Origin: Actinomycetota bacterium
Lineage (GTDB): Bacteria; Actinomycetota; Thermoleophilia; Gaiellales; Gaiellaceae
Assembly: GCA_005883955.1 (NCBI GenBank)
Contig: VAXH01000059.1
Span: 1-49,633 of the forward strand
DNA length: 49,633 bases
Direction of reading: 5' to 3'
Shown here: positions 1 through 49,633 of the stretch, piece by piece
Numbering within the stretch: the stretch's first letter is position 1
Layout: each line of letters begins with the position of its first letter
Program-made: the position numbers and the translations under genes
Notes under the pieces: model-generated
What the model was told of the DNA's origin: nothing
Database searches by the model: none
The model's input: only the letters and a program-made list of their open reading frames with translations

Positions 1-1
1 C

Positions 2-1786
2 AACCACATGATCCAGGCGCTGAAGGCGCAGTCTCTGTACCACCGCGACGACGACTACGTGATCCAGGACGGCGAAGTCAAGATCGTCGACGAGTTCACT
101 GGCCGGATCATGGAAGGCCGGCGGTGGAGCGAAGGCCTCCACCAGGCCGTCGAGGCGAAGGAGGGTGTCGCGATCCAGGAAGAGCACGTGACGCTGGCGA
201 CGATCACGCTCCAGAACTACTTCCGCCTCTACGAGAAGCTCGGCGGCATGACCGGTACGGCCAAGACCGAGGAGAAGGAGTTCGTCGAGATCTACGGCCT
301 TCACGTCGTCGAGATCCCGACCAACGTTGCAGTCGCGCGCGACGACCATAACGACTTCATCTTCAAGACGGAGGAGGCGAAGTTCAACGCGGTCATCGAC
401 GACATCGTCGAGCGCCACGAGAAGGGCCAGCCCGTCCTCGTCGGCACGATTGCGGTCGAGAAGTCGGAGTACCTCTCGCAGCTGCTCCAGCGGCGCGGCG
501 TCCCGCACAACGTGCTGAATGCGAAGGAGCACGAGCGTGAGAGCGAGATCATCAAGGACGCCGGCCAGCCGCACGCGGTCACGATTGCGACGAACATGGC
601 CGGCCGCGGCGTCGACATCAAGCTCGGCGAAGGGATCACTGAGCTCGGCGGTCTCTACGTGCTCGGCACCGAGCGCCACGAGGCGCGCCGGATCGACAAC
701 CAGCTGCGCGGGCGCTCAGGCCGCCAGGGCGACCCCGGCGAGACCCGCTTCTACCTCTCGGGTCAGGACGAGCTCGTCCGCCTCTTCGCCGGCGACCGGA
801 TCCACAACATCATGGAGCGCTTCAAGGTGCCCGACGACCAGCCGATGGAGGCGGGCATCCTCTCGCGCCAGATCGAGAACGCGCAGAAGAAGGTCGAGGA
901 GCAGAACTTCGTCGCGCGGAAGAACGTGCTCAAGTACGACGACGTCCTCAACAAGCAGCGCACCGTCATCTACGAGCAGCGCCGGCGCGTCCTCGAGGGC
1001 CAGGACCTGTCGGAGGAGGTGCGCGCCTGGGTCGACGAGGTGATCGCGCGCATGGTCGCCCACTTCACCGAGAACGATTACGCCGAGGAATGGGATCTCG
1101 AAGGCCTGGTCAAGGCGATGGACGCGACCTACGTGCAGCCGCCCGAGGAGCTGATCACTGTCGATGAGCTCCGCGAGGACCTCGGCTCGCTGACTCGTGA
1201 GACGCTGATCGAGGACTTCACCGAGGAGGCGCAGGAGCGTTACGCGGCCAAGGAGCAGGAGCTCGGCCCGGAGCTTATGCGCGAGCTCGAGCGCTTCATC
1301 ATCCTCCAGGTCGTCGACACGCGCTGGCGCGAGCACCTCGAGAACATGGACTACCTGCGCGAGGGCGTGCACCTCCGCGCGATGGCCCAGAAGGACCCGC
1401 TCGTCGAGTACACGTCCGAGGGCCACCTGATGTTCGAGGAGCTGAACGCTGCGATCCGCGAGGAGGTCGTCGGCCATCTCTTCCACGCGCAGCTCGAGCC
1501 GCAGGACGCCGACGAGCTGCAGCGCCTGCAGGAGGCGCAAGCCGCCGAGGCCGCGGGGCTCGCGTACGAGCACAACCAGGTCGCCGGCTCGCAGGCGATC
1601 GGCGCAGCCGCTCTGGCCGACGGGGGCAGTGGGAACGGCGCCTCGGTCACGGCGGGCGGCCTCTTCGCCGGCGGCGGCTCGGTGGCGACCGCGACGCGGA
1701 CGGTCGCCCCCCGCGAGAAAACGGGCCGCAACGACCCGTGCTGGTGCGGCTCGGGCAAGAAGTTCAAGAAATGTCACGGGGCTTAG
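2..1786 (+). CDS. secA: Preprotein translocase subunit SecA, C-terminal part (5' end outside window)
   Basis: Open reading frame continues to the window edge; motifs TNMAGRGVDIKLG, LRGRSGRQGDPG and the C-terminal zinc motif GRNDPCWCGSGKKFKKCHG. Confidence 0.97.
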   Translation, partial: NHMIQALKAQSLYHRDDDYVIQDGEVKIVDEFTGRIMEGRRWSEGLHQAVEAKEGVAIQEEHVTLATITLQNYFRLYEKLGGMTGTAKTEEKEFVEIYGLHVVEIPTNVAVARDDHNDFIFKTEEAKFNAVIDDIVERHEKGQPVLVGTIAVEKSEYLSQLLQRRGVPHNVLNAKEHERESEIIKDAGQPHAVTIATNMAGRGVDIKLGEGITELGGLYVLGTERHEARRIDNQLRGRSGRQGDPGETRFYLSGQDELVRLFAGDRIHNIMERFKVPDDQPMEAGILSRQIENAQKKVEEQNFVARKNVLKYDDVLNKQRTVIYEQRRRVLEGQDLSEEVRAWVDEVIARMVAHFTENDYAEEWDLEGLVKAMDATYVQPPEELITVDELREDLGSLTRETLIEDFTEEAQERYAAKEQELGPELMRELERFIILQVVDTRWREHLENMDYLREGVHLRAMAQKDPLVEYTSEGHLMFEELNAAIREEVVGHLFHAQLEPQDADELQRLQEAQAAEAAGLAYEHNQVAGSQAIGAAALADGGSGNGASVTAGGLFAGGGSVATATRTVAPREKTGRNDPCWCGSGKKFKKCHGA

Positions 1787-1836
1787 CTTGAAAGTCCGCC
1801 AGCGGCTGTCGCCGCTGCCATGACGACTTTCAAGCT
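1785..1836 (+). repeat. Copy 1 of a nested hairpin module: 12-bp outer stem AGCTTGAAAGTC/GACTTTCAAGCT, inner hairpin, 3' bulge ATGAC
   Basis: Perfect 12-bp inverted repeat 1785-1796/1825-1836; inner stem 1798-1806/1811-1819 with one mismatch; unpaired C1797 and ATGAC 1820-1824. Same layout as 9686-9731 and 9737-9780. Confidence 0.75.
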
Positions 1837-1933
1837 TTCGGCGTTCCGATCAGCGCTTGTGAGCCGTCCCGGGCGAAGCTCGGAACGGCTGCCGGGCGGA
1901 TTCACTAACGCCTGTTGACGTGACCCGAAAAGC

Positions 1934-1950
1934 CAGGTGTCCGACACCTG
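1934..1950. repeat. REP-like palindrome CAGGTGTC-C-GACACCTG followed by ATTTTG
   Basis: Perfect 8-bp inverted repeat with a 1-nt centre, intergenic. Confidence 0.5.
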
Positions 1951-2014
1951 ATTTTGTCAAGGCGTCCTTCGTGCCAAAACTGGGGCATTTTCGCCTCTCG
2001 CTACCATCGACCCG

Positions 2015-3122
2015 ATGACCGAGCCGACACAGCAGCCGTTGGAGCACCAGCTCGAGGAGATCGGGACCCAGCTCGCCTGGGTCCGTGATTACCTTTGACC
2101 CGGAACGGTTGAGGCGTCGCATCGCCGAACTCGAGCAGGAGCTCGGCGCACCGGGATTCTGGGACGACCAGCAACGCGCGGCGCGCGCTTCGGCCGAGCA
2201 CGCGCGGCTCACGAGACGGCTCGAGCGCTACGAGCGGCTCTCTCGCGACTACGAGGACGCGCGCGAGCTCTTCGCCATGGACGGCGAGATGGCCGACGAG
2301 ATCGCCGCCTCGATCGCGCCGCTTCGGCGCGAGCTCGACCGCCTTCAGGAGGACGCCTTGTTCACCGGCGAGTACGACGGCGGCGATGCGGTCGTCACGA
2401 TCCACGCCGGTACCGGAGGCACGGATGCCCAGGACTGGGCCGAGATCCTCCTCCGCATGTACCTGCGCTGGGCTTCCGACCGCGGCTTTCACGCCGAGCT
2501 CGTCGAGGCGAGCCCGGGGGAGGAGGCGGGTCTGAAGTCCGCGACCTTCACGGTCAAGGGCGAGAACGCCTACGGAATCCTCAAGGCCGAGCGCGGCGTG
2601 CACCGGCTCGTCCGCCTGTCGCCCTTCGACCAGGCACACCGCCGGCACACGTCCTTCGCGCAGGTGATCGTCAGCCCGCTGCTGCCCGAAGACGAGAGCG
2701 TCGACCTCGACGAGAGCGAGCTGCGAATCGATACCTACCGGGCGAGCGGCGCCGGTGGACAGCACGTCAACAAGACGGACTCGGCCGTCCGGATCACCCA
2801 CCTCCCGACCGGCATCGTCGTCCAGTGCCAAAACGAGCGTTCCCAGGCGGCCAACAAGCAGACCGCCCTGAGGATCCTCAGGTCGCGGCTGGCCGAGCTC
2901 GAGCAGGAGAAGCGCGAGCAGGAGCTCGCCCGCGAGCGAGGTGCCGCTCAGCAGGCCGACTTCGGCAGCCAGATCCGCAGCTACGTCCTCCAGCCCTACC
3001 AGCTGGTCAAGGATCACCGGACCGGATACGAAAGCGGCAATACGCAGGCAGTTCTCGACGGCGACCTCGACGAGTTCATCCACGAGTACCTGCTCGCCAA
3101 GGCAGCAGGCACCGTCATGTAG
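2015..3122 (+). CDS. prfB: Peptide chain release factor 2, with programmed +1 frameshift: join(2015..2095,2097..3122)
   Basis: ATG2015 opens MTEPTQQPLEHQLEEIGTQLAWVRDYL then CTT TGA C (2093-2099); the +1 frame continues DPERLRRRIAELE to 3122 with GAGGQHVNKTDSAVR. Confidence 0.95.
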
Positions 3123-3176
3123 GTCCGAAGGCTTGGCTAGACTCTTCTGCTCGAAGCCCTACCGGAGCGACCGCTC

Positions 3177-3977
3177 ATGGTCGCTCGCTCGACCCCGGTT
3201 ATGGACACAGAGCTGAAGACAGACATTCCGATCGACCTTGTCGAACGGGCCGAGGTAGACGGCGACGGCGCCCTGCCGACGCCGACCGCGGGCGCGATGA
3301 TCGTCTTCGACGCGGTCCGCAAGATCTACGAGCCGAACGTGGCCGCGCTGACCGACGTTTCCTTCGTTATCGAGAAGGGCGACTTCGTCTTCGTCGTCGG
3401 CGCCTCAGGCTCGGGCAAGTCGACGGTGATTCGGCTCGTGTTGAAGGAGATCGAGCCGACCTCCGGCAAGATCGTCGTCGGCGGCCGCGACCTGACGCGC
3501 CTGAAGCGCTCGAAGGTGCCGTATCTGCGTCGCAACATCGGCTGCGTCTTCCAGGACTTCAAGCTGCTCCCGGACCGCACGGCGGCCGAGAACGTCGCCT
3601 ACGCGCTGAAGGTGCAGGGCGAGGGCAGCAGCTCGATCCGCCGCAAGGTGCCAGAGGTGCTCAATCTCGTCGGGCTCGCGCACAAGATGAGCTCGCTTCC
3701 GGACGAGCTCTCGGGCGGCGAGCAGCAGCGCGTCTCGATCGCGCGCGCCGTCGTCAATCACCCACCGCTTTTGATCTGCGACGAGCCGACCGGGAACCTC
3801 GATCCCGACACGTCGGTCGGGATCATGCAGCTGCTCTACCGGATCAACCGCGCCGGTACGACGGTTGTCATGGCGACGCACGACCGCGAAATGGTCGACA
3901 AGATGCGCCGCCGCGTGATCGCGCTCGAAGACGGTCGGCTGGCCCGCGACGAGCGGCGTGGGGGATACGCCTCGTAG
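3177..3977 (+). CDS. ftsE: Cell division ATP-binding protein FtsE (conserved core starts at ATG 3297; N-terminal extension of up to 40 aa)
   Basis: Walker A GASGSGKS, signature LSGGEQQRV, Walker B LLICDEPTGNLD; followed by ftsX. Confidence 0.93.
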   Translation: MVARSTPVMDTELKTDIPIDLVERAEVDGDGALPTPTAGAMIVFDAVRKIYEPNVAALTDVSFVIEKGDFVFVVGASGSGKSTVIRLVLKEIEPTSGKIVVGGRDLTRLKRSKVPYLRRNIGCVFQDFKLLPDRTAAENVAYALKVQGEGSSSIRRKVPEVLNLVGLAHKMSSLPDELSGGEQQRVSIARAVVNHPPLLICDEPTGNLDPDTSVGIMQLLYRINRAGTTVVMATHDREMVDKMRRRVIALEDGRLARDERRGGYAS

Positions 3978-4858
3978 TGGCTCGCTCCAAGCTCCTGCTG
4001 TCAGAGGCCGTGCGCTCGCTGTTCGCGAACGTCTCCACGACCGCCGCGGCGACGATGACTGTCCTGATCGGGATGTTCCTGCTCGGCTTCCTGATCGGGC
4101 TCTCAACGTGGGCCTTCTCGCTCAGCAACCACTACAAGCACGAGCTCGTCGTCAAGGTTTACTTCAACCACGGCGTCGCGGACAACGGCAAGGAGGTCAC
4201 CGACGTTCAGAGCAAGCTCCTTGCCAATCCGCTGGTCAAGTCCGTGACGCCCGTCTCGGCCGAAGAGGGCCTGAAGCAGATGCGGAAGAAGAACCCCGAG
4301 CTCTTCAAGGGCTCGACGCTCCCCTACAACCCGCTCGGGCCGGCCCTGACCGTGCAGCCGAAGCGTGGGGAGGACACCGTCAAGATCGCCGACTCGCTGA
4401 ATCCGGCGCCACCCGGGGTGCACGACGTCAACTACGGCAAGAAGACCGCGCACAAGCTGCTGACGGCGGCCAAGGTGATCGACATCTTCTTCGTCCTTGC
4501 CGTGATCGTCCTGCTTGTCTCCTCGACGCTGCTGATCGGGAACACCATTCGGTTAGCGATCTTCTCGCGCCGGCGGGAGATCGAAGTGATGAAGCTTGTC
4601 GGTGCGACGAACTGGTTCATCCGCGGCCCGTTCATGCTCGAGGGCCTGATCACGGGCCTGGTCGGCTCGCTGGCCGCGATTCTCCTGCTCGTGCTGGGCA
4701 AGGAGATCGCGCTGCCGCGGATCATGCCGCACGTGATCCGGGCCTCAGACATCCACGCCTGGCCGTTCGGGGTGACCGCGCTGATCATCCTCGGCACCGG
4801 GCTGCTGCTCGGTGCTGCCGGCTCCGGCCTGACGATCCGCAGATTCCTGCAGGTTTAG
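3977..4858 (+). CDS. ftsX: Cell division permease-like protein FtsX
   Basis: GTG start overlaps the ftsE stop by 1 nt; product VARSKLLLSEAVRSLFANVSTTAAATMTVLIGMFLLG... with the FtsX four-TM pattern. Confidence 0.92.
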   Translation: MARSKLLLSEAVRSLFANVSTTAAATMTVLIGMFLLGFLIGLSTWAFSLSNHYKHELVVKVYFNHGVADNGKEVTDVQSKLLANPLVKSVTPVSAEEGLKQMRKKNPELFKGSTLPYNPLGPALTVQPKRGEDTVKIADSLNPAPPGVHDVNYGKKTAHKLLTAAKVIDIFFVLAVIVLLVSSTLLIGNTIRLAIFSRRREIEVMKLVGATNWFIRGPFMLEGLITGLVGSLAAILLLVLGKEIALPRIMPHVIRASDIHAWPFGVTALIILGTGLLLGAAGSGLTIRRFLQV

Positions 4859-4887
4859 CTGAGGCGTCGCTTGCGATGCCGATTGGA

Positions 4888-4914
4888 GGCCGTGCGGGCT
4901 TTGCCCGTGCGGCC
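4888..4914 (+). terminator. Strong hairpin after ftsX (12-bp stem, 3-nt loop)
   Basis: GGCCGTGCGGGC ttt GCCCGTGCGGCC, fully paired with two G-U pairs; no clear U tract. Confidence 0.5.
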
Positions 4915-4941
4915 GTCTAAACCCGGTGAAAGGAGAGCAGC

Positions 4942-6618
4942 GTTTACCGAACCGAGTCGCGCGTCGGTCTAGAGCCAGTTGTCGTCGAGCTCGCCCGACG
5001 GGGCAAGCTGCTCGTCGGCGAGCCGTACTTCACGCCGGGCGTGCCGATCGTGGTCGACCGCAAGGGCGCCGGAGAGGCGCGGCCGGGAGATCTGGCTGTG
5101 GTTTCCGGCCGGCGCGGTCGTGCGCGTGTGCAGAGGATGCTCGGCTCGGCGAGGCGGATCGAGAATGTGCTCGAGGCGCTGCTCGTCGACACTGGGGCGC
5201 GGCAGGGCTTCGAGCCTCATGACGCCCCTGCGCCCTCTCTGGAAGGGCGCGTCGACCTCCGCGACGAGCTCTCCTTCACGATCGACCCGGAGACCGCGAA
5301 GGACTTCGACGATGCGCTGACGTTGAAAGAAGATCGGGCGTACGTCCACATCGCCGACGTCTCCTACTTCGTCCCGGCCGGGACACCGCTCGATCGCGGC
5401 GCCGCCGGGCGCGCGTTTTCCACTTACGTGCCGGGAGGCGTCGCGCCGATGCTGCCGCCGGACCTCTCGGAGGATCTCTGCTCGTTGCGGCCGCACGAAG
5501 AGCGCCTCTGTGTCACCGTCGAGATCCCGCTCGACGGCGGCGTGCCCAACTTCTACCGCTCCGTCATCCGCAGCCGCGAACGCCTCACCTACGGTCGCGC
5601 CGAGGAGATTCTCGCCGGCCGCGAGCGTGTCGAGCCCGATTTGATCGAGGCGCTGAGGCGCGCGGAAGCGGTTTCCACCGAGCTGCGCCAGCGGCGCTTC
5701 GACCGTGGAGCGCTGCGCGTCGAATCGCCCGAGATCGAGTTCGAGTTCGACTCGAACGGAGGCGTCGCGCGCGCCTGGCGCGCCGAGGAGGCGCACTCGC
5801 ACATGCTCGTCGAGGAGCTGATGATCATCGCGAACGAGCGCGTGGCAGCGCTGCTCGCCGGCCGGCGCCGAGAGGCGCTGTTTCGGGTGCACGAGCGGCC
5901 GGAGCCGCAGGCGGTCGAGCTGCTGCTGGCGAAGCTCGCAGACCTGAAGGTGCCGACCCCGCCCGCGCCGGAAGACCCCTCGCCGGCGGACGCTGCCATG
6001 CTCGCGGCCGAGGCGAGCGAGTTCGTTACCGAGTACTCCTCGAACTCGGGGCGTGGGAGGGAGGCTTTCCCGTCGCTCGTTCTGCGCGCGCTGAAGCAGG
6101 CCCGCTACGACCCACGCAACCTCGGCCACTCCGGCCTCGCGAGCTCCGCCTACTGCCACTTCACCTCGCCGATCCGCCGCTACCCCGACCTCGTCGTCCA
6201 CCGCGCGTTGTTGCGCGAGCTGGACATGGCCGGAGACCCGGTACCGCCCGATCTGGGCGAGCTCGCCGAGCACACGTCCGAGCGGGAGCGCGCCGCGGCC
6301 GATGTCGAGTACCGCGCGGACGACATCTGCCTGGCGTGGCTGCTTGACTCCGAGCTCTACGAACGGGGCTGGGACGAGCCGTTCGAGGGCGAGATCATCG
6401 GCGTCATCGGCTCGGGTCTTTTCGCCCGCTTCGGCGAGGTCTTCGAAGGCTTCCTGCCCGCGCGCCGCCTCGCAGGCGACTACTTCGAGCTCAACGACCT
6501 CGGCACTGCCCTGGTGGGCCGCCGCGGCGGTGGCACCTTCCGGCTCGGCGATCCAATCGACGTGCGCGTCGAGTCGATCGACAAGCCCGCGGGAAAGGTC
6601 GAGCTGGCGCCGGCTTAG
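4942..6618 (+). CDS. RNB-domain exoribonuclease (RNase R/II family); start uncertain, ORF track start is GTG 5041
   Basis: DLRDELSFTIDPETAKDFDDALTL, HIADVSYFVPAGTPLD, HFTSPIRRYPDLVVHRAL. Coding potential extends upstream of 5041. Confidence 0.88.
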   Translation, partial: VYRTESRVGLEPVVVELARRGKLLVGEPYFTPGVPIVVDRKGAGEARPGDLAVVSGRRGRARVQRMLGSARRIENVLEALLVDTGARQGFEPHDAPAPSLEGRVDLRDELSFTIDPETAKDFDDALTLKEDRAYVHIADVSYFVPAGTPLDRGAAGRAFSTYVPGGVAPMLPPDLSEDLCSLRPHEERLCVTVEIPLDGGVPNFYRSVIRSRERLTYGRAEEILAGRERVEPDLIEALRRAEAVSTELRQRRFDRGALRVESPEIEFEFDSNGGVARAWRAEEAHSHMLVEELMIIANERVAALLAGRRREALFRVHERPEPQAVELLLAKLADLKVPTPPAPEDPSPADAAMLAAEASEFVTEYSSNSGRGREAFPSLVLRALKQARYDPRNLGHSGLASSAYCHFTSPIRRYPDLVVHRALLRELDMAGDPVPPDLGELAEHTSERERAAADVEYRADDICLAWLLDSELYERGWDEPFEGEIIGVIGSGLFARFGEVFEGFLPARRLAGDYFELNDLGTALVGRRGGGTFRLGDPIDVRVESIDKPAGKVELAPA

Positions 6619-7544
6619 TGCCTCCCGGTGCGTAGCGGCGGCGTCGCGATCCGCGGCACTTTCACCTTCGGCCCGGCATTGGGACGCAGCACCACCCTCG
6701 TGCCTGGCTCGAAGTAGCGAACCGGGAAGGCGTTGGAGACGCGCGCACCAGTCTTCGTCCGGAGGATGCGTCGGTAGGGGTCGTACGCCGATGTGCTGAT
6801 GTTCAGTGGCGTCCCGGCGCCCGTGTAGAGGAGCACGTCGTGCAGCAAGCGGCCCTCACGCGTGTACGGATAGATGTTGTCCACCGGGGCCCCGTTGTAG
6901 GCGAGCCCGGGCACGGGCTCGGTCTGGATGACGACCGGTTCGGCGAGCAACGGCTGCGCTCCGTGCGAGAGATGGATGGCGACGGGGATGACGGCCGCGA
7001 GCAGGAGGAGGTTCAAAACGGCGAGCGGCAAACGGGCCCCGGTCGTCCGTCTGGTCCAGAGGCCGAGGGCGATCGATGCCGCAACCGAGGCCAGAATCAC
7101 AGCGGCCCCGATCTTCGCGTTCCCGATCCGCGGCAGGTACTCGTGCGACGGCGACCAGCTTGCGCCTGCGGCGAGCGCGAGGGCCGCGACGGCGACGTAG
7201 CCGCGAACCGCCCACCAGATCGGCGCGAGCTCACGCACGAACCGCAGCAAGGCGGCGAGCCGCGGGCTGCTCAGCAGCCGCTCGAGCGTGCCGCGCAATC
7301 CTGCGGTTGCCGGCACCGTCGACGGATGGAGGCCGGCGGCCGACCGCAACTCAGCGGCGAAATCCTCGGGCGGCCCCAACTGGGCCGCGACCGACCCCCC
7401 GGTCTCGGATGCGGTTTCGTGGAGGGACGCCTCCACCTCCGCGAGCAGGTCGTCCCGCTCGTCGGCCGGCACATCGCCGAGCGCAGCCCGGACCCGAGCC
7501 AGGTACGTCTCGACCTCGGAAGGAACATGGGCTGCTGTGGTCAC
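6615..7544 (-). CDS. HAAS/DUF1700-like membrane protein
   Basis: N-terminal VPSEVETYLARVRAALGDVPADERDDLLAEVEASLHE plus TM segments; GTG 7544 overlaps the padR stop. Confidence 0.7.
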   Translation of the reverse strand: MTTAAHVPSEVETYLARVRAALGDVPADERDDLLAEVEASLHETASETGGSVAAQLGPPEDFAAELRSAAGLHPSTVPATAGLRGTLERLLSSPRLAALLRFVRELAPIWWAVRGYVAVAALALAAGASWSPSHEYLPRIGNAKIGAAVILASVAASIALGLWTRRTTGARLPLAVLNLLLLAAVIPVAIHLSHGAQPLLAEPVVIQTEPVPGLAYNGAPVDNIYPYTREGRLLHDVLLYTGAGTPLNISTSAYDPYRRILRTKTGARVSNAFPVRYFEPGTRVVLRPNAGPKVKVPRIATPPLRTGRH

Positions 7545-7876
7545 GCAGTCACCTCCACGTCGGTTTCGAGCAGGGTCGAAAGTGCTTGAGAGAACTCGGC
7601 CCAATCCTTGCGGGCCTCCGCCAGCTGAGCGCGGCCTCGGGCCGTGATTCCGTAGTAGCGCCTGTGCGGCCCCTCGTCCGACGGCTCGACGTAGGACGTG
7701 AGCGCTCCGGCCCGATAGAGCCGGCGCAGCGTGCCGTACACCGACGCATCCCCAACATCGTTCAGACCGGCGGACCGCAGACGCCGCAGGACGTCGTAGC
7801 CATACCCGTCCTGCTCGGCCACGACCGCGAGCGCTGCGGCGTCAAGTGTCCCCCGGAGCAGTTGGCTGCGATCCAT
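7541..7876 (-). CDS. PadR family transcriptional regulator
   Basis: MDRSQLLRGTLDAAALAVVAEQDGYGYDVLRRL...SVYGTLRRLYRAGAL...RRYYGITARGRAQL, PadR winged helix. Confidence 0.9.
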   Translation of the reverse strand: MDRSQLLRGTLDAAALAVVAEQDGYGYDVLRRLRSAGLNDVGDASVYGTLRRLYRAGALTSYVEPSDEGPHRRYYGITARGRAQLAEARKDWAEFSQALSTLLETDVEVTA

Positions 7877-7889
7877 TAGCGCGATGGAT

Positions 7890-7912
7890 ACTACTGTGCG
7901 GTGAACAGTAGT
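7890..7912. promoter_or_regulatory. Candidate PadR operator ACTACTGT-N7-ACAGTAGT
   Basis: Perfect 8-bp inverted repeat, 14 bp upstream of the padR ATG in the padR/smpB divergent region. Confidence 0.6.
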
Positions 7913-7927
7913 GCAAGTATCTTGCTC

Positions 7928-8392
7928 ATGATGGCCAGAAACGGCGTGAAGCCGATCGCCGAGAACCGTCGTGCGCGGCACGACTATCACCTGCTGGACC
8001 GCTACGAGGCCGGCCTGCAGCTCACGGGCACCGAGGTCAAGTCCTTGCGCGACGGACGAGTGACGCTCGGCCAGGCCTACGCGGACCTCCGCAACGGCGA
8101 GGTCTGGCTCATCGGCGCGCACATCGACGAGTACGCCCAGGGAAACGTCGCCAACCACGAGCCCGAACGAGACCGAAAGCTGCTCCTGCACCGCAGGGAA
8201 ATCGAGTCTCTGATCGGCCAAGTGCAGCAGAAGGGTCTGACGCTCGTGCCGACGCGGATGTACTTCAAGAACGGCCGCGTGAAGCTCGAGCTGGCGGTCG
8301 GCCGCGGCAAGGAACAGCGCGACAAGCGCCGGGACATCGCCAAGCGCGACGCCCAGCGCGACATCGAGCGCGCGCTCAGGCGCCGGCGCTGA
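7928..8392 (+). CDS. smpB: SsrA-binding protein SmpB
   Basis: KPIAENRRARHDYHLLDRYEAGLQLTGTEVKSLRDGRVTLGQAYADLRNGEVWL; ssrA lies about 0.9 kb downstream. Confidence 0.96.
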   Translation: MMARNGVKPIAENRRARHDYHLLDRYEAGLQLTGTEVKSLRDGRVTLGQAYADLRNGEVWLIGAHIDEYAQGNVANHEPERDRKLLLHRREIESLIGQVQQKGLTLVPTRMYFKNGRVKLELAVGRGKEQRDKRRDIAKRDAQRDIERALRRRR

Positions 8393-8757
8393 TGCGCGTG
8401 CTGCGGCTCGCCTGGCTCGGGATCGCCACCGACGAGTCCGACGCGATGTCGCACTTCCTCCGCGACACGCTCGGGCTGAAGGTCGAGTTCGAGCAGCCGC
8501 AAACCCTCGAGTTCTCGACCGCCCAGGACGACCGGATCCAGGTCTTCGGGCCCGGTCATCGTTACTTCGACCTCTTCCGCGCGAACGCCGGTGGGCCGGT
8601 CGCCCTCTTCGAGGTCGACGACGTTGCCGCCGCGAGGGAGGAGCTCGATCGCGCGGGCATCGAGCTCGTCGGCGAGCTCGAATCCGACTCCGTCTGGGAG
8701 TGGTTCAACTTCCGTGCGCCGGACGGAAACCTCTACTCGCTCGCGGCGCGGAGGTGA
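8392..8757 (+). CDS. VOC (glyoxalase/dioxygenase-fold) family protein
   Basis: Start overlaps the smpB stop (TGATG); MRVLRLAWLGIATDESDAMSHFLRDTLGLKVEFEQ...NFRAPDGNLYSLA. Confidence 0.85.
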   Translation: MRVLRLAWLGIATDESDAMSHFLRDTLGLKVEFEQPQTLEFSTAQDDRIQVFGPGHRYFDLFRANAGGPVALFEVDDVAAAREELDRAGIELVGELESDSVWEWFNFRAPDGNLYSLAARR

Positions 8758-9287
8758 AGCTCGAACTCGAGTTCCTCGCCGTCCTCTTCGTCCCAGTGCT
8801 GGCCCGTTTGCTCGAAGCCGAGACGCTTGGCGAGCGCCAGCGACGGCTCGTTCTCGGGCGAGATCGAAGCGACGAAGCGGCGAATGCCGTGCTCGCGCGA
8901 AGCCCAGTCGACCAGGGCGCGGACGACCTCGGTCGCGTAGCCGCGACGGCGGTAGGGCTCGAAAACCGAGTAGCCGACCTCGACCGCATCGGGCGCCTTG
9001 ACCGCGTTGACGCCGGGCGGGCCGTGGAAGCCGGCGTGGCCGACCATCGGTCGATCGCCCTCGGGCAGCACGACCGCGTAGACGAACCATTCCTGGATCT
9101 CGGGCCGCTCGCGCATCTGGCGCAGCCGGAAGTTGAGAAAGCCGCGATCGTGGGCGTCCGGCCAGTCGTCCGGCAGCGTCAACGTCGCCGCGGCCTCGGC
9201 GTCGCTTCGCCGCTCGGCGAGCAGCGCCTCGATGAAATCGGGCGAGAGCGAGACCAGCTCGAGGCGCTCGGAACGGATCGAAGCCAT
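8733..9287 (-). CDS. GNAT family N-acetyltransferase (RimJ/RimL-like)
   Basis: RLELVSLSPDFIEALL..., VEVGYSVFEPYRRRGYATEVVRALVDWA...NEPSLALAKRLGFEQTG. Confidence 0.9.
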   Translation of the reverse strand: MASIRSERLELVSLSPDFIEALLAERRSDAEAAATLTLPDDWPDAHDRGFLNFRLRQMRERPEIQEWFVYAVVLPEGDRPMVGHAGFHGPPGVNAVKAPDAVEVGYSVFEPYRRRGYATEVVRALVDWASREHGIRRFVASISPENEPSLALAKRLGFEQTGQHWDEEDGEELEFELHLRAASE

Positions 9288-9316
9288 AGATCGAGGCTAC
9301 AATTTGCAGGACATAC

Positions 9317-9679
9317 GGGGGCGACCTGGTTTCGACGTGGTCGATTCTCCGGCAGAGTTGCAAGCCGAGGTCCCCGGTCGGCCTCGTAAAACAACCGGGA
9401 AACAACGTAAGTGCGGATAACGATCACGCACTCGCTCTCGCTGCCTAATCAGTAGCTGAGCGCGTCGCTCCGAACTCGGCCCGTGGTTCGGGTAGCGGCG
9501 TCAAAAACGGGCTCGGCGCCTAGGGAGAGCCAATCGCCCGAAGCGCGACACCAAAGGATGGCTAGCCCGGCGGTTGGTCGGCTGCCAACCGGCCGGCGGG
9601 CGAAATTCAACGGCAGCCTAAGCTTGTAGACGCTCTGGCGGTGCGACCGCGGACGCGGGTTCGATTCCCGCCGCCTCCA
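9317..9679 (+). ncRNA. ssrA: tmRNA; tag reading frame 9413..9448 encodes ADNDHALALAA
   Basis: 5' GGGGGCGACCTGGTTTCGACG and 3' GCGGGTTCGATTCCCGCCGCCTCCA form a 7-bp acceptor stem and T arm; tag GCG GAT AAC GAT CAC GCA CTC GCT CTC GCT GCC TAA. Full CCA not encoded. Confidence 0.97.
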
Positions 9680-9685
9680 TGACCG

Positions 9686-9731
9686 ACGCGAGTCCGGCCC
9701 TCGCTTCCGCGAGGGCCATGACGACTCGCGT
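9686..9731 (+). repeat. Copy 2 of the nested hairpin module (9-bp outer stem, 9-bp inner stem, ATGAC bulge)
   Basis: ACGCGAGTC/GACTCGCGT outer, GGCCCTCGC-ttcc-GCGAGGGCC inner, unpaired C9695 and ATGAC 9718-9722. Confidence 0.8.
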
Positions 9732-9736
9732 TGGGT

Positions 9737-9780
9737 TTCGCCGCGAAGTCCGGCTTCGGCCATGACGACCCCGCGGCGAA
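9737..9780 (+). repeat. Copy 3 of the nested hairpin module
   Basis: TTCGCCGCG/CGCGGCGAA outer, GTC/GAC, unpaired C9751, GGC-TTCG-GCC inner, ATGAC 9762-9766. Confidence 0.75.
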
Positions 9781-9804
9781 TCAGGCTGTTGGTCTGGCTC
9801 GCCG

Positions 9805-10409
9805 CTAGGCTCGAGACGTTTGCGCTAGCGCAATCCAACCTGCGAGCGCCGCCAGCTTCTGATCCTGTGCCCAGGGCGGCCCGACTTCTCGCCGAAGCTG
9901 GTCGATCCAGACCCGCAGCTCGTCCCGGGCGACGCCGAGCGCCGACTCACCCTGCTCCCAGATCGACCGCTTCGGGACGGCGACGGCGTCCAGTCCGCAT
10001 GCCGTGGCGCCCTGCAGCAGCGCACCCTGGTAAAGCCGCCCCTCCGCGGCATGCGAGAGTGCGTGTGACGCCAGGATCGACTCGAGCCGAGCTCTACCGA
10101 GGAAGGTTCCCATGACGACTGCACACGACCGCACGGCGGCGCCCTCGTGCCTTGCCTCGCGCACCGTTCGCTCGAGAGCGGCGTCCGCTCGTTCGGCGGC
10201 GATCCGCTCAGCCGCTTCGACCAGGACGGCCACCGCAGCGGGGTCGAGCGCTCGGGACGCCTGGTAGACGTTCCTCCTGACACGTCCTGTCGGGTCGCCG
10301 AGCTCCGCACGACCACGGAACAGGACATCGGGCAGCGCGACTTCTCCCGCGACCACGACCAGCGCGGCCCATCCGGTGTGGGCGCGACAGCCGAGCGCCG
10401 CGGTCCGCG
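9805..10409 (-). CDS. Hypothetical protein; start not resolved
   Basis: Tail of ORF 9805..10947(-): HTGWAALVVVAGEVALPDVLFRGRAELGDPTGRVRRNVYQASRALDPAAVAVLVEAAERIAAERADAALERTVREARH...; reads as genuine protein only after the upstream gene's stop at 10410. Confidence 0.55.
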
Positions 10410-11771
10410 CTACGGGATGGACATCTTCGCCGTGTAGAGGTCGAATTTGTGCAAGGTCCCGTCCGGGTTGTCGCCCGTGCTGTTCGAGTTGTCCGACCAG
10501 GCCGGCCAGAATGCGCCTGACACAAACGCGGCATGCGTGTAGTCGCCGGTGTCGAAGAAGCTGTTTGCATCGACCGCGTTCGACGTTCCCTGGCTCACCC
10601 GGAAGTTGGGGGCGAACGTCGTGCCGCCGTTCGTGGAATCGGTGGCCCAGATCTGGAAGTCGTCGTTCCGAATCCCGTCGGTGTCTCCACTTCCGCCGGT
10701 CCCCAGGTCGTTCCGCGTGTCGTACCAGGAGACAGCGACGTCGCCGCTCGACTGATCGAGGGCGATCGCGGGGTTGTACTGGCTGTTGGTCGTGAGGTCG
10801 TCGTTCAACTTGATCGCCGGCGACCAGGTCGCTCCGTTGTTGTCGGAGTGCTGGAGCATGATGTCGGTGTTGTCGCTCTCGTTCGGCCTTTCCTGCGTCC
10901 AGACGAGGTAGACACGGCCGTTGTGGGCGCCGCCGCTCCGATCCCAAGCGAGGTTCGCCTCCGCGTCGATCGAACGGTCCGGCTGAGCCGGAAGGAAGTC
11001 GAACCCTCCGACATGGCTGTGTGCGACCACGGTCGGCTTGCCGAACCCGGCCGGGCCCAGGCCGTCCGGGTCAACGGCCGTGTAGATGTCCGCCCCGCCC
11101 TGGCCGTTCACCGCATTCTGGTAGGTCACCATCACCTGGCCGGCCGGCCCTACCGCGGTGTCGCCGTAGTCGCCGTTGCCGGGGCTGGGAACGTTCTCCG
11201 GCGTGCTGAAGCTTCCGAACTGACCGAGCCCGGTCACTGCTGCCCCGAATGCCTGCATCTGTTTTCCGGGGGAGCGCGTAAAGCTCACCCAGACGCTGTT
11301 CGGCCCGACCGCGATCGAAGATTGGTCACCGAACTTGGTCTGGATGTCCGCAACCTTCGTGAAGGAGCTACCGCCGTCCGTGGAGAGCGCGACGAGGACG
11401 TCGCCGTTGGTGTTGACGAGGTACGTCATCCAGAGGTTTCCGAAGCGGTCCCAGGCGAGCTGCTGGTCGCAGCAGATCTCCCCGAGCGTGTCGCCGGCCG
11501 CGCCGATCACTCGTCGCGTCCACGTCTGGCCGTCGTTGAAGGACACGCCTACTGCAAGCCCGGCGACGACGTCCGGCAGCGTCGACATCGCGACGACGTT
11601 CGAGGGGTTGGTCGGATTGACCGCGATCGCGTTTTCTGCCTCGTTGCCGGCCATGGCGGTCACGTTGATGTTCGAGGGCGGCGCGGCCGACGCCAGCGTT
11701 GCCGTGGCTAACGCAACTGCGAACCCCAGCACGATCGTGGAGGACGTGGACGCCAGAAATCGGCCGCGCAT
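10410..11771 (-). CDS. Secreted BNR/Asp-box (sialidase-like) repeat protein
   Basis: Signal peptide MRGRFLASTSSTIVLGFAVALATATLASA; repeats such as SFNDGQTW, LSTDGGSSFTKV, HSDNNGATWSPA, DSTNGGTTFAPN. Confidence 0.8.
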   Translation of the reverse strand: MRGRFLASTSSTIVLGFAVALATATLASAAPPSNINVTAMAGNEAENAIAVNPTNPSNVVAMSTLPDVVAGLAVGVSFNDGQTWTRRVIGAAGDTLGEICCDQQLAWDRFGNLWMTYLVNTNGDVLVALSTDGGSSFTKVADIQTKFGDQSSIAVGPNSVWVSFTRSPGKQMQAFGAAVTGLGQFGSFSTPENVPSPGNGDYGDTAVGPAGQVMVTYQNAVNGQGGADIYTAVDPDGLGPAGFGKPTVVAHSHVGGFDFLPAQPDRSIDAEANLAWDRSGGAHNGRVYLVWTQERPNESDNTDIMLQHSDNNGATWSPAIKLNDDLTTNSQYNPAIALDQSSGDVAVSWYDTRNDLGTGGSGDTDGIRNDDFQIWATDSTNGGTTFAPNFRVSQGTSNAVDANSFFDTGDYTHAAFVSGAFWPAWSDNSNSTGDNPDGTLHKFDLYTAKMSIP

Positions 11772-11932
11772 TTTGCTCCCCTCTCTCCTTTGAAGCGAGA
11801 CTGCGCGATCGTAGCTCCATCGCGGAGAGATAGTCAAACCGCTATTCCCGGTCTTCATCGAGGACGTGACCCGGGCTGCACTGCCCCGAGCTCGGCGGAG
11901 CTAGGATCGCTGGGAGCTAGGATCGCCCAGGC

Positions 11933-12706
11933 GTGTTCACCGTCGAGCAGCGAGACGCGCTGCGTGCGCGGATGCTCCAGCTCGCGGATGAGGACGAGCG
12001 CGTCGTCGCCGGAGCCGCTGTCGGCTCGCTTGCTGTCGGAAGCGGCGACCGCTTCTCCGACTTGGACCTCACTTTTGGGATCGCTGACCGCGTGCCGGTC
12101 GCGGACGTGCTCGATGCCTGGACGCGCACGCTCACCGAGGAGCTAGACGCGGTACAGCTCGTCGACCTCGAAGCGGGGCCGACCACTTACCGCGTATTCC
12201 TGCTGCCAGACGCACTGCAGTTCGACCTCTCCATGACCCCGGCGGCGGAGTTCCGTCCCGCAGGGCCGCGATTCCAGCTTCTCTTCGGCGAGACCGCCGC
12301 GGACGCGCCCGAGATTTCGGCACCGGTCGCGGGGAGGCTCTTCATTCCGGCGCCCGCGGTCGCAGGGGACATCTTCGGATGGGGCGTCATCTACGCGCTT
12401 CATGCACGGGCATGCATCGAGCGTGGCCGCGTGTGGCAGGCGGAACATTACGTCGGCGCGGTGCGCGATCATGCCCTCTCGCTCGCGTGCCTCCATCGCG
12501 GGCTACCGGCCGTGCAGGCGCGTGGCTACGACGAGCTACAGCCCGAGGTTCTCGCGGGCTTTGACGGTACGCACGTCCCGTCGGTCGAGCCCGGCGCACT
12601 GCGCAGAGCACTCGCCGCCTCTGTCCTCGGCCTCCTCCACGAAGGCTCGGAGGCGGCCGTGCCCGACGTGGATGTAGTCGGAGAGCGCCTCGCCGAGCTT
12701 CATTAA
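11933..12706 (+). CDS. Nucleotidyltransferase-fold protein
   Basis: GAAVGSLAVGSGDRFSDLDLTFGI matches the GS-x-G-x-SDxDL nucleotidyltransferase motif. Confidence 0.75.
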   Translation: MFTVEQRDALRARMLQLADEDERVVAGAAVGSLAVGSGDRFSDLDLTFGIADRVPVADVLDAWTRTLTEELDAVQLVDLEAGPTTYRVFLLPDALQFDLSMTPAAEFRPAGPRFQLLFGETAADAPEISAPVAGRLFIPAPAVAGDIFGWGVIYALHARACIERGRVWQAEHYVGAVRDHALSLACLHRGLPAVQARGYDELQPEVLAGFDGTHVPSVEPGALRRALAASVLGLLHEGSEAAVPDVDVVGERLAELH

Positions 12707-12746
12707 GTGGGCGGCCGACCGATGAGTTAGCGGCAGGCGGACGGTC

Positions 12747-13382
12747 TTATGCCGTGTGGACTGCCCCACGGTCTTGCGGAGGTCGTTCGAGGTCGCTGAG
12801 CCCGTGCTCGAGCAGGGTGTAGGCGCGGTTGAGGTCGGCGCGCAGGTGCCGGGCTGCAGGCGGCCCGTGCTCGCCGGCGAGCGCCTGTTTGCGGGCGGCG
12901 TGGAAGAGCTGATGGTGAATGCTGACGAGGAGCCCTGCGGCGATCCGAGCGTCTCGCTCGTGGATCTTCAGTTCCGCCTGGAGAGTCTCGGTCAGCACTT
13001 GCACGAAGCGCGCCATCACCGCGCGCTCCTTCGCTTGGAGGTGGGCGGACTCCTCGATGATGCGGGCGAAGGTCGCGAAGGCGGGACTGCACAGGCGCGG
13101 GCATTCGGCGGCCTGAAGGCGCCGCAGAGCGGCAAGGATCGACTCGCCCTTGCCTCGGCCCGTGATCGCCGCGACGAGGGCCGCCTCACGCGCGGGCACC
13201 TCGTCGAAGAAGAGATCCTCTTTGGTGGGGAAGTAGTTGTAGACGGTCTTCTCGGAGACCTCCGCGGCGGCTGCGACCTCGGCGACCGTCACGTGGTCGA
13301 AGCCCCGCTTGGCGAACAGCCCCATGGCCCGGTCGGCGATCTCCTGGCGCGTGTGCAGCTTCTTCGACTCGCGCAGGCCCAT
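12747..13382 (-). CDS. TetR/AcrR family transcriptional regulator
   Basis: RQEIADRAMGLFAKRGFDHVTVAEVAAAAEVSEKTVYNYFPTKEDLFF. Confidence 0.95.
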   Translation of the reverse strand: MGLRESKKLHTRQEIADRAMGLFAKRGFDHVTVAEVAAAAEVSEKTVYNYFPTKEDLFFDEVPAREAALVAAITGRGKGESILAALRRLQAAECPRLCSPAFATFARIIEESAHLQAKERAVMARFVQVLTETLQAELKIHERDARIAAGLLVSIHHQLFHAARKQALAGEHGPPAARHLRADLNRAYTLLEHGLSDLERPPQDRGAVHTA

Positions 13383-13403
13383 GGGCCGAGTGTAACCAAA
13401 AAT

Positions 13404-13447
13404 TTACAGTTGCAGAAAACTTTCAGTCTCTGTAAGGTCATGACCTT
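13404..13447. promoter_or_regulatory. Candidate operators in the tetR/MMPL divergent region: TTACAG-N20-CTGTAA and palindrome AAGGTCATGACCTT
   Basis: 13404-13409/13430-13435 inverted repeat; perfect 14-bp palindrome 13434-13447. Confidence 0.45.
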
Positions 13448-13471
13448 GTCCGAAGGGAAGGAGATTTCGTC

Positions 13472-15610
13472 GTGCTAGCTCGTCTCGCTCACACCGTCGC
13501 TCATCACCGACGCGCAATCATCGTTGCCTGGGTTGTCCTGACGATCTTCGGCGGCTTCGCCGCCGGCCAAGTCTCGAAGCGCTGGTACCAGAGCTTCTCG
13601 ATTCCGGGCAAGTCCGCCTACGAGGCGAACCAGCGAACGCTGAAGGCCTTCGGCAGCGGTGTTCGTCCGCCCAACGTCGTCGTCTTCCACACCAACGGAG
13701 ACGCGACGAAGAGCGGCGCGATCAAGCAGGCGATGCAACGCGCGGCGGACACGATGCCGGGCGCGCGGACGAGCTCGTACTTCTCCACCGGAAACCTCAT
13801 GTACGTGTCGCGCGACCGGCACACGACCTTCGAGGAGGTCTACCCGCCCGGTCTGGCCAAGTTCGACACCAAGAGCGGTGCCGAGCGCATGCGCACCGCC
13901 GCCGCGGCGGGCCTGCCGGCCGGCACGACCGTCGAGGTGACCGGCCATGATCCGCTCGAGGAGGCGAGCACGCACGGGGGCGGCGGCGGGCCGAGCGTGC
14001 TGCTCGAGGCGATGATCGGAGGCCTCGGCGCGCTCGTGATTCTGTTGTTCGTCTTCGGCACGCTGCCCGCCGTGCTGATGCCGATCGCTGTCGCGGTGGC
14101 GTCGATCCTCAATACCTTCACGCTTGTCTGGATCTTGACCTACATCACGAACGTCTCGATCATCGTCCAGTTCCTGATCGCGCTGGTCGGGCTGGGAGTC
14201 GCTATCGACTACGCGCTGCTGATGATCTTCCGCTTCCGCGACGAGCTGCGCGAGGGCGAGGATGTCGAGACCGCGCTCGTGGAGACGATGACGCACGCAG
14301 GCCGCTCGGTGATCGTCTCCGGCTCCACTGTCGCAGTCGGACTGCTTTCGCTGATCGTGATCCCGCTGCCGTTCATCCGCTCGATCGGCATCGGAGGGAT
14401 GTTGATCCCGACGGTCTCGGTGATCACCGCGATCACGCTGCTGCCTGCGCTTCTAGCAACGCTCGGGACGCGGATCAACAGCGTGCGCGTGCTGCCGAAG
14501 CGGCTCGTCGACCGCGGGCATCCGGAAGACGGCGCCTGGGGCCGCTGGGCGCGATTTGTGCTCCGACGTCCGTGGCCGGTGGCCATCGCCGGGCTCGCGG
14601 TCGTCGGAGTGCTCGTCGGCCTCGGCACGCAGCTGAACCCGAACGAGTCCCAGCTGAAGAACTTCCCGGGTAAAGGCACTGCGATCGCCGGTCGGCAGTT
14701 GCTCGCCGATGCCGGCATCAGTCCCGGCGTGATGAAGCCATTCGACGTTCTCGTCGAGCACGGCGGCAACACACAGGCGGTCGCTGCCAAGTTGAGCAAG
14801 GTCCAGGGCATCGCCGGCGCCGCGGCGCCTCCGTCCTGGCGCAGCGGCGGCGACTCGCTCGTCGAGGCCTTTCCCGCCATCGACGGCGCGGCGCCGGGCA
14901 TCCAAGGGATCATCAACCGTTCCAACGACGCGTTGAGCGGGACCGAGGCAACGCTCTCCGGCGTTCCCGCCGTCGACCGCGACTTCGTGCACGCCGTCTA
15001 CGGCAATTTCCCCTACGTCCTCGCGTTCGTCCTCATCCTCACCCTGATCCTGCTCGCACGGGCTTTCCGGTCGATCGTGCTGCCGATCAAGGCAGCGCTT
15101 CTCAACCTCGTCTCGCTGGCCGCGGCGTTCGGGATCGTCGTGTTCATCTTCCAGGAGGGCCACGGTTCCTCACTCTGGAACATCACCGCCACGCAGGCGA
15201 TCACGGCCTGGATTCCCCTGATGATCTTCGCGTTCCTGTACGGACTCTCGATGGACTACGAGGTCTTCATGCTCTCGAGGATGCGGGAGGCCTACGACGA
15301 GACGGGCTCCACCGACCGGGCGATCGAACTGGGGCTCGCCCGCACGGGCAAGCTGGTCACCAGTGCCGCTCTGATCCTCATGTTCGCGTTCCTCGTGCTC
15401 TCCTCGAGCCCTGGCTTCGAGATCAAGGAGTTCGCAATCGGGCTCGCGGCGGGAATCATCTTCGATGCCACGGTCATCCGCGCTCTCCTCGTTCCGGCGC
15501 TGATGCGACTCCTCGGGCGGGCCAACTGGTGGATGCCGCACTGGACGCGCAAGGCGCTTCTCATCCCCGGCCGCGAACCCCTGCCCGAACCCGCGACCGA
15601 CAACGCGTAA
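13472..15610 (+). CDS. MMPL family (RND-type) transporter
   Basis: ORF of 712 aa with duplicated membrane domains; GLGVAIDYALLMIFRFRDEL, FLYGLSMDYEVFMLSRMREAY. Confidence 0.95.
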   Translation: MLARLAHTVAHHRRAIIVAWVVLTIFGGFAAGQVSKRWYQSFSIPGKSAYEANQRTLKAFGSGVRPPNVVVFHTNGDATKSGAIKQAMQRAADTMPGARTSSYFSTGNLMYVSRDRHTTFEEVYPPGLAKFDTKSGAERMRTAAAAGLPAGTTVEVTGHDPLEEASTHGGGGGPSVLLEAMIGGLGALVILLFVFGTLPAVLMPIAVAVASILNTFTLVWILTYITNVSIIVQFLIALVGLGVAIDYALLMIFRFRDELREGEDVETALVETMTHAGRSVIVSGSTVAVGLLSLIVIPLPFIRSIGIGGMLIPTVSVITAITLLPALLATLGTRINSVRVLPKRLVDRGHPEDGAWGRWARFVLRRPWPVAIAGLAVVGVLVGLGTQLNPNESQLKNFPGKGTAIAGRQLLADAGISPGVMKPFDVLVEHGGNTQAVAAKLSKVQGIAGAAAPPSWRSGGDSLVEAFPAIDGAAPGIQGIINRSNDALSGTEATLSGVPAVDRDFVHAVYGNFPYVLAFVLILTLILLARAFRSIVLPIKAALLNLVSLAAAFGIVVFIFQEGHGSSLWNITATQAITAWIPLMIFAFLYGLSMDYEVFMLSRMREAYDETGSTDRAIELGLARTGKLVTSAALILMFAFLVLSSSPGFEIKEFAIGLAAGIIFDATVIRALLVPALMRLLGRANWWMPHWTRKALLIPGREPLPEPATDNA

Positions 15611-15646
15611 AGAAGGAGCGGGCAGGAGCGTAGCCCGCGATCGGTT

Positions 15647-15674
15647 GACCGTCGGCCGGCTTCGGCCGGCGGTC
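15647..15674 (+). terminator. UUCG-capped hairpin after the MMPL gene
   Basis: GACC...GGTC and GCCGGC-TTCG-GCCGGC stems. Confidence 0.4.
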
Positions 15675-15719
15675 AGCTTCTCGTTTGTTCTGGTTTGCTG
15701 CCCGCCTAGGATTGGCTTG

Positions 15720-16088
15720 GTGAGGGAGAGGGTTCTCGAACGAATCCGTGCGATTTGCCTCGCGCTGCCGGAGACGAGCGAGCGCCTCAGCCACGGCGCG
15801 CCGACTTTCTTCGTTCGAGGGAAGAGAGCCTTTCTGATGGTGCTGACGAATCACCACGGCGACGGGCGCTTTGCGATCTGGTGCGCCGCGCCCGAGGGCG
15901 TCCAGCAGCTGCTGACCGACGCCGATCCCGAGAAGTTCTTCGTACCGCCTTACGTCGGTCATCGTGGCTGGCTCGGCGTTCGGCTCGACCGCGGCCTCGA
16001 CTGGAACGAACTTGCGGGAATCGCCGAGGACGCCTACGCCGAGGTCGCGCCGGCCAAGCTTGTCGCCGCGGCTCGCACGACGCCCTAG
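15720..16088 (+). CDS. MmcQ/YjbR family DNA-binding-like protein
   Basis: ALPETSERLSHGAPTFFVRGKRAFLMV...FFVPPYVGHRGWLGVRLDRGLDWNELAGIAEDAYAEVAP. Confidence 0.88.
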   Translation: MRERVLERIRAICLALPETSERLSHGAPTFFVRGKRAFLMVLTNHHGDGRFAIWCAAPEGVQQLLTDADPEKFFVPPYVGHRGWLGVRLDRGLDWNELAGIAEDAYAEVAPAKLVAAARTTP

Positions 16089-16193
16089 CTCTAGCTCGCG
16101 GCGGTCCGCTGATTCAAGGGCACGTTTCTTCGTGTCGATGCAGTTCCGGTGTTTGGAACCGCATCCCTTCAGGTACCGCAAGAGAGAAGTCTC

Positions 16194-16868
16194 ATGGTCG
16201 TCCGGTGGCCTGTTCCGATCGTCCTCTCCCGCGGCGCGATTGTGCCGCTCGGTGTCTTCGCGCTCATCTTCGTCGCCTTCAGCGGCACCTCGAAGCCGTC
16301 CGTTCTGGCTGCAGCGGCACTGCTCGGCGGCGTCGGCGGCATCGTCTCGCTGATCGTCCACGAGCTGGGGCATATCAGCGTTGCACGCAGGCTCTCGGGC
16401 GTCACCCCTAAGAAGGTTTCGGTGATGTGCCTCGGCGCTGCGGCACACCTTGAAGGCTCCTACAGAAACGGCCGCGAGCAGGCGCGGATCGCGCTCGGCG
16501 GCCCCGAGGCATCGTTTGCCTTTGCGCTGGTCCTCAGCGCTCCGATCCTCTTTCCCGCACCTGCCTGGCTCAAGATCGGCTCGCTCGCGCTCGCTCTGCT
16601 CAACGCGGGGATCGGTGGGCTGAGCTTGCTGCCAGTGCACCCTCTCGACGGCCACAAGCTGGTTGTCGGGATCGTTTGGTGGGCGGTCGGCTCGGAGGAG
16701 CGGGCTCGGCGGATCATCAATCGCGTCGGGGTGTGGCTGCTCGCCGTCGATCTTTCGCTGTCGGTGCTCCTGCTGGCGGCGAGGCCCGTGCTCGGCGCCA
16801 CCGTGATCGCCATCGCCACGGTTGCGTACGGCCAAAAGCGCCTCCTCCGCGTCCCCCGCAGAGCCTAA
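16194..16868 (+). CDS. M50/site-2-protease-like membrane metalloprotease
   Basis: HELGH motif in TM context (SLIVHELGHISVARRL) and NAGIGGLSLLPVHPLDGHKLV. Confidence 0.82.
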   Translation: MVVRWPVPIVLSRGAIVPLGVFALIFVAFSGTSKPSVLAAAALLGGVGGIVSLIVHELGHISVARRLSGVTPKKVSVMCLGAAAHLEGSYRNGREQARIALGGPEASFAFALVLSAPILFPAPAWLKIGSLALALLNAGIGGLSLLPVHPLDGHKLVVGIVWWAVGSEERARRIINRVGVWLLAVDLSLSVLLLAARPVLGATVIAIATVAYGQKRLLRVPRRA

Positions 16869-16923
16869 GACCCCTCGAACGGGTGAGTGCCGAGCGGCCC
16901 CCGCGGGCGATCAATGTCAGGCA

Positions 16924-17742
16924 ATGCGGGACCGGCTTCGCTATGCCCTGCTGATCGCGAGTGCTCTGAGCGGCGTCGCGATCTTCACCGCGTTCACCTT
17001 CTACGAGAAGCCGGGGTTGGGGCTCGGCCACTTCTTCTACGTGTCGATCATCCTCGCCGCGCTGGCGACGGGCCCGGCGATCGGCGCCGCGGCGGCAGTC
17101 ATCGCGACGGCGATGTTCGCCACCGGCGTGATCATCAATCCGCAGATCCCACCGAGCGAGGTGCTGACCACGAGCACCGGCATCAGGTTCGTCACCTTCG
17201 TGACCGTCGGCATCGTTACCGGCTACTTCGCGAAGCGAAATCGGACGCTGCTGGCTGAGCTGCGGCTCCTCGCCGATCGCGATGCGCTCACCGGCCTCCC
17301 GAACACGCGTGTCTTCGAGCGCGCGATCGGAGAACGGCTCGCCCAGGACCAGCCTTTCGGGCTCATCGTCGGCGGCGTCGACGACCTCCCGTCGGGAACC
17401 GGCCAGGAGCGCATCGATGCCGACGACGTGCTCCGGCACGTGGCCTCGCGGCTGCTGCATTCCCTGCCGCCAGGCGACGAGGTCGCGCGGATCGGAGACG
17501 ACTCTTTTGCCGTGCTGACGTACGCCGGTAGCGCCGGTGACGCAGGCAAGGTCGCTGCCTACTTGCAGGGCTTGCTCGCTGCCGACGGCTTCGCGGTCAC
17601 GTTCGGCTGGGCCGCGTATCCCCAGGACGGCTCGAACGCCCTGTCGCTCTACCGGGCCGCGGACGAGCGTCTGTACGCGCGCCGCATCATCCACCGTCAG
17701 CCGAAGGTGGTGCCGCTTCAGAGCTCGGCGACCTCAGCGTAA
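16924..17742 (+). CDS. Membrane protein with a degenerate GGDEF domain
   Basis: TM N-terminus then LADRDALTGLPNTRVFERAI; signature reads RIGDDSFAVL in place of RxGGDEFAVL. Confidence 0.85.
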   Translation: MRDRLRYALLIASALSGVAIFTAFTFYEKPGLGLGHFFYVSIILAALATGPAIGAAAAVIATAMFATGVIINPQIPPSEVLTTSTGIRFVTFVTVGIVTGYFAKRNRTLLAELRLLADRDALTGLPNTRVFERAIGERLAQDQPFGLIVGGVDDLPSGTGQERIDADDVLRHVASRLLHSLPPGDEVARIGDDSFAVLTYAGSAGDAGKVAAYLQGLLAADGFAVTFGWAAYPQDGSNALSLYRAADERLYARRIIHRQPKVVPLQSSATSA

Positions 17743-18789
17743 TTCGACTACTCGTCGCTCGCGCGCGGATTCCCTCGCGGCGTCGAGCACCTCCAGGCCG
17801 GCCACGACTTCGTCCGGATCGACCGGCGCAGGCGCGCTCCGGCGTAACGCGAGCATTACGCTTTCGTAGAACCGCTGGTAAGCCCCGGGAGCGGTCGGAA
17901 CACGTTTGAGCTGATCGCCGGCGCCGACCGATCCCCAGCGGTCCTCCGGCTCTTGACCCCAGTGCGGGTCGTCCGGGCGGCGACCTGTCCGCAGCAACTC
18001 CTCCTGGACGTCGAGGCCGTACTTGACGTAGGCGGCGCGACTCCCCAGGACGCGAAACCGCGGCCCGGGCTGGGCGGCAACGGCACTCATCCACAGGTGC
18101 GACCGGACACCGGACTCGTGTCGAACGGCGACGAAAGCGTCGTCGTCTGTCTGCGCATCGGAACGCCGAGTATCCAGTTCGGCATACACCTGCGCGGCGG
18201 GGCCGAAGAGGACGAGCGCCTGGTCGACGAGGTGGCTGCCGAGGTCGAAGAGAAGTCCGCCCGCATCCTGCGGATCGGCGGACTCGCGCCAGCCCCCCGT
18301 GAGCTCGGGCCGCCAGCGCTCGAAGCGGGACTCGAACCGCCCGACGTCACCGAGCGCTTGTTCTTCCAGCAACCCCTGCAAGGTCAGGAAGTCGCCGTCC
18401 CAGCGCCGGTTCTGGAACACCGTCAGCATCGCGCCACGCTCTCGCGCTTCCCGGACGAGCGAACGCCCCTCGTCAGCGCTCGGCGCGAACGGCTTGTCGA
18501 CGACGACTGCGAGCCCGGCCTCGATCGACGAGCGCGCGAGCGGGACGTGGGCGCGGTTCGCCGCCGCGACGACCACGAGATCGAGGCCGCCCGCTCGTTC
18601 CCAGACCTCCTCCGGCGCGCTAAGCAGCGCCGCGTCGGGATGGTCGCGCCGGGCACGTGACCTCCGCTCGTCGTCCCGCGTGACGATCGCGGCGAGCTCG
18701 AGCCCCTCGACCGCGGCGATCAGCGGCGCGTGGAAGATCGCTCCGGCAAGGCCGTAGCCGAGCAGAGCGACGCGAATCGGCGCGGTCAC
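17734..18789 (-). CDS. Gfo/Idh/MocA family oxidoreductase
   Basis: RVALLGYGLAGAIFHAPLIAAVEGLELAAIVTRD..., VVDKPFAPSADEGRSLV..., DLGSHLVDQALVLFG. Confidence 0.95.
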   Translation of the reverse strand: MTAPIRVALLGYGLAGAIFHAPLIAAVEGLELAAIVTRDDERRSRARRDHPDAALLSAPEEVWERAGGLDLVVVAAANRAHVPLARSSIEAGLAVVVDKPFAPSADEGRSLVREARERGAMLTVFQNRRWDGDFLTLQGLLEEQALGDVGRFESRFERWRPELTGGWRESADPQDAGGLLFDLGSHLVDQALVLFGPAAQVYAELDTRRSDAQTDDDAFVAVRHESGVRSHLWMSAVAAQPGPRFRVLGSRAAYVKYGLDVQEELLRTGRRPDDPHWGQEPEDRWGSVGAGDQLKRVPTAPGAYQRFYESVMLALRRSAPAPVDPDEVVAGLEVLDAARESARERRVVELR

Positions 18790-18812
18790 GGCCGCTCGTT
18801 ATACAGCGGGCG

Positions 18813-19184
18813 CTAATTGAGCGAGAGCTCGAGTACGGCGAGATCGTCCTCGCAGGCCGCCGCGGCCTGGTCGAGGACGGCGATCACGTTGCCCTGCGTC
18901 TGTCGCGGATCGTCGTTCCAGTCGACGAGCGAGTCGGTCTTGATCAGATCCGCAAGGGCGAAGAGCGCAGCGCCGAGCTCGCCCAGGGGCAGATCGCCGG
19001 CGAGCGAGGCCTCCAGCTCCAGGACGGCCACAACGGCGCCGAGCAGAGACCAGCTCGCGGCCTCGTCGTCCCAGGGATCGACGTCGAACCCATTGACGTC
19101 TCGGGCATCTGCTCCCTGACACCAGGACTCTGCGACGAGTTTCCGTGCGCCTTCCAAGAGCCGGCGACTCCTCGATTCCATCAT
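18813..19184 (-). CDS. Hypothetical protein (DUF6197-like)
   Basis: MMESRSRRLLEGARKLVAESWCQGADARDVNG...AASWSLLGAVVAVLELE...LADLIKTDSLVDWNDDPRQTQGNVIAVLDQAAAA. Confidence 0.55.
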   Translation of the reverse strand: MMESRSRRLLEGARKLVAESWCQGADARDVNGFDVDPWDDEAASWSLLGAVVAVLELEASLAGDLPLGELGAALFALADLIKTDSLVDWNDDPRQTQGNVIAVLDQAAAACEDDLAVLELSLN

Positions 19185-19241
19185 TTGCGCGTCCCCTATC
19201 ACCGAAACCGTAAACAACGTCGGGCGATAAGATCGCCCTGA

Positions 19242-19574
19242 GTGGAAGAGCGGGAACGACGGATCGGGCGAAACGAGGCGCTTTTCCGCGAGGTCAACGA
19301 GCGGATCGAGCGGGTCAGCGGAGCGCTGCGGACCGGGACCGACACGATGACGATCCTCTGCGAGTGCGGGGACGAGTCCTGCCAGGAGCACATTGAGGTC
19401 TCGGTCTCCGAGTACGAGCGGGTCCGGGAGGAATCGACGCTCTTCTTCGTCCGGCCGGGGCACGCGAAGGCCAAAGTGGAGGACGTGATCGAGCACCACG
19501 ACGAGTACGACGTCGTCCGCAAGGACGGTGAGGCCGGCGACGAGGCGCGCGAGCGCGATCCGCGCGCCGACTAG
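19242..19574 (+). CDS. Small acidic hypothetical protein with CECGDESC motif
   Basis: VEERERRIGRNEALFREVNERIERV...MTILCECGDESCQEHIEVSVSEYERVREESTLFFVRPGHAKAKVEDVIEHHDEYDVVRK. Confidence 0.75.
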   Translation: MEERERRIGRNEALFREVNERIERVSGALRTGTDTMTILCECGDESCQEHIEVSVSEYERVREESTLFFVRPGHAKAKVEDVIEHHDEYDVVRKDGEAGDEARERDPRAD

Positions 19575-20233
19575 CCGAGCGCTGAAAAGCCGCTGCGCTC
19601 GCGCCTGACCTCGCCGCCGATCCGCTCGGCATCGCCGAGCACTGCCCAACCGCGCGCCTGCAAAGCCGAGACGCCTTCGAAGCGGTAGGCGTAGCGGTTG
19701 CAGGACGAGCGGCCGGCAGCCCAGCTCTCCGCAGTCGCGACCGGCCGCCACGAACCTCCGGCGGTCGGCAGGTATGCGGACCTGCCGACCCGGCGTCCCT
19801 CGATGAACGCAGTCCAGATGTCGCGACCCGTCTCGACGACGCGAACGCGGTAATGCCGGCGGACCAGGGCAGGACCGAGGTCGGCGAAGCGTCGTGCGTG
19901 GCCGCGCGTGACCTCTTCGACGTAGAGATGGAGACCGACGCGGGGGAAGGCGGCGATGCCGGCCTGCAGCCATTCGCTCGCGCCGTTCGGGCCCTGGTGG
20001 ATGCCGCCGACGCCGACCCAGGCCGCGGCGTGGCCGCTCCAGACCGCCGGCAGCGCCGATGCCGAGATCGTCGCGGCGACGCCGTCTGCTCCCAAACGGC
20101 CGGCGTAGCCTGCGTAGCTGTAGCCGGGTGAACACGGCCGGACGCCGGCCTGCGACGGCGACGCGAGCGACGGCGCGACGACCAATGAGACGACGGCGAC
20201 GGACGCCGCCGCCGCGACTGCCCTGCATCTCAA
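19571..20233 (-). CDS. Secreted hypothetical protein
   Basis: Signal peptide MRCRAVAAAASVAVVSLVVAPSLASPSQA; globular WVGVGGIHQGPNGASEWLQAGI region. Confidence 0.7.
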   Translation of the reverse strand: MRCRAVAAAASVAVVSLVVAPSLASPSQAGVRPCSPGYSYAGYAGRLGADGVAATISASALPAVWSGHAAAWVGVGGIHQGPNGASEWLQAGIAAFPRVGLHLYVEEVTRGHARRFADLGPALVRRHYRVRVVETGRDIWTAFIEGRRVGRSAYLPTAGGSWRPVATAESWAAGRSSCNRYAYRFEGVSALQARGWAVLGDAERIGGEVRRERSGFSALG

Positions 20234-20276
20234 TTGACTCCCCTCCTCCGCAGGAACGGTACGACAATCGCGCGGG

Positions 20277-21422
20277 CTAGTTCAAGTCGCCCACCGGTTC
20301 TGCGTAGCGGACTCGCGTAGCGATCCACGTCGCGAGACAGATGCCGGCCAGGAGCAAATAGGGGACCGAATCTCCGGCGGCGCCGGCGAGCGCGCCGCCC
20401 GCGGCCGGGCCGATCAGGGCGCCGAGCCCCCAGCAGGCGTTCATGACACCGAAGGCGAGACCCTGTGCCAGACCCGCCAGCTCTGCTCCGTGCGAGATCA
20501 GCCCAAGGCCCGGCGTGTAGAACGCGCCGTAGGCGAGGCCGGAGGCCACGACGAGTGCGGCGATCAGCGCCGGCTGTCTCGCCCAGGCCAGGGCGACCGA
20601 GACGACGATCGAACCGAGAAGCGCCGCGCGCACCGGCCGCATCCAGCCCTGGCGGTCTGTGAGCCGGCCGAGCAACGGATTCAGGACCGTCTCGACTGCC
20701 GTTGTGACGACGAACAGCGCGCCGATCGCAATCGTCCCCCAACCGTGGCGGTGAAGCTGGAGGGGCACGAGCACGATCAGGACGCCGAAGAGCAGCGCGG
20801 GCAGCATGATCAGCCACAGTCCGGCCAGCAGCGAGCGTTCACGCACCGCGGCGAGCCCCGCACGCAGCGTCTGTCGGTCCGACGCCACTCCGGGAGTCGC
20901 TGTCGCCCAGCCGAAGAGCAAGGCGCCCGCGACCGTGACGCCGAGAAAGGCCGCGCGCGTGCCGACGATGCCGGCGAGCGAGCCGAGCACCGGACCGAGC
21001 AGCGCGCCGAAAACGGCCGCGCCCATAGCCGTGCCGAGCAGCGTGCCACGCCGCTCACGCGGGGCGGAGGCGATCAGCCAGGCGAGTCCGCCGGCCCACG
21101 AGAAGGAGCTGCCGACGCCCTGAAAGAGGCGCGAGGCTCCCAGCGCCCAGACGTTTCCGGCGAGCGAGAAGCCGAGGCTCGCGGCCGTCATCAGCGACAG
21201 CCCGGCGAGAACGGTGCGCTTTGGCCCCAGCCGCGTCGTCGCGAGGCCCGCGGGGATCGCGCCGATCAGCGTTCCCGCCGCATACGCCGAGATGAAGACG
21301 CCGGCACCGGCCTTCGAGAGGCCGTATTTGTCCGCGAAGTGCGGGAGCAGGGGCGTCAGCGCGGTGAAGAACAGCGTGTCCACTGCGACGACCACGCTTA
21401 CGAAGACGAGCAAGCGGCGCAC
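20277..21422 (-). CDS. MFS transporter
   Basis: About 12 TM segments; [32 protein letters not shown]. Confidence 0.92.
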
Positions 21423-21467
21423 GGGGTCGAAGCTATCAGCGTGCTGTTGCGCTACGGTCCCACCGCG

Positions 21468-21926
21468 ATGAGCACCGCGACGATGCACACGAACCACGGC
21501 GCGATCGAGCTCGAGCTCTTCGACGAGGACGCGCCGAAGACGGTCGAGAACTTCCGGAAGCTTGCTGCAGACGGCTTCTACGACGGCGTCATCTTCCACC
21601 GCGTGATCAAGGACTTCATGATCCAGGGCGGCGATCCGACCGGCACGGGCACGGGCGGGCCGGGCTACACGTTCGAGGACGAGTTCAACGACCACAAGGT
21701 CGAGCGCGGCGCCTTGGCCATGGCCAACGCGGGGCCGAACACGAACGGCAGCCAGTTCTTCATCGTCACGACCGACGCGGCGCCGTGGCTGGACGGCAAG
21801 CACACCGTCTTCGGCCGCGTCACCAGCGGCATGGACGCCGTCGACTCGATCGAAGGCACCGAGACCGACGCGGCGGATAAGCCCAGTACGGATGCCGTGA
21901 TCGAACGCCTGCAACTGGACGCGTAA
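21468..21926 (+). CDS. Peptidyl-prolyl cis-trans isomerase, cyclophilin type
   Basis: [64 protein letters not shown]...[11 protein letters not shown]. Confidence 0.97.
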
Positions 21927-22097
21927 AGCCTCGTAACTCCTTCGTGACGCTTCGCACGAGCTGCTAACCGCAGCTGCGCGTTTGCGTCTAAGTGTTCTCG
22001 GAAAGGTCAACAGACCAGGGCGCGCCCTCTGTGGTGCCGCAGCGCAGGTCGCGCCCGCCGCCGCCACTCGACGTCGATCACCCACAGGGGGCCAACC

Positions 22098-22658
22098 TTG
22101 TCTGCAAACAAACGCTGGCTGTTTTTGTTAATGACCGCGTTCGTGCTCACGGCCGGAGCGGCGCGCGCTGGCGAATCGCTCTCGGCGAAGAAGCTTCTCG
22201 GGCGCGCCGCCCGGCACTCGCGGCTCGCGCAGGACCAAAAGCACGTAAACCCGCGCTCGATCCGCCGCTACCGGGCCGAGGCCTGGCGCTGGCAGGCGCT
22301 GACGGGAAGCGTTCGTACGCATCGCTCGATCAGCCCGAGCACCAGCGCCGTACTTCGCTTCTGGGTTCGGGCGGCCGGGCGCGCGTACGCGAAGGCGATT
22401 CATCCGCCGCACAAGGGCGCCTGGCTCTGCATCCACCGCTACGAAGGCTCCTGGCGGGACTCGGGCGATCCATACTGGGGTGGACTGCAGATGGACCGCG
22501 GTTTCATGTCGGGCTACGCGCCCCGTTACCTGCTCCGTCGCGGCTTCGCCAACCGCTGGTCGCCGCTCGAGCAGATGTGGGTTGCGGAGCGCGCCTACCG
22601 CAGCGGCCGCGGCTTCTACGCGTGGCCCAATACCGCTAGGTTCTGTGGATTGATCTGA
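22098..22658 (+). CDS. Secreted transglycosylase/resuscitation-promoting-factor-like protein
   Basis: Signal peptide; [34 protein letters not shown]...[32 protein letters not shown]. Confidence 0.78.
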
Positions 22659-22686
22659 GTGCCTTTGGGGGAGGAAAAATAGGCCG

Positions 22687-23736
22687 ATGCCCGAGGAGCA
22701 GATTCGAGCGTTGCTGGAGCACGGGGAGGAGCACGGCTGCCTCAATCTCTCCGAGTTCAGCGAGTTCGTGCAGGCGCACGAGCTCGACGAGGAGCAGCTC
22801 AGCCAGCTCTACGAGGAGCTCGAGGCCCGCCACATCGAGCTGACCGACGACTGCGCCAGGCGCGATACCGAGAGCGAGCCGACGATCGTGAACGGCGACC
22901 TCGCAGTCGCGACCACGGACGCCCTCCAACTGTTCTTGAACGAGGCGGCGAAATGGCCGCTGCTGACCGCCGAGGAGGAGGTCGAGCTTGCGAAGCGGAT
23001 CGAGCGCGGCGATCACCGGGCGAAGGAGCGGATGATCAACTCGAACCTGCGGCTCGTCGTCTCGATCGCGAAGCGCTACCAGGGCCACGAGCTGCACCTG
23101 CTCGACCTGATCCAAGAGGGGATCATCGGCCTGATCCGGGCGGTGGAGAAGTTCGACTGGCGGCGCGGCTTCAAGTTCTCGACCTACGCGACTTGGTGGA
23201 TCCGCCAGGCGGTTCAGCGCGGTGTTGCGAACAAGTCGCGCACGATCAGGATTCCCGTCCACATCGTCGAGCGCGAGCAGAAAATGGCGCGCGCGGAACG
23301 CGAGCTGGCGACGCAGCTTGGGCGCGTCCCGACCGAGCAGGAGGTCGCGAAGCGGGCGAAGCTGCCCTTGAAGCAAGTTCGCGAGGTGCGGCAGGTGGCC
23401 CGCGCGGTGACGAGCCTCGACAAGCCGATCGGCGCCGAGAACGAGGGCTCGTTCGGCGAGCTCGTGGCGTCCGACCAAGAGACACCGGAGGAGGAGGTCA
23501 CCTACAGCCTCCAGGAGAAGGCGCTGCGCCGCGCTGTCGAGGAGTTGCCGGAGCGAGAGCGCGAGATCGTCAAGCTTCGCTACGGCCTCAACGGCGACCG
23601 CGATCCGAAGTCGCTCGAGGCGATCGGCCGCGAATTGGGGATGACGCGCGAGCGTGTGCGCCAGATCGAGTCCGCGGCGCTCGAGCGCCTCGCCGTCCAC
23701 CGCGAGCTCGACGCGGTTTCGGACGCGGCCGCCTAG
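22687..23736 (+). CDS. RNA polymerase primary-type sigma factor (RpoD/SigA family)
   Basis: [59 protein letters not shown]...[18 protein letters not shown]. Confidence 0.95.
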
Positions 23737-23743
23737 CTCCTAG

Positions 23744-25558
23744 CTAACGCACCATCACGGCGACAAGCCCGCCGAGCAGGGCGACGCCTGCCGTTAGCCA
23801 GGCGACATAGTCGCCGACCACGCCGCTATGGAGGGCCTTCAAGCCGGCAACGGGGCGGTCTGCCACCCGCGCCGCCGCCCGGCGAAGAACAATCGGCAGC
23901 CGCCTCCGATAGAGGCCGAAGCCGGCAAACGCGAGCGCTCCGAGCGTTGAGGCGGCTCCGTAGGCATAGGCGGTCGCGCTCGGCGAGTACGAGGGCGTCG
24001 GAGTGGCCGGCGGCGCGACACCGTGCAGCACTTCGCGCGCATGCGCGGAGCGATCGAGGAGCCGCCCGGCATCTCGGAGCGCATGACCGGCGAGCTCGGG
24101 AATGAAGGCGAGCCCCAACCCGACGACGGCCAGCGCCGCGGCCGGGATCCAGAGCAGCAGTTGGCTCACCCGCCTCGAGTCGGCGGGTTCCGCCTGCGAC
24201 TCCTCCGGTTCGTGCGAGAAGAGCGGATCCTTGGCTTCGCCGAGACCGCCGAAAATCCGGGCCGCGGCGCGCAGGATCGTTCCCGCACTCAGCACCGCCG
24301 CGAGCGCGAGTAGCGGCGGCACCCAGCCGTAGCCCAGCGTGTCGGCGGAGTCGACGACCAGAGCGTTGGCGAGAAACGGCCCGAACGGCGGCAGTAGCGC
24401 GAGGGCGAGCCCCGCGGCCGCGAAGACGACGCCCGCGATGGGCGCCCGTCGCCCCTGGCCGCGCAGGTCGAGCTCGTCGCCGCTCTTGAACCGCCGCACG
24501 AGGATGCCGATGGCGACGAAGGCGGCGCTTCGGAGCAGCCCGTTCGTGTTCAGGAAGACGATTGAGCCCGCCAGGCCGCTTCTCGTCAGCAGCCCGATCC
24601 CGACCAGGACGGCGCCGATGTTCGAGATCGTCGCGAACGCGAGCATCCGCTTCAGGTCGCGCTGGAGGAAACACATCAAGCCGCCGACGATCGCCGTCAC
24701 CAGCCCGAAGCCGACGACGACGGGCCGGATGTCGCCCGCCGACAGCGTGTCCGAGAAAACGGTCCAGTAGATCCGGCCGATCGCATGCAGTCCGAGGTCG
24801 CTCATCACGCCGGCGAGCAGGATGCAGACCGGCACCGGTGCGACGGCGTAGGCGTCCGAGAGCCAGAAATGAAACGGCACCGCACCCGCCTTGGTCATGA
24901 AGCCGCCGACAAGCAGCGTGAAGGCGACGATCACAAGCCCATCGGCGCGCCGTCCCGCCAGCGCCGCCCCGATCTGATCGAGGTTCAGTGCGCCGGTGCG
25001 CGCATACAGAAACCCGATGCCGAAGAGGATGCAGAAGGAGCCGACGCTGTTCGTGACCGCGAAGTTGACCGCGCCCTCGAGCGGCCCCGCGTGCTGCACC
25101 CCGTAGCCCGTGAGCGCGTAGGCGACCACGCTCATCAGCTCGAACCAGACGAACAGGTTGAACAGGTCGCCGGCGAGCGCGAAGCCGCACATCGCGCCGA
25201 CGAAGACGAGCATCAGAACCGGGAACAGCGTCCCGACCTCGTCGAAGTACCGCCACGAGAAGATCAGTGCGGCGAGGCCGAGCGTCGCGACCAGCGTCGC
25301 GATCGCCGCAGTGCCGGGATCGACGACGAACGAGATCCCGAGCGCGAACCCGTTGCGCGGCCTCCAGCCGCCGAACCAGTAGACGAGCTCGTGGTCGCTC
25401 GAGCGGAAGACGAGCAGCAGCGAGACGGCGAGGGTCGCCGCGGTCGCCACGATCGCGACCAAGTCGTCGAGTCGCCGCCCGCACCAGAAGCCGAATGCCG
25501 TCAGCGCGGCCGCGCTGAGCAGCGGGATGGCAACAGGCAGCGGGACGAGGACGTCCAT
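23744..25558 (-). CDS. Mrp/Mbh antiporter subunit D-like (MnhD/NuoN-type), with extended C-terminus
   Basis: ORF of 604 aa; LMSVVAYALTGYGVQHAG..., MTKAGAVPFHFWLSDAYAVAPVPVCILLAGVMSDLGLHAIGRI. Confidence 0.92.
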   Translation of the reverse strand: MDVLVPLPVAIPLLSAAALTAFGFWCGRRLDDLVAIVATAATLAVSLLLVFRSSDHELVYWFGGWRPRNGFALGISFVVDPGTAAIATLVATLGLAALIFSWRYFDEVGTLFPVLMLVFVGAMCGFALAGDLFNLFVWFELMSVVAYALTGYGVQHAGPLEGAVNFAVTNSVGSFCILFGIGFLYARTGALNLDQIGAALAGRRADGLVIVAFTLLVGGFMTKAGAVPFHFWLSDAYAVAPVPVCILLAGVMSDLGLHAIGRIYWTVFSDTLSAGDIRPVVVGFGLVTAIVGGLMCFLQRDLKRMLAFATISNIGAVLVGIGLLTRSGLAGSIVFLNTNGLLRSAAFVAIGILVRRFKSGDELDLRGQGRRAPIAGVVFAAAGLALALLPPFGPFLANALVVDSADTLGYGWVPPLLALAAVLSAGTILRAAARIFGGLGEAKDPLFSHEPEESQAEPADSRRVSQLLLWIPAAALAVVGLGLAFIPELAGHALRDAGRLLDRSAHAREVLHGVAPPATPTPSYSPSATAYAYGAASTLGALAFAGFGLYRRRLPIVLRRAAARVADRPVAGLKALHSGVVGDYVAWLTAGVALLGGLVAVMVR

Positions 25559-25902
25559 CAGCCCCGCACCGGCCTTAGCTCATCCGGATTCATCGTCTTC
25601 GCGTGCTTCTTCGCCTCGATCGCGACGGCAAGCAACAGGGCCGCGACGGTGACGCTGACGACGATGTCCGTCAGCGTCAGCGCTTGGACGACGGGGTCGA
25701 CCGCCTTCGTTCCCAGCGGGACGTCCTTGAAGATCGGGGCGCCGCCGTGTTTGACATAGCCGATCGAGAGCAGCAGCACGTAGGTCGACGACTGGGTCAG
25801 CGAGAGGGAGACGACGAGGTGGATGAAGTGGCGGCTCCGTACGATCCCGAAGATTCCGACGAGGAAGATCCAGGCAGCGAGGACGAATGGCAGGTAGCTC
25901 AC
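25558..25902 (-). CDS. Mrp antiporter subunit C-like (NuoK-type)
   Basis: VSYLPFVLAAWIFLVGIFGIVRSRHFIHLVVSLSLTQSSTYVLLLSIGYV...DPVVQALTLTDIVVSVTVAALLLAVAI; GTGA overlap. Confidence 0.9.
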   Translation of the reverse strand: MSYLPFVLAAWIFLVGIFGIVRSRHFIHLVVSLSLTQSSTYVLLLSIGYVKHGGAPIFKDVPLGTKAVDPVVQALTLTDIVVSVTVAALLLAVAIEAKKHAKTMNPDELRPVRG

Positions 25903-26651
25903 GATGGGCGCCGCGTCGGGTCTATCAGCACCGCTCGCTCGCTCAAGAACTCGTTGAAGAGCAGCACGAAGGCCGCGGTCACCTCGAGCCCGGACGCCCA
26001 GTTGAGGAGCGGGATGCTGCCTCCGGAGGAGAGCTTGCCGGCCACGCCGTAGGGGAGGAGGTTCTGCAGGAACGCGTCGCCGATCAAGAGGGCGCAGAGG
26101 CCGATCACGACGTAGCCGCCGGCCCCAGTGCCCTCCCCGAGTTCGACGATCGGCACAGGTGTCAGCCGGCGGTAGGAGCGGTACGAGCCCGCGAGCCAGA
26201 CCAGCAGGAACGCGGCCGCGAGGATGACGCCGCCCTGGAAGCCGCCTCCCGGCGTCACATAGCCGTGGGCGACGATCCAGAGGCCGAGCACGAGCGTCGC
26301 GCCGGCGAACGAAACGCCGCACGCGCGTAGGGCGTCACTGCGTACCGGGTCTTCAGGCACTGGAGCCTCTTCCTCGCGCGGCTCACGGAGCAGCATCGCC
26401 ACGCCCATCACGGCGGCGAAGAGGATCAGCTCTTCGCCCATCGTGTCGAAGCCGCGGTAGTCGAAGACGACGGCTGCGACGACGTTCGAGGTCTGCCTTT
26501 CCCGCGGTGCCGCCTTGTCGAGGATCTTGCCGTAGGCACCGTGGTAGTCCCCGAACTTCGGCAGGCCGGTGATCGACCAGAGCAGGAGCGCCGCCAACCC
26601 GCAGGCCGCGATTCCGAACAGCGCCAGGCGGGCGCGTCTACTCATCGGCAC
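25899..26651 (-). CDS. Mrp antiporter subunit B-like with N-terminal MbhE-like segment
   Basis: SNVVAAVVFDYRGFDTMGEELILFAAVMGVAMLLR followed by VAHGYVTPGGGFQGGVILAAAFLLVWLAG (MnhB). Confidence 0.88.
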   Translation of the reverse strand: MPMSRRARLALFGIAACGLAALLLWSITGLPKFGDYHGAYGKILDKAAPRERQTSNVVAAVVFDYRGFDTMGEELILFAAVMGVAMLLREPREEEAPVPEDPVRSDALRACGVSFAGATLVLGLWIVAHGYVTPGGGFQGGVILAAAFLLVWLAGSYRSYRRLTPVPIVELGEGTGAGGYVVIGLCALLIGDAFLQNLLPYGVAGKLSSGGSIPLLNWASGLEVTAAFVLLFNEFLSERAVLIDPTRRPS

Positions 26652-26874
26652 GGTCCCGACGGATCGCCACGAACAGAACGAGCGGGTAGCCGATGGTGCC
26701 GACGACGAGCATCGACAGCGCGACGTCGGGGGCCTGCAGGACGACGAAGAGGACGACGAGGAGCAGCGTGTACGCGCTGCTGACGATCACGAGCCGAACG
26801 AGGTCGTTGGTCAGCACCACGGCCAGGGCGCCCAGCGCGACGAGAATCATGATCGTCGCCTGGAGCGCGACCAT
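26638..26874 (-). CDS. DUF4040/MbhD-like subunit
   Basis: ALAVVLTNDLVRLVIVSSAYTLLLVVLFVVLQAPDVALSMLVVGTIGYPLVLFVAIRR. Confidence 0.82.
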   Translation of the reverse strand: MVALQATIMILVALGALAVVLTNDLVRLVIVSSAYTLLLVVLFVVLQAPDVALSMLVVGTIGYPLVLFVAIRRDRADE

Positions 26875-27197
26875 CAGGCGCGCTCCCGCTCGGCGGGCGT
26901 CGATTCCAGGCCGCGCTGCTGCCGGAACCGGATCAGCCGCGCCGTCGCACCGGCAACGGCGGCGCTGCCGAAGGCGAGCAGCACGGCGATCAGGAGCGAG
27001 TTCAGGCCCTGTGAGGACACCAGGCCCTCGCGCACGCAGACGGCGGCGGCGACCAGCGCCGGGCCCAGCGTTGCTGCCGCGCCGGCGTAGTGCAGCCGGT
27101 CGATTGCGCTTCGCATCGCCAGCACCCCCAGACAGCAGACGAGCTCGGCAGCGACGCCGCCGGTGACGAGCACGTCCACAATGAGATCGCGCGTCAC
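26874..27197 (-). CDS. Mrp antiporter subunit G-like
   Basis: LVCCLGVLAMRSAIDRLHYAGAAATLGPALVAAAV. Confidence 0.85.
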   Translation of the reverse strand: MTRDLIVDVLVTGGVAAELVCCLGVLAMRSAIDRLHYAGAAATLGPALVAAAVCVREGLVSSQGLNSLLIAVLLAFGSAAVAGATARLIRFRQQRGLESTPAERERA

Positions 27198-27448
27198 AGG
27201 CCTCGATCGGCCAAGAAGCGGACGAAGATCAGCACGCCGACGACGTTCAGGAACGCGAGCACAATCGGCACCGCGAAGTACGAGGAGCGGTGATAACCCT
27301 CGGCGAGCAAGAGCAGCGCGACGGTCGCAAGTGTCGTGGCTAGCTCGAGCGCGACCAACGCGTCCAGAATTGGCTCACGCAGGAGGACGACGCCGCATGG
27401 AAGCAACGCCGCGAGCAGGACCGTCGCGCCGATCAGCCAGACGTTCAC
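27194..27448 (-). CDS. Mrp antiporter subunit F-like
   Basis: VNVWLIGATVLLAALLPCGVVLLREPILDALVALELATTLATVALLLLAEGYHRSSYFAVPIVLAFLNVVGVLIFVRFL. Confidence 0.85.
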   Translation of the reverse strand: MNVWLIGATVLLAALLPCGVVLLREPILDALVALELATTLATVALLLLAEGYHRSSYFAVPIVLAFLNVVGVLIFVRFLADRGL

Positions 27449-27921
27449 GGAACCGTCTTGGAGGCGCGCGAGGGGACGAGGTCGTGCTTCAGCGCCACGT
27501 CGCGGTCGCAATCCACGTCGGCGACGATCGTCAGTGGGGTGACATTGTCGATCAGTGGCCGCAGGGCTCGGTTGCCGGCAGAGACCGGGTCGTCGCCACC
27601 CGCCTCGAAAGGGACCGCCACCCAGGCGCTGCGGACCCGCCGTACTCGGGCGAGATCGAGGGCGAGCGAGACCGCGAGAATCCAGAACTCCCGCAGGATC
27701 TGCGCCGGCAGGCGAGCCGCCGAAGCGATCGCTGCGCCGCCGGGCGCGAAGCGCAGCAGGCCCCGGCGCCGCACGAGCTCGAGCAGCGTCGCTCCCAGTG
27801 CCGCCGCGCCGGCGCCGGCTGCGAGCTCCATCGCCTCGTTCGTTCCCTCCATCACCACCCAGAGGCCGAAGAGGACGAGCCACCACAGAGTCCACGACCG
27901 CACCGTCACCAGCGCGTCCAC
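27445..27921 (-). CDS. Mrp antiporter subunit E-like
   Basis: LFGLWVVMEG...LPAQILREFWILAVSLALDLARVRRVRSAWVAVPFEAG...TPLTIVADVDCDRDVALKHDLV. Confidence 0.85.
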   Translation of the reverse strand: MDALVTVRSWTLWWLVLFGLWVVMEGTNEAMELAAGAGAAALGATLLELVRRRGLLRFAPGGAAIASAARLPAQILREFWILAVSLALDLARVRRVRSAWVAVPFEAGGDDPVSAGNRALRPLIDNVTPLTIVADVDCDRDVALKHDLVPSRASKTVP

Positions 27922-27955
27922 GAACTGCGGGTTTCCCGATCGTCTTCCTCCGTAA

Positions 27956-28513
27956 TCAGTCGACGATTCCGAGCTCCTCGACGAGCGTGAAGAACGCGTG
28001 CGCGAAGGGCGATTTTTCGGTCCGTGCGCGAACCACGTCCCAGTCCACCTGCTCGCGCACCGGCCGCGCCATCTGGACGACGCTCTCGTAGTCGAGCTCG
28101 TGCTCGCGCAGAGCCGTTAGCTTCGTCACGAACACGTCCTCGAGCGCCATTACCTGCAGCGGGACTGCATTGACGTTCAGCTCCTCGGCGCACTCGAAGG
28201 CCGAATCCTCGATCGGCTGACCCGAAGGCTCGAAGATCAGGTCGACCAGGACATCGCCGTCGAAAGCCTTGTAGAGCCAACCCTCCGGCGGCTCCTCGGT
28301 CCGCAACCCCGCTGCGGCGAGGACCTGCAGGGCGCGCTCGGCGTCCGGTTGCCTCAACATAAGGTCGATGTCGTGCACCGTCTCGGGGCCGCCGCGCGCC
28401 CACACCGCGAGCCCGCCGCCCAGCAGAAACGGCACCTCGGCATCCTGCAACAGGCCCGCGACCTTCTTCAGCGTCTCGAGCAGCTCGTCGAAGGGCGTCT
28501 CGTCCTTCGGCAC
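27956..28513 (-). CDS. Nucleotidyltransferase-like protein
   Basis: VPKDETPFDELLETLKKVAGLLQDAEVPFLLGGGLAVWARGGPETVHDIDLMLRQPDAERALQVL. Confidence 0.75.
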   Translation of the reverse strand: MPKDETPFDELLETLKKVAGLLQDAEVPFLLGGGLAVWARGGPETVHDIDLMLRQPDAERALQVLAAAGLRTEEPPEGWLYKAFDGDVLVDLIFEPSGQPIEDSAFECAEELNVNAVPLQVMALEDVFVTKLTALREHELDYESVVQMARPVREQVDWDVVRARTEKSPFAHAFFTLVEELGIVD

Positions 28514-28567
28514 GGCTACGGGGTACCCGGCCGCGCCCGACTCAATCGCTCCGCTTGAATGCGGGCG

Positions 28568-29305
28568 ATGGCGAGGCCGATCCGCATCGCCGCGGCGGGC
28601 GACATCCACTGCAGTCCCGAGAACCGCGAGCGCGTCGAAGACGCCTTTGTGCAAGTGGACGATCTCGACCTGATCCTGCTCGCCGGTGACCTGACGACCC
28701 ATGGCGATCCCGAGCAGGCAGCCGTTCTTGCCGACGTCGCGCGCGCTGCGAAGCCTCGCGTCGTGGCCGTGCTCGGCAACCACGACTGGCACGCGAACCG
28801 CGTCGACGAGCTGCTCCCGCTGCTCGAGAACGGGGGCGTGACGATGCTCGACCCCGGCTGGACGACGTGCGAGATCGACGGCGTCAGCGTCGGTGTCGCC
28901 GGGACGAAGGGGTTCGTCGGCGGTTTCCCGGACTCGCAGCTGCCGGACTTCGGGGAGCCGATCCTGCGCCAGGTGTACCGCGACACGACCGCGGAGGTCG
29001 AAGCAATCGAGGCTGGGCTCGAAGCGATCGAGGACTGCGACCACCGGATCGTCCTGCTCCACTACGCGCCGACGACGACAACTCTCGAGGGCGAGCCGCG
29101 CGTGATCTGGGCGTTCCTCGGCACTGACCGGATGGCGTCGCCGATCGGCGAGCGCCGCCCCGACGTCGTCCTCCACGGCCATGCCCACCGAGGCACCTTC
29201 GAGGGCCGGATCGGCGAGGTCCCGGTCTACAACGTCGCCGTCGAGGTGATGCGGCGCGACTTCTTCGTCTTCGAGCTCGGGCCGCGCGGACTGCGCGCGG
29301 TTTAG
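28568..29305 (+). CDS. Calcineurin-like metallophosphoesterase
   Basis: IRIAAAGDIHCS, LILLAGDLTTHG, VVAVLGNHDWH, PDVVLHGHAHRG. Confidence 0.95.
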   Translation: MARPIRIAAAGDIHCSPENRERVEDAFVQVDDLDLILLAGDLTTHGDPEQAAVLADVARAAKPRVVAVLGNHDWHANRVDELLPLLENGGVTMLDPGWTTCEIDGVSVGVAGTKGFVGGFPDSQLPDFGEPILRQVYRDTTAEVEAIEAGLEAIEDCDHRIVLLHYAPTTTTLEGEPRVIWAFLGTDRMASPIGERRPDVVLHGHAHRGTFEGRIGEVPVYNVAVEVMRRDFFVFELGPRGLRAV

Positions 29306-30465
29306 ACGAACTCCTCGCTCTCCGCATAGGCAAGTCGCCGCTCGACCCGAAACTCACGTTCGGCGTCCGGCAGGAACCAGCGCTCCGCGATCGCGGTCGG
29401 AACGACCGCGGACAGGACCACGACGGTCACCAGGAGCGAGAACTGTGTTGTGTCGATGAGCCCGGCGTTCAGGCCGTAGAGGGACGAGATCGTCCCGAAG
29501 GTCAGGCCGGTGCTCATCAGGAGTGTGATGAACGTCGCGTGCCGGCGGTCGGCACGATGGGCGAGCGGATAGAGGAAACCAAGCTTCGGGATCATCTTGG
29601 CCGCGAGCAGGATTGCGAGCAGGCCGAGGTTGCTCACCACCGCGGCGAGCGAGACATTGAGGCCGCCCTTCAGGAAGAAGAACGGAGTCAGGAACGCGAA
29701 CGCGACCACCCGCAGGCGTTTCTGCTCCTCCCGGTGCTCGGCGTAGTGGCGGCTCATGACGAGACCGAGCACGAACGCCGGCAGCACAGCTTGGCCGTTC
29801 GAGGCGTCCGCGAGCACCATCAGCAGGAGCAGGCAGGCGAACACGAGCTTGATTTCCGGCTCGATCACCCGATCGCCGAAACGGCCGAAGAACCATGGCG
29901 CAAACTTCGGTAGAGCGAGGATCAAGGCCACCGAGACGACCAGAAATGCCGGAAACCAGATGTTCGGCTTGATGAAGATCGCCGAGAGCGCCAGCGCAGT
30001 GCAGAGGTCGGTGACAAAGGTGGCGGTCATCAGAAGTTTCCCTGCGGCGGTTTGGGTCAAGCCGCGCTCGACGAGCACGGCGTAAACCACGGCCAGTGAA
30101 GTCGTCGAGAGCGCCGTTCCCGTGATCAGCGAGGCGCGGATGCTCCAGTCGAGCAAGAAGTAAGCAGCGAGCGCCGCGATCGCGAACGGTCCGACGAAGG
30201 AGACGATGCCGAGCCCGAGCGACGGTCCGAGTCGCCGGCGCATGTAGGCCGGATCGACTTCCATCCCGGCGACAAACGTCAGCACGATCGAGGCGAACTT
30301 GGCGATGAAGTCGAGCCAACCCTGCGTCTGGAGATGGAAGATGTTCCCCGCGGCAACGCCGAGTGTCAGCTCCAGCAGTGCGACGGTCACGCCGAGCTCG
30401 ACCGAGACGATGCTGGCGACGAGGACGACGGCGGTGAGAACTGCTGCGAGTTGTACTGGGCTCAC
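29302..30465 (-). CDS. CPA2-type cation:proton antiporter (Na+/H+ exchanger family)
   Basis: 387 aa multi-TM protein; FVAGMEVDPAYMRRRLG, GTALSTTSLAVVYAVLVERGLTQTAAGKLLMTATFVTDLCTALALS. Confidence 0.93.
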   Translation of the reverse strand: MSPVQLAAVLTAVVLVASIVSVELGVTVALLELTLGVAAGNIFHLQTQGWLDFIAKFASIVLTFVAGMEVDPAYMRRRLGPSLGLGIVSFVGPFAIAALAAYFLLDWSIRASLITGTALSTTSLAVVYAVLVERGLTQTAAGKLLMTATFVTDLCTALALSAIFIKPNIWFPAFLVVSVALILALPKFAPWFFGRFGDRVIEPEIKLVFACLLLLMVLADASNGQAVLPAFVLGLVMSRHYAEHREEQKRLRVVAFAFLTPFFFLKGGLNVSLAAVVSNLGLLAILLAAKMIPKLGFLYPLAHRADRRHATFITLLMSTGLTFGTISSLYGLNAGLIDTTQFSLLVTVVVLSAVVPTAIAERWFLPDAEREFRVERRLAYAESEEFV

Positions 30466-30611
30466 GGTGGCCTCCTAGCGTCGGTGAAGACGTTCGGTAG
30501 AGGCCATCAGCCCCGGAGGGCGGTTGGCGCGAGCCTCATCGCGCAGCCGGCGCAGAATACCGGCGAAGGGGAAGCGCGGGCGCCTGTTTGGCGATCTAGG
30601 TCACAAGGGGG

Positions 30612-31064
30612 TCAGGTGCCGACGACCTGGACAATCCAGCGGCGGTCGCGCTCGCGGTCGAGCTCGAGGAAGAGCACGCGCTGCCAGGTCCCGAGGCAGA
30701 GCTCGCCGTCGCGCACCGGGATCGACTCGCCCGCCGTGCCGAGCAGCATCGCCATGCAGTGCGAGTGCCCGTTGCCGAAGTCCATGTCCTCGGGGCAGAT
30801 GTTCTCGGTGCGGCGATCCCAGTCATCGTGCGCGTAGTACGCGTCGCTCGGGATCAGCCGCTTGAGCATGTTGGCGAAGTCCTCCAGGAAGCCGCTCTCG
30901 AACTCGTTCACCCGCACGCAGCAGGTCGTGTGCGGCGAGTAGACGCACGCAATCCCGTCGACGACGCCGCTCTCCCGGACGACGTCGATTACTTCCTCGG
31001 TGATGTCACGGACCGACAGTCCGCCGCTGGTGCGTAGCTGCGTCTCTTGCTGGAAGACCTTCAC
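30612..31064 (-). CDS. YjbQ/UPF0047 family protein (secondary thiamine-phosphate synthase fold)
   Basis: GIACVYSPHTTCCVRVNEFESGFLEDFANMLKRLIP...GNGHSHCMAMLLGTAGESIPVRDGELCLGTWQRVLFLELD. Confidence 0.95.
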   Translation of the reverse strand: MKVFQQETQLRTSGGLSVRDITEEVIDVVRESGVVDGIACVYSPHTTCCVRVNEFESGFLEDFANMLKRLIPSDAYYAHDDWDRRTENICPEDMDFGNGHSHCMAMLLGTAGESIPVRDGELCLGTWQRVLFLELDRERDRRWIVQVVGT

Positions 31065-31163
31065 CTTTCGCTCACCCTCCTCCGGTTGTCGGCGGCCGCG
31101 GATGTGCGGGCAGGCGTATTTTGCGCGTTTCGCGCGCAAGTTGGAAATCGAACTGACTAGTGG

Positions 31164-31691
31164 CTAGTAGCCCGTCGAGTAGGTCGTGGTACCGGACGTC
31201 CCGGTCGTGCCGGTGTTGGTGCTCCCGGTCGACGTGCTGCCACCTGCGGCACCGCTGCCGCCGACTGTGATCGTGCCCTTCATGCCGAGGCTCTTGTGCC
31301 CGTCGATCGGGCAGAAGATCTGGTAGGTGCCCTTCTTGGGAAGCGTGAGCTTGAGGGTACCGCTACTCCCCGGGTTGACCGCTGAGATGCTCGAGTCGGC
31401 GCCGTTGCCGTGAATCGCGAGCGCATGCGTGGTCGTGCCGTCGTTGACCGCCTTGAAGATGTAGGTCCCGGGCTTGGCGAGCGAGATTGTGTTCGGGTTC
31501 AGCTTGTACTCGGTCTCGTGGACCGCCACCGTCTTGATGACCATTCCGCCCGAGGACGCCGAGCTCGCCGTCGACGCCGCGGTCGACGCGGCGTTGTTCT
31601 TGGAGCCGCCGCCGTAGCCGCCGCAGCCGCCGGAAACGGCGGCCACGACGACGACGACGGCACCTAGCAGGGAGAGTCGGTGCGTCCTCAT
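31164..31691 (-). CDS. Cupredoxin-domain lipoprotein
   Basis: Lipobox-like VSGGCGG; type-1 copper ligand pattern H(ALAIHG)...C(QIFCPIDGH)...M(LGMKGTI). Confidence 0.88.
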   Translation of the reverse strand: MRTHRLSLLGAVVVVVAAVSGGCGGYGGGSKNNAASTAASTASSASSGGMVIKTVAVHETEYKLNPNTISLAKPGTYIFKAVNDGTTTHALAIHGNGADSSISAVNPGSSGTLKLTLPKKGTYQIFCPIDGHKSLGMKGTITVGGSGAAGGSTSTGSTNTGTTGTSGTTTYSTGY

Positions 31692-31747
31692 GTCGCGTGA
31701 TACGAGGCTACTCCTCCTTCGGTTTTCCGCGCTAGGCTCGCCGTGCG

Positions 31748-31821
31748 GGGCCCGTAGCTCAGCTGGTCAGAGCAGCGGACTCATAATCCGTTGGTCCCTG
31801 GTTCGAATCCAGGCGGGCCCA
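31748..31821 (+). tRNA. tRNA with anticodon CAU (tRNA-Ile2 or elongator tRNA-Met)
   Basis: GGGCCCG acceptor pairs with CGGGCCC; anticodon loop CTCATAA; T arm CCTGG-TTCGAAT-CCAGG; CCA not encoded. Confidence 0.93.
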
Positions 31822-31830
31822 CTCCGAAAG

Positions 31831-31851
31831 CCCCGCTCAGGCGGGGTTTTT
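31831..31851 (+). terminator. Intrinsic terminator after the tRNA
   Basis: CCCCGC-TCAG-GCGGGG followed by TTTTT. Confidence 0.9.
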
Positions 31852-31939
31852 CTTGGCGGAGCCGAGCGACCACAGTCGAGCCTGCCTCCCCGTCAAACTC
31901 CGCCCGGCTCCCTAGCCGGAGGGTAACCGCGACAGCGGC

Positions 31940-32440
31940 GCCTAAAACGTAAAAACGTCCCCTGGGCCTTGGTGACTCAGGCGGAGCCGGAGCGCGGCGC
32001 CCTTTCCGCTGCGGCTTAGAAGGAGCGCCCCTCCGAGGAGAGGCGGGAGGTGCTCCGGCTCCATATGCCGCAGGTAGGGATGGGTTGCCCCCACAAACGC
32101 GGGAGAAAGATACACCCGCGGAGGGCCGTCGTTGGCTTTTGACCGGGCTGCGCCGCTTATGCCTGGGTCGCGGTCCCTCCGCTCAGGAAGTGCCTACTAG
32201 GTCCTGGCCCCGCAGTCGAACTCTGTTCGCCTAGGCTCATCGCCTCGCGCGCCAACGCGCGTTGGTGGCCTTCGGGCTTTCGGCCGGGGTTCTGGCCACA
32301 GGGCCAGTCGAGCCAGTCTACTCCTCTGAGCCGCATGGCGACACAAGCCGAAGGGGCGTAGCTCGCCCTATGGCCGCCTTGATGGCGAAGATCCGCAAGT
32401 GGCTTGGGCTCGGCGAGAAGCCTTAAACCGCTCTCGTGGA
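31940..32440. ncRNA. Candidate large structured non-coding RNA; strand undetermined
   Basis: No listed six-frame ORF between 31926 and 32423; perfect stems GGAGCCGGAGC/GCTCCGGCTCC (31983-31993/32052-32062), GCGGAGGG/CCCTCCGC (32118-32125/32175-32182), CGCGGG/CCCGCG (32098-32103/32115-32120). Confidence 0.5.
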
Positions 32441-32442
32441 GA

Positions 32443-33021
32443 CTAAGCCGCCGGCTCGGGAGAGGGCGCGAGCTCCGCTTCCTGCGACCTCGTGAACGGT
32501 AGCGCCAAGGCCATCCCGACGGCGTAGCCGCCGACCACAGCAGCGATCGACGACCAGATGCCGGGCTTCTCCGTCATGTTCCAGACGATCCCGAGGACGA
32601 GGCCTATGTTGGTGAACTCCGCGACCCAGAGGCCGGGATGCCGCGTCATCCGCCGGGCATGCCCCCCGAGAGGGCCGGGACCGTTCTCCTGCAGCGCATG
32701 CTTGAGCTTGTGCGCGGTCCGCTCGGCGACCAGCGGGCCCTGCAGCGCGATCACGACAAGACCTGCGATCGAGACGTCGATCCAGCGTGTGCTCCACGTC
32801 CAGATGTCGGACGTCATGTACGCGCCCGAGCCGAACAGCCCGAGAATCGCGATCGGAAACAAGCGAGAAACCTTGCCCGCCACCATGCCCCACGGCCCTG
32901 CCTCGGCGAGTGTCTGCGCCCTGCGGAGTTGGAGGAGACAGGCGAGCAGAACGGATGCCGCACCAATGCCGATGAACAGCGCGAACAGGTGGATGTAGAG
33001 AACGACGTGATACGTGTCCAT
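32443..33021 (-). CDS. DUF2269-like integral membrane protein
   Basis: MDTYHVVLYIHLFALFIGIGAASVLLACLLQLRRAQT...GLFGSGAYMTSDIWTWSTRWIDVSIAGLVVIALQGP. Confidence 0.65.
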   Translation of the reverse strand: MDTYHVVLYIHLFALFIGIGAASVLLACLLQLRRAQTLAEAGPWGMVAGKVSRLFPIAILGLFGSGAYMTSDIWTWSTRWIDVSIAGLVVIALQGPLVAERTAHKLKHALQENGPGPLGGHARRMTRHPGLWVAEFTNIGLVLGIVWNMTEKPGIWSSIAAVVGGYAVGMALALPFTRSQEAELAPSPEPAA

Positions 33022-33160
33022 GTCCGCAGAACTCTCCCTTTTCGATCGTTGGCCTCGTCGCAGACACTGTAGGGAAATCGGGGAGGGGCTTCAATAGCGT
33101 TTGCACCCCGGCCGAGGTGGAAAGCGGAGAACCGATAAACGTTCTCGGAAGGGGGCAAAC

Positions 33161-33682
33161 ATGGGAACGAAAATCAACGAAGTGATGACGGAGCGGCCGC
33201 GTGCGGTGACACCGCAAACCTCGGTTCGTGAGGCGGCCCGGCTGATGGAGGAGGAAGACGTCGGATCGCTCCCGGTCGTCGAGGGGGGAGTTCGCCTGGT
33301 CGGGATCGTCACCGACCGTGACGTCGCGCTTCGGGTCGTCGGGGGTGGGCTCGATCCCGAGGCAACACGCGTTGGCGAGGTCGCCTCGGCCGACGTCATT
33401 ACGCTCACCCCCGAGCACGACCTTGACGAGGCGCTCGGGCTGATGGCACGCGCGCAGGTGCGGCGGCTGCCGATCGTCGCCGGCGAGAACGAACTCGTCG
33501 GGATGCTCGCGCAAGCCGACATCGCACGCGCCGGCAAGGACAAGTCGACAGGTGAGGTGATCGACGCGATCTCGCGACCGCCAGGCGGTCCCAGGGTCGC
33601 CGGTCCTGACGCCGGCGACGGCTCGAGCCTCGGGCTCAGCCGCGAGTCTGCGCAACAGAGAGAAACCCCGAAGCAAGGCTGA
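33161..33682 (+). CDS. CBS-domain pair protein
   Basis: VREAARLMEEEDVGSLPVVEGGVRLVGIVTDRDVALRV...DEALGLMARAQVRRLPIVAGENELVGMLAQADIA. Confidence 0.93.
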   Translation: MGTKINEVMTERPRAVTPQTSVREAARLMEEEDVGSLPVVEGGVRLVGIVTDRDVALRVVGGGLDPEATRVGEVASADVITLTPEHDLDEALGLMARAQVRRLPIVAGENELVGMLAQADIARAGKDKSTGEVIDAISRPPGGPRVAGPDAGDGSSLGLSRESAQQRETPKQG

Positions 33683-33692
33683 GTATTCAAAG

Positions 33693-33724
33693 AGCGGAGA
33701 GAGGCGTGATCGCCTCTCTCCGCT
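33693..33724. terminator. Bidirectional terminator-type hairpin between convergent genes
   Basis: AGCGGAGAGAGGCG-TGAT-CGCCTCTCTCCGCT, 14-bp perfect stem. Confidence 0.75.
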
Positions 33725-33747
33725 TACCTTCAATCAGGCTTCGGTTT

Positions 33748-34266
33748 CTATGAGCTCTGTTTGACCTTGCCCGAGACGCACTTCCCGAACGCGTTGGACT
33801 TGTTCGTGTTCGTTCCGTACTTCAACTTGAAGGCCGCCGGATCTGCTTTCCGCTCGGTCCAGCAGTCCTTGGCTGCGCTGATGGTCGCCTCCACGCGAGC
33901 GGCAGCAGCCGCCTTTGCTTTGGTGGAGACGCAGGTGCCGAACGCGTTCCGGTGGTTCGGCCCCGTGCCGTACTTCGCGGCAAACGCCGCTGCGTCGGCG
34001 GAACGCTCAGTGCGGCATTGCGCCGCGGCGTTCGAGTGTTCCTGCTCGTTCTTCTGCGCGAGCTTCGAGACGCACTTGCCAAACGCGTTCGACTTGCTCG
34101 TGTTCGTCCCGTACAGCAGCTTGAACGCGGCGAGACCCGCATTCCGCTCGGTCGTGCACTGCTTAACTGCCGCCGCCTGGCTGGCGGGGCTCGGCGGTGA
34201 GCCGGCGACTGCGAGGGCGGGGAGCGCCAACAGCGCAGTGACGGCGAGGAAGATCAGCTTTCGCAT
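33748..34266 (-). CDS. Secreted protein with three tandem Cys-containing repeats
   Basis: Signal peptide MRKLIFLAVTALLALPALAVAG; repeats CTTERNAGLAAFKLLYGTNTSKSNAFGKCVS / CRTERSADAAAFAAKYGTGPNHRNAFGTCVS / CWTERKADPAAFKLKYGTNTNKSNAFGKCVS. Confidence 0.85.
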   Translation of the reverse strand: MRKLIFLAVTALLALPALAVAGSPPSPASQAAAVKQCTTERNAGLAAFKLLYGTNTSKSNAFGKCVSKLAQKNEQEHSNAAAQCRTERSADAAAFAAKYGTGPNHRNAFGTCVSTKAKAAAAARVEATISAAKDCWTERKADPAAFKLKYGTNTNKSNAFGKCVSGKVKQSS

Positions 34267-34443
34267 GTGACTCCTTTCCTGTCCATCTAAGCTTCTTGAC
34301 CCGCATCAGGGCTGTGTTCGGCGGCTGTAATGCGTGCGTAAAGCGCCTTGCGATCGGACCAAAACGGGCACCCTTCCCTAGGTCCCGAACGGCCCGCTGG
34401 GCGTTTCGCCGCGTGGCTTCGAGGTTCTGGCTGGCGTTCCTCG

Positions 34444-35703
34444 TCAGTTGGAGCTCGGAACGAAGGCGTACACGCGGCGATAGCCGACGACGTAGAGGCG
34501 ATGCGAGTCCGCGACCACCGGGGTGTACTCGCCGTCGGGGTAGATCCAGAGCGCACGGCCGGTCCGGGCATCCAGACCGTAGGTGCGGTTCGCGAGGGTC
34601 GAGAAGTAGACGATCCCGTTGACGACGCTCGACGAGCCGGAGATCTTGCCGTTCGCGTGGAAGCGCCACCGGACATTGCCGGTCGCGGCATCGAACGCAT
34701 AGAAGACGCCGTCGAGCGAGCCGATCAGGACGAGATCCCGCCAGACGGCCGGGGAGGCGTAGACGTAGCCGCCGGTCGTGTACGACCAGCGAAGCTTGCC
34801 GCTGCCGGCACCGTAGGAGTAGACCTTCCCGTCCGTCGAGCCGATGAAGACCCGACCGTGGGCGATCGCGGGCGATGAGTAGAACCAGCCGGTGTGCCCG
34901 AGCCGCTGCTGGGCCGAGGCGCGCCAGACCTCCTTGCCGGTGCGAGCGTCGAGTGCGTAGACGTGGCTGTCGTAGGAGCCGATGTAGATCTTTCCGTCCG
35001 CGTACGACGGGGAGCCTTTCACCGCGCCACCGGCTGTGAAGACCCAGCGCGGTTCGCCGGTCCGAGCGCTCAGGGCGTAGACGTGGCCGTGCCAGTCGCC
35101 GGCGTAGACGAGACCGCCGACGACGAGCGGTGACGACTCGCAGGGGCCCAGGCGGAAGCGCCAGCGAACCTCACCGCTCCGTTGCGCGTAGGCGACGATC
35201 TCTCCGTCCGTTCCGGGAATCGGCGACCCACATTTGTGGCCGATGTAGGTGTTGATGACGAGCCGGTGCCACACGACCGGCGTTCCCCAACCGCAGCGGC
35301 CCGAGCGGTGGCGCCAGAGAAGTCGTCCGGTGCTCGCGTCGAGCGCGAGGAAGCGACCGTCCCAGGTCGGCAGGAAGAGCTTCCCGTACGCGACGGCCGG
35401 CGGGAACTCGAGCAGCGTCGCGTTGTTGTTGAAGGCCCAGACACGTCGGAACGGCGGCCGCAGCCGGTAGCCGGCGTCTCGCGTGCCGGCGAGGTCGAAG
35501 CCGTAGCGCGGCCACGCGACGCCCTCGGGCGGCGCCGTCGGCCGCGCCTGTGTGGTCACGAACTCGACGGACGACGAGCCGTGGATGTTGCGGAACTCGT
35601 GCTTGCGGTGGAGCACGAAGGCGGTCAGGCCGGCAACGGCGAGCAGCGCACCGGCGAAGATGATCGCCGGCCATCCCCGCAAGGAGAGCCGACGGTTGCT
35701 CAC
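34444..35703 (-). CDS. Membrane-anchored PQQ-like beta-propeller repeat protein
   Basis: Start GTG 35703; repeats such as VYALSARTGEPRWVFTAGGAVKGSPSYADGKIYIGSYDSHVYALDARTGKEVWR. Confidence 0.9.
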   Translation of the reverse strand: MSNRRLSLRGWPAIIFAGALLAVAGLTAFVLHRKHEFRNIHGSSSVEFVTTQARPTAPPEGVAWPRYGFDLAGTRDAGYRLRPPFRRVWAFNNNATLLEFPPAVAYGKLFLPTWDGRFLALDASTGRLLWRHRSGRCGWGTPVVWHRLVINTYIGHKCGSPIPGTDGEIVAYAQRSGEVRWRFRLGPCESSPLVVGGLVYAGDWHGHVYALSARTGEPRWVFTAGGAVKGSPSYADGKIYIGSYDSHVYALDARTGKEVWRASAQQRLGHTGWFYSSPAIAHGRVFIGSTDGKVYSYGAGSGKLRWSYTTGGYVYASPAVWRDLVLIGSLDGVFYAFDAATGNVRWRFHANGKISGSSSVVNGIVYFSTLANRTYGLDARTGRALWIYPDGEYTPVVADSHRLYVVGYRRVYAFVPSSN

Positions 35704-37028
35704 TGCCCCGCCCGATCGTTGCCGAGGTGCGTCCAGAGATTGTTCACGAGCTGCTGGACGCGGACGTTGTCGCGAATTCCGCCGGCGAGCGTGAACGCGC
35801 CGGCCGCGAAGACCTTCGCTCCGGCCTTCGTCTCGTAGTAGGTCATCTGAGCAGTCATTCCGCGGCCGTAGAGGTTCGGGATGTCGGCGACGACCCGGAT
35901 CGACTTCGGCGACGCTGACGTCGTCCAGTCGGCCTCGATGCCGCCGGTCGACAACACGGAGCCGTTGTGGATGCTCATGCCGGCGAAGAGCCACGGGAAC
36001 GTGCCGGTGTTGCGGACGATCCAGTTGCCGCGGTGCTCGCCGCTGTCGTTGTGGAAGTACTCGACGCCGAGGAGCGCCGCTTCCGGGCGGCCGAGGTCGC
36101 GCCACTTGATGACGCGGTACATCACGCGGCCGTGGATCACGATCTTCCAGTAGAAGTTGTTGGCGGAGAGGAAGACCAGGTTTCCGCCGCGATTCCGATA
36201 GTCGGTGACCGCGTCGTACTCGTGCGTGGTCACGTACTCGTGATGGCCGGAGAAGATGAGCAGCGAGTAGGCCTTCGCCAGCTGGCGCCCGCTCGCGTGC
36301 TTCAGCTCGGCGTCGGAGATGATGTCGACGTCCTTGTGGGTCTGGACAAGCCAGCGCAGCCACCAGGCCTCGTAGTGCTTGAAGTGCGGCGGCGTGCCGC
36401 GGTCGAGGAAGGGCCGGCCGAGCCGCGCGCTGTGCTGACATGCACACGCGTACCAGGTGTCGGCTCGCCCGTCGCCGTTGTCGTCGCGGTGGTTGTAGGC
36501 CTGCCACGTCTGCGTCGGGATAACGACCGCGACGCGGTTTACCCCGAGGTGCTTCGGCAGGAGCACGAAGGGCGCATAGCCGACCCGGCCGCCCGGGGCG
36601 GTGAGCTGGACGAAGTAGACGCCGCTCGGCCAGTCGCCGAGATGAACGTTCACGATCCGCCGGCCTGAGACGTGACCGATCGCGCGCTTTGCTGTCATCG
36701 GGACGCCGGTCATCGTGTCGTTGCCCATAATCGGGCCGGTCTCGGGTCCGACGTGCCGGATCTGGATCGAGACGGCGGGAGCCTTGTCGGTGATGACGAG
36801 ACGGGCGACGCTGTTCGGTCCGTAGCTCTCGAGCGGGAACGCGGCTTCGACGGTGGGCTTGTCCGAGCTCTGTGCCGCGACGTCGCGGCCATCGTCCTCG
36901 TCGTACCCGTACACCGGCAGCACCTTCGAGTGACCTGCGCCGACGACTGTTGCTGCGAAGACAAGGGTGAGGATCTGAAGCGTGCGGCGCCGTGCGCCGG
37001 CGAACTGGATGTGCGAGTTGGTAGCCAT
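35700..37028 (-). CDS. N,N-dimethylformamidase large-subunit-like C-terminal-domain protein
   Basis: VAVVIPTQTWQAYNHRDDNGDGRADTWYA...LLIFSGHHEYVTTHEYDAVTDYRNRGGNLVFLSANNFYWKI. Confidence 0.78.
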   Translation of the reverse strand: MATNSHIQFAGARRRTLQILTLVFAATVVGAGHSKVLPVYGYDEDDGRDVAAQSSDKPTVEAAFPLESYGPNSVARLVITDKAPAVSIQIRHVGPETGPIMGNDTMTGVPMTAKRAIGHVSGRRIVNVHLGDWPSGVYFVQLTAPGGRVGYAPFVLLPKHLGVNRVAVVIPTQTWQAYNHRDDNGDGRADTWYACACQHSARLGRPFLDRGTPPHFKHYEAWWLRWLVQTHKDVDIISDAELKHASGRQLAKAYSLLIFSGHHEYVTTHEYDAVTDYRNRGGNLVFLSANNFYWKIVIHGRVMYRVIKWRDLGRPEAALLGVEYFHNDSGEHRGNWIVRNTGTFPWLFAGMSIHNGSVLSTGGIEADWTTSASPKSIRVVADIPNLYGRGMTAQMTYYETKAGAKVFAAGAFTLAGGIRDNVRVQQLVNNLWTHLGNDRAGQ

Positions 37029-37129
37029 GGCCCGACGCTCGGGCCGAGCCCCAACCGCTCAGTCATGGCGCACCAACGGCCGGCTAACGGGCCATATCCA
37101 CCGCCCTCAGAAGGTGCTACAAAAGTCAC

Positions 37130-38761
37130 GTGCTCGAATTTCGGATTCTCGGACCGCTCGAGGTCGCCGACGGCGAAGAGGTGCTCCAGCTCAGCGGGCA
37201 GAAGCAGCGCGCGCTGCTGGCGCTCCTGCTGCTTGACGCGAACAGGGTTGTCTCGACGGACCGGATCGTGGACGCGCTCTGGGGTGAGGAGCCGCCTCGA
37301 ACTGCGGCGACCTCGTTGCAGAACTTCGTTTCGCAGCTTCGGAAGCTGCTCGGCTCTGACGTGCTGGTCACGAAGCCGCCCGGCTACCAGTTGAGGATCG
37401 CCCCGGAGCAGCTCGACCTCGAGCGGTTCGCGCGCCTCGTCGACGAGGCGCGAGAAGAACCGCCCAGCGAGCGTGCCGCGAAGCTCCGGCGCGCCCTCGC
37501 GCTCTGGCGCGGCCGGCCGCTTGCCGATCTCGGCTTCGAGGCGTTCGCGCAGCAGGAGATCGGACGCCTCGAGGAGCTACGGCTGGCGGCGCTCGAGGAT
37601 CGCGTCGGGGCGGAGCTCGAAGCGGGCCGTCACAGCGACCTGGTCGGCGAGCTCGAGGCCTTCGCCGACGAACACCCGCTGCGCGAGCGGCTTCGCAGCC
37701 AACTGATGCTCGCGCTCTACCGCTCGGGCCGGCAGGCGGAAGCGCTCCAGATCTACCACGACACTCGGCGCGTCCTCGTCGACGAGCTCGGGATCGAGCC
37801 CAGCCCGGCGCTGCAGCAGCTGCACGGCGCGATCCTGCGCCAGGACCCGGGGCTCGAGGAGGGGCCACCGGTCCCAGCGGTGGCCGAGGACCGGATCAAG
37901 GACGTCGTCGAGACGATGCTGGCCGGCCGGCTCGTGCCGGTTCTCGGAGCCGACGTCGCCGACCTGACTGTGCGGCTGGCCGAGAGGTTCGAGTATCCGG
38001 CGAACGGGAGTGCGCTTCCGCAGGTCGCCCAGTACATCGCCGTGATGAAAGGCTCCGGGCCGCTCTACGACGAGCTGCACGCACTCCTCGATCCCGATCT
38101 GCCGCCGACCGCGCTCCACCGCTTCTTCGCGGCCCTACCGTCGCTCTTGCGCGGGCGGGGCGCTCCCCACCAGCTGATCGTGACCACGAGCTACGACCTG
38201 GCGCTCGAGCGCGCGTTTCTCGACGCGGGCGAGGAGTTCGACGTCGTCTCGTATCTCGCCGCCGGCCGCAACCGCGGCAAGTTCTGCCATGTCGCGCCCG
38301 ATGGAACCGGGACGTTGATCGAGGTGCCGAACACATACGCGACCGAGCTCTCGCTCGAGCGCCGCACGATCATCCTCAAGCTCCACGGCCAGGTCGGGCG
38401 TAGCGCCGAGGAACGGGAGTGGGAGAGCTTCGTCGTCACCGAGGACGACTACATCGAGTACCTGGCGCAGTCCGAGGTCGCGAGCGTCGTCCCGGTCGCG
38501 CTGGGCGCCAAGCTGCGGCGCAGCCACTTCCTCTTTCTCGGCTACACAATGGCCGACTGGAACCTGAGGCTGCTGCTGCACCGGCTCTGGGGCGACCAGC
38601 CGCTCAGCTACCGGTCCTGGGCTGTCCAGCCGGAGCCGATGCCGATCGAGCGCGAGTTCTGGCGCCGCCGTGACGTCGACGTGCTCGAGATCCCACTCGA
38701 GCGCTACGTCGCGGCTTTGGCCCGGCAAGCAGGGCTCGAGCTCACAGAGGCTCCGGCGTGA
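37130..38761 (+). CDS. SARP/BTAD-type regulator fused to a SIR2-like domain
   Basis: N-term FRILGPLEVADGEEVLQLSGQKQRALLALLLLDANRVVSTDRIVDALWGEEPPRTAATSLQNFVSQLRKLLG plus BTAD; C-term LVPVLGADVADL, VTTSYDLALERAF, ILKLHGQVGR, FVVTEDDYIEYL, HFLFLGYTMADWNLRLLLHRLWG. Confidence 0.9.
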   Translation: MLEFRILGPLEVADGEEVLQLSGQKQRALLALLLLDANRVVSTDRIVDALWGEEPPRTAATSLQNFVSQLRKLLGSDVLVTKPPGYQLRIAPEQLDLERFARLVDEAREEPPSERAAKLRRALALWRGRPLADLGFEAFAQQEIGRLEELRLAALEDRVGAELEAGRHSDLVGELEAFADEHPLRERLRSQLMLALYRSGRQAEALQIYHDTRRVLVDELGIEPSPALQQLHGAILRQDPGLEEGPPVPAVAEDRIKDVVETMLAGRLVPVLGADVADLTVRLAERFEYPANGSALPQVAQYIAVMKGSGPLYDELHALLDPDLPPTALHRFFAALPSLLRGRGAPHQLIVTTSYDLALERAFLDAGEEFDVVSYLAAGRNRGKFCHVAPDGTGTLIEVPNTYATELSLERRTIILKLHGQVGRSAEEREWESFVVTEDDYIEYLAQSEVASVVPVALGAKLRRSHFLFLGYTMADWNLRLLLHRLWGDQPLSYRSWAVQPEPMPIEREFWRRRDVDVLEIPLERYVAALARQAGLELTEAPA

Positions 38762-41700
38762 GCGCGGTCGCGGCGCCGCCGAGTCCCTACAAGGGGCTGG
38801 CGCCGTTCGACGACTCCGAACTCGACGCGCTGCTCTTCTTCGGCCGCGAGCGCGAGATCGAGGTGATCGTCGCAAACCTGATGGCCTCACGCCTGACCGT
38901 CCTCTTCGGCGCGAGCGGAGTTGGCAAGACGTCGCTGCTGCAGGCCGGCGTCGCGCATCGCCTGAGGCGGGAGCAGAACGCCGTCGTGGTCGTCTTCTCG
39001 GCGTGGACTGGCGACGCGGTGGCGAACTTGCTCGACGCCGTCGAAGTTGCGGCGGGCGGCGATGCCGGTGCCTTACGCCGAGGCGGGCCGCTCGCGGACG
39101 TGCTCGCCGCGTGGACGCGGCGGCTCGACACCGAGCTGTACATCGTGCTCGACCAGTTCGAGGAGTACTTCCTCTACCACGAGAACGAGCACGGGCCGGG
39201 CACGCTCGCGGAGGAGCTCCCGGAAGCGCTGCGCCGAGCCGGCCTCCGCGTCAACTTCCTGATCGGGATCCGAGAGGATGCGCTGGCGAGCCTCGACGCG
39301 TTCAAGGCCCGGATCCCGAATCTGTTCGGGAACTCGCTGCGGGTCGACCGGCTCGAGCGAAGCGCCGCCCGGGCGGCGATCCTCGGTCCGCTCGACCGCT
39401 ACAACGAGCTCGTCCCGGCGGGAGAAGGCGTCGAGGCGCAGCCCGAGCTCGTGGAGGCGGTTTTGGACGAGGTAGCTGCCGGCCGCGTCGATCTCGGGCT
39501 GTCCGGTCGCGGCGGCGTCGGCGAGGAAGACTCCGACCGGATCGAAGCCCCCTATCTCCAGCTCGTCCTCGAACGGCTTTGGGAGGTCGAGACGAGCCGC
39601 GGCTCGAATCGGCTGCGGCTCGAGACCCTGCGCGAGCTCGGCGGCGCGGCCCACATCGTCGAGGATCACTTGGAGCGGGCGATGGCGGCGCTCTCGCCGG
39701 ACGAGAAGGACGCCGCCGCCGCGATGTACAACCACCTCGTCACGCCGTCGGGCATGAAGATCGCGCATCGGGCCGGCGATCTCGCGGGTTACGCGTCGAT
39801 CGGGGAGGCCGAGACCCAGCACGTGCTCCAGCGCCTAGTCGAAGAGCGGATCGTCCGCGCCGCCGAGAACGGGGCGGAAGGTCCGCGCTACGAGATCTTC
39901 CACGACGTCCTCGCCGAGGCCGTGTTGGCCTGGCGGACCGAGCACGAGGCGGAGCGGAAGCTCGAGGCCGAGCGCGAAGCGGCGGGGCGACGCCACCGGC
40001 GCCTGCTCGCCCTGGCAATCGGGGCGCTCGTTCTGATTGCGATTCTCGGTGCGATCGCCGTCTATGCGCTCGTGCAACGTGGCGACGCTCGCAGCCAGGC
40101 GCATCGAGCCCGGGGCCGGGAGCTCGCCGCCAGGGCGCTGACGAGCGCGCCGGTCGACCCGGAGCAGGCCGTGCGGGATGCAGTGGAGGCGACTCGCTAC
40201 GAGCGCTCTCCCGCTGTTGCGAACGTGCTACGCGCAACGCTGCTCGGAATGCGGGTGAAAGCGGTCTTGCCGGCCGGCGGAAAACCTGTCGGCGACGTCG
40301 ATTTCAGCCCGGACGGAAAGCTCTTGGTCGTTGCCGGTGGCGACGGGCTTGCGCGGATCTACCGCGCGTCCGACGGGAAGCATCTACGCGACTTGCGCCA
40401 CGGGTCTGCGCTATCTGCTTCGGTCTTCAGCCCCGACGGAACCAAGATCGCGACGGCCGGCGACGACTCGGCTGCGCGGCTCTGGGATGCGAAGAGCGGC
40501 GCCTTACTGCACGTCTTGCGACACGGAGGTCCTGTCACGAGCGCAAGCTTCTCGCGCGACGGGCGCCTGCTCGCGACCACGAGCGACGACAAGACGGCAC
40601 GGATCTGGGACGTCTCGAGCGGCCGCCAGCTACAGCGACTCGAGCACCCGGGAGGCGTCTGGTCGGCCTCGTTCAGCGGCGACGGCGAGCTGCTCGTGAC
40701 GACGCTCGTGCCGGCGGCCTTCGATCGAACCGCCCGCGTCTGGGACGTTGCGAGCGGAAGGCTTGTCGAGCGCCTGCAGCGGCCCGACCGGATGACGGTG
40801 GCGCGCTTTGCACCGACGGGTCCGCTCGTTGTGACGGCGGGTTTGGGTCACGTCGCGCAGGTCTGGAACGCACGATCGGGTAGGCAGGTGCACCCGCTCA
40901 TCGGGCACTCGTCGGGGATCGAAGACGCCGAGTTCAGCGCGTCCGACCGCCAGATCGTCACGGCGAGCACCGACGAGAGCGCCCGCGTCTGGGACACCGC
41001 GACGGGTGGACTCGTCGGCGTGCTGACTGGCGCTCAAAACTTCGTCCTGCGCGCGACCTTCAGCCCCGACGGCCAGTGGGTCGCAACTACGAGCAGAGAT
41101 CGAGTTGCGCGGATCTACGAACCGAACGGCACGCTGCGCGTGACGCTTGTGGGTCACCGAGACTCGGTCACGCACGTTGCGTTCAGCGCGGACGGCACTT
41201 CGATTGCCACCGCAAGCGCAGACGGAACGGCGCGACTCTGGGACCCTCGCGTGCAGCCTGATCTCGTTCCGCTCGGCACTCAGCGAGGCAACGAGGTCGC
41301 CGCCGTCGCGTTCAGCCAGGACGGCCGCCGGGTCGTCAGCGCCGGAACGAACGGGACGGTGCGGGTCTGGCGCGTTGGCGTACCTGGCCATGCGGTGGCG
41401 ACGCTGAGACCCAGGAGCCGGGTAACCGCAGTAGCCATCAGCGGCGACGGCCGCCGGTCGGCGACCGCCGGTCCGGACGGATCCGTACAGGTTCGCGATG
41501 TCTCCTCCGGCCGCTCCGTATCCGTGATTCACGACGTCGGAGCCGTGCGAGCGCTCGCACTCAGCCTTCGAGGACGGCAGCTGGCGGTTATCGGCAAAGA
41601 CGGCCGCGCGCACCTGTGGGATGTCGACGGGCAGCAATCCCTACGGACGGTCGGCGACAAGGTGCATGCGGTCTCATTCAGTGCCGATGGAGGACGGCTC

Positions 41701-42189
41701 GTGACCGCAGGCTCGGATGCGATCGCCCGCATCTGGGACGTCAAGAGCGGCAAGCCGGTCACGCCGCCGCTTGCCGGCCACCATGATTTGCTCACGTCTG
41801 CGTCGTTCAGCCACGACGGTCGTTACGTCGTCACGACGAGCCGCGACCACGATGCCCGGGTCTGGGACGCCCGAACGGGTCGACGGATCTGGACACTTGC
41901 AGGCTCATTCGCGCAGATCAACAGCGCAGCTTTCAGCTCCGATGACCGCTGGGTCGTCACTGCAGGGCCGGCCGCAACCGGGATCTGGGACATGGAGACC
42001 GGACGCCGACTGCTGGCGGTCAACGGGCGCGACCACCCGCTGACCGCCGTGGCGCTTTCGCCGCAGGGATGGCGGATCGCCGCCGGTGGCTTCGGCGGGA
42101 CCGTCAAGACCTACGACTGCCGGCTCTGCGGGAATATCGACGATCTAGTCTCGGTGGCGCGGCAGCGGCTCGCGCACCTTCGTCACTAG
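38758..42189 (+). CDS. nSTAND-type NTPase with TM segment and C-terminal WD40 repeats
   Basis: GTGA overlap with the previous gene; PYKGLAPFDDSELDALLFFGREREIEVIVANL, Walker A GASGVGKTSLLQAG, Walker B LYIVLDQFEE, TM RLLALAIGALVLIAILGAIAVYAL, about 15 WD40 units. Confidence 0.93.
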   Translation: MSAVAAPPSPYKGLAPFDDSELDALLFFGREREIEVIVANLMASRLTVLFGASGVGKTSLLQAGVAHRLRREQNAVVVVFSAWTGDAVANLLDAVEVAAGGDAGALRRGGPLADVLAAWTRRLDTELYIVLDQFEEYFLYHENEHGPGTLAEELPEALRRAGLRVNFLIGIREDALASLDAFKARIPNLFGNSLRVDRLERSAARAAILGPLDRYNELVPAGEGVEAQPELVEAVLDEVAAGRVDLGLSGRGGVGEEDSDRIEAPYLQLVLERLWEVETSRGSNRLRLETLRELGGAAHIVEDHLERAMAALSPDEKDAAAAMYNHLVTPSGMKIAHRAGDLAGYASIGEAETQHVLQRLVEERIVRAAENGAEGPRYEIFHDVLAEAVLAWRTEHEAERKLEAEREAAGRRHRRLLALAIGALVLIAILGAIAVYALVQRGDARSQAHRARGRELAARALTSAPVDPEQAVRDAVEATRYERSPAVANVLRATLLGMRVKAVLPAGGKPVGDVDFSPDGKLLVVAGGDGLARIYRASDGKHLRDLRHGSALSASVFSPDGTKIATAGDDSAARLWDAKSGALLHVLRHGGPVTSASFSRDGRLLATTSDDKTARIWDVSSGRQLQRLEHPGGVWSASFSGDGELLVTTLVPAAFDRTARVWDVASGRLVERLQRPDRMTVARFAPTGPLVVTAGLGHVAQVWNARSGRQVHPLIGHSSGIEDAEFSASDRQIVTASTDESARVWDTATGGLVGVLTGAQNFVLRATFSPDGQWVATTSRDRVARIYEPNGTLRVTLVGHRDSVTHVAFSADGTSIATASADGTARLWDPRVQPDLVPLGTQRGNEVAAVAFSQDGRRVVSAGTNGTVRVWRVGVPGHAVATLRPRSRVTAVAISGDGRRSATAGPDGSVQVRDVSSGRSVSVIHDVGAVRALALSLRGRQLAVIGKDGRAHLWDVDGQQSLRTVGDKVHAVSFSADGGRLVTAGSDAIARIWDVKSGKPVTPPLAGHHDLLTSASFSHDGRYVVTTSRDHDARVWDARTGRRIWTLAGSFAQINSAAFSSDDRWVVTAGPAATGIWDMETGRRLLAVNGRDHPLTAVALSPQGWRIAAGGFGGTVKTYDCRLCGNIDDLVSVARQRLAHLRH

Positions 42190-42827
42190 TTTTGGTCAGC
42201 CGCTGCGCTGGGGCTCAGCGGAGGCTCTTCCAGCTTGGGCGAGAGCGGCGGGAGCTGAGCACCGGGCGGGCGAAGCAGGGGTTCGGTCGACCGAGCCGAT
42301 TCGATCACCGGGCCCAGCGGCGGCAGTGAGGAGGGTTTCGGCGGCTCGTCGACGACCGGCAGGGCAGCTTCAGCCGCAACCGCCTCGCGGACGGCGGTCG
42401 GTGGAGCCGATTCGATCACCGGGCTGAGCGGCGGCAGCGAGGGAGGCTTCGCTGCCTCCTCGACGACCGGTGCGGCCTGCGCCGTGACGGTCGTTACCGC
42501 CTCGGCGACGGCGGACGTGACGCGCCGCTCGATCTCGAGCTGGAAGATCGCGCTTTGGGCCTGTACGCGGTAGCGGAAAGCACGCCCCTCGCCGACGACC
42601 CAGCCGACGAGGATCCCGATGAGGGCACCGACGATGATCGTTGCGACACCGAAGCCCGCCGGGATGCCCCAGACCGACCTGAGCGGCGTCAGCGGCACCG
42701 CGCCGACGAAGACGCCGAAGATGCCGCCGCCGACCGCGCAACCGACCCGGACGGTATCTGCCTTCCGCAGGAGCTGGTCGGCGAAGCGCTCGATGATCTT
42801 GGGGTCATAACCGGCCGCAGAAGACAT
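42186..42827 (-). CDS. Two-TM hypothetical protein with Pro-rich repetitive tail
   Basis: MSSAAGYDPKIIERFADQLLRKADTVRVGCAVGGGIFGVFVG...; tail repeats PVVxExxKPxSLPPLxPVIESA. Confidence 0.7.
   Translation of the reverse strand: MSSAAGYDPKIIERFADQLLRKADTVRVGCAVGGGIFGVFVGAVPLTPLRSVWGIPAGFGVATIIVGALIGILVGWVVGEGRAFRYRVQAQSAIFQLEIERRVTSAVAEAVTTVTAQAAPVVEEAAKPPSLPPLSPVIESAPPTAVREAVAAEAALPVVDEPPKPSSLPPLGPVIESARSTEPLLRPPGAQLPPLSPKLEEPPLSPSAAADQN
42293..42470. repeat. Two diverged 67-bp direct repeats (42293-42359, 42404-42470), period 111 bp, inside the gene
   Basis: gagccgattcgatcaccgggc[cc/tg]agcggcggcag... present twice. Confidence 0.85.
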
Positions 42828-42886
42828 CTCTGGATGATCGGCGTCCCGCGCCTCGACCTTGAGAACAACCGTGGTTGAATAGAGTG

Positions 42887-43275
42887 ATGCGGCTGCGGCG
42901 GAAATCCGAGGGCCCGGCGCCGGTGCGCCGCATCCTCGTCGGGACGGACCGCTCCGAGACCGCGACCCGCGCGGTTCGCTGGGCCGCCCAGATGGCGGAG
43001 CGTTACGAGGCCGAGCTGGTCGTCTGCCAGTCCGTCCGCGAGGGGATGAACAAGTCCGAGACGCAGCGCGAGCTCGCTGCGTACACGGAGGATGTTGTCG
43101 GGCCTGAGGCAAGGCCGCTCGCGGCCCAGGGCAACGACCCGGCCCGCGTCATGGTCGACGTCGCGAAGGCGGAGGAGGTCGGTTCCTGCTCGAGAACGTC
43201 CCGAACCGCGTCTCCCACAATGCGCATTGCACGGTTGTGATCGTCCAGACCCATCTCGACGGAGGTAAGCGGTGA
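42887..43275 (+). pseudogene. Universal stress protein (UspA family) with frame-disrupting internal deletion near 43180
   Basis: Frame 1 VRRILVGTDRSETATRAVRWAAQMAERYEAELVVCQ...ARVMVDVAKAEEV, then frame shift; the other frame gives FLLENVPNRVSHNAHCTVVIVQTHLDGGKR* ending at 43275. Confidence 0.78.
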
Positions 43276-44846
43276 CACAGGCCGAGGTCGAGGGCAGCCT
43301 TCTCGGCCGCGCGACCCGGGTCGCCTCGGTCTTCGCGAAGTACGGGTTGCGCGAGACGCGCGGCAGCGCCGACCCAATCGAGATCCGCGCCCGCCGACTC
43401 CGCGACGCACTCGAGGAGCTCGGTCCGACGTTCGCGAAGCTAGGCCAGATCCTCTCGACGCGTCCCGATCTCCTGCCGGCCGAGTTCATCATCGAGCTCT
43501 CGTCGCTCCAGGACGACGTTGCCCCACTGACCGAGGCCGAGGTCGTCCAGGTGATGGAGGAGGAACTCGGTGTTCCCTGGGAGGACGTCTTCGCCTCGAT
43601 CGACCCCGAGCCGCTCGCGGCGGGCACGATCGGCCAGGTGCACAAGGCGACGCTCGAGAGTGGCGAGCGAGTCGTCGTCAAGGTGCAGCGACCCGGCGCA
43701 CGCGACGAGATCATGCGCGACCTCGGCCTGTTGCGGCTGTTCGCGGAGAAGACCGAGAGCCGCGAGGCGCTGCGGCGGATCGTCGACTTGCCCGCGGTCG
43801 TGGAGCATCTGTCGAACTCGCTCCAACGCGAGCTCGACTTCGAGCAGGAGGCGGCGAACATCGATCAGATGCGCGAGGTGCTGCAGCCTTTCTCGCGGCT
43901 CGACGCGCCCGGCGTGCACCACCGGTTCACGACGAGGCGCCTGCTCGTGCTCGAGCTGATTCCGGGCGGGCCGGTCCGCGAGGCGCCGCAGGGCCCCGAG
44001 CGCAAGGAGGCAGCCGGCCAGCTGCTCGAAGCCTTTTACCGCCAGATCCTCACCGACGGCTTCTTCCACGCCGACCCGCATCCGGGGAACCTGCTCTGGT
44101 CTGACGGGACGATCTACTTCCTCGACCTCGGCATGGTCGGAGAGGTCCCGCCGGACGTCCGCGAGCGCGTGCTGCTGCTCCTGCTCGCCTTCTGGCAGGA
44201 GGATGTGCCCTTCCTGGCCGAGATCCTGCTCCTGCTGGCTCCGGAGCTGCCGGAGGAGCTCGACCTCGATGCCTTCCGCGACGAGATCGGCGAGCTGCTC
44301 GCCGAGTACCGGCACAAGTCGCTGTCCGAGATCCAGCTCGGGCCGATCATGCAGGGGCTGACCGAGATCGCCAGCCGCCACGGCGTCCGTCTCCCTGCGG
44401 CGCTCGCCCTCGTCGGCAAGGCGCTCGCGCAGATGCAGCTGACCGCGGCCGAGCTCGATCCCGAGCTCGACCCCTTCTCGGTCGTCGGCGGCTTCGTAGG
44501 CAAGAACCTGCTCACCCGGGTGCGCACGAGCGCCGACCCGAAACGGATCTTCTACGAGTTCCAGAAGCTCGAGGTGCGCGCGAACGCGCTCGTCGAGGCG
44601 ATCGAGCGGATCGCAGGGGCTCGCCCTGGCGCCCGCATGCAGATCGACGTCAAGGGGACGACGCCGCTCGAGGACACGATCCGCAGGGCGGCGCGGGCGC
44701 TCTCGCTGGCGATCGCGGCCGGCTCGTGCCTGGTCGCCGCGGGCTCGACGGCCGCGGCGCACGTCCAGTCGTGGATCCCGGTCACGCTCGGCGTCGTCGG
44801 CGGAGTCCTCACGATCCTGCTTCTGGTCGGCCTGCGCCGCCGCTGA
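43272..44846 (+). CDS. ABC1/AarF/UbiB family protein kinase-like
   Basis: LGPTFAKLGQILSTRPDLLPAEFIIELSSLQDDVAP, VVVKVQRPG, DGFFHADPHPGNLLW, YFLDLGMVG. Confidence 0.95.
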   Translation: MTQAEVEGSLLGRATRVASVFAKYGLRETRGSADPIEIRARRLRDALEELGPTFAKLGQILSTRPDLLPAEFIIELSSLQDDVAPLTEAEVVQVMEEELGVPWEDVFASIDPEPLAAGTIGQVHKATLESGERVVVKVQRPGARDEIMRDLGLLRLFAEKTESREALRRIVDLPAVVEHLSNSLQRELDFEQEAANIDQMREVLQPFSRLDAPGVHHRFTTRRLLVLELIPGGPVREAPQGPERKEAAGQLLEAFYRQILTDGFFHADPHPGNLLWSDGTIYFLDLGMVGEVPPDVRERVLLLLLAFWQEDVPFLAEILLLLAPELPEELDLDAFRDEIGELLAEYRHKSLSEIQLGPIMQGLTEIASRHGVRLPAALALVGKALAQMQLTAAELDPELDPFSVVGGFVGKNLLTRVRTSADPKRIFYEFQKLEVRANALVEAIERIAGARPGARMQIDVKGTTPLEDTIRRAARALSLAIAAGSCLVAAGSTAAAHVQSWIPVTLGVVGGVLTILLLVGLRRR

Positions 44847-44847
44847 C

Positions 44848-45570
44848 ATGTTCGACCACGTGACCATTCGCGCCTCGGACCGCGAGGCATCGGAACGTTT
44901 TTACGAGACGGTCTTGAAGACCGTCGAGATCAAGAAGACCTACAGCGGCGAACACTTCGCGGAGTGGCGTAGCTTCTCGCTCGCTCAAGCGAGCGACGAG
45001 AAGCCGGTGACGCGACGTCTGCACATCGGCTTCGTCGCGCCCTCGCGCGAGTTGGTGGACGAGTTCTGGCGAGTCGGCACCGAGGCCGGCTACCAGGACG
45101 ACGGCGCGCCGGGCCCGCGGCCTCAGTACTCACCCGAGTACTACGGGTCGTTCCTGCTCGACCCAGACGGCAACAGCGCCGAGGCTGTCCACCACGAGGA
45201 GCGGCGGGCCGGCCCGATCGACCATCTCTGGATCCGCGTTGGCGACCTCGGAGCTTCGAAGCGGTTCTACGAGGCCATAGCGCCCTACAGCGGGTTCCGT
45301 CTGCGCCACGAAGCGCCCGATCGGGGGACGTTCGTCGGCGAAAGCGGGTCCTTCTCGGTCGTGTCAGGGGCGCCGACGCAGAATCTTCACATGGCTTTCC
45401 CCGCGGCGGACAACGCCACGGTGGTTTCTTTTCACCGGACGGGGGTCGGCATGGGCTATCGCGACAACGGGGCTCCCGGCGAGCGCCCCGTCTACCACCC
45501 GGGGTACTACGGTGCCTTCGTGCTCGATCCCGACGGCAACAACACCGAGGTCGTCAACCACAACCGCTGA
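44848..45570 (+). CDS. Two-domain VOC/glyoxalase family protein
   Basis: MFDHVTIRASDREASERFYETVLKTV... and second domain IDHLWIRVGDLGASKRFYEAIAPYSGFRL...; each ends YYG[S/A]F[L/V]LDPDGN. Confidence 0.9.
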   Translation: MFDHVTIRASDREASERFYETVLKTVEIKKTYSGEHFAEWRSFSLAQASDEKPVTRRLHIGFVAPSRELVDEFWRVGTEAGYQDDGAPGPRPQYSPEYYGSFLLDPDGNSAEAVHHEERRAGPIDHLWIRVGDLGASKRFYEAIAPYSGFRLRHEAPDRGTFVGESGSFSVVSGAPTQNLHMAFPAADNATVVSFHRTGVGMGYRDNGAPGERPVYHPGYYGAFVLDPDGNNTEVVNHNR

Positions 45571-45616
45571 GCGGCCCGGCTCAGGCCTTTCCGCGGGGGC
45601 GCCGCGCTCAGCCCAA

Positions 45617-45631
45617 GTAACAGACTGTTAC
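45617..45631. promoter_or_regulatory. Perfect palindrome GTAACAG-A-CTGTTAC, copy 1
   Basis: 7-bp arms, 1-nt centre; same sequence recurs at 45699-45713. Confidence 0.6.
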
Positions 45632-45698
45632 AAGGAAAGCCGTGTCCTAAGGGAGTGGTCCGGCATCGCGAAGCCGCTGCTCAACTCGACAACGGCAA

Positions 45699-45713
45699 GT
45701 AACAGACTGTTAC
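45699..45713. promoter_or_regulatory. Perfect palindrome GTAACAG-A-CTGTTAC, copy 2
   Basis: Identical to 45617-45631 with shared 5' flank CAA; 82 bp apart. Confidence 0.6.
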
Positions 45714-45785
45714 TAAATGATTGAGCCGCCGGGGCCCACGGAGCACGCTCGTGCGTGTTCGACGAGGGGTTTGGGACCGCAGGCT

Positions 45786-45896
45786 CTATGGCCGTTTCTT
45801 GCCGAGCGCCTTCACGACGCGGCGCTCGGCCACGAGCGCGACCAGGCTCATCATGGTGCCGAGGATGAAACGCTCGAGCCGGCGCGGGATCTGCAT
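45786..45896 (-). CDS. Candidate small protein (36 aa)
   Basis: MQIPRRLERFILGTMMSLVALVAERRVVKALGKKRP; amphipathic/membrane-like, same strand as the upstream ABC operon; too short for the ORF track. Confidence 0.45.
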   Translation of the reverse strand: MQIPRRLERFILGTMMSLVALVAERRVVKALGKKRP

Positions 45897-46028
45897 CGGC
45901 GCCGAGCGTAACGAAGACGGGGGCGGCGACGCGCGCCGCCCGGCCGCGGAGCGGCCTGTCCGCGAAGCGGACCAGTGGAGGGGGTCTCTGGGGGAACCGG
46001 GAGGTTCCCCCAGCAGCTCTTTCAGGCG

Positions 46029-48581
46029 CTACTCGTACTTCAGCGCCTCGAGCACGTTCAGCCGCGAGGCCCGCCGCGCCGGGGCGATCGCGGCCAGGAT
46101 GCCGGCCACCATCGCCGCGACGGTGAAGATCACCAGCGACGCGACCGGCAGCGAGAACGTGACGCCGTACTTGCCGAGCGCGTGCGTCACGGCGGCCGCG
46201 AGCATGATCCCGAGCGGCAGCCCGAGGGCCGCGCCGATCAGGGCCGTGATCACGCTCTCGTGCCGCACCATTCGCCGGGCTTGCCGCCGGGTCATCCCGA
46301 CCGCGCGCAGCATCCCCAACTCGCGTGTCCGCTCGAAGACCGAGAGGACGAGCGTGTTCAGCATCCCGAACAGGCTCACGATCACGCTCAGCGCGAGCAG
46401 GACGTAGAGCAGGTTCAGCATCGTGTTGATGAAGGACGACTGCGCCTTCACATAGGCGGCTTTTGTCTGTGCCTTGGCGTCCGGGAACGCCGCCAGTGCC
46501 CGGTCGAGCCCTGCCTGCGTCGGCGAGCCGTCGATCAGCGTCAGCGAGTTCGATCGCCGTGTGAACGTCCGGTCGAAGGCCTGGCGGGAGACGACCACGC
46601 CGCCGAGCACCTCCATCACTTGTGGCGGCTGGAAGATCCCCGCCACCGTCAGCCGCACGGGCTTGCCGGCGGGCGAGCGCAGCGTAAAGGCGTCGCCGAC
46701 GGCGAGATGATGCTTCTTGGCGAACCTTTGCTTCACGAGCGCCCCGTGGCCGTCGAGACTGGCCAGTGTCGCGTTCGACCCCTGCCTCCAGTCGAAGTGG
46801 TAGACGCGGGCGATCGTCGCCGGCTCGACGCCGTTGACGTTCACGTTCGCCGTGCCGATCCGGCCGCGGTCGGAGCGGATGTCGGATGCCAGGGTCACGC
46901 CCGGCGCCTTTGTGACCGCGCGTCCGGCGCCTGCCGGGAACGCTGACCAGCCGTTCTGCGAGGTGACGACCCAATCTGCGGTCACCTGCTTGTTGATCGC
47001 GCGGTCGACTGAGCCATGCAAGCCCTTGCCGAGCGCGGCGACGAAGGTGACGAGCGCGAGCCCGATCATCAGCGCCGCAGCCGTTGAAGCCGTGCGGGCG
47101 GGATTGCGGGTCGCGTTGTCGGTCGCGAGCCGCCCTGCCGCGCCGCCGAGCCGCTTCGCCGGGATGCCGACGACCGCGGCCAGGGCGGTGACGAGCACCG
47201 GCGCGAAGCCGGCGACGCCGAGCAGGCCGAGCAGCGCCCCGCCGGCGAGCGCGAGCAGCGACTTGCCCGAGCCGAGGTGGCCGCCCAGCGTTGCGTAGGC
47301 GATCAGCGCCGAAGCGATCCCGAAGAGAATGACTCCCGCGACCGGTCCCAGCCGCTTCTTCCGCTGAATCACGGCGCCCTCCCGGACGGCCGCGATCGGC
47401 GGCACGCGGGTCGCGCGCAGCGCCGGCACGAAGCCGGCGAGCACAGTCACGAGCACGCCGAGGATGAGAGAGATCACGAACGTGTGCGTCGCGTAGACGG
47501 ACGACGTCTGCGGCAACGTCAGCCCGAGAGCGCCGAACAGAGAGCTCAGGCCCCTCGCGAGCCCGAACCCCGAGACGAGACCGATCACCGAGGCGACCAG
47601 CCCGATCGCGAACGACTCGAGCACGACGGAGCGGAGCACCTGGCGCCGGGAGGCGCCGAGAGTCCGCAAGGTCGCGAGCTCGCGCGTCCGCTGCGCGACC
47701 GTGATCGAGAGGGTGTTGAAGATCACGAAGGCGCCGACGAAGAGCGCGATCCCGCCGAAGCCGAGCAGGAAGCCGCGAATGAAGCTGATGAAGCTCGCGA
47801 CGCCCTTCTTGTCCTCGTTCGCCTGCTCCTTGGCCGTCCGCACCCGCGCGGTCGCGGGCACTTCCCGCTTCAGCTCGGAGATGAGCCGGTTCGCGGAGAC
47901 GCCGGGCTTCGCGGCGACCGAGATCACCGAGTAGCCGTGCAGGTCGAGCAGCCGCTGAGCCGTCGGAATCGTGAAGACGGCGATGGTGGCGCCGCCGAGC
48001 GACTTGACGTCGCCGTAGGTTGCGGTGCCGACGATCCGGAACGACTCCCTCGGCCCGCTCGCGGCGACGCCGACCTTGTCGCCGACCGCGAAATGGTGTT
48101 TCTTCGCGGTCTCGGCGTCGATCACGACCTGGTGTGGGCCGTTCGCCCAGTGGCCCTCCTTCAGCTTGAGCGGGTTGAAGCGCGGCTGCGAGGTGTCGAT
48201 TCCGAACCCGAACGTGGGGTTGCCGTTGGACTGGATCGCCTTGCCGTCGCGCCCGATCAGGTTTGCGTGCGTCGAGTCGCCGTTCAGGTCGATCAGTGCC
48301 CCCGCGGCGGCGCCAACGTCGCGATTCCGCCTGATTCGCTCGAGCACGGCCTCCGAGACGGTCGCGTTGCCGCCGTTCGAATAGTCGACGAGCTTCCGGC
48401 CGCTCACGACCGCGTCGGTGTGGCTGTAGGAGCTGGTGAAGATCGAGTCGAACGCCTTCGAGATCGTGTCGGTGAGGACGAAGCTGCCGCTGACCATCGC
48501 GACGCCGAGCACGATCGCGAGCGCGGTCAGAACCGCGCGGACGCGGCGGGCCAGCAACCCCTTGAGCGCAACCCCGGTCAT
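46029..48581 (-). CDS. MacB/FtsX-type ABC transporter permease (850 aa)
   Basis: Two FtsX-like permease cores: NTLSITVAQRTRELATLRTLGASRRQVLRSVVLES and LNTLVLSVFERTRELGMLRAVGMTRRQARRMVRHES. Confidence 0.95.
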   Translation of the reverse strand: MTGVALKGLLARRVRAVLTALAIVLGVAMVSGSFVLTDTISKAFDSIFTSSYSHTDAVVSGRKLVDYSNGGNATVSEAVLERIRRNRDVGAAAGALIDLNGDSTHANLIGRDGKAIQSNGNPTFGFGIDTSQPRFNPLKLKEGHWANGPHQVVIDAETAKKHHFAVGDKVGVAASGPRESFRIVGTATYGDVKSLGGATIAVFTIPTAQRLLDLHGYSVISVAAKPGVSANRLISELKREVPATARVRTAKEQANEDKKGVASFISFIRGFLLGFGGIALFVGAFVIFNTLSITVAQRTRELATLRTLGASRRQVLRSVVLESFAIGLVASVIGLVSGFGLARGLSSLFGALGLTLPQTSSVYATHTFVISLILGVLVTVLAGFVPALRATRVPPIAAVREGAVIQRKKRLGPVAGVILFGIASALIAYATLGGHLGSGKSLLALAGGALLGLLGVAGFAPVLVTALAAVVGIPAKRLGGAAGRLATDNATRNPARTASTAAALMIGLALVTFVAALGKGLHGSVDRAINKQVTADWVVTSQNGWSAFPAGAGRAVTKAPGVTLASDIRSDRGRIGTANVNVNGVEPATIARVYHFDWRQGSNATLASLDGHGALVKQRFAKKHHLAVGDAFTLRSPAGKPVRLTVAGIFQPPQVMEVLGGVVVSRQAFDRTFTRRSNSLTLIDGSPTQAGLDRALAAFPDAKAQTKAAYVKAQSSFINTMLNLLYVLLALSVIVSLFGMLNTLVLSVFERTRELGMLRAVGMTRRQARRMVRHESVITALIGAALGLPLGIMLAAAVTHALGKYGVTFSLPVASLVIFTVAAMVAGILAAIAPARRASRLNVLEALKYE

Positions 48582-49363
48582 TGCCCCGTCACCTCCTGGA
48601 TCGCGTCGATCACCTCGGCCTGCGACGGCCGAGCGAGCGACTTGGCGATCTGGCCGTCCGCGAGGAAGAGAACGCGGTCGGCGATCGTCGCGGCCACCGC
48701 GTCGTGGGTGACCATCACGGTCGTCTGTCCGAGTTCGTCGACGGAACGGCGGACGAGCTCGAGGATCTCAGCGCTCGTGGCCGAGTCGAGGTTTCCGGTC
48801 GGCTCGTCGGCGAAGAGGACCGTCGGCCGGGAGACGAGCGCTCTCGCAATCGCCACCCGCTGCTGCTGGCCGCCCGAGAGCTCGGACGGCCGGTGCTTCC
48901 GCCGGTCCTGGAGGCCGACGCTCTCGAGCAGCTGCTGGAACCAGGGACGTTCGGGCTTCCGGCCGGCGATCGTCAACGGCAGGAGGACGTTCTCCTCGGC
49001 CGTCAGCATCGGCAGCAGGTTGAAGAACTGGAAGACGAAGCCGATGTGCCGGCGGCGCAGCTTCGTCAGCTCGTTGTCCTTCAGCGTCGCAATCTCGATG
49101 CCGGCGATCTCGACGGAACCGCTCGTCGGCTGGTCGAGGCCGGCCAGGATGTGCATCAGCGTCGACTTGCCCGAGCCCGACGGCCCCATGACGGCGGTCA
49201 ATTCTCCACCGGGCACTTCGAGCGAGACGCCGCGGAGGGCGTCGACGGCCGTGTCGCCCTCCCCGTAGCGCCTCGTCACTGCGTGAGCGGCGACTGCCGG
49301 CGGGCTGTGGTCGATCAGGACGCGCTCGTCGCTGAGCGCGGCTGCTGCTGCAGCTGCATTCAT
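48578..49363 (-). CDS. LolD/MacB-type ABC transporter ATP-binding protein
   Basis: GPSGSGKSTLMHILAGLDQPTSG, LSGGQQQRVAIARAL, VLFADEPTGNLDS; AAGGAG upstream of ATG 49363; ATGA overlap with the permease gene. Confidence 0.96.
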   Translation of the reverse strand: MNAAAAAAALSDERVLIDHSPPAVAAHAVTRRYGEGDTAVDALRGVSLEVPGGELTAVMGPSGSGKSTLMHILAGLDQPTSGSVEIAGIEIATLKDNELTKLRRRHIGFVFQFFNLLPMLTAEENVLLPLTIAGRKPERPWFQQLLESVGLQDRRKHRPSELSGGQQQRVAIARALVSRPTVLFADEPTGNLDSATSAEILELVRRSVDELGQTTVMVTHDAVAATIADRVLFLADGQIAKSLARPSQAEVIDAIQEVTGQ

Positions 49364-49523
49364 GGTGACTCCTTGGGTCGTAGGTTTCATCGCTGCCCAC
49401 GCTAGGGGCGCGCGTTCGGTAGTTCGTCGGCCTGCGGCCCGATTTCTACTCGTCCCAGCGGATGATCTTGAAGTCGTCCTCCCGGACGACGACACTCTGG
49501 CGGCGGTGGACTACCTTCAAGAC

Positions 49524-49633
49524 ATGACGACGAGCATCGCCAACCTCGCGCGCCGGGTCTGGCCGCTGATCCGGCGCTACGGCTTCGACTTCCTGGTGCT
49601 GCTGGGCATGCTCGAAGCCTCGCTCGAGCTTGC
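49524..49633 (+). CDS. 5' end of a probable membrane protein, truncated by the window
   Basis: MTTSIANLARRVWPLIRRYGFDFLVLLGMLEASLEL, open to the window edge. Confidence 0.5.
   Translation, partial: MTTSIANLARRVWPLIRRYGFDFLVLLGMLEASLEL

Follow-up and report, generated by a model that had tools for sequence, protein, structure and literature searches.

We analysed a window, meaning the whole stretch of 49,633 nt, from an Actinomycetota bacterium of the Gaiellaceae (GCA_005883955.1, contig VAXH01000059.1), in which a module of two open reading frames occupies positions 37130–42189. The pair and its parts, all on the forward strand (+), were as follows:

37130–38761 (+): ORF1, 543 aa, SARP plus SIR2-like domain (Pfam, PDB sequence matches, AF2 and Foldseek)
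ORF1 residues ~1–242 (+): SARP part, OmpR-type wHTH plus BTAD (Pfam, PDB sequence matches to AfsR/EmbR, Foldseek)
ORF1 residues ~255–539 (+): SIR2-like part (Pfam SIR2_2, PDB sequence matches to KomC/DSR2/ThsA, Foldseek)
38758–38761 (+): GTGA stop/start overlap of 4 nt, the GTG start of ORF2 lying on the TGA stop of ORF1
38758–42189 (+): ORF2, 1143 aa, nSTAND1 plus one TM helix plus WD40 double propeller (Pfam, alignments, AF2)
ORF2 residues 10–400 (+): nSTAND1 NTPase (Pfam, alignments)
40006–40062 (+), ORF2 residues ~417–435: TM helix (hydropathy over homologues)
40255–42117 (+): WD40 array of about 14 blades (Pfam, AF2)

Both reading frames and their GTGA overlap lay exactly where the initial annotation had placed them. 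ORF1 was matched by Pfam to BTAD (9.5e-46), Trans_reg_C (7.7e-10) and SIR2_2 (2.6e-20), and its AF2 model had a mean pLDDT of 87. An OmpR-type wHTH followed by a BTAD, the arrangement that defines the SARP family, was found by both Pfam and Foldseek; the N-terminal half superposed on AfsR (TMt 0.92, 1.5 Å, 47% identity), and the C-terminal half resembled the SIR2 domains of ThsA, KomC and DSR2 (E about 1e-9). The proposed junction of a SARP wHTH-BTAD regulator with a SIR2-like domain was thus borne out by Pfam and AlphaFold/Foldseek alike, the C-terminal match to SIR2 folds included. In the alignment with AfsR, the backbone-contacting residues W74, P79, S91, R94 and K95 were retained as W51, P56, S68, R71 and K72, and the base-reading residues T88 and R92 were replaced by N65 and Q69, which is compatible with a different DNA sequence preference.

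SARPs such as EmbR and AfsR bear diverse C-terminal sensing domains (PMC10936776 for AfsR); our literature search found no paper on a SIR2-SARP fusion or on this gene pair. Among the relatives, the SARP-SIR2 proteins of G011 (L056 7929–10184) and G044 (L047 859–2853 and upstream) carried an additional N-terminal class III nucleotide-cyclase-like domain, the G044 copy appearing to be frameshifted near its start. Another BTAD protein, in G066 (G066:C22:8000-14141, L185), ended in a region similar to universal stress proteins, and its gene was convergent to one for a Ser/Thr kinase-nSTAND protein; fusions of SARP domains to many partners occur in genomes of the Gaiellaceae.

ORF2 was matched to nSTAND1 (3.6e-46) and contained 12 WD40 stretches detected by Pfam. 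Its AF2 model consisted of the NTPase, a long helix and about 14 propeller blades, with enough strands in residues 500–1120 for two 7-bladed propellers. The Walker A lysine and Walker B aspartate (GxxGVGK and LD motifs) were invariant across the aligned relatives, and the protein combined Walker A/B motifs, a STAND core and C-terminal repeats, as expected of STAND NTPases. Pfam, hydropathy and AF2 therefore agreed with the architecture first described for ORF2, namely an nSTAND NTPase, one TM helix and a long WD40 array. The helix was present in every SARP-linked homologue examined by hydropathy; because the flank on the NTPase side was the more positive (5–9 positive residues, versus 2–5 on the WD40 side), the topology suggested for ORF2 is NTPase inside and WD40 outside the membrane. 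The last 4 nt of ORF2 were shared with a small reverse-strand gene that had no Pfam match (42186–42827).

A SIR2 relative was found in 22 genomes among 151 related genomes, and relatives of the module in 23/103 family genomes and in 24/399 of the class sample; these genomes were mostly metagenome-assembled and incomplete, their genes were called by a simple codon-usage method, and the loci share ancestry, so the counts are not independent events. The phylum sample (397 genomes) added a single pair, which was unfused, and the SARP-SIR2 relatives (about 22 loci) came from one bacterial family and one outlier. A partial SIR2 match in G007, a distant fragment, was left out of the analysis, and matches on plasmids were distant (at most 31% identity). 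Wherever the contig continued, an nSTAND gene lay directly downstream of the SIR2 relative, so that the conserved pairing which the initial annotation had made a check of its reading was recovered. The 4-nt NTGA overlap was kept in all complete ORF1/ORF2-type junctions (20/20), which argues that the coupling of the two reading frames is not due to chance. Judged by this conservation of order and overlap, pairing of ORF1 and ORF2 is obligate, and they are probably translationally coupled.

Degeneration of the SIR2 motifs

Three codons of ORF1 were compared with the corresponding positions in a motif table over the relatives:

37952–37954 (+): Asp275 in the SIR2 phosphate loop, GAD for GAG
38189–38191 (+): Ser354 where SIR2 has its catalytic Asn, TTSYD for TTNYD
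38384–38386 (+): His419 of the HG motif (KLHG), retained

ORF1 fits the SIR2 NADase class by its fold and its HG-motif histidine, and lacks the asparagine of TTNxD and the GAG loop (TTSYD and GAD instead). The catalytic asparagine was kept in only 3 of the 22 SARP-fused relatives and was Ser, Gly, Ala or Asp in the other 19, and the full set of GxG, Asn and His was present in one (G011 alone). Most SARP-fused relatives had Asp or Glu as the third, phosphate-loop residue of GxG, and several had Gln, Tyr, Arg or Asn in place of the HG-motif histidine; in most of the genus g31 both catalytic residues were gone (TTGYE, LQG). His419 and a TEDD motif were kept in ORF1 and in its clade.

The position of Ser354 is equivalent to N133 of DSR2 and N110 of PaAvs5. 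In PaAvs5, defence is abolished by N110A, and likewise by Ala or Gln at the position equivalent to HG (PMC12931631), and in DSR2, NADase activity is lowered by N133A or H171A (PMC10981675). NADase activity has apparently been lost, or nearly lost, in the SIR2 domain of the SARP-fused proteins, judging from these residues; the role of NAD+-depleting effector first assigned to it does not sit with motifs degraded in nearly all SARP-fused members, ORF1 included. Given that His419 is retained in ORF1 and its clade, some NAD binding, or a role related to NAD without hydrolysis, may persist.

All SIR2 motifs were intact in four unfused SIR2 plus nSTAND pairs (G005 and G177, both of the same phylum as the window, Nonomuraea gerenzanensis and Ensifer adhaerens). 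One group with moderate support (77/86) held the SARP-fused SIR2 proteins in the tree, the two most distant unfused SIR2 proteins being long branches; such a topology fits one fusion followed by repeated motif loss. In N. gerenzanensis (L099 7962–11014) and on plasmid pB of E. adhaerens (L102 4935–9940), a motif-intact unfused SIR2 gene is followed by an nSTAND-type gene, and we regard both pairs, from their sequences, as candidate two-gene NADase conflict systems.

Divergent operon and predicted operator

The region upstream of ORF1 is shared with a divergent operon, and contained the following features:

34444–35682 (−): next gene in the divergent operon (its second), encoding a PQQ/BamB-like propeller that has an N-terminal TM (Pfam; kept with the module in 11 loci)
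35700–37028 (−): divergent gene, exported DMFA2_C-domain protein, predicted target (Pfam 4.2e-52; orthologues divergent in relatives)
37035–37040 (−): GAGCGT, the -10-like box of the divergent gene; its ATG follows after 6 nt (leaderless), and the first heptamer is 10 nt away
37051–37090 (+): predicted operator of four heptamers at 11-bp spacing (repeat scans of intergenic regions)
37051–37057 (+): operator heptamer CCAACCG
37062–37068 (+): operator heptamer GTCATGG
37073–37079 (+): operator heptamer CCAACGG
37084–37090 (+): operator heptamer CTAACGG
37118–37123 (+): TACAAA, the -10-like box of ORF1, whose GTG follows after 6 nt (leaderless)

A gene for an exported protein diverged from the SARP gene in every locus whose upstream side could be read (22 of 22), either of the DMFA2_C type (14 loci) or M23-peptidase-like (8 loci, including that of G044, where the gene caller missed it and it was identified by eye). 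The PQQ/BamB-like propeller gene was often the next one. In the outlier G116, the M23 gene lay downstream of the pair instead, and the unfused loci G005 and G177 had neither a divergent DMFA2_C gene nor an M23 gene, and no operator. Since DMFA2_C genes occur in 60 of the 103 family genomes, their co-occurrence with the module across genomes is uninformative. In one module-free genome (G045:C1:806000-818000, L183), a DMFA2_C gene at the SLT-coaE locus had a different BTAD/AAA regulator nearby; DMFA2_C genes may therefore be SARP targets more widely. Several genera carry the module at a core locus, adjoining uvrB or SLT-coaE-rpsA, and its neighbours in the window encode an ABC1-family kinase, a glyoxalase, a universal stress protein, parts of an ABC transporter and a cupredoxin-like protein.

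An adjacent pair of CTAACGG heptamers at a period of exactly 11, with at most one mismatch per heptamer, was found in 17 of 23 upstream regions (shuffled control: mean 0.025, maximum 1), the consensus having been learned from the same loci on which it was scored; other periods from 7 to 30 were found in 0–2 regions each. In 21 of 22 loci, 10 nt separated the nearest heptamer from a GASSGT box, and 6 nt separated this box from the start codon of the divergent gene; the single exception was a box miscalled by one base. The strict pattern occurred once in the 2.56-Mb genome, at 37073–37090. The less circular evidence for the operator consists of the 11-bp period, the fixed phase and this single genomic occurrence.

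Over the 103 family genomes, the strict pattern gave 12 matches at module loci (in 11 genomes) and 5 elsewhere, versus 6 for the reversed control. A wide regulon was rejected, the off-module matches to the strict pattern being about equal to that control; with one occurrence in the genome as well, the regulator seems, on this pattern search, to be dedicated to its own divergent promoter. The five other matches (G058:C54:515, G055:C108:30788, G033:C12:7680, G033:C18:15003 and G075:C228:1261) could be due to chance or could be extra targets.

In promoters activated by AfsR, the 11-bp repeats span -40 to -19, ahead of the -10 (PMC10936776), and SARP sites in general consist of heptamers with 4-nt spacers (PMC10972967); the repeats and their distance from the -10 at the module loci have the same geometry. 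Read toward the divergent gene, the heptamer is CCGTTAG, and CGTT is common to the AfsR repeat. Heptameric direct repeats with an 11-bp period beside the -10/-35 of a target are a mark of the SARP family, and the module shows them. The initial annotation had taken a conserved tie to a metabolic gene cluster as grounds for giving up its reading, and the divergent exported-protein genes, together with the SARP-type operator, amount to a conserved tie to another gene cluster.

A putative membrane-linked regulator and its alternatives

We consider it likely that ORF1 and ORF2 form a split, membrane-linked SARP-STAND transcription regulator of the divergent envelope-protein operon, in which SIR2 serves as an adaptor. 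The proposal is built on what was read from the sequence: architecture, pairing, SIR2 motif decay next to invariant ATPase motifs, the divergent gene and operator geometry. The WD40 double propeller of ORF2, predicted to lie outside the membrane, would detect a postulated signal, upon which the cytoplasmic nSTAND1 ATPase would change state and probably oligomerise. The SIR2 domain of ORF1 would be the docking adaptor by which ORF2 controls the SARP, a step inferred solely from the conserved pairing and the 4-nt overlap. The SARP half of ORF1 would bind the four 11-bp repeats lying in tandem within the divergent promoter, and would recruit RNA polymerase to the DMFA2_C gene and its PQQ-propeller neighbour, presumably as an activator rather than a repressor. 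A paralogue in the same genome (C20; L038 2402–6574) has BTAD, nSTAND1, TM and WD40 in a single chain, without SIR2, and provides an internal precedent for SARP-STAND coupling; the strict CTAACGG operator was absent at its locus. The SARP of AfsR is held in check by its STAND and TPR parts, an inhibition that ATP lifts (PMC10936776).

The purely regulatory role that the initial annotation had kept as a fallback is thus favoured by the decayed SIR2 motifs, the divergent gene and the operator. Its division of labour, with sensor and oligomerisation switch in one protein and transcription factor and SIR2 fold in the other, was supported; of the two outputs it had linked to signal detection, transcription stood, and NAD+ chemistry did not, given the degraded motifs.

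A ligand-gated SARP, whose degenerate SIR2 pocket binds NAD+, ADP-ribose or another nucleotide unhydrolysed and so merges a metabolic with a surface signal, is in our view unlikely. His419 and the TEDD motif are kept in the clade of the window, DSR2 H171A retains NAD+ binding (PMC10981675), and EmbR and AfsR illustrate how diverse the sensing domains on SARPs can be; however, a dinucleotide should be repelled by the Asp or Glu that replaces the glycine of the phosphate loop, and members of genus g31 have lost both pocket residues and yet kept the same operator and target.

We find it quite improbable that the module is a split NLR/Avs-like anti-phage or conflict system, in which WD40 would sense an invader, nSTAND oligomerise, SIR2 deplete NAD+ and the SARP add to or autoregulate expression. 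The closest SIR2 folds do belong to the defence proteins DSR2, ThsA and KomC, PaAvs5 combines SIR2 and STAND in anti-phage defence (PMC12931631), and motif-intact unfused pairs exist; patchy presence (23/103 family genomes) would suit a defence gene as well, and leaves some room for a conflict role. Against this stand the loss of Asn in 19 of the 22 fused members, the acidic phosphate-loop residue and the loss of His in several, as well as the conserved divergent exported-protein gene with its dedicated predicted operator. A defence-island context was rejected, no defence proteins being found around the window copy by PADLOC and neighbour annotation, and relatives occupy core-gene locations. 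PADLOC gave only weak sub-domain similarity of ORF1 to ThsA, an Avs2 match with E 0.07 over 50 residues and, among the neighbours, an FtsX/MacB permease and a generic ABC ATPase. The Avs-like label first given to the module is therefore disfavoured, with an envelope-protein gene rather than a defence gene beside it and with two chains where Avs proteins hold effector, STAND and sensor in one. A viral or mobile origin was likewise rejected, as scans of viral contigs returned no relative and plasmid matches did not exceed 31% identity. A dual output, with regulation of the divergent gene plus weak or conditional SIR2 activity (e.g. deacylase or slow NADase) in some members, is hardly plausible: G011 has GAG, TTNYD and HG alongside the SARP fusion and operator repeats, but it is one of 22, and ORF1 of the window lacks the Asn.

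The proposed regulator shares with AfsR-type large SARPs (SARP-NB-ARC-TPR) and with single-chain BTAD-nSTAND1-TM-WD40 proteins a SARP output under a STAND ATPase with a repeat sensor, and with the AfsR type also 11-bp direct repeats overlapping the -35 at near-identical spacing to the -10. It differs in being split into two overlapping genes with SIR2 between SARP and STAND, in the membrane anchor and WD40 propellers of its STAND protein, and in a strict operator found only at its own divergent promoter. Membrane-linked OmpR-type activators such as ToxR and CadC also tie extracytoplasmic sensing to an OmpR-type DNA-binding domain, but in one polypeptide, whereas here an ATP-driven STAND switch would lie in between. 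In Avs5, a SIR2 fold is likewise functionally joined to a STAND NTPase with C-terminal repeats, within one chain that has nSTAND3 and an intact TTNxD and acts by NAD+ hydrolysis; in the window, the ATPase is nSTAND1, and SIR2 belongs to the partner protein, where it is joined to a transcription factor and has degraded motifs. ORF1 has the SIR2 fold and residual motifs in common with the NADases DSR2, ThsA and KomC, but neither Asn nor GAG, no SLOG/HEAT/HAM1 partner and no sign of a defence context.

The unfused pairs have the same gene order and homologous SIR2 and nSTAND-type proteins, with intact SIR2 motifs and without a SARP; the SIR2 domain of ORF1 probably descends from a catalytic SIR2 partnered with nSTAND in such an older two-gene system. 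We lean slightly towards a single domestication of an immune-type SIR2 plus STAND pair in this soil actinobacterial family, in which SARP fusion was followed by repeated decay of the enzyme, and STAND came to drive a divergent envelope-protein operon through its former effector as adaptor.

STAND/NLR proteins with effector domains are usually taken to act in defence. The present locus is a testable case in which an effector fold persists, its chemistry is apparently gone and a transcription factor is the output, with both operator and target predicted. For annotation, the combination of SIR2 and STAND is no ground for inferring NAD+-depleting immunity until its catalytic motifs have been checked. 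If the proposed history is true, the family would document a path by which a suicide effector of an NLR-like system can turn into a transcription factor.
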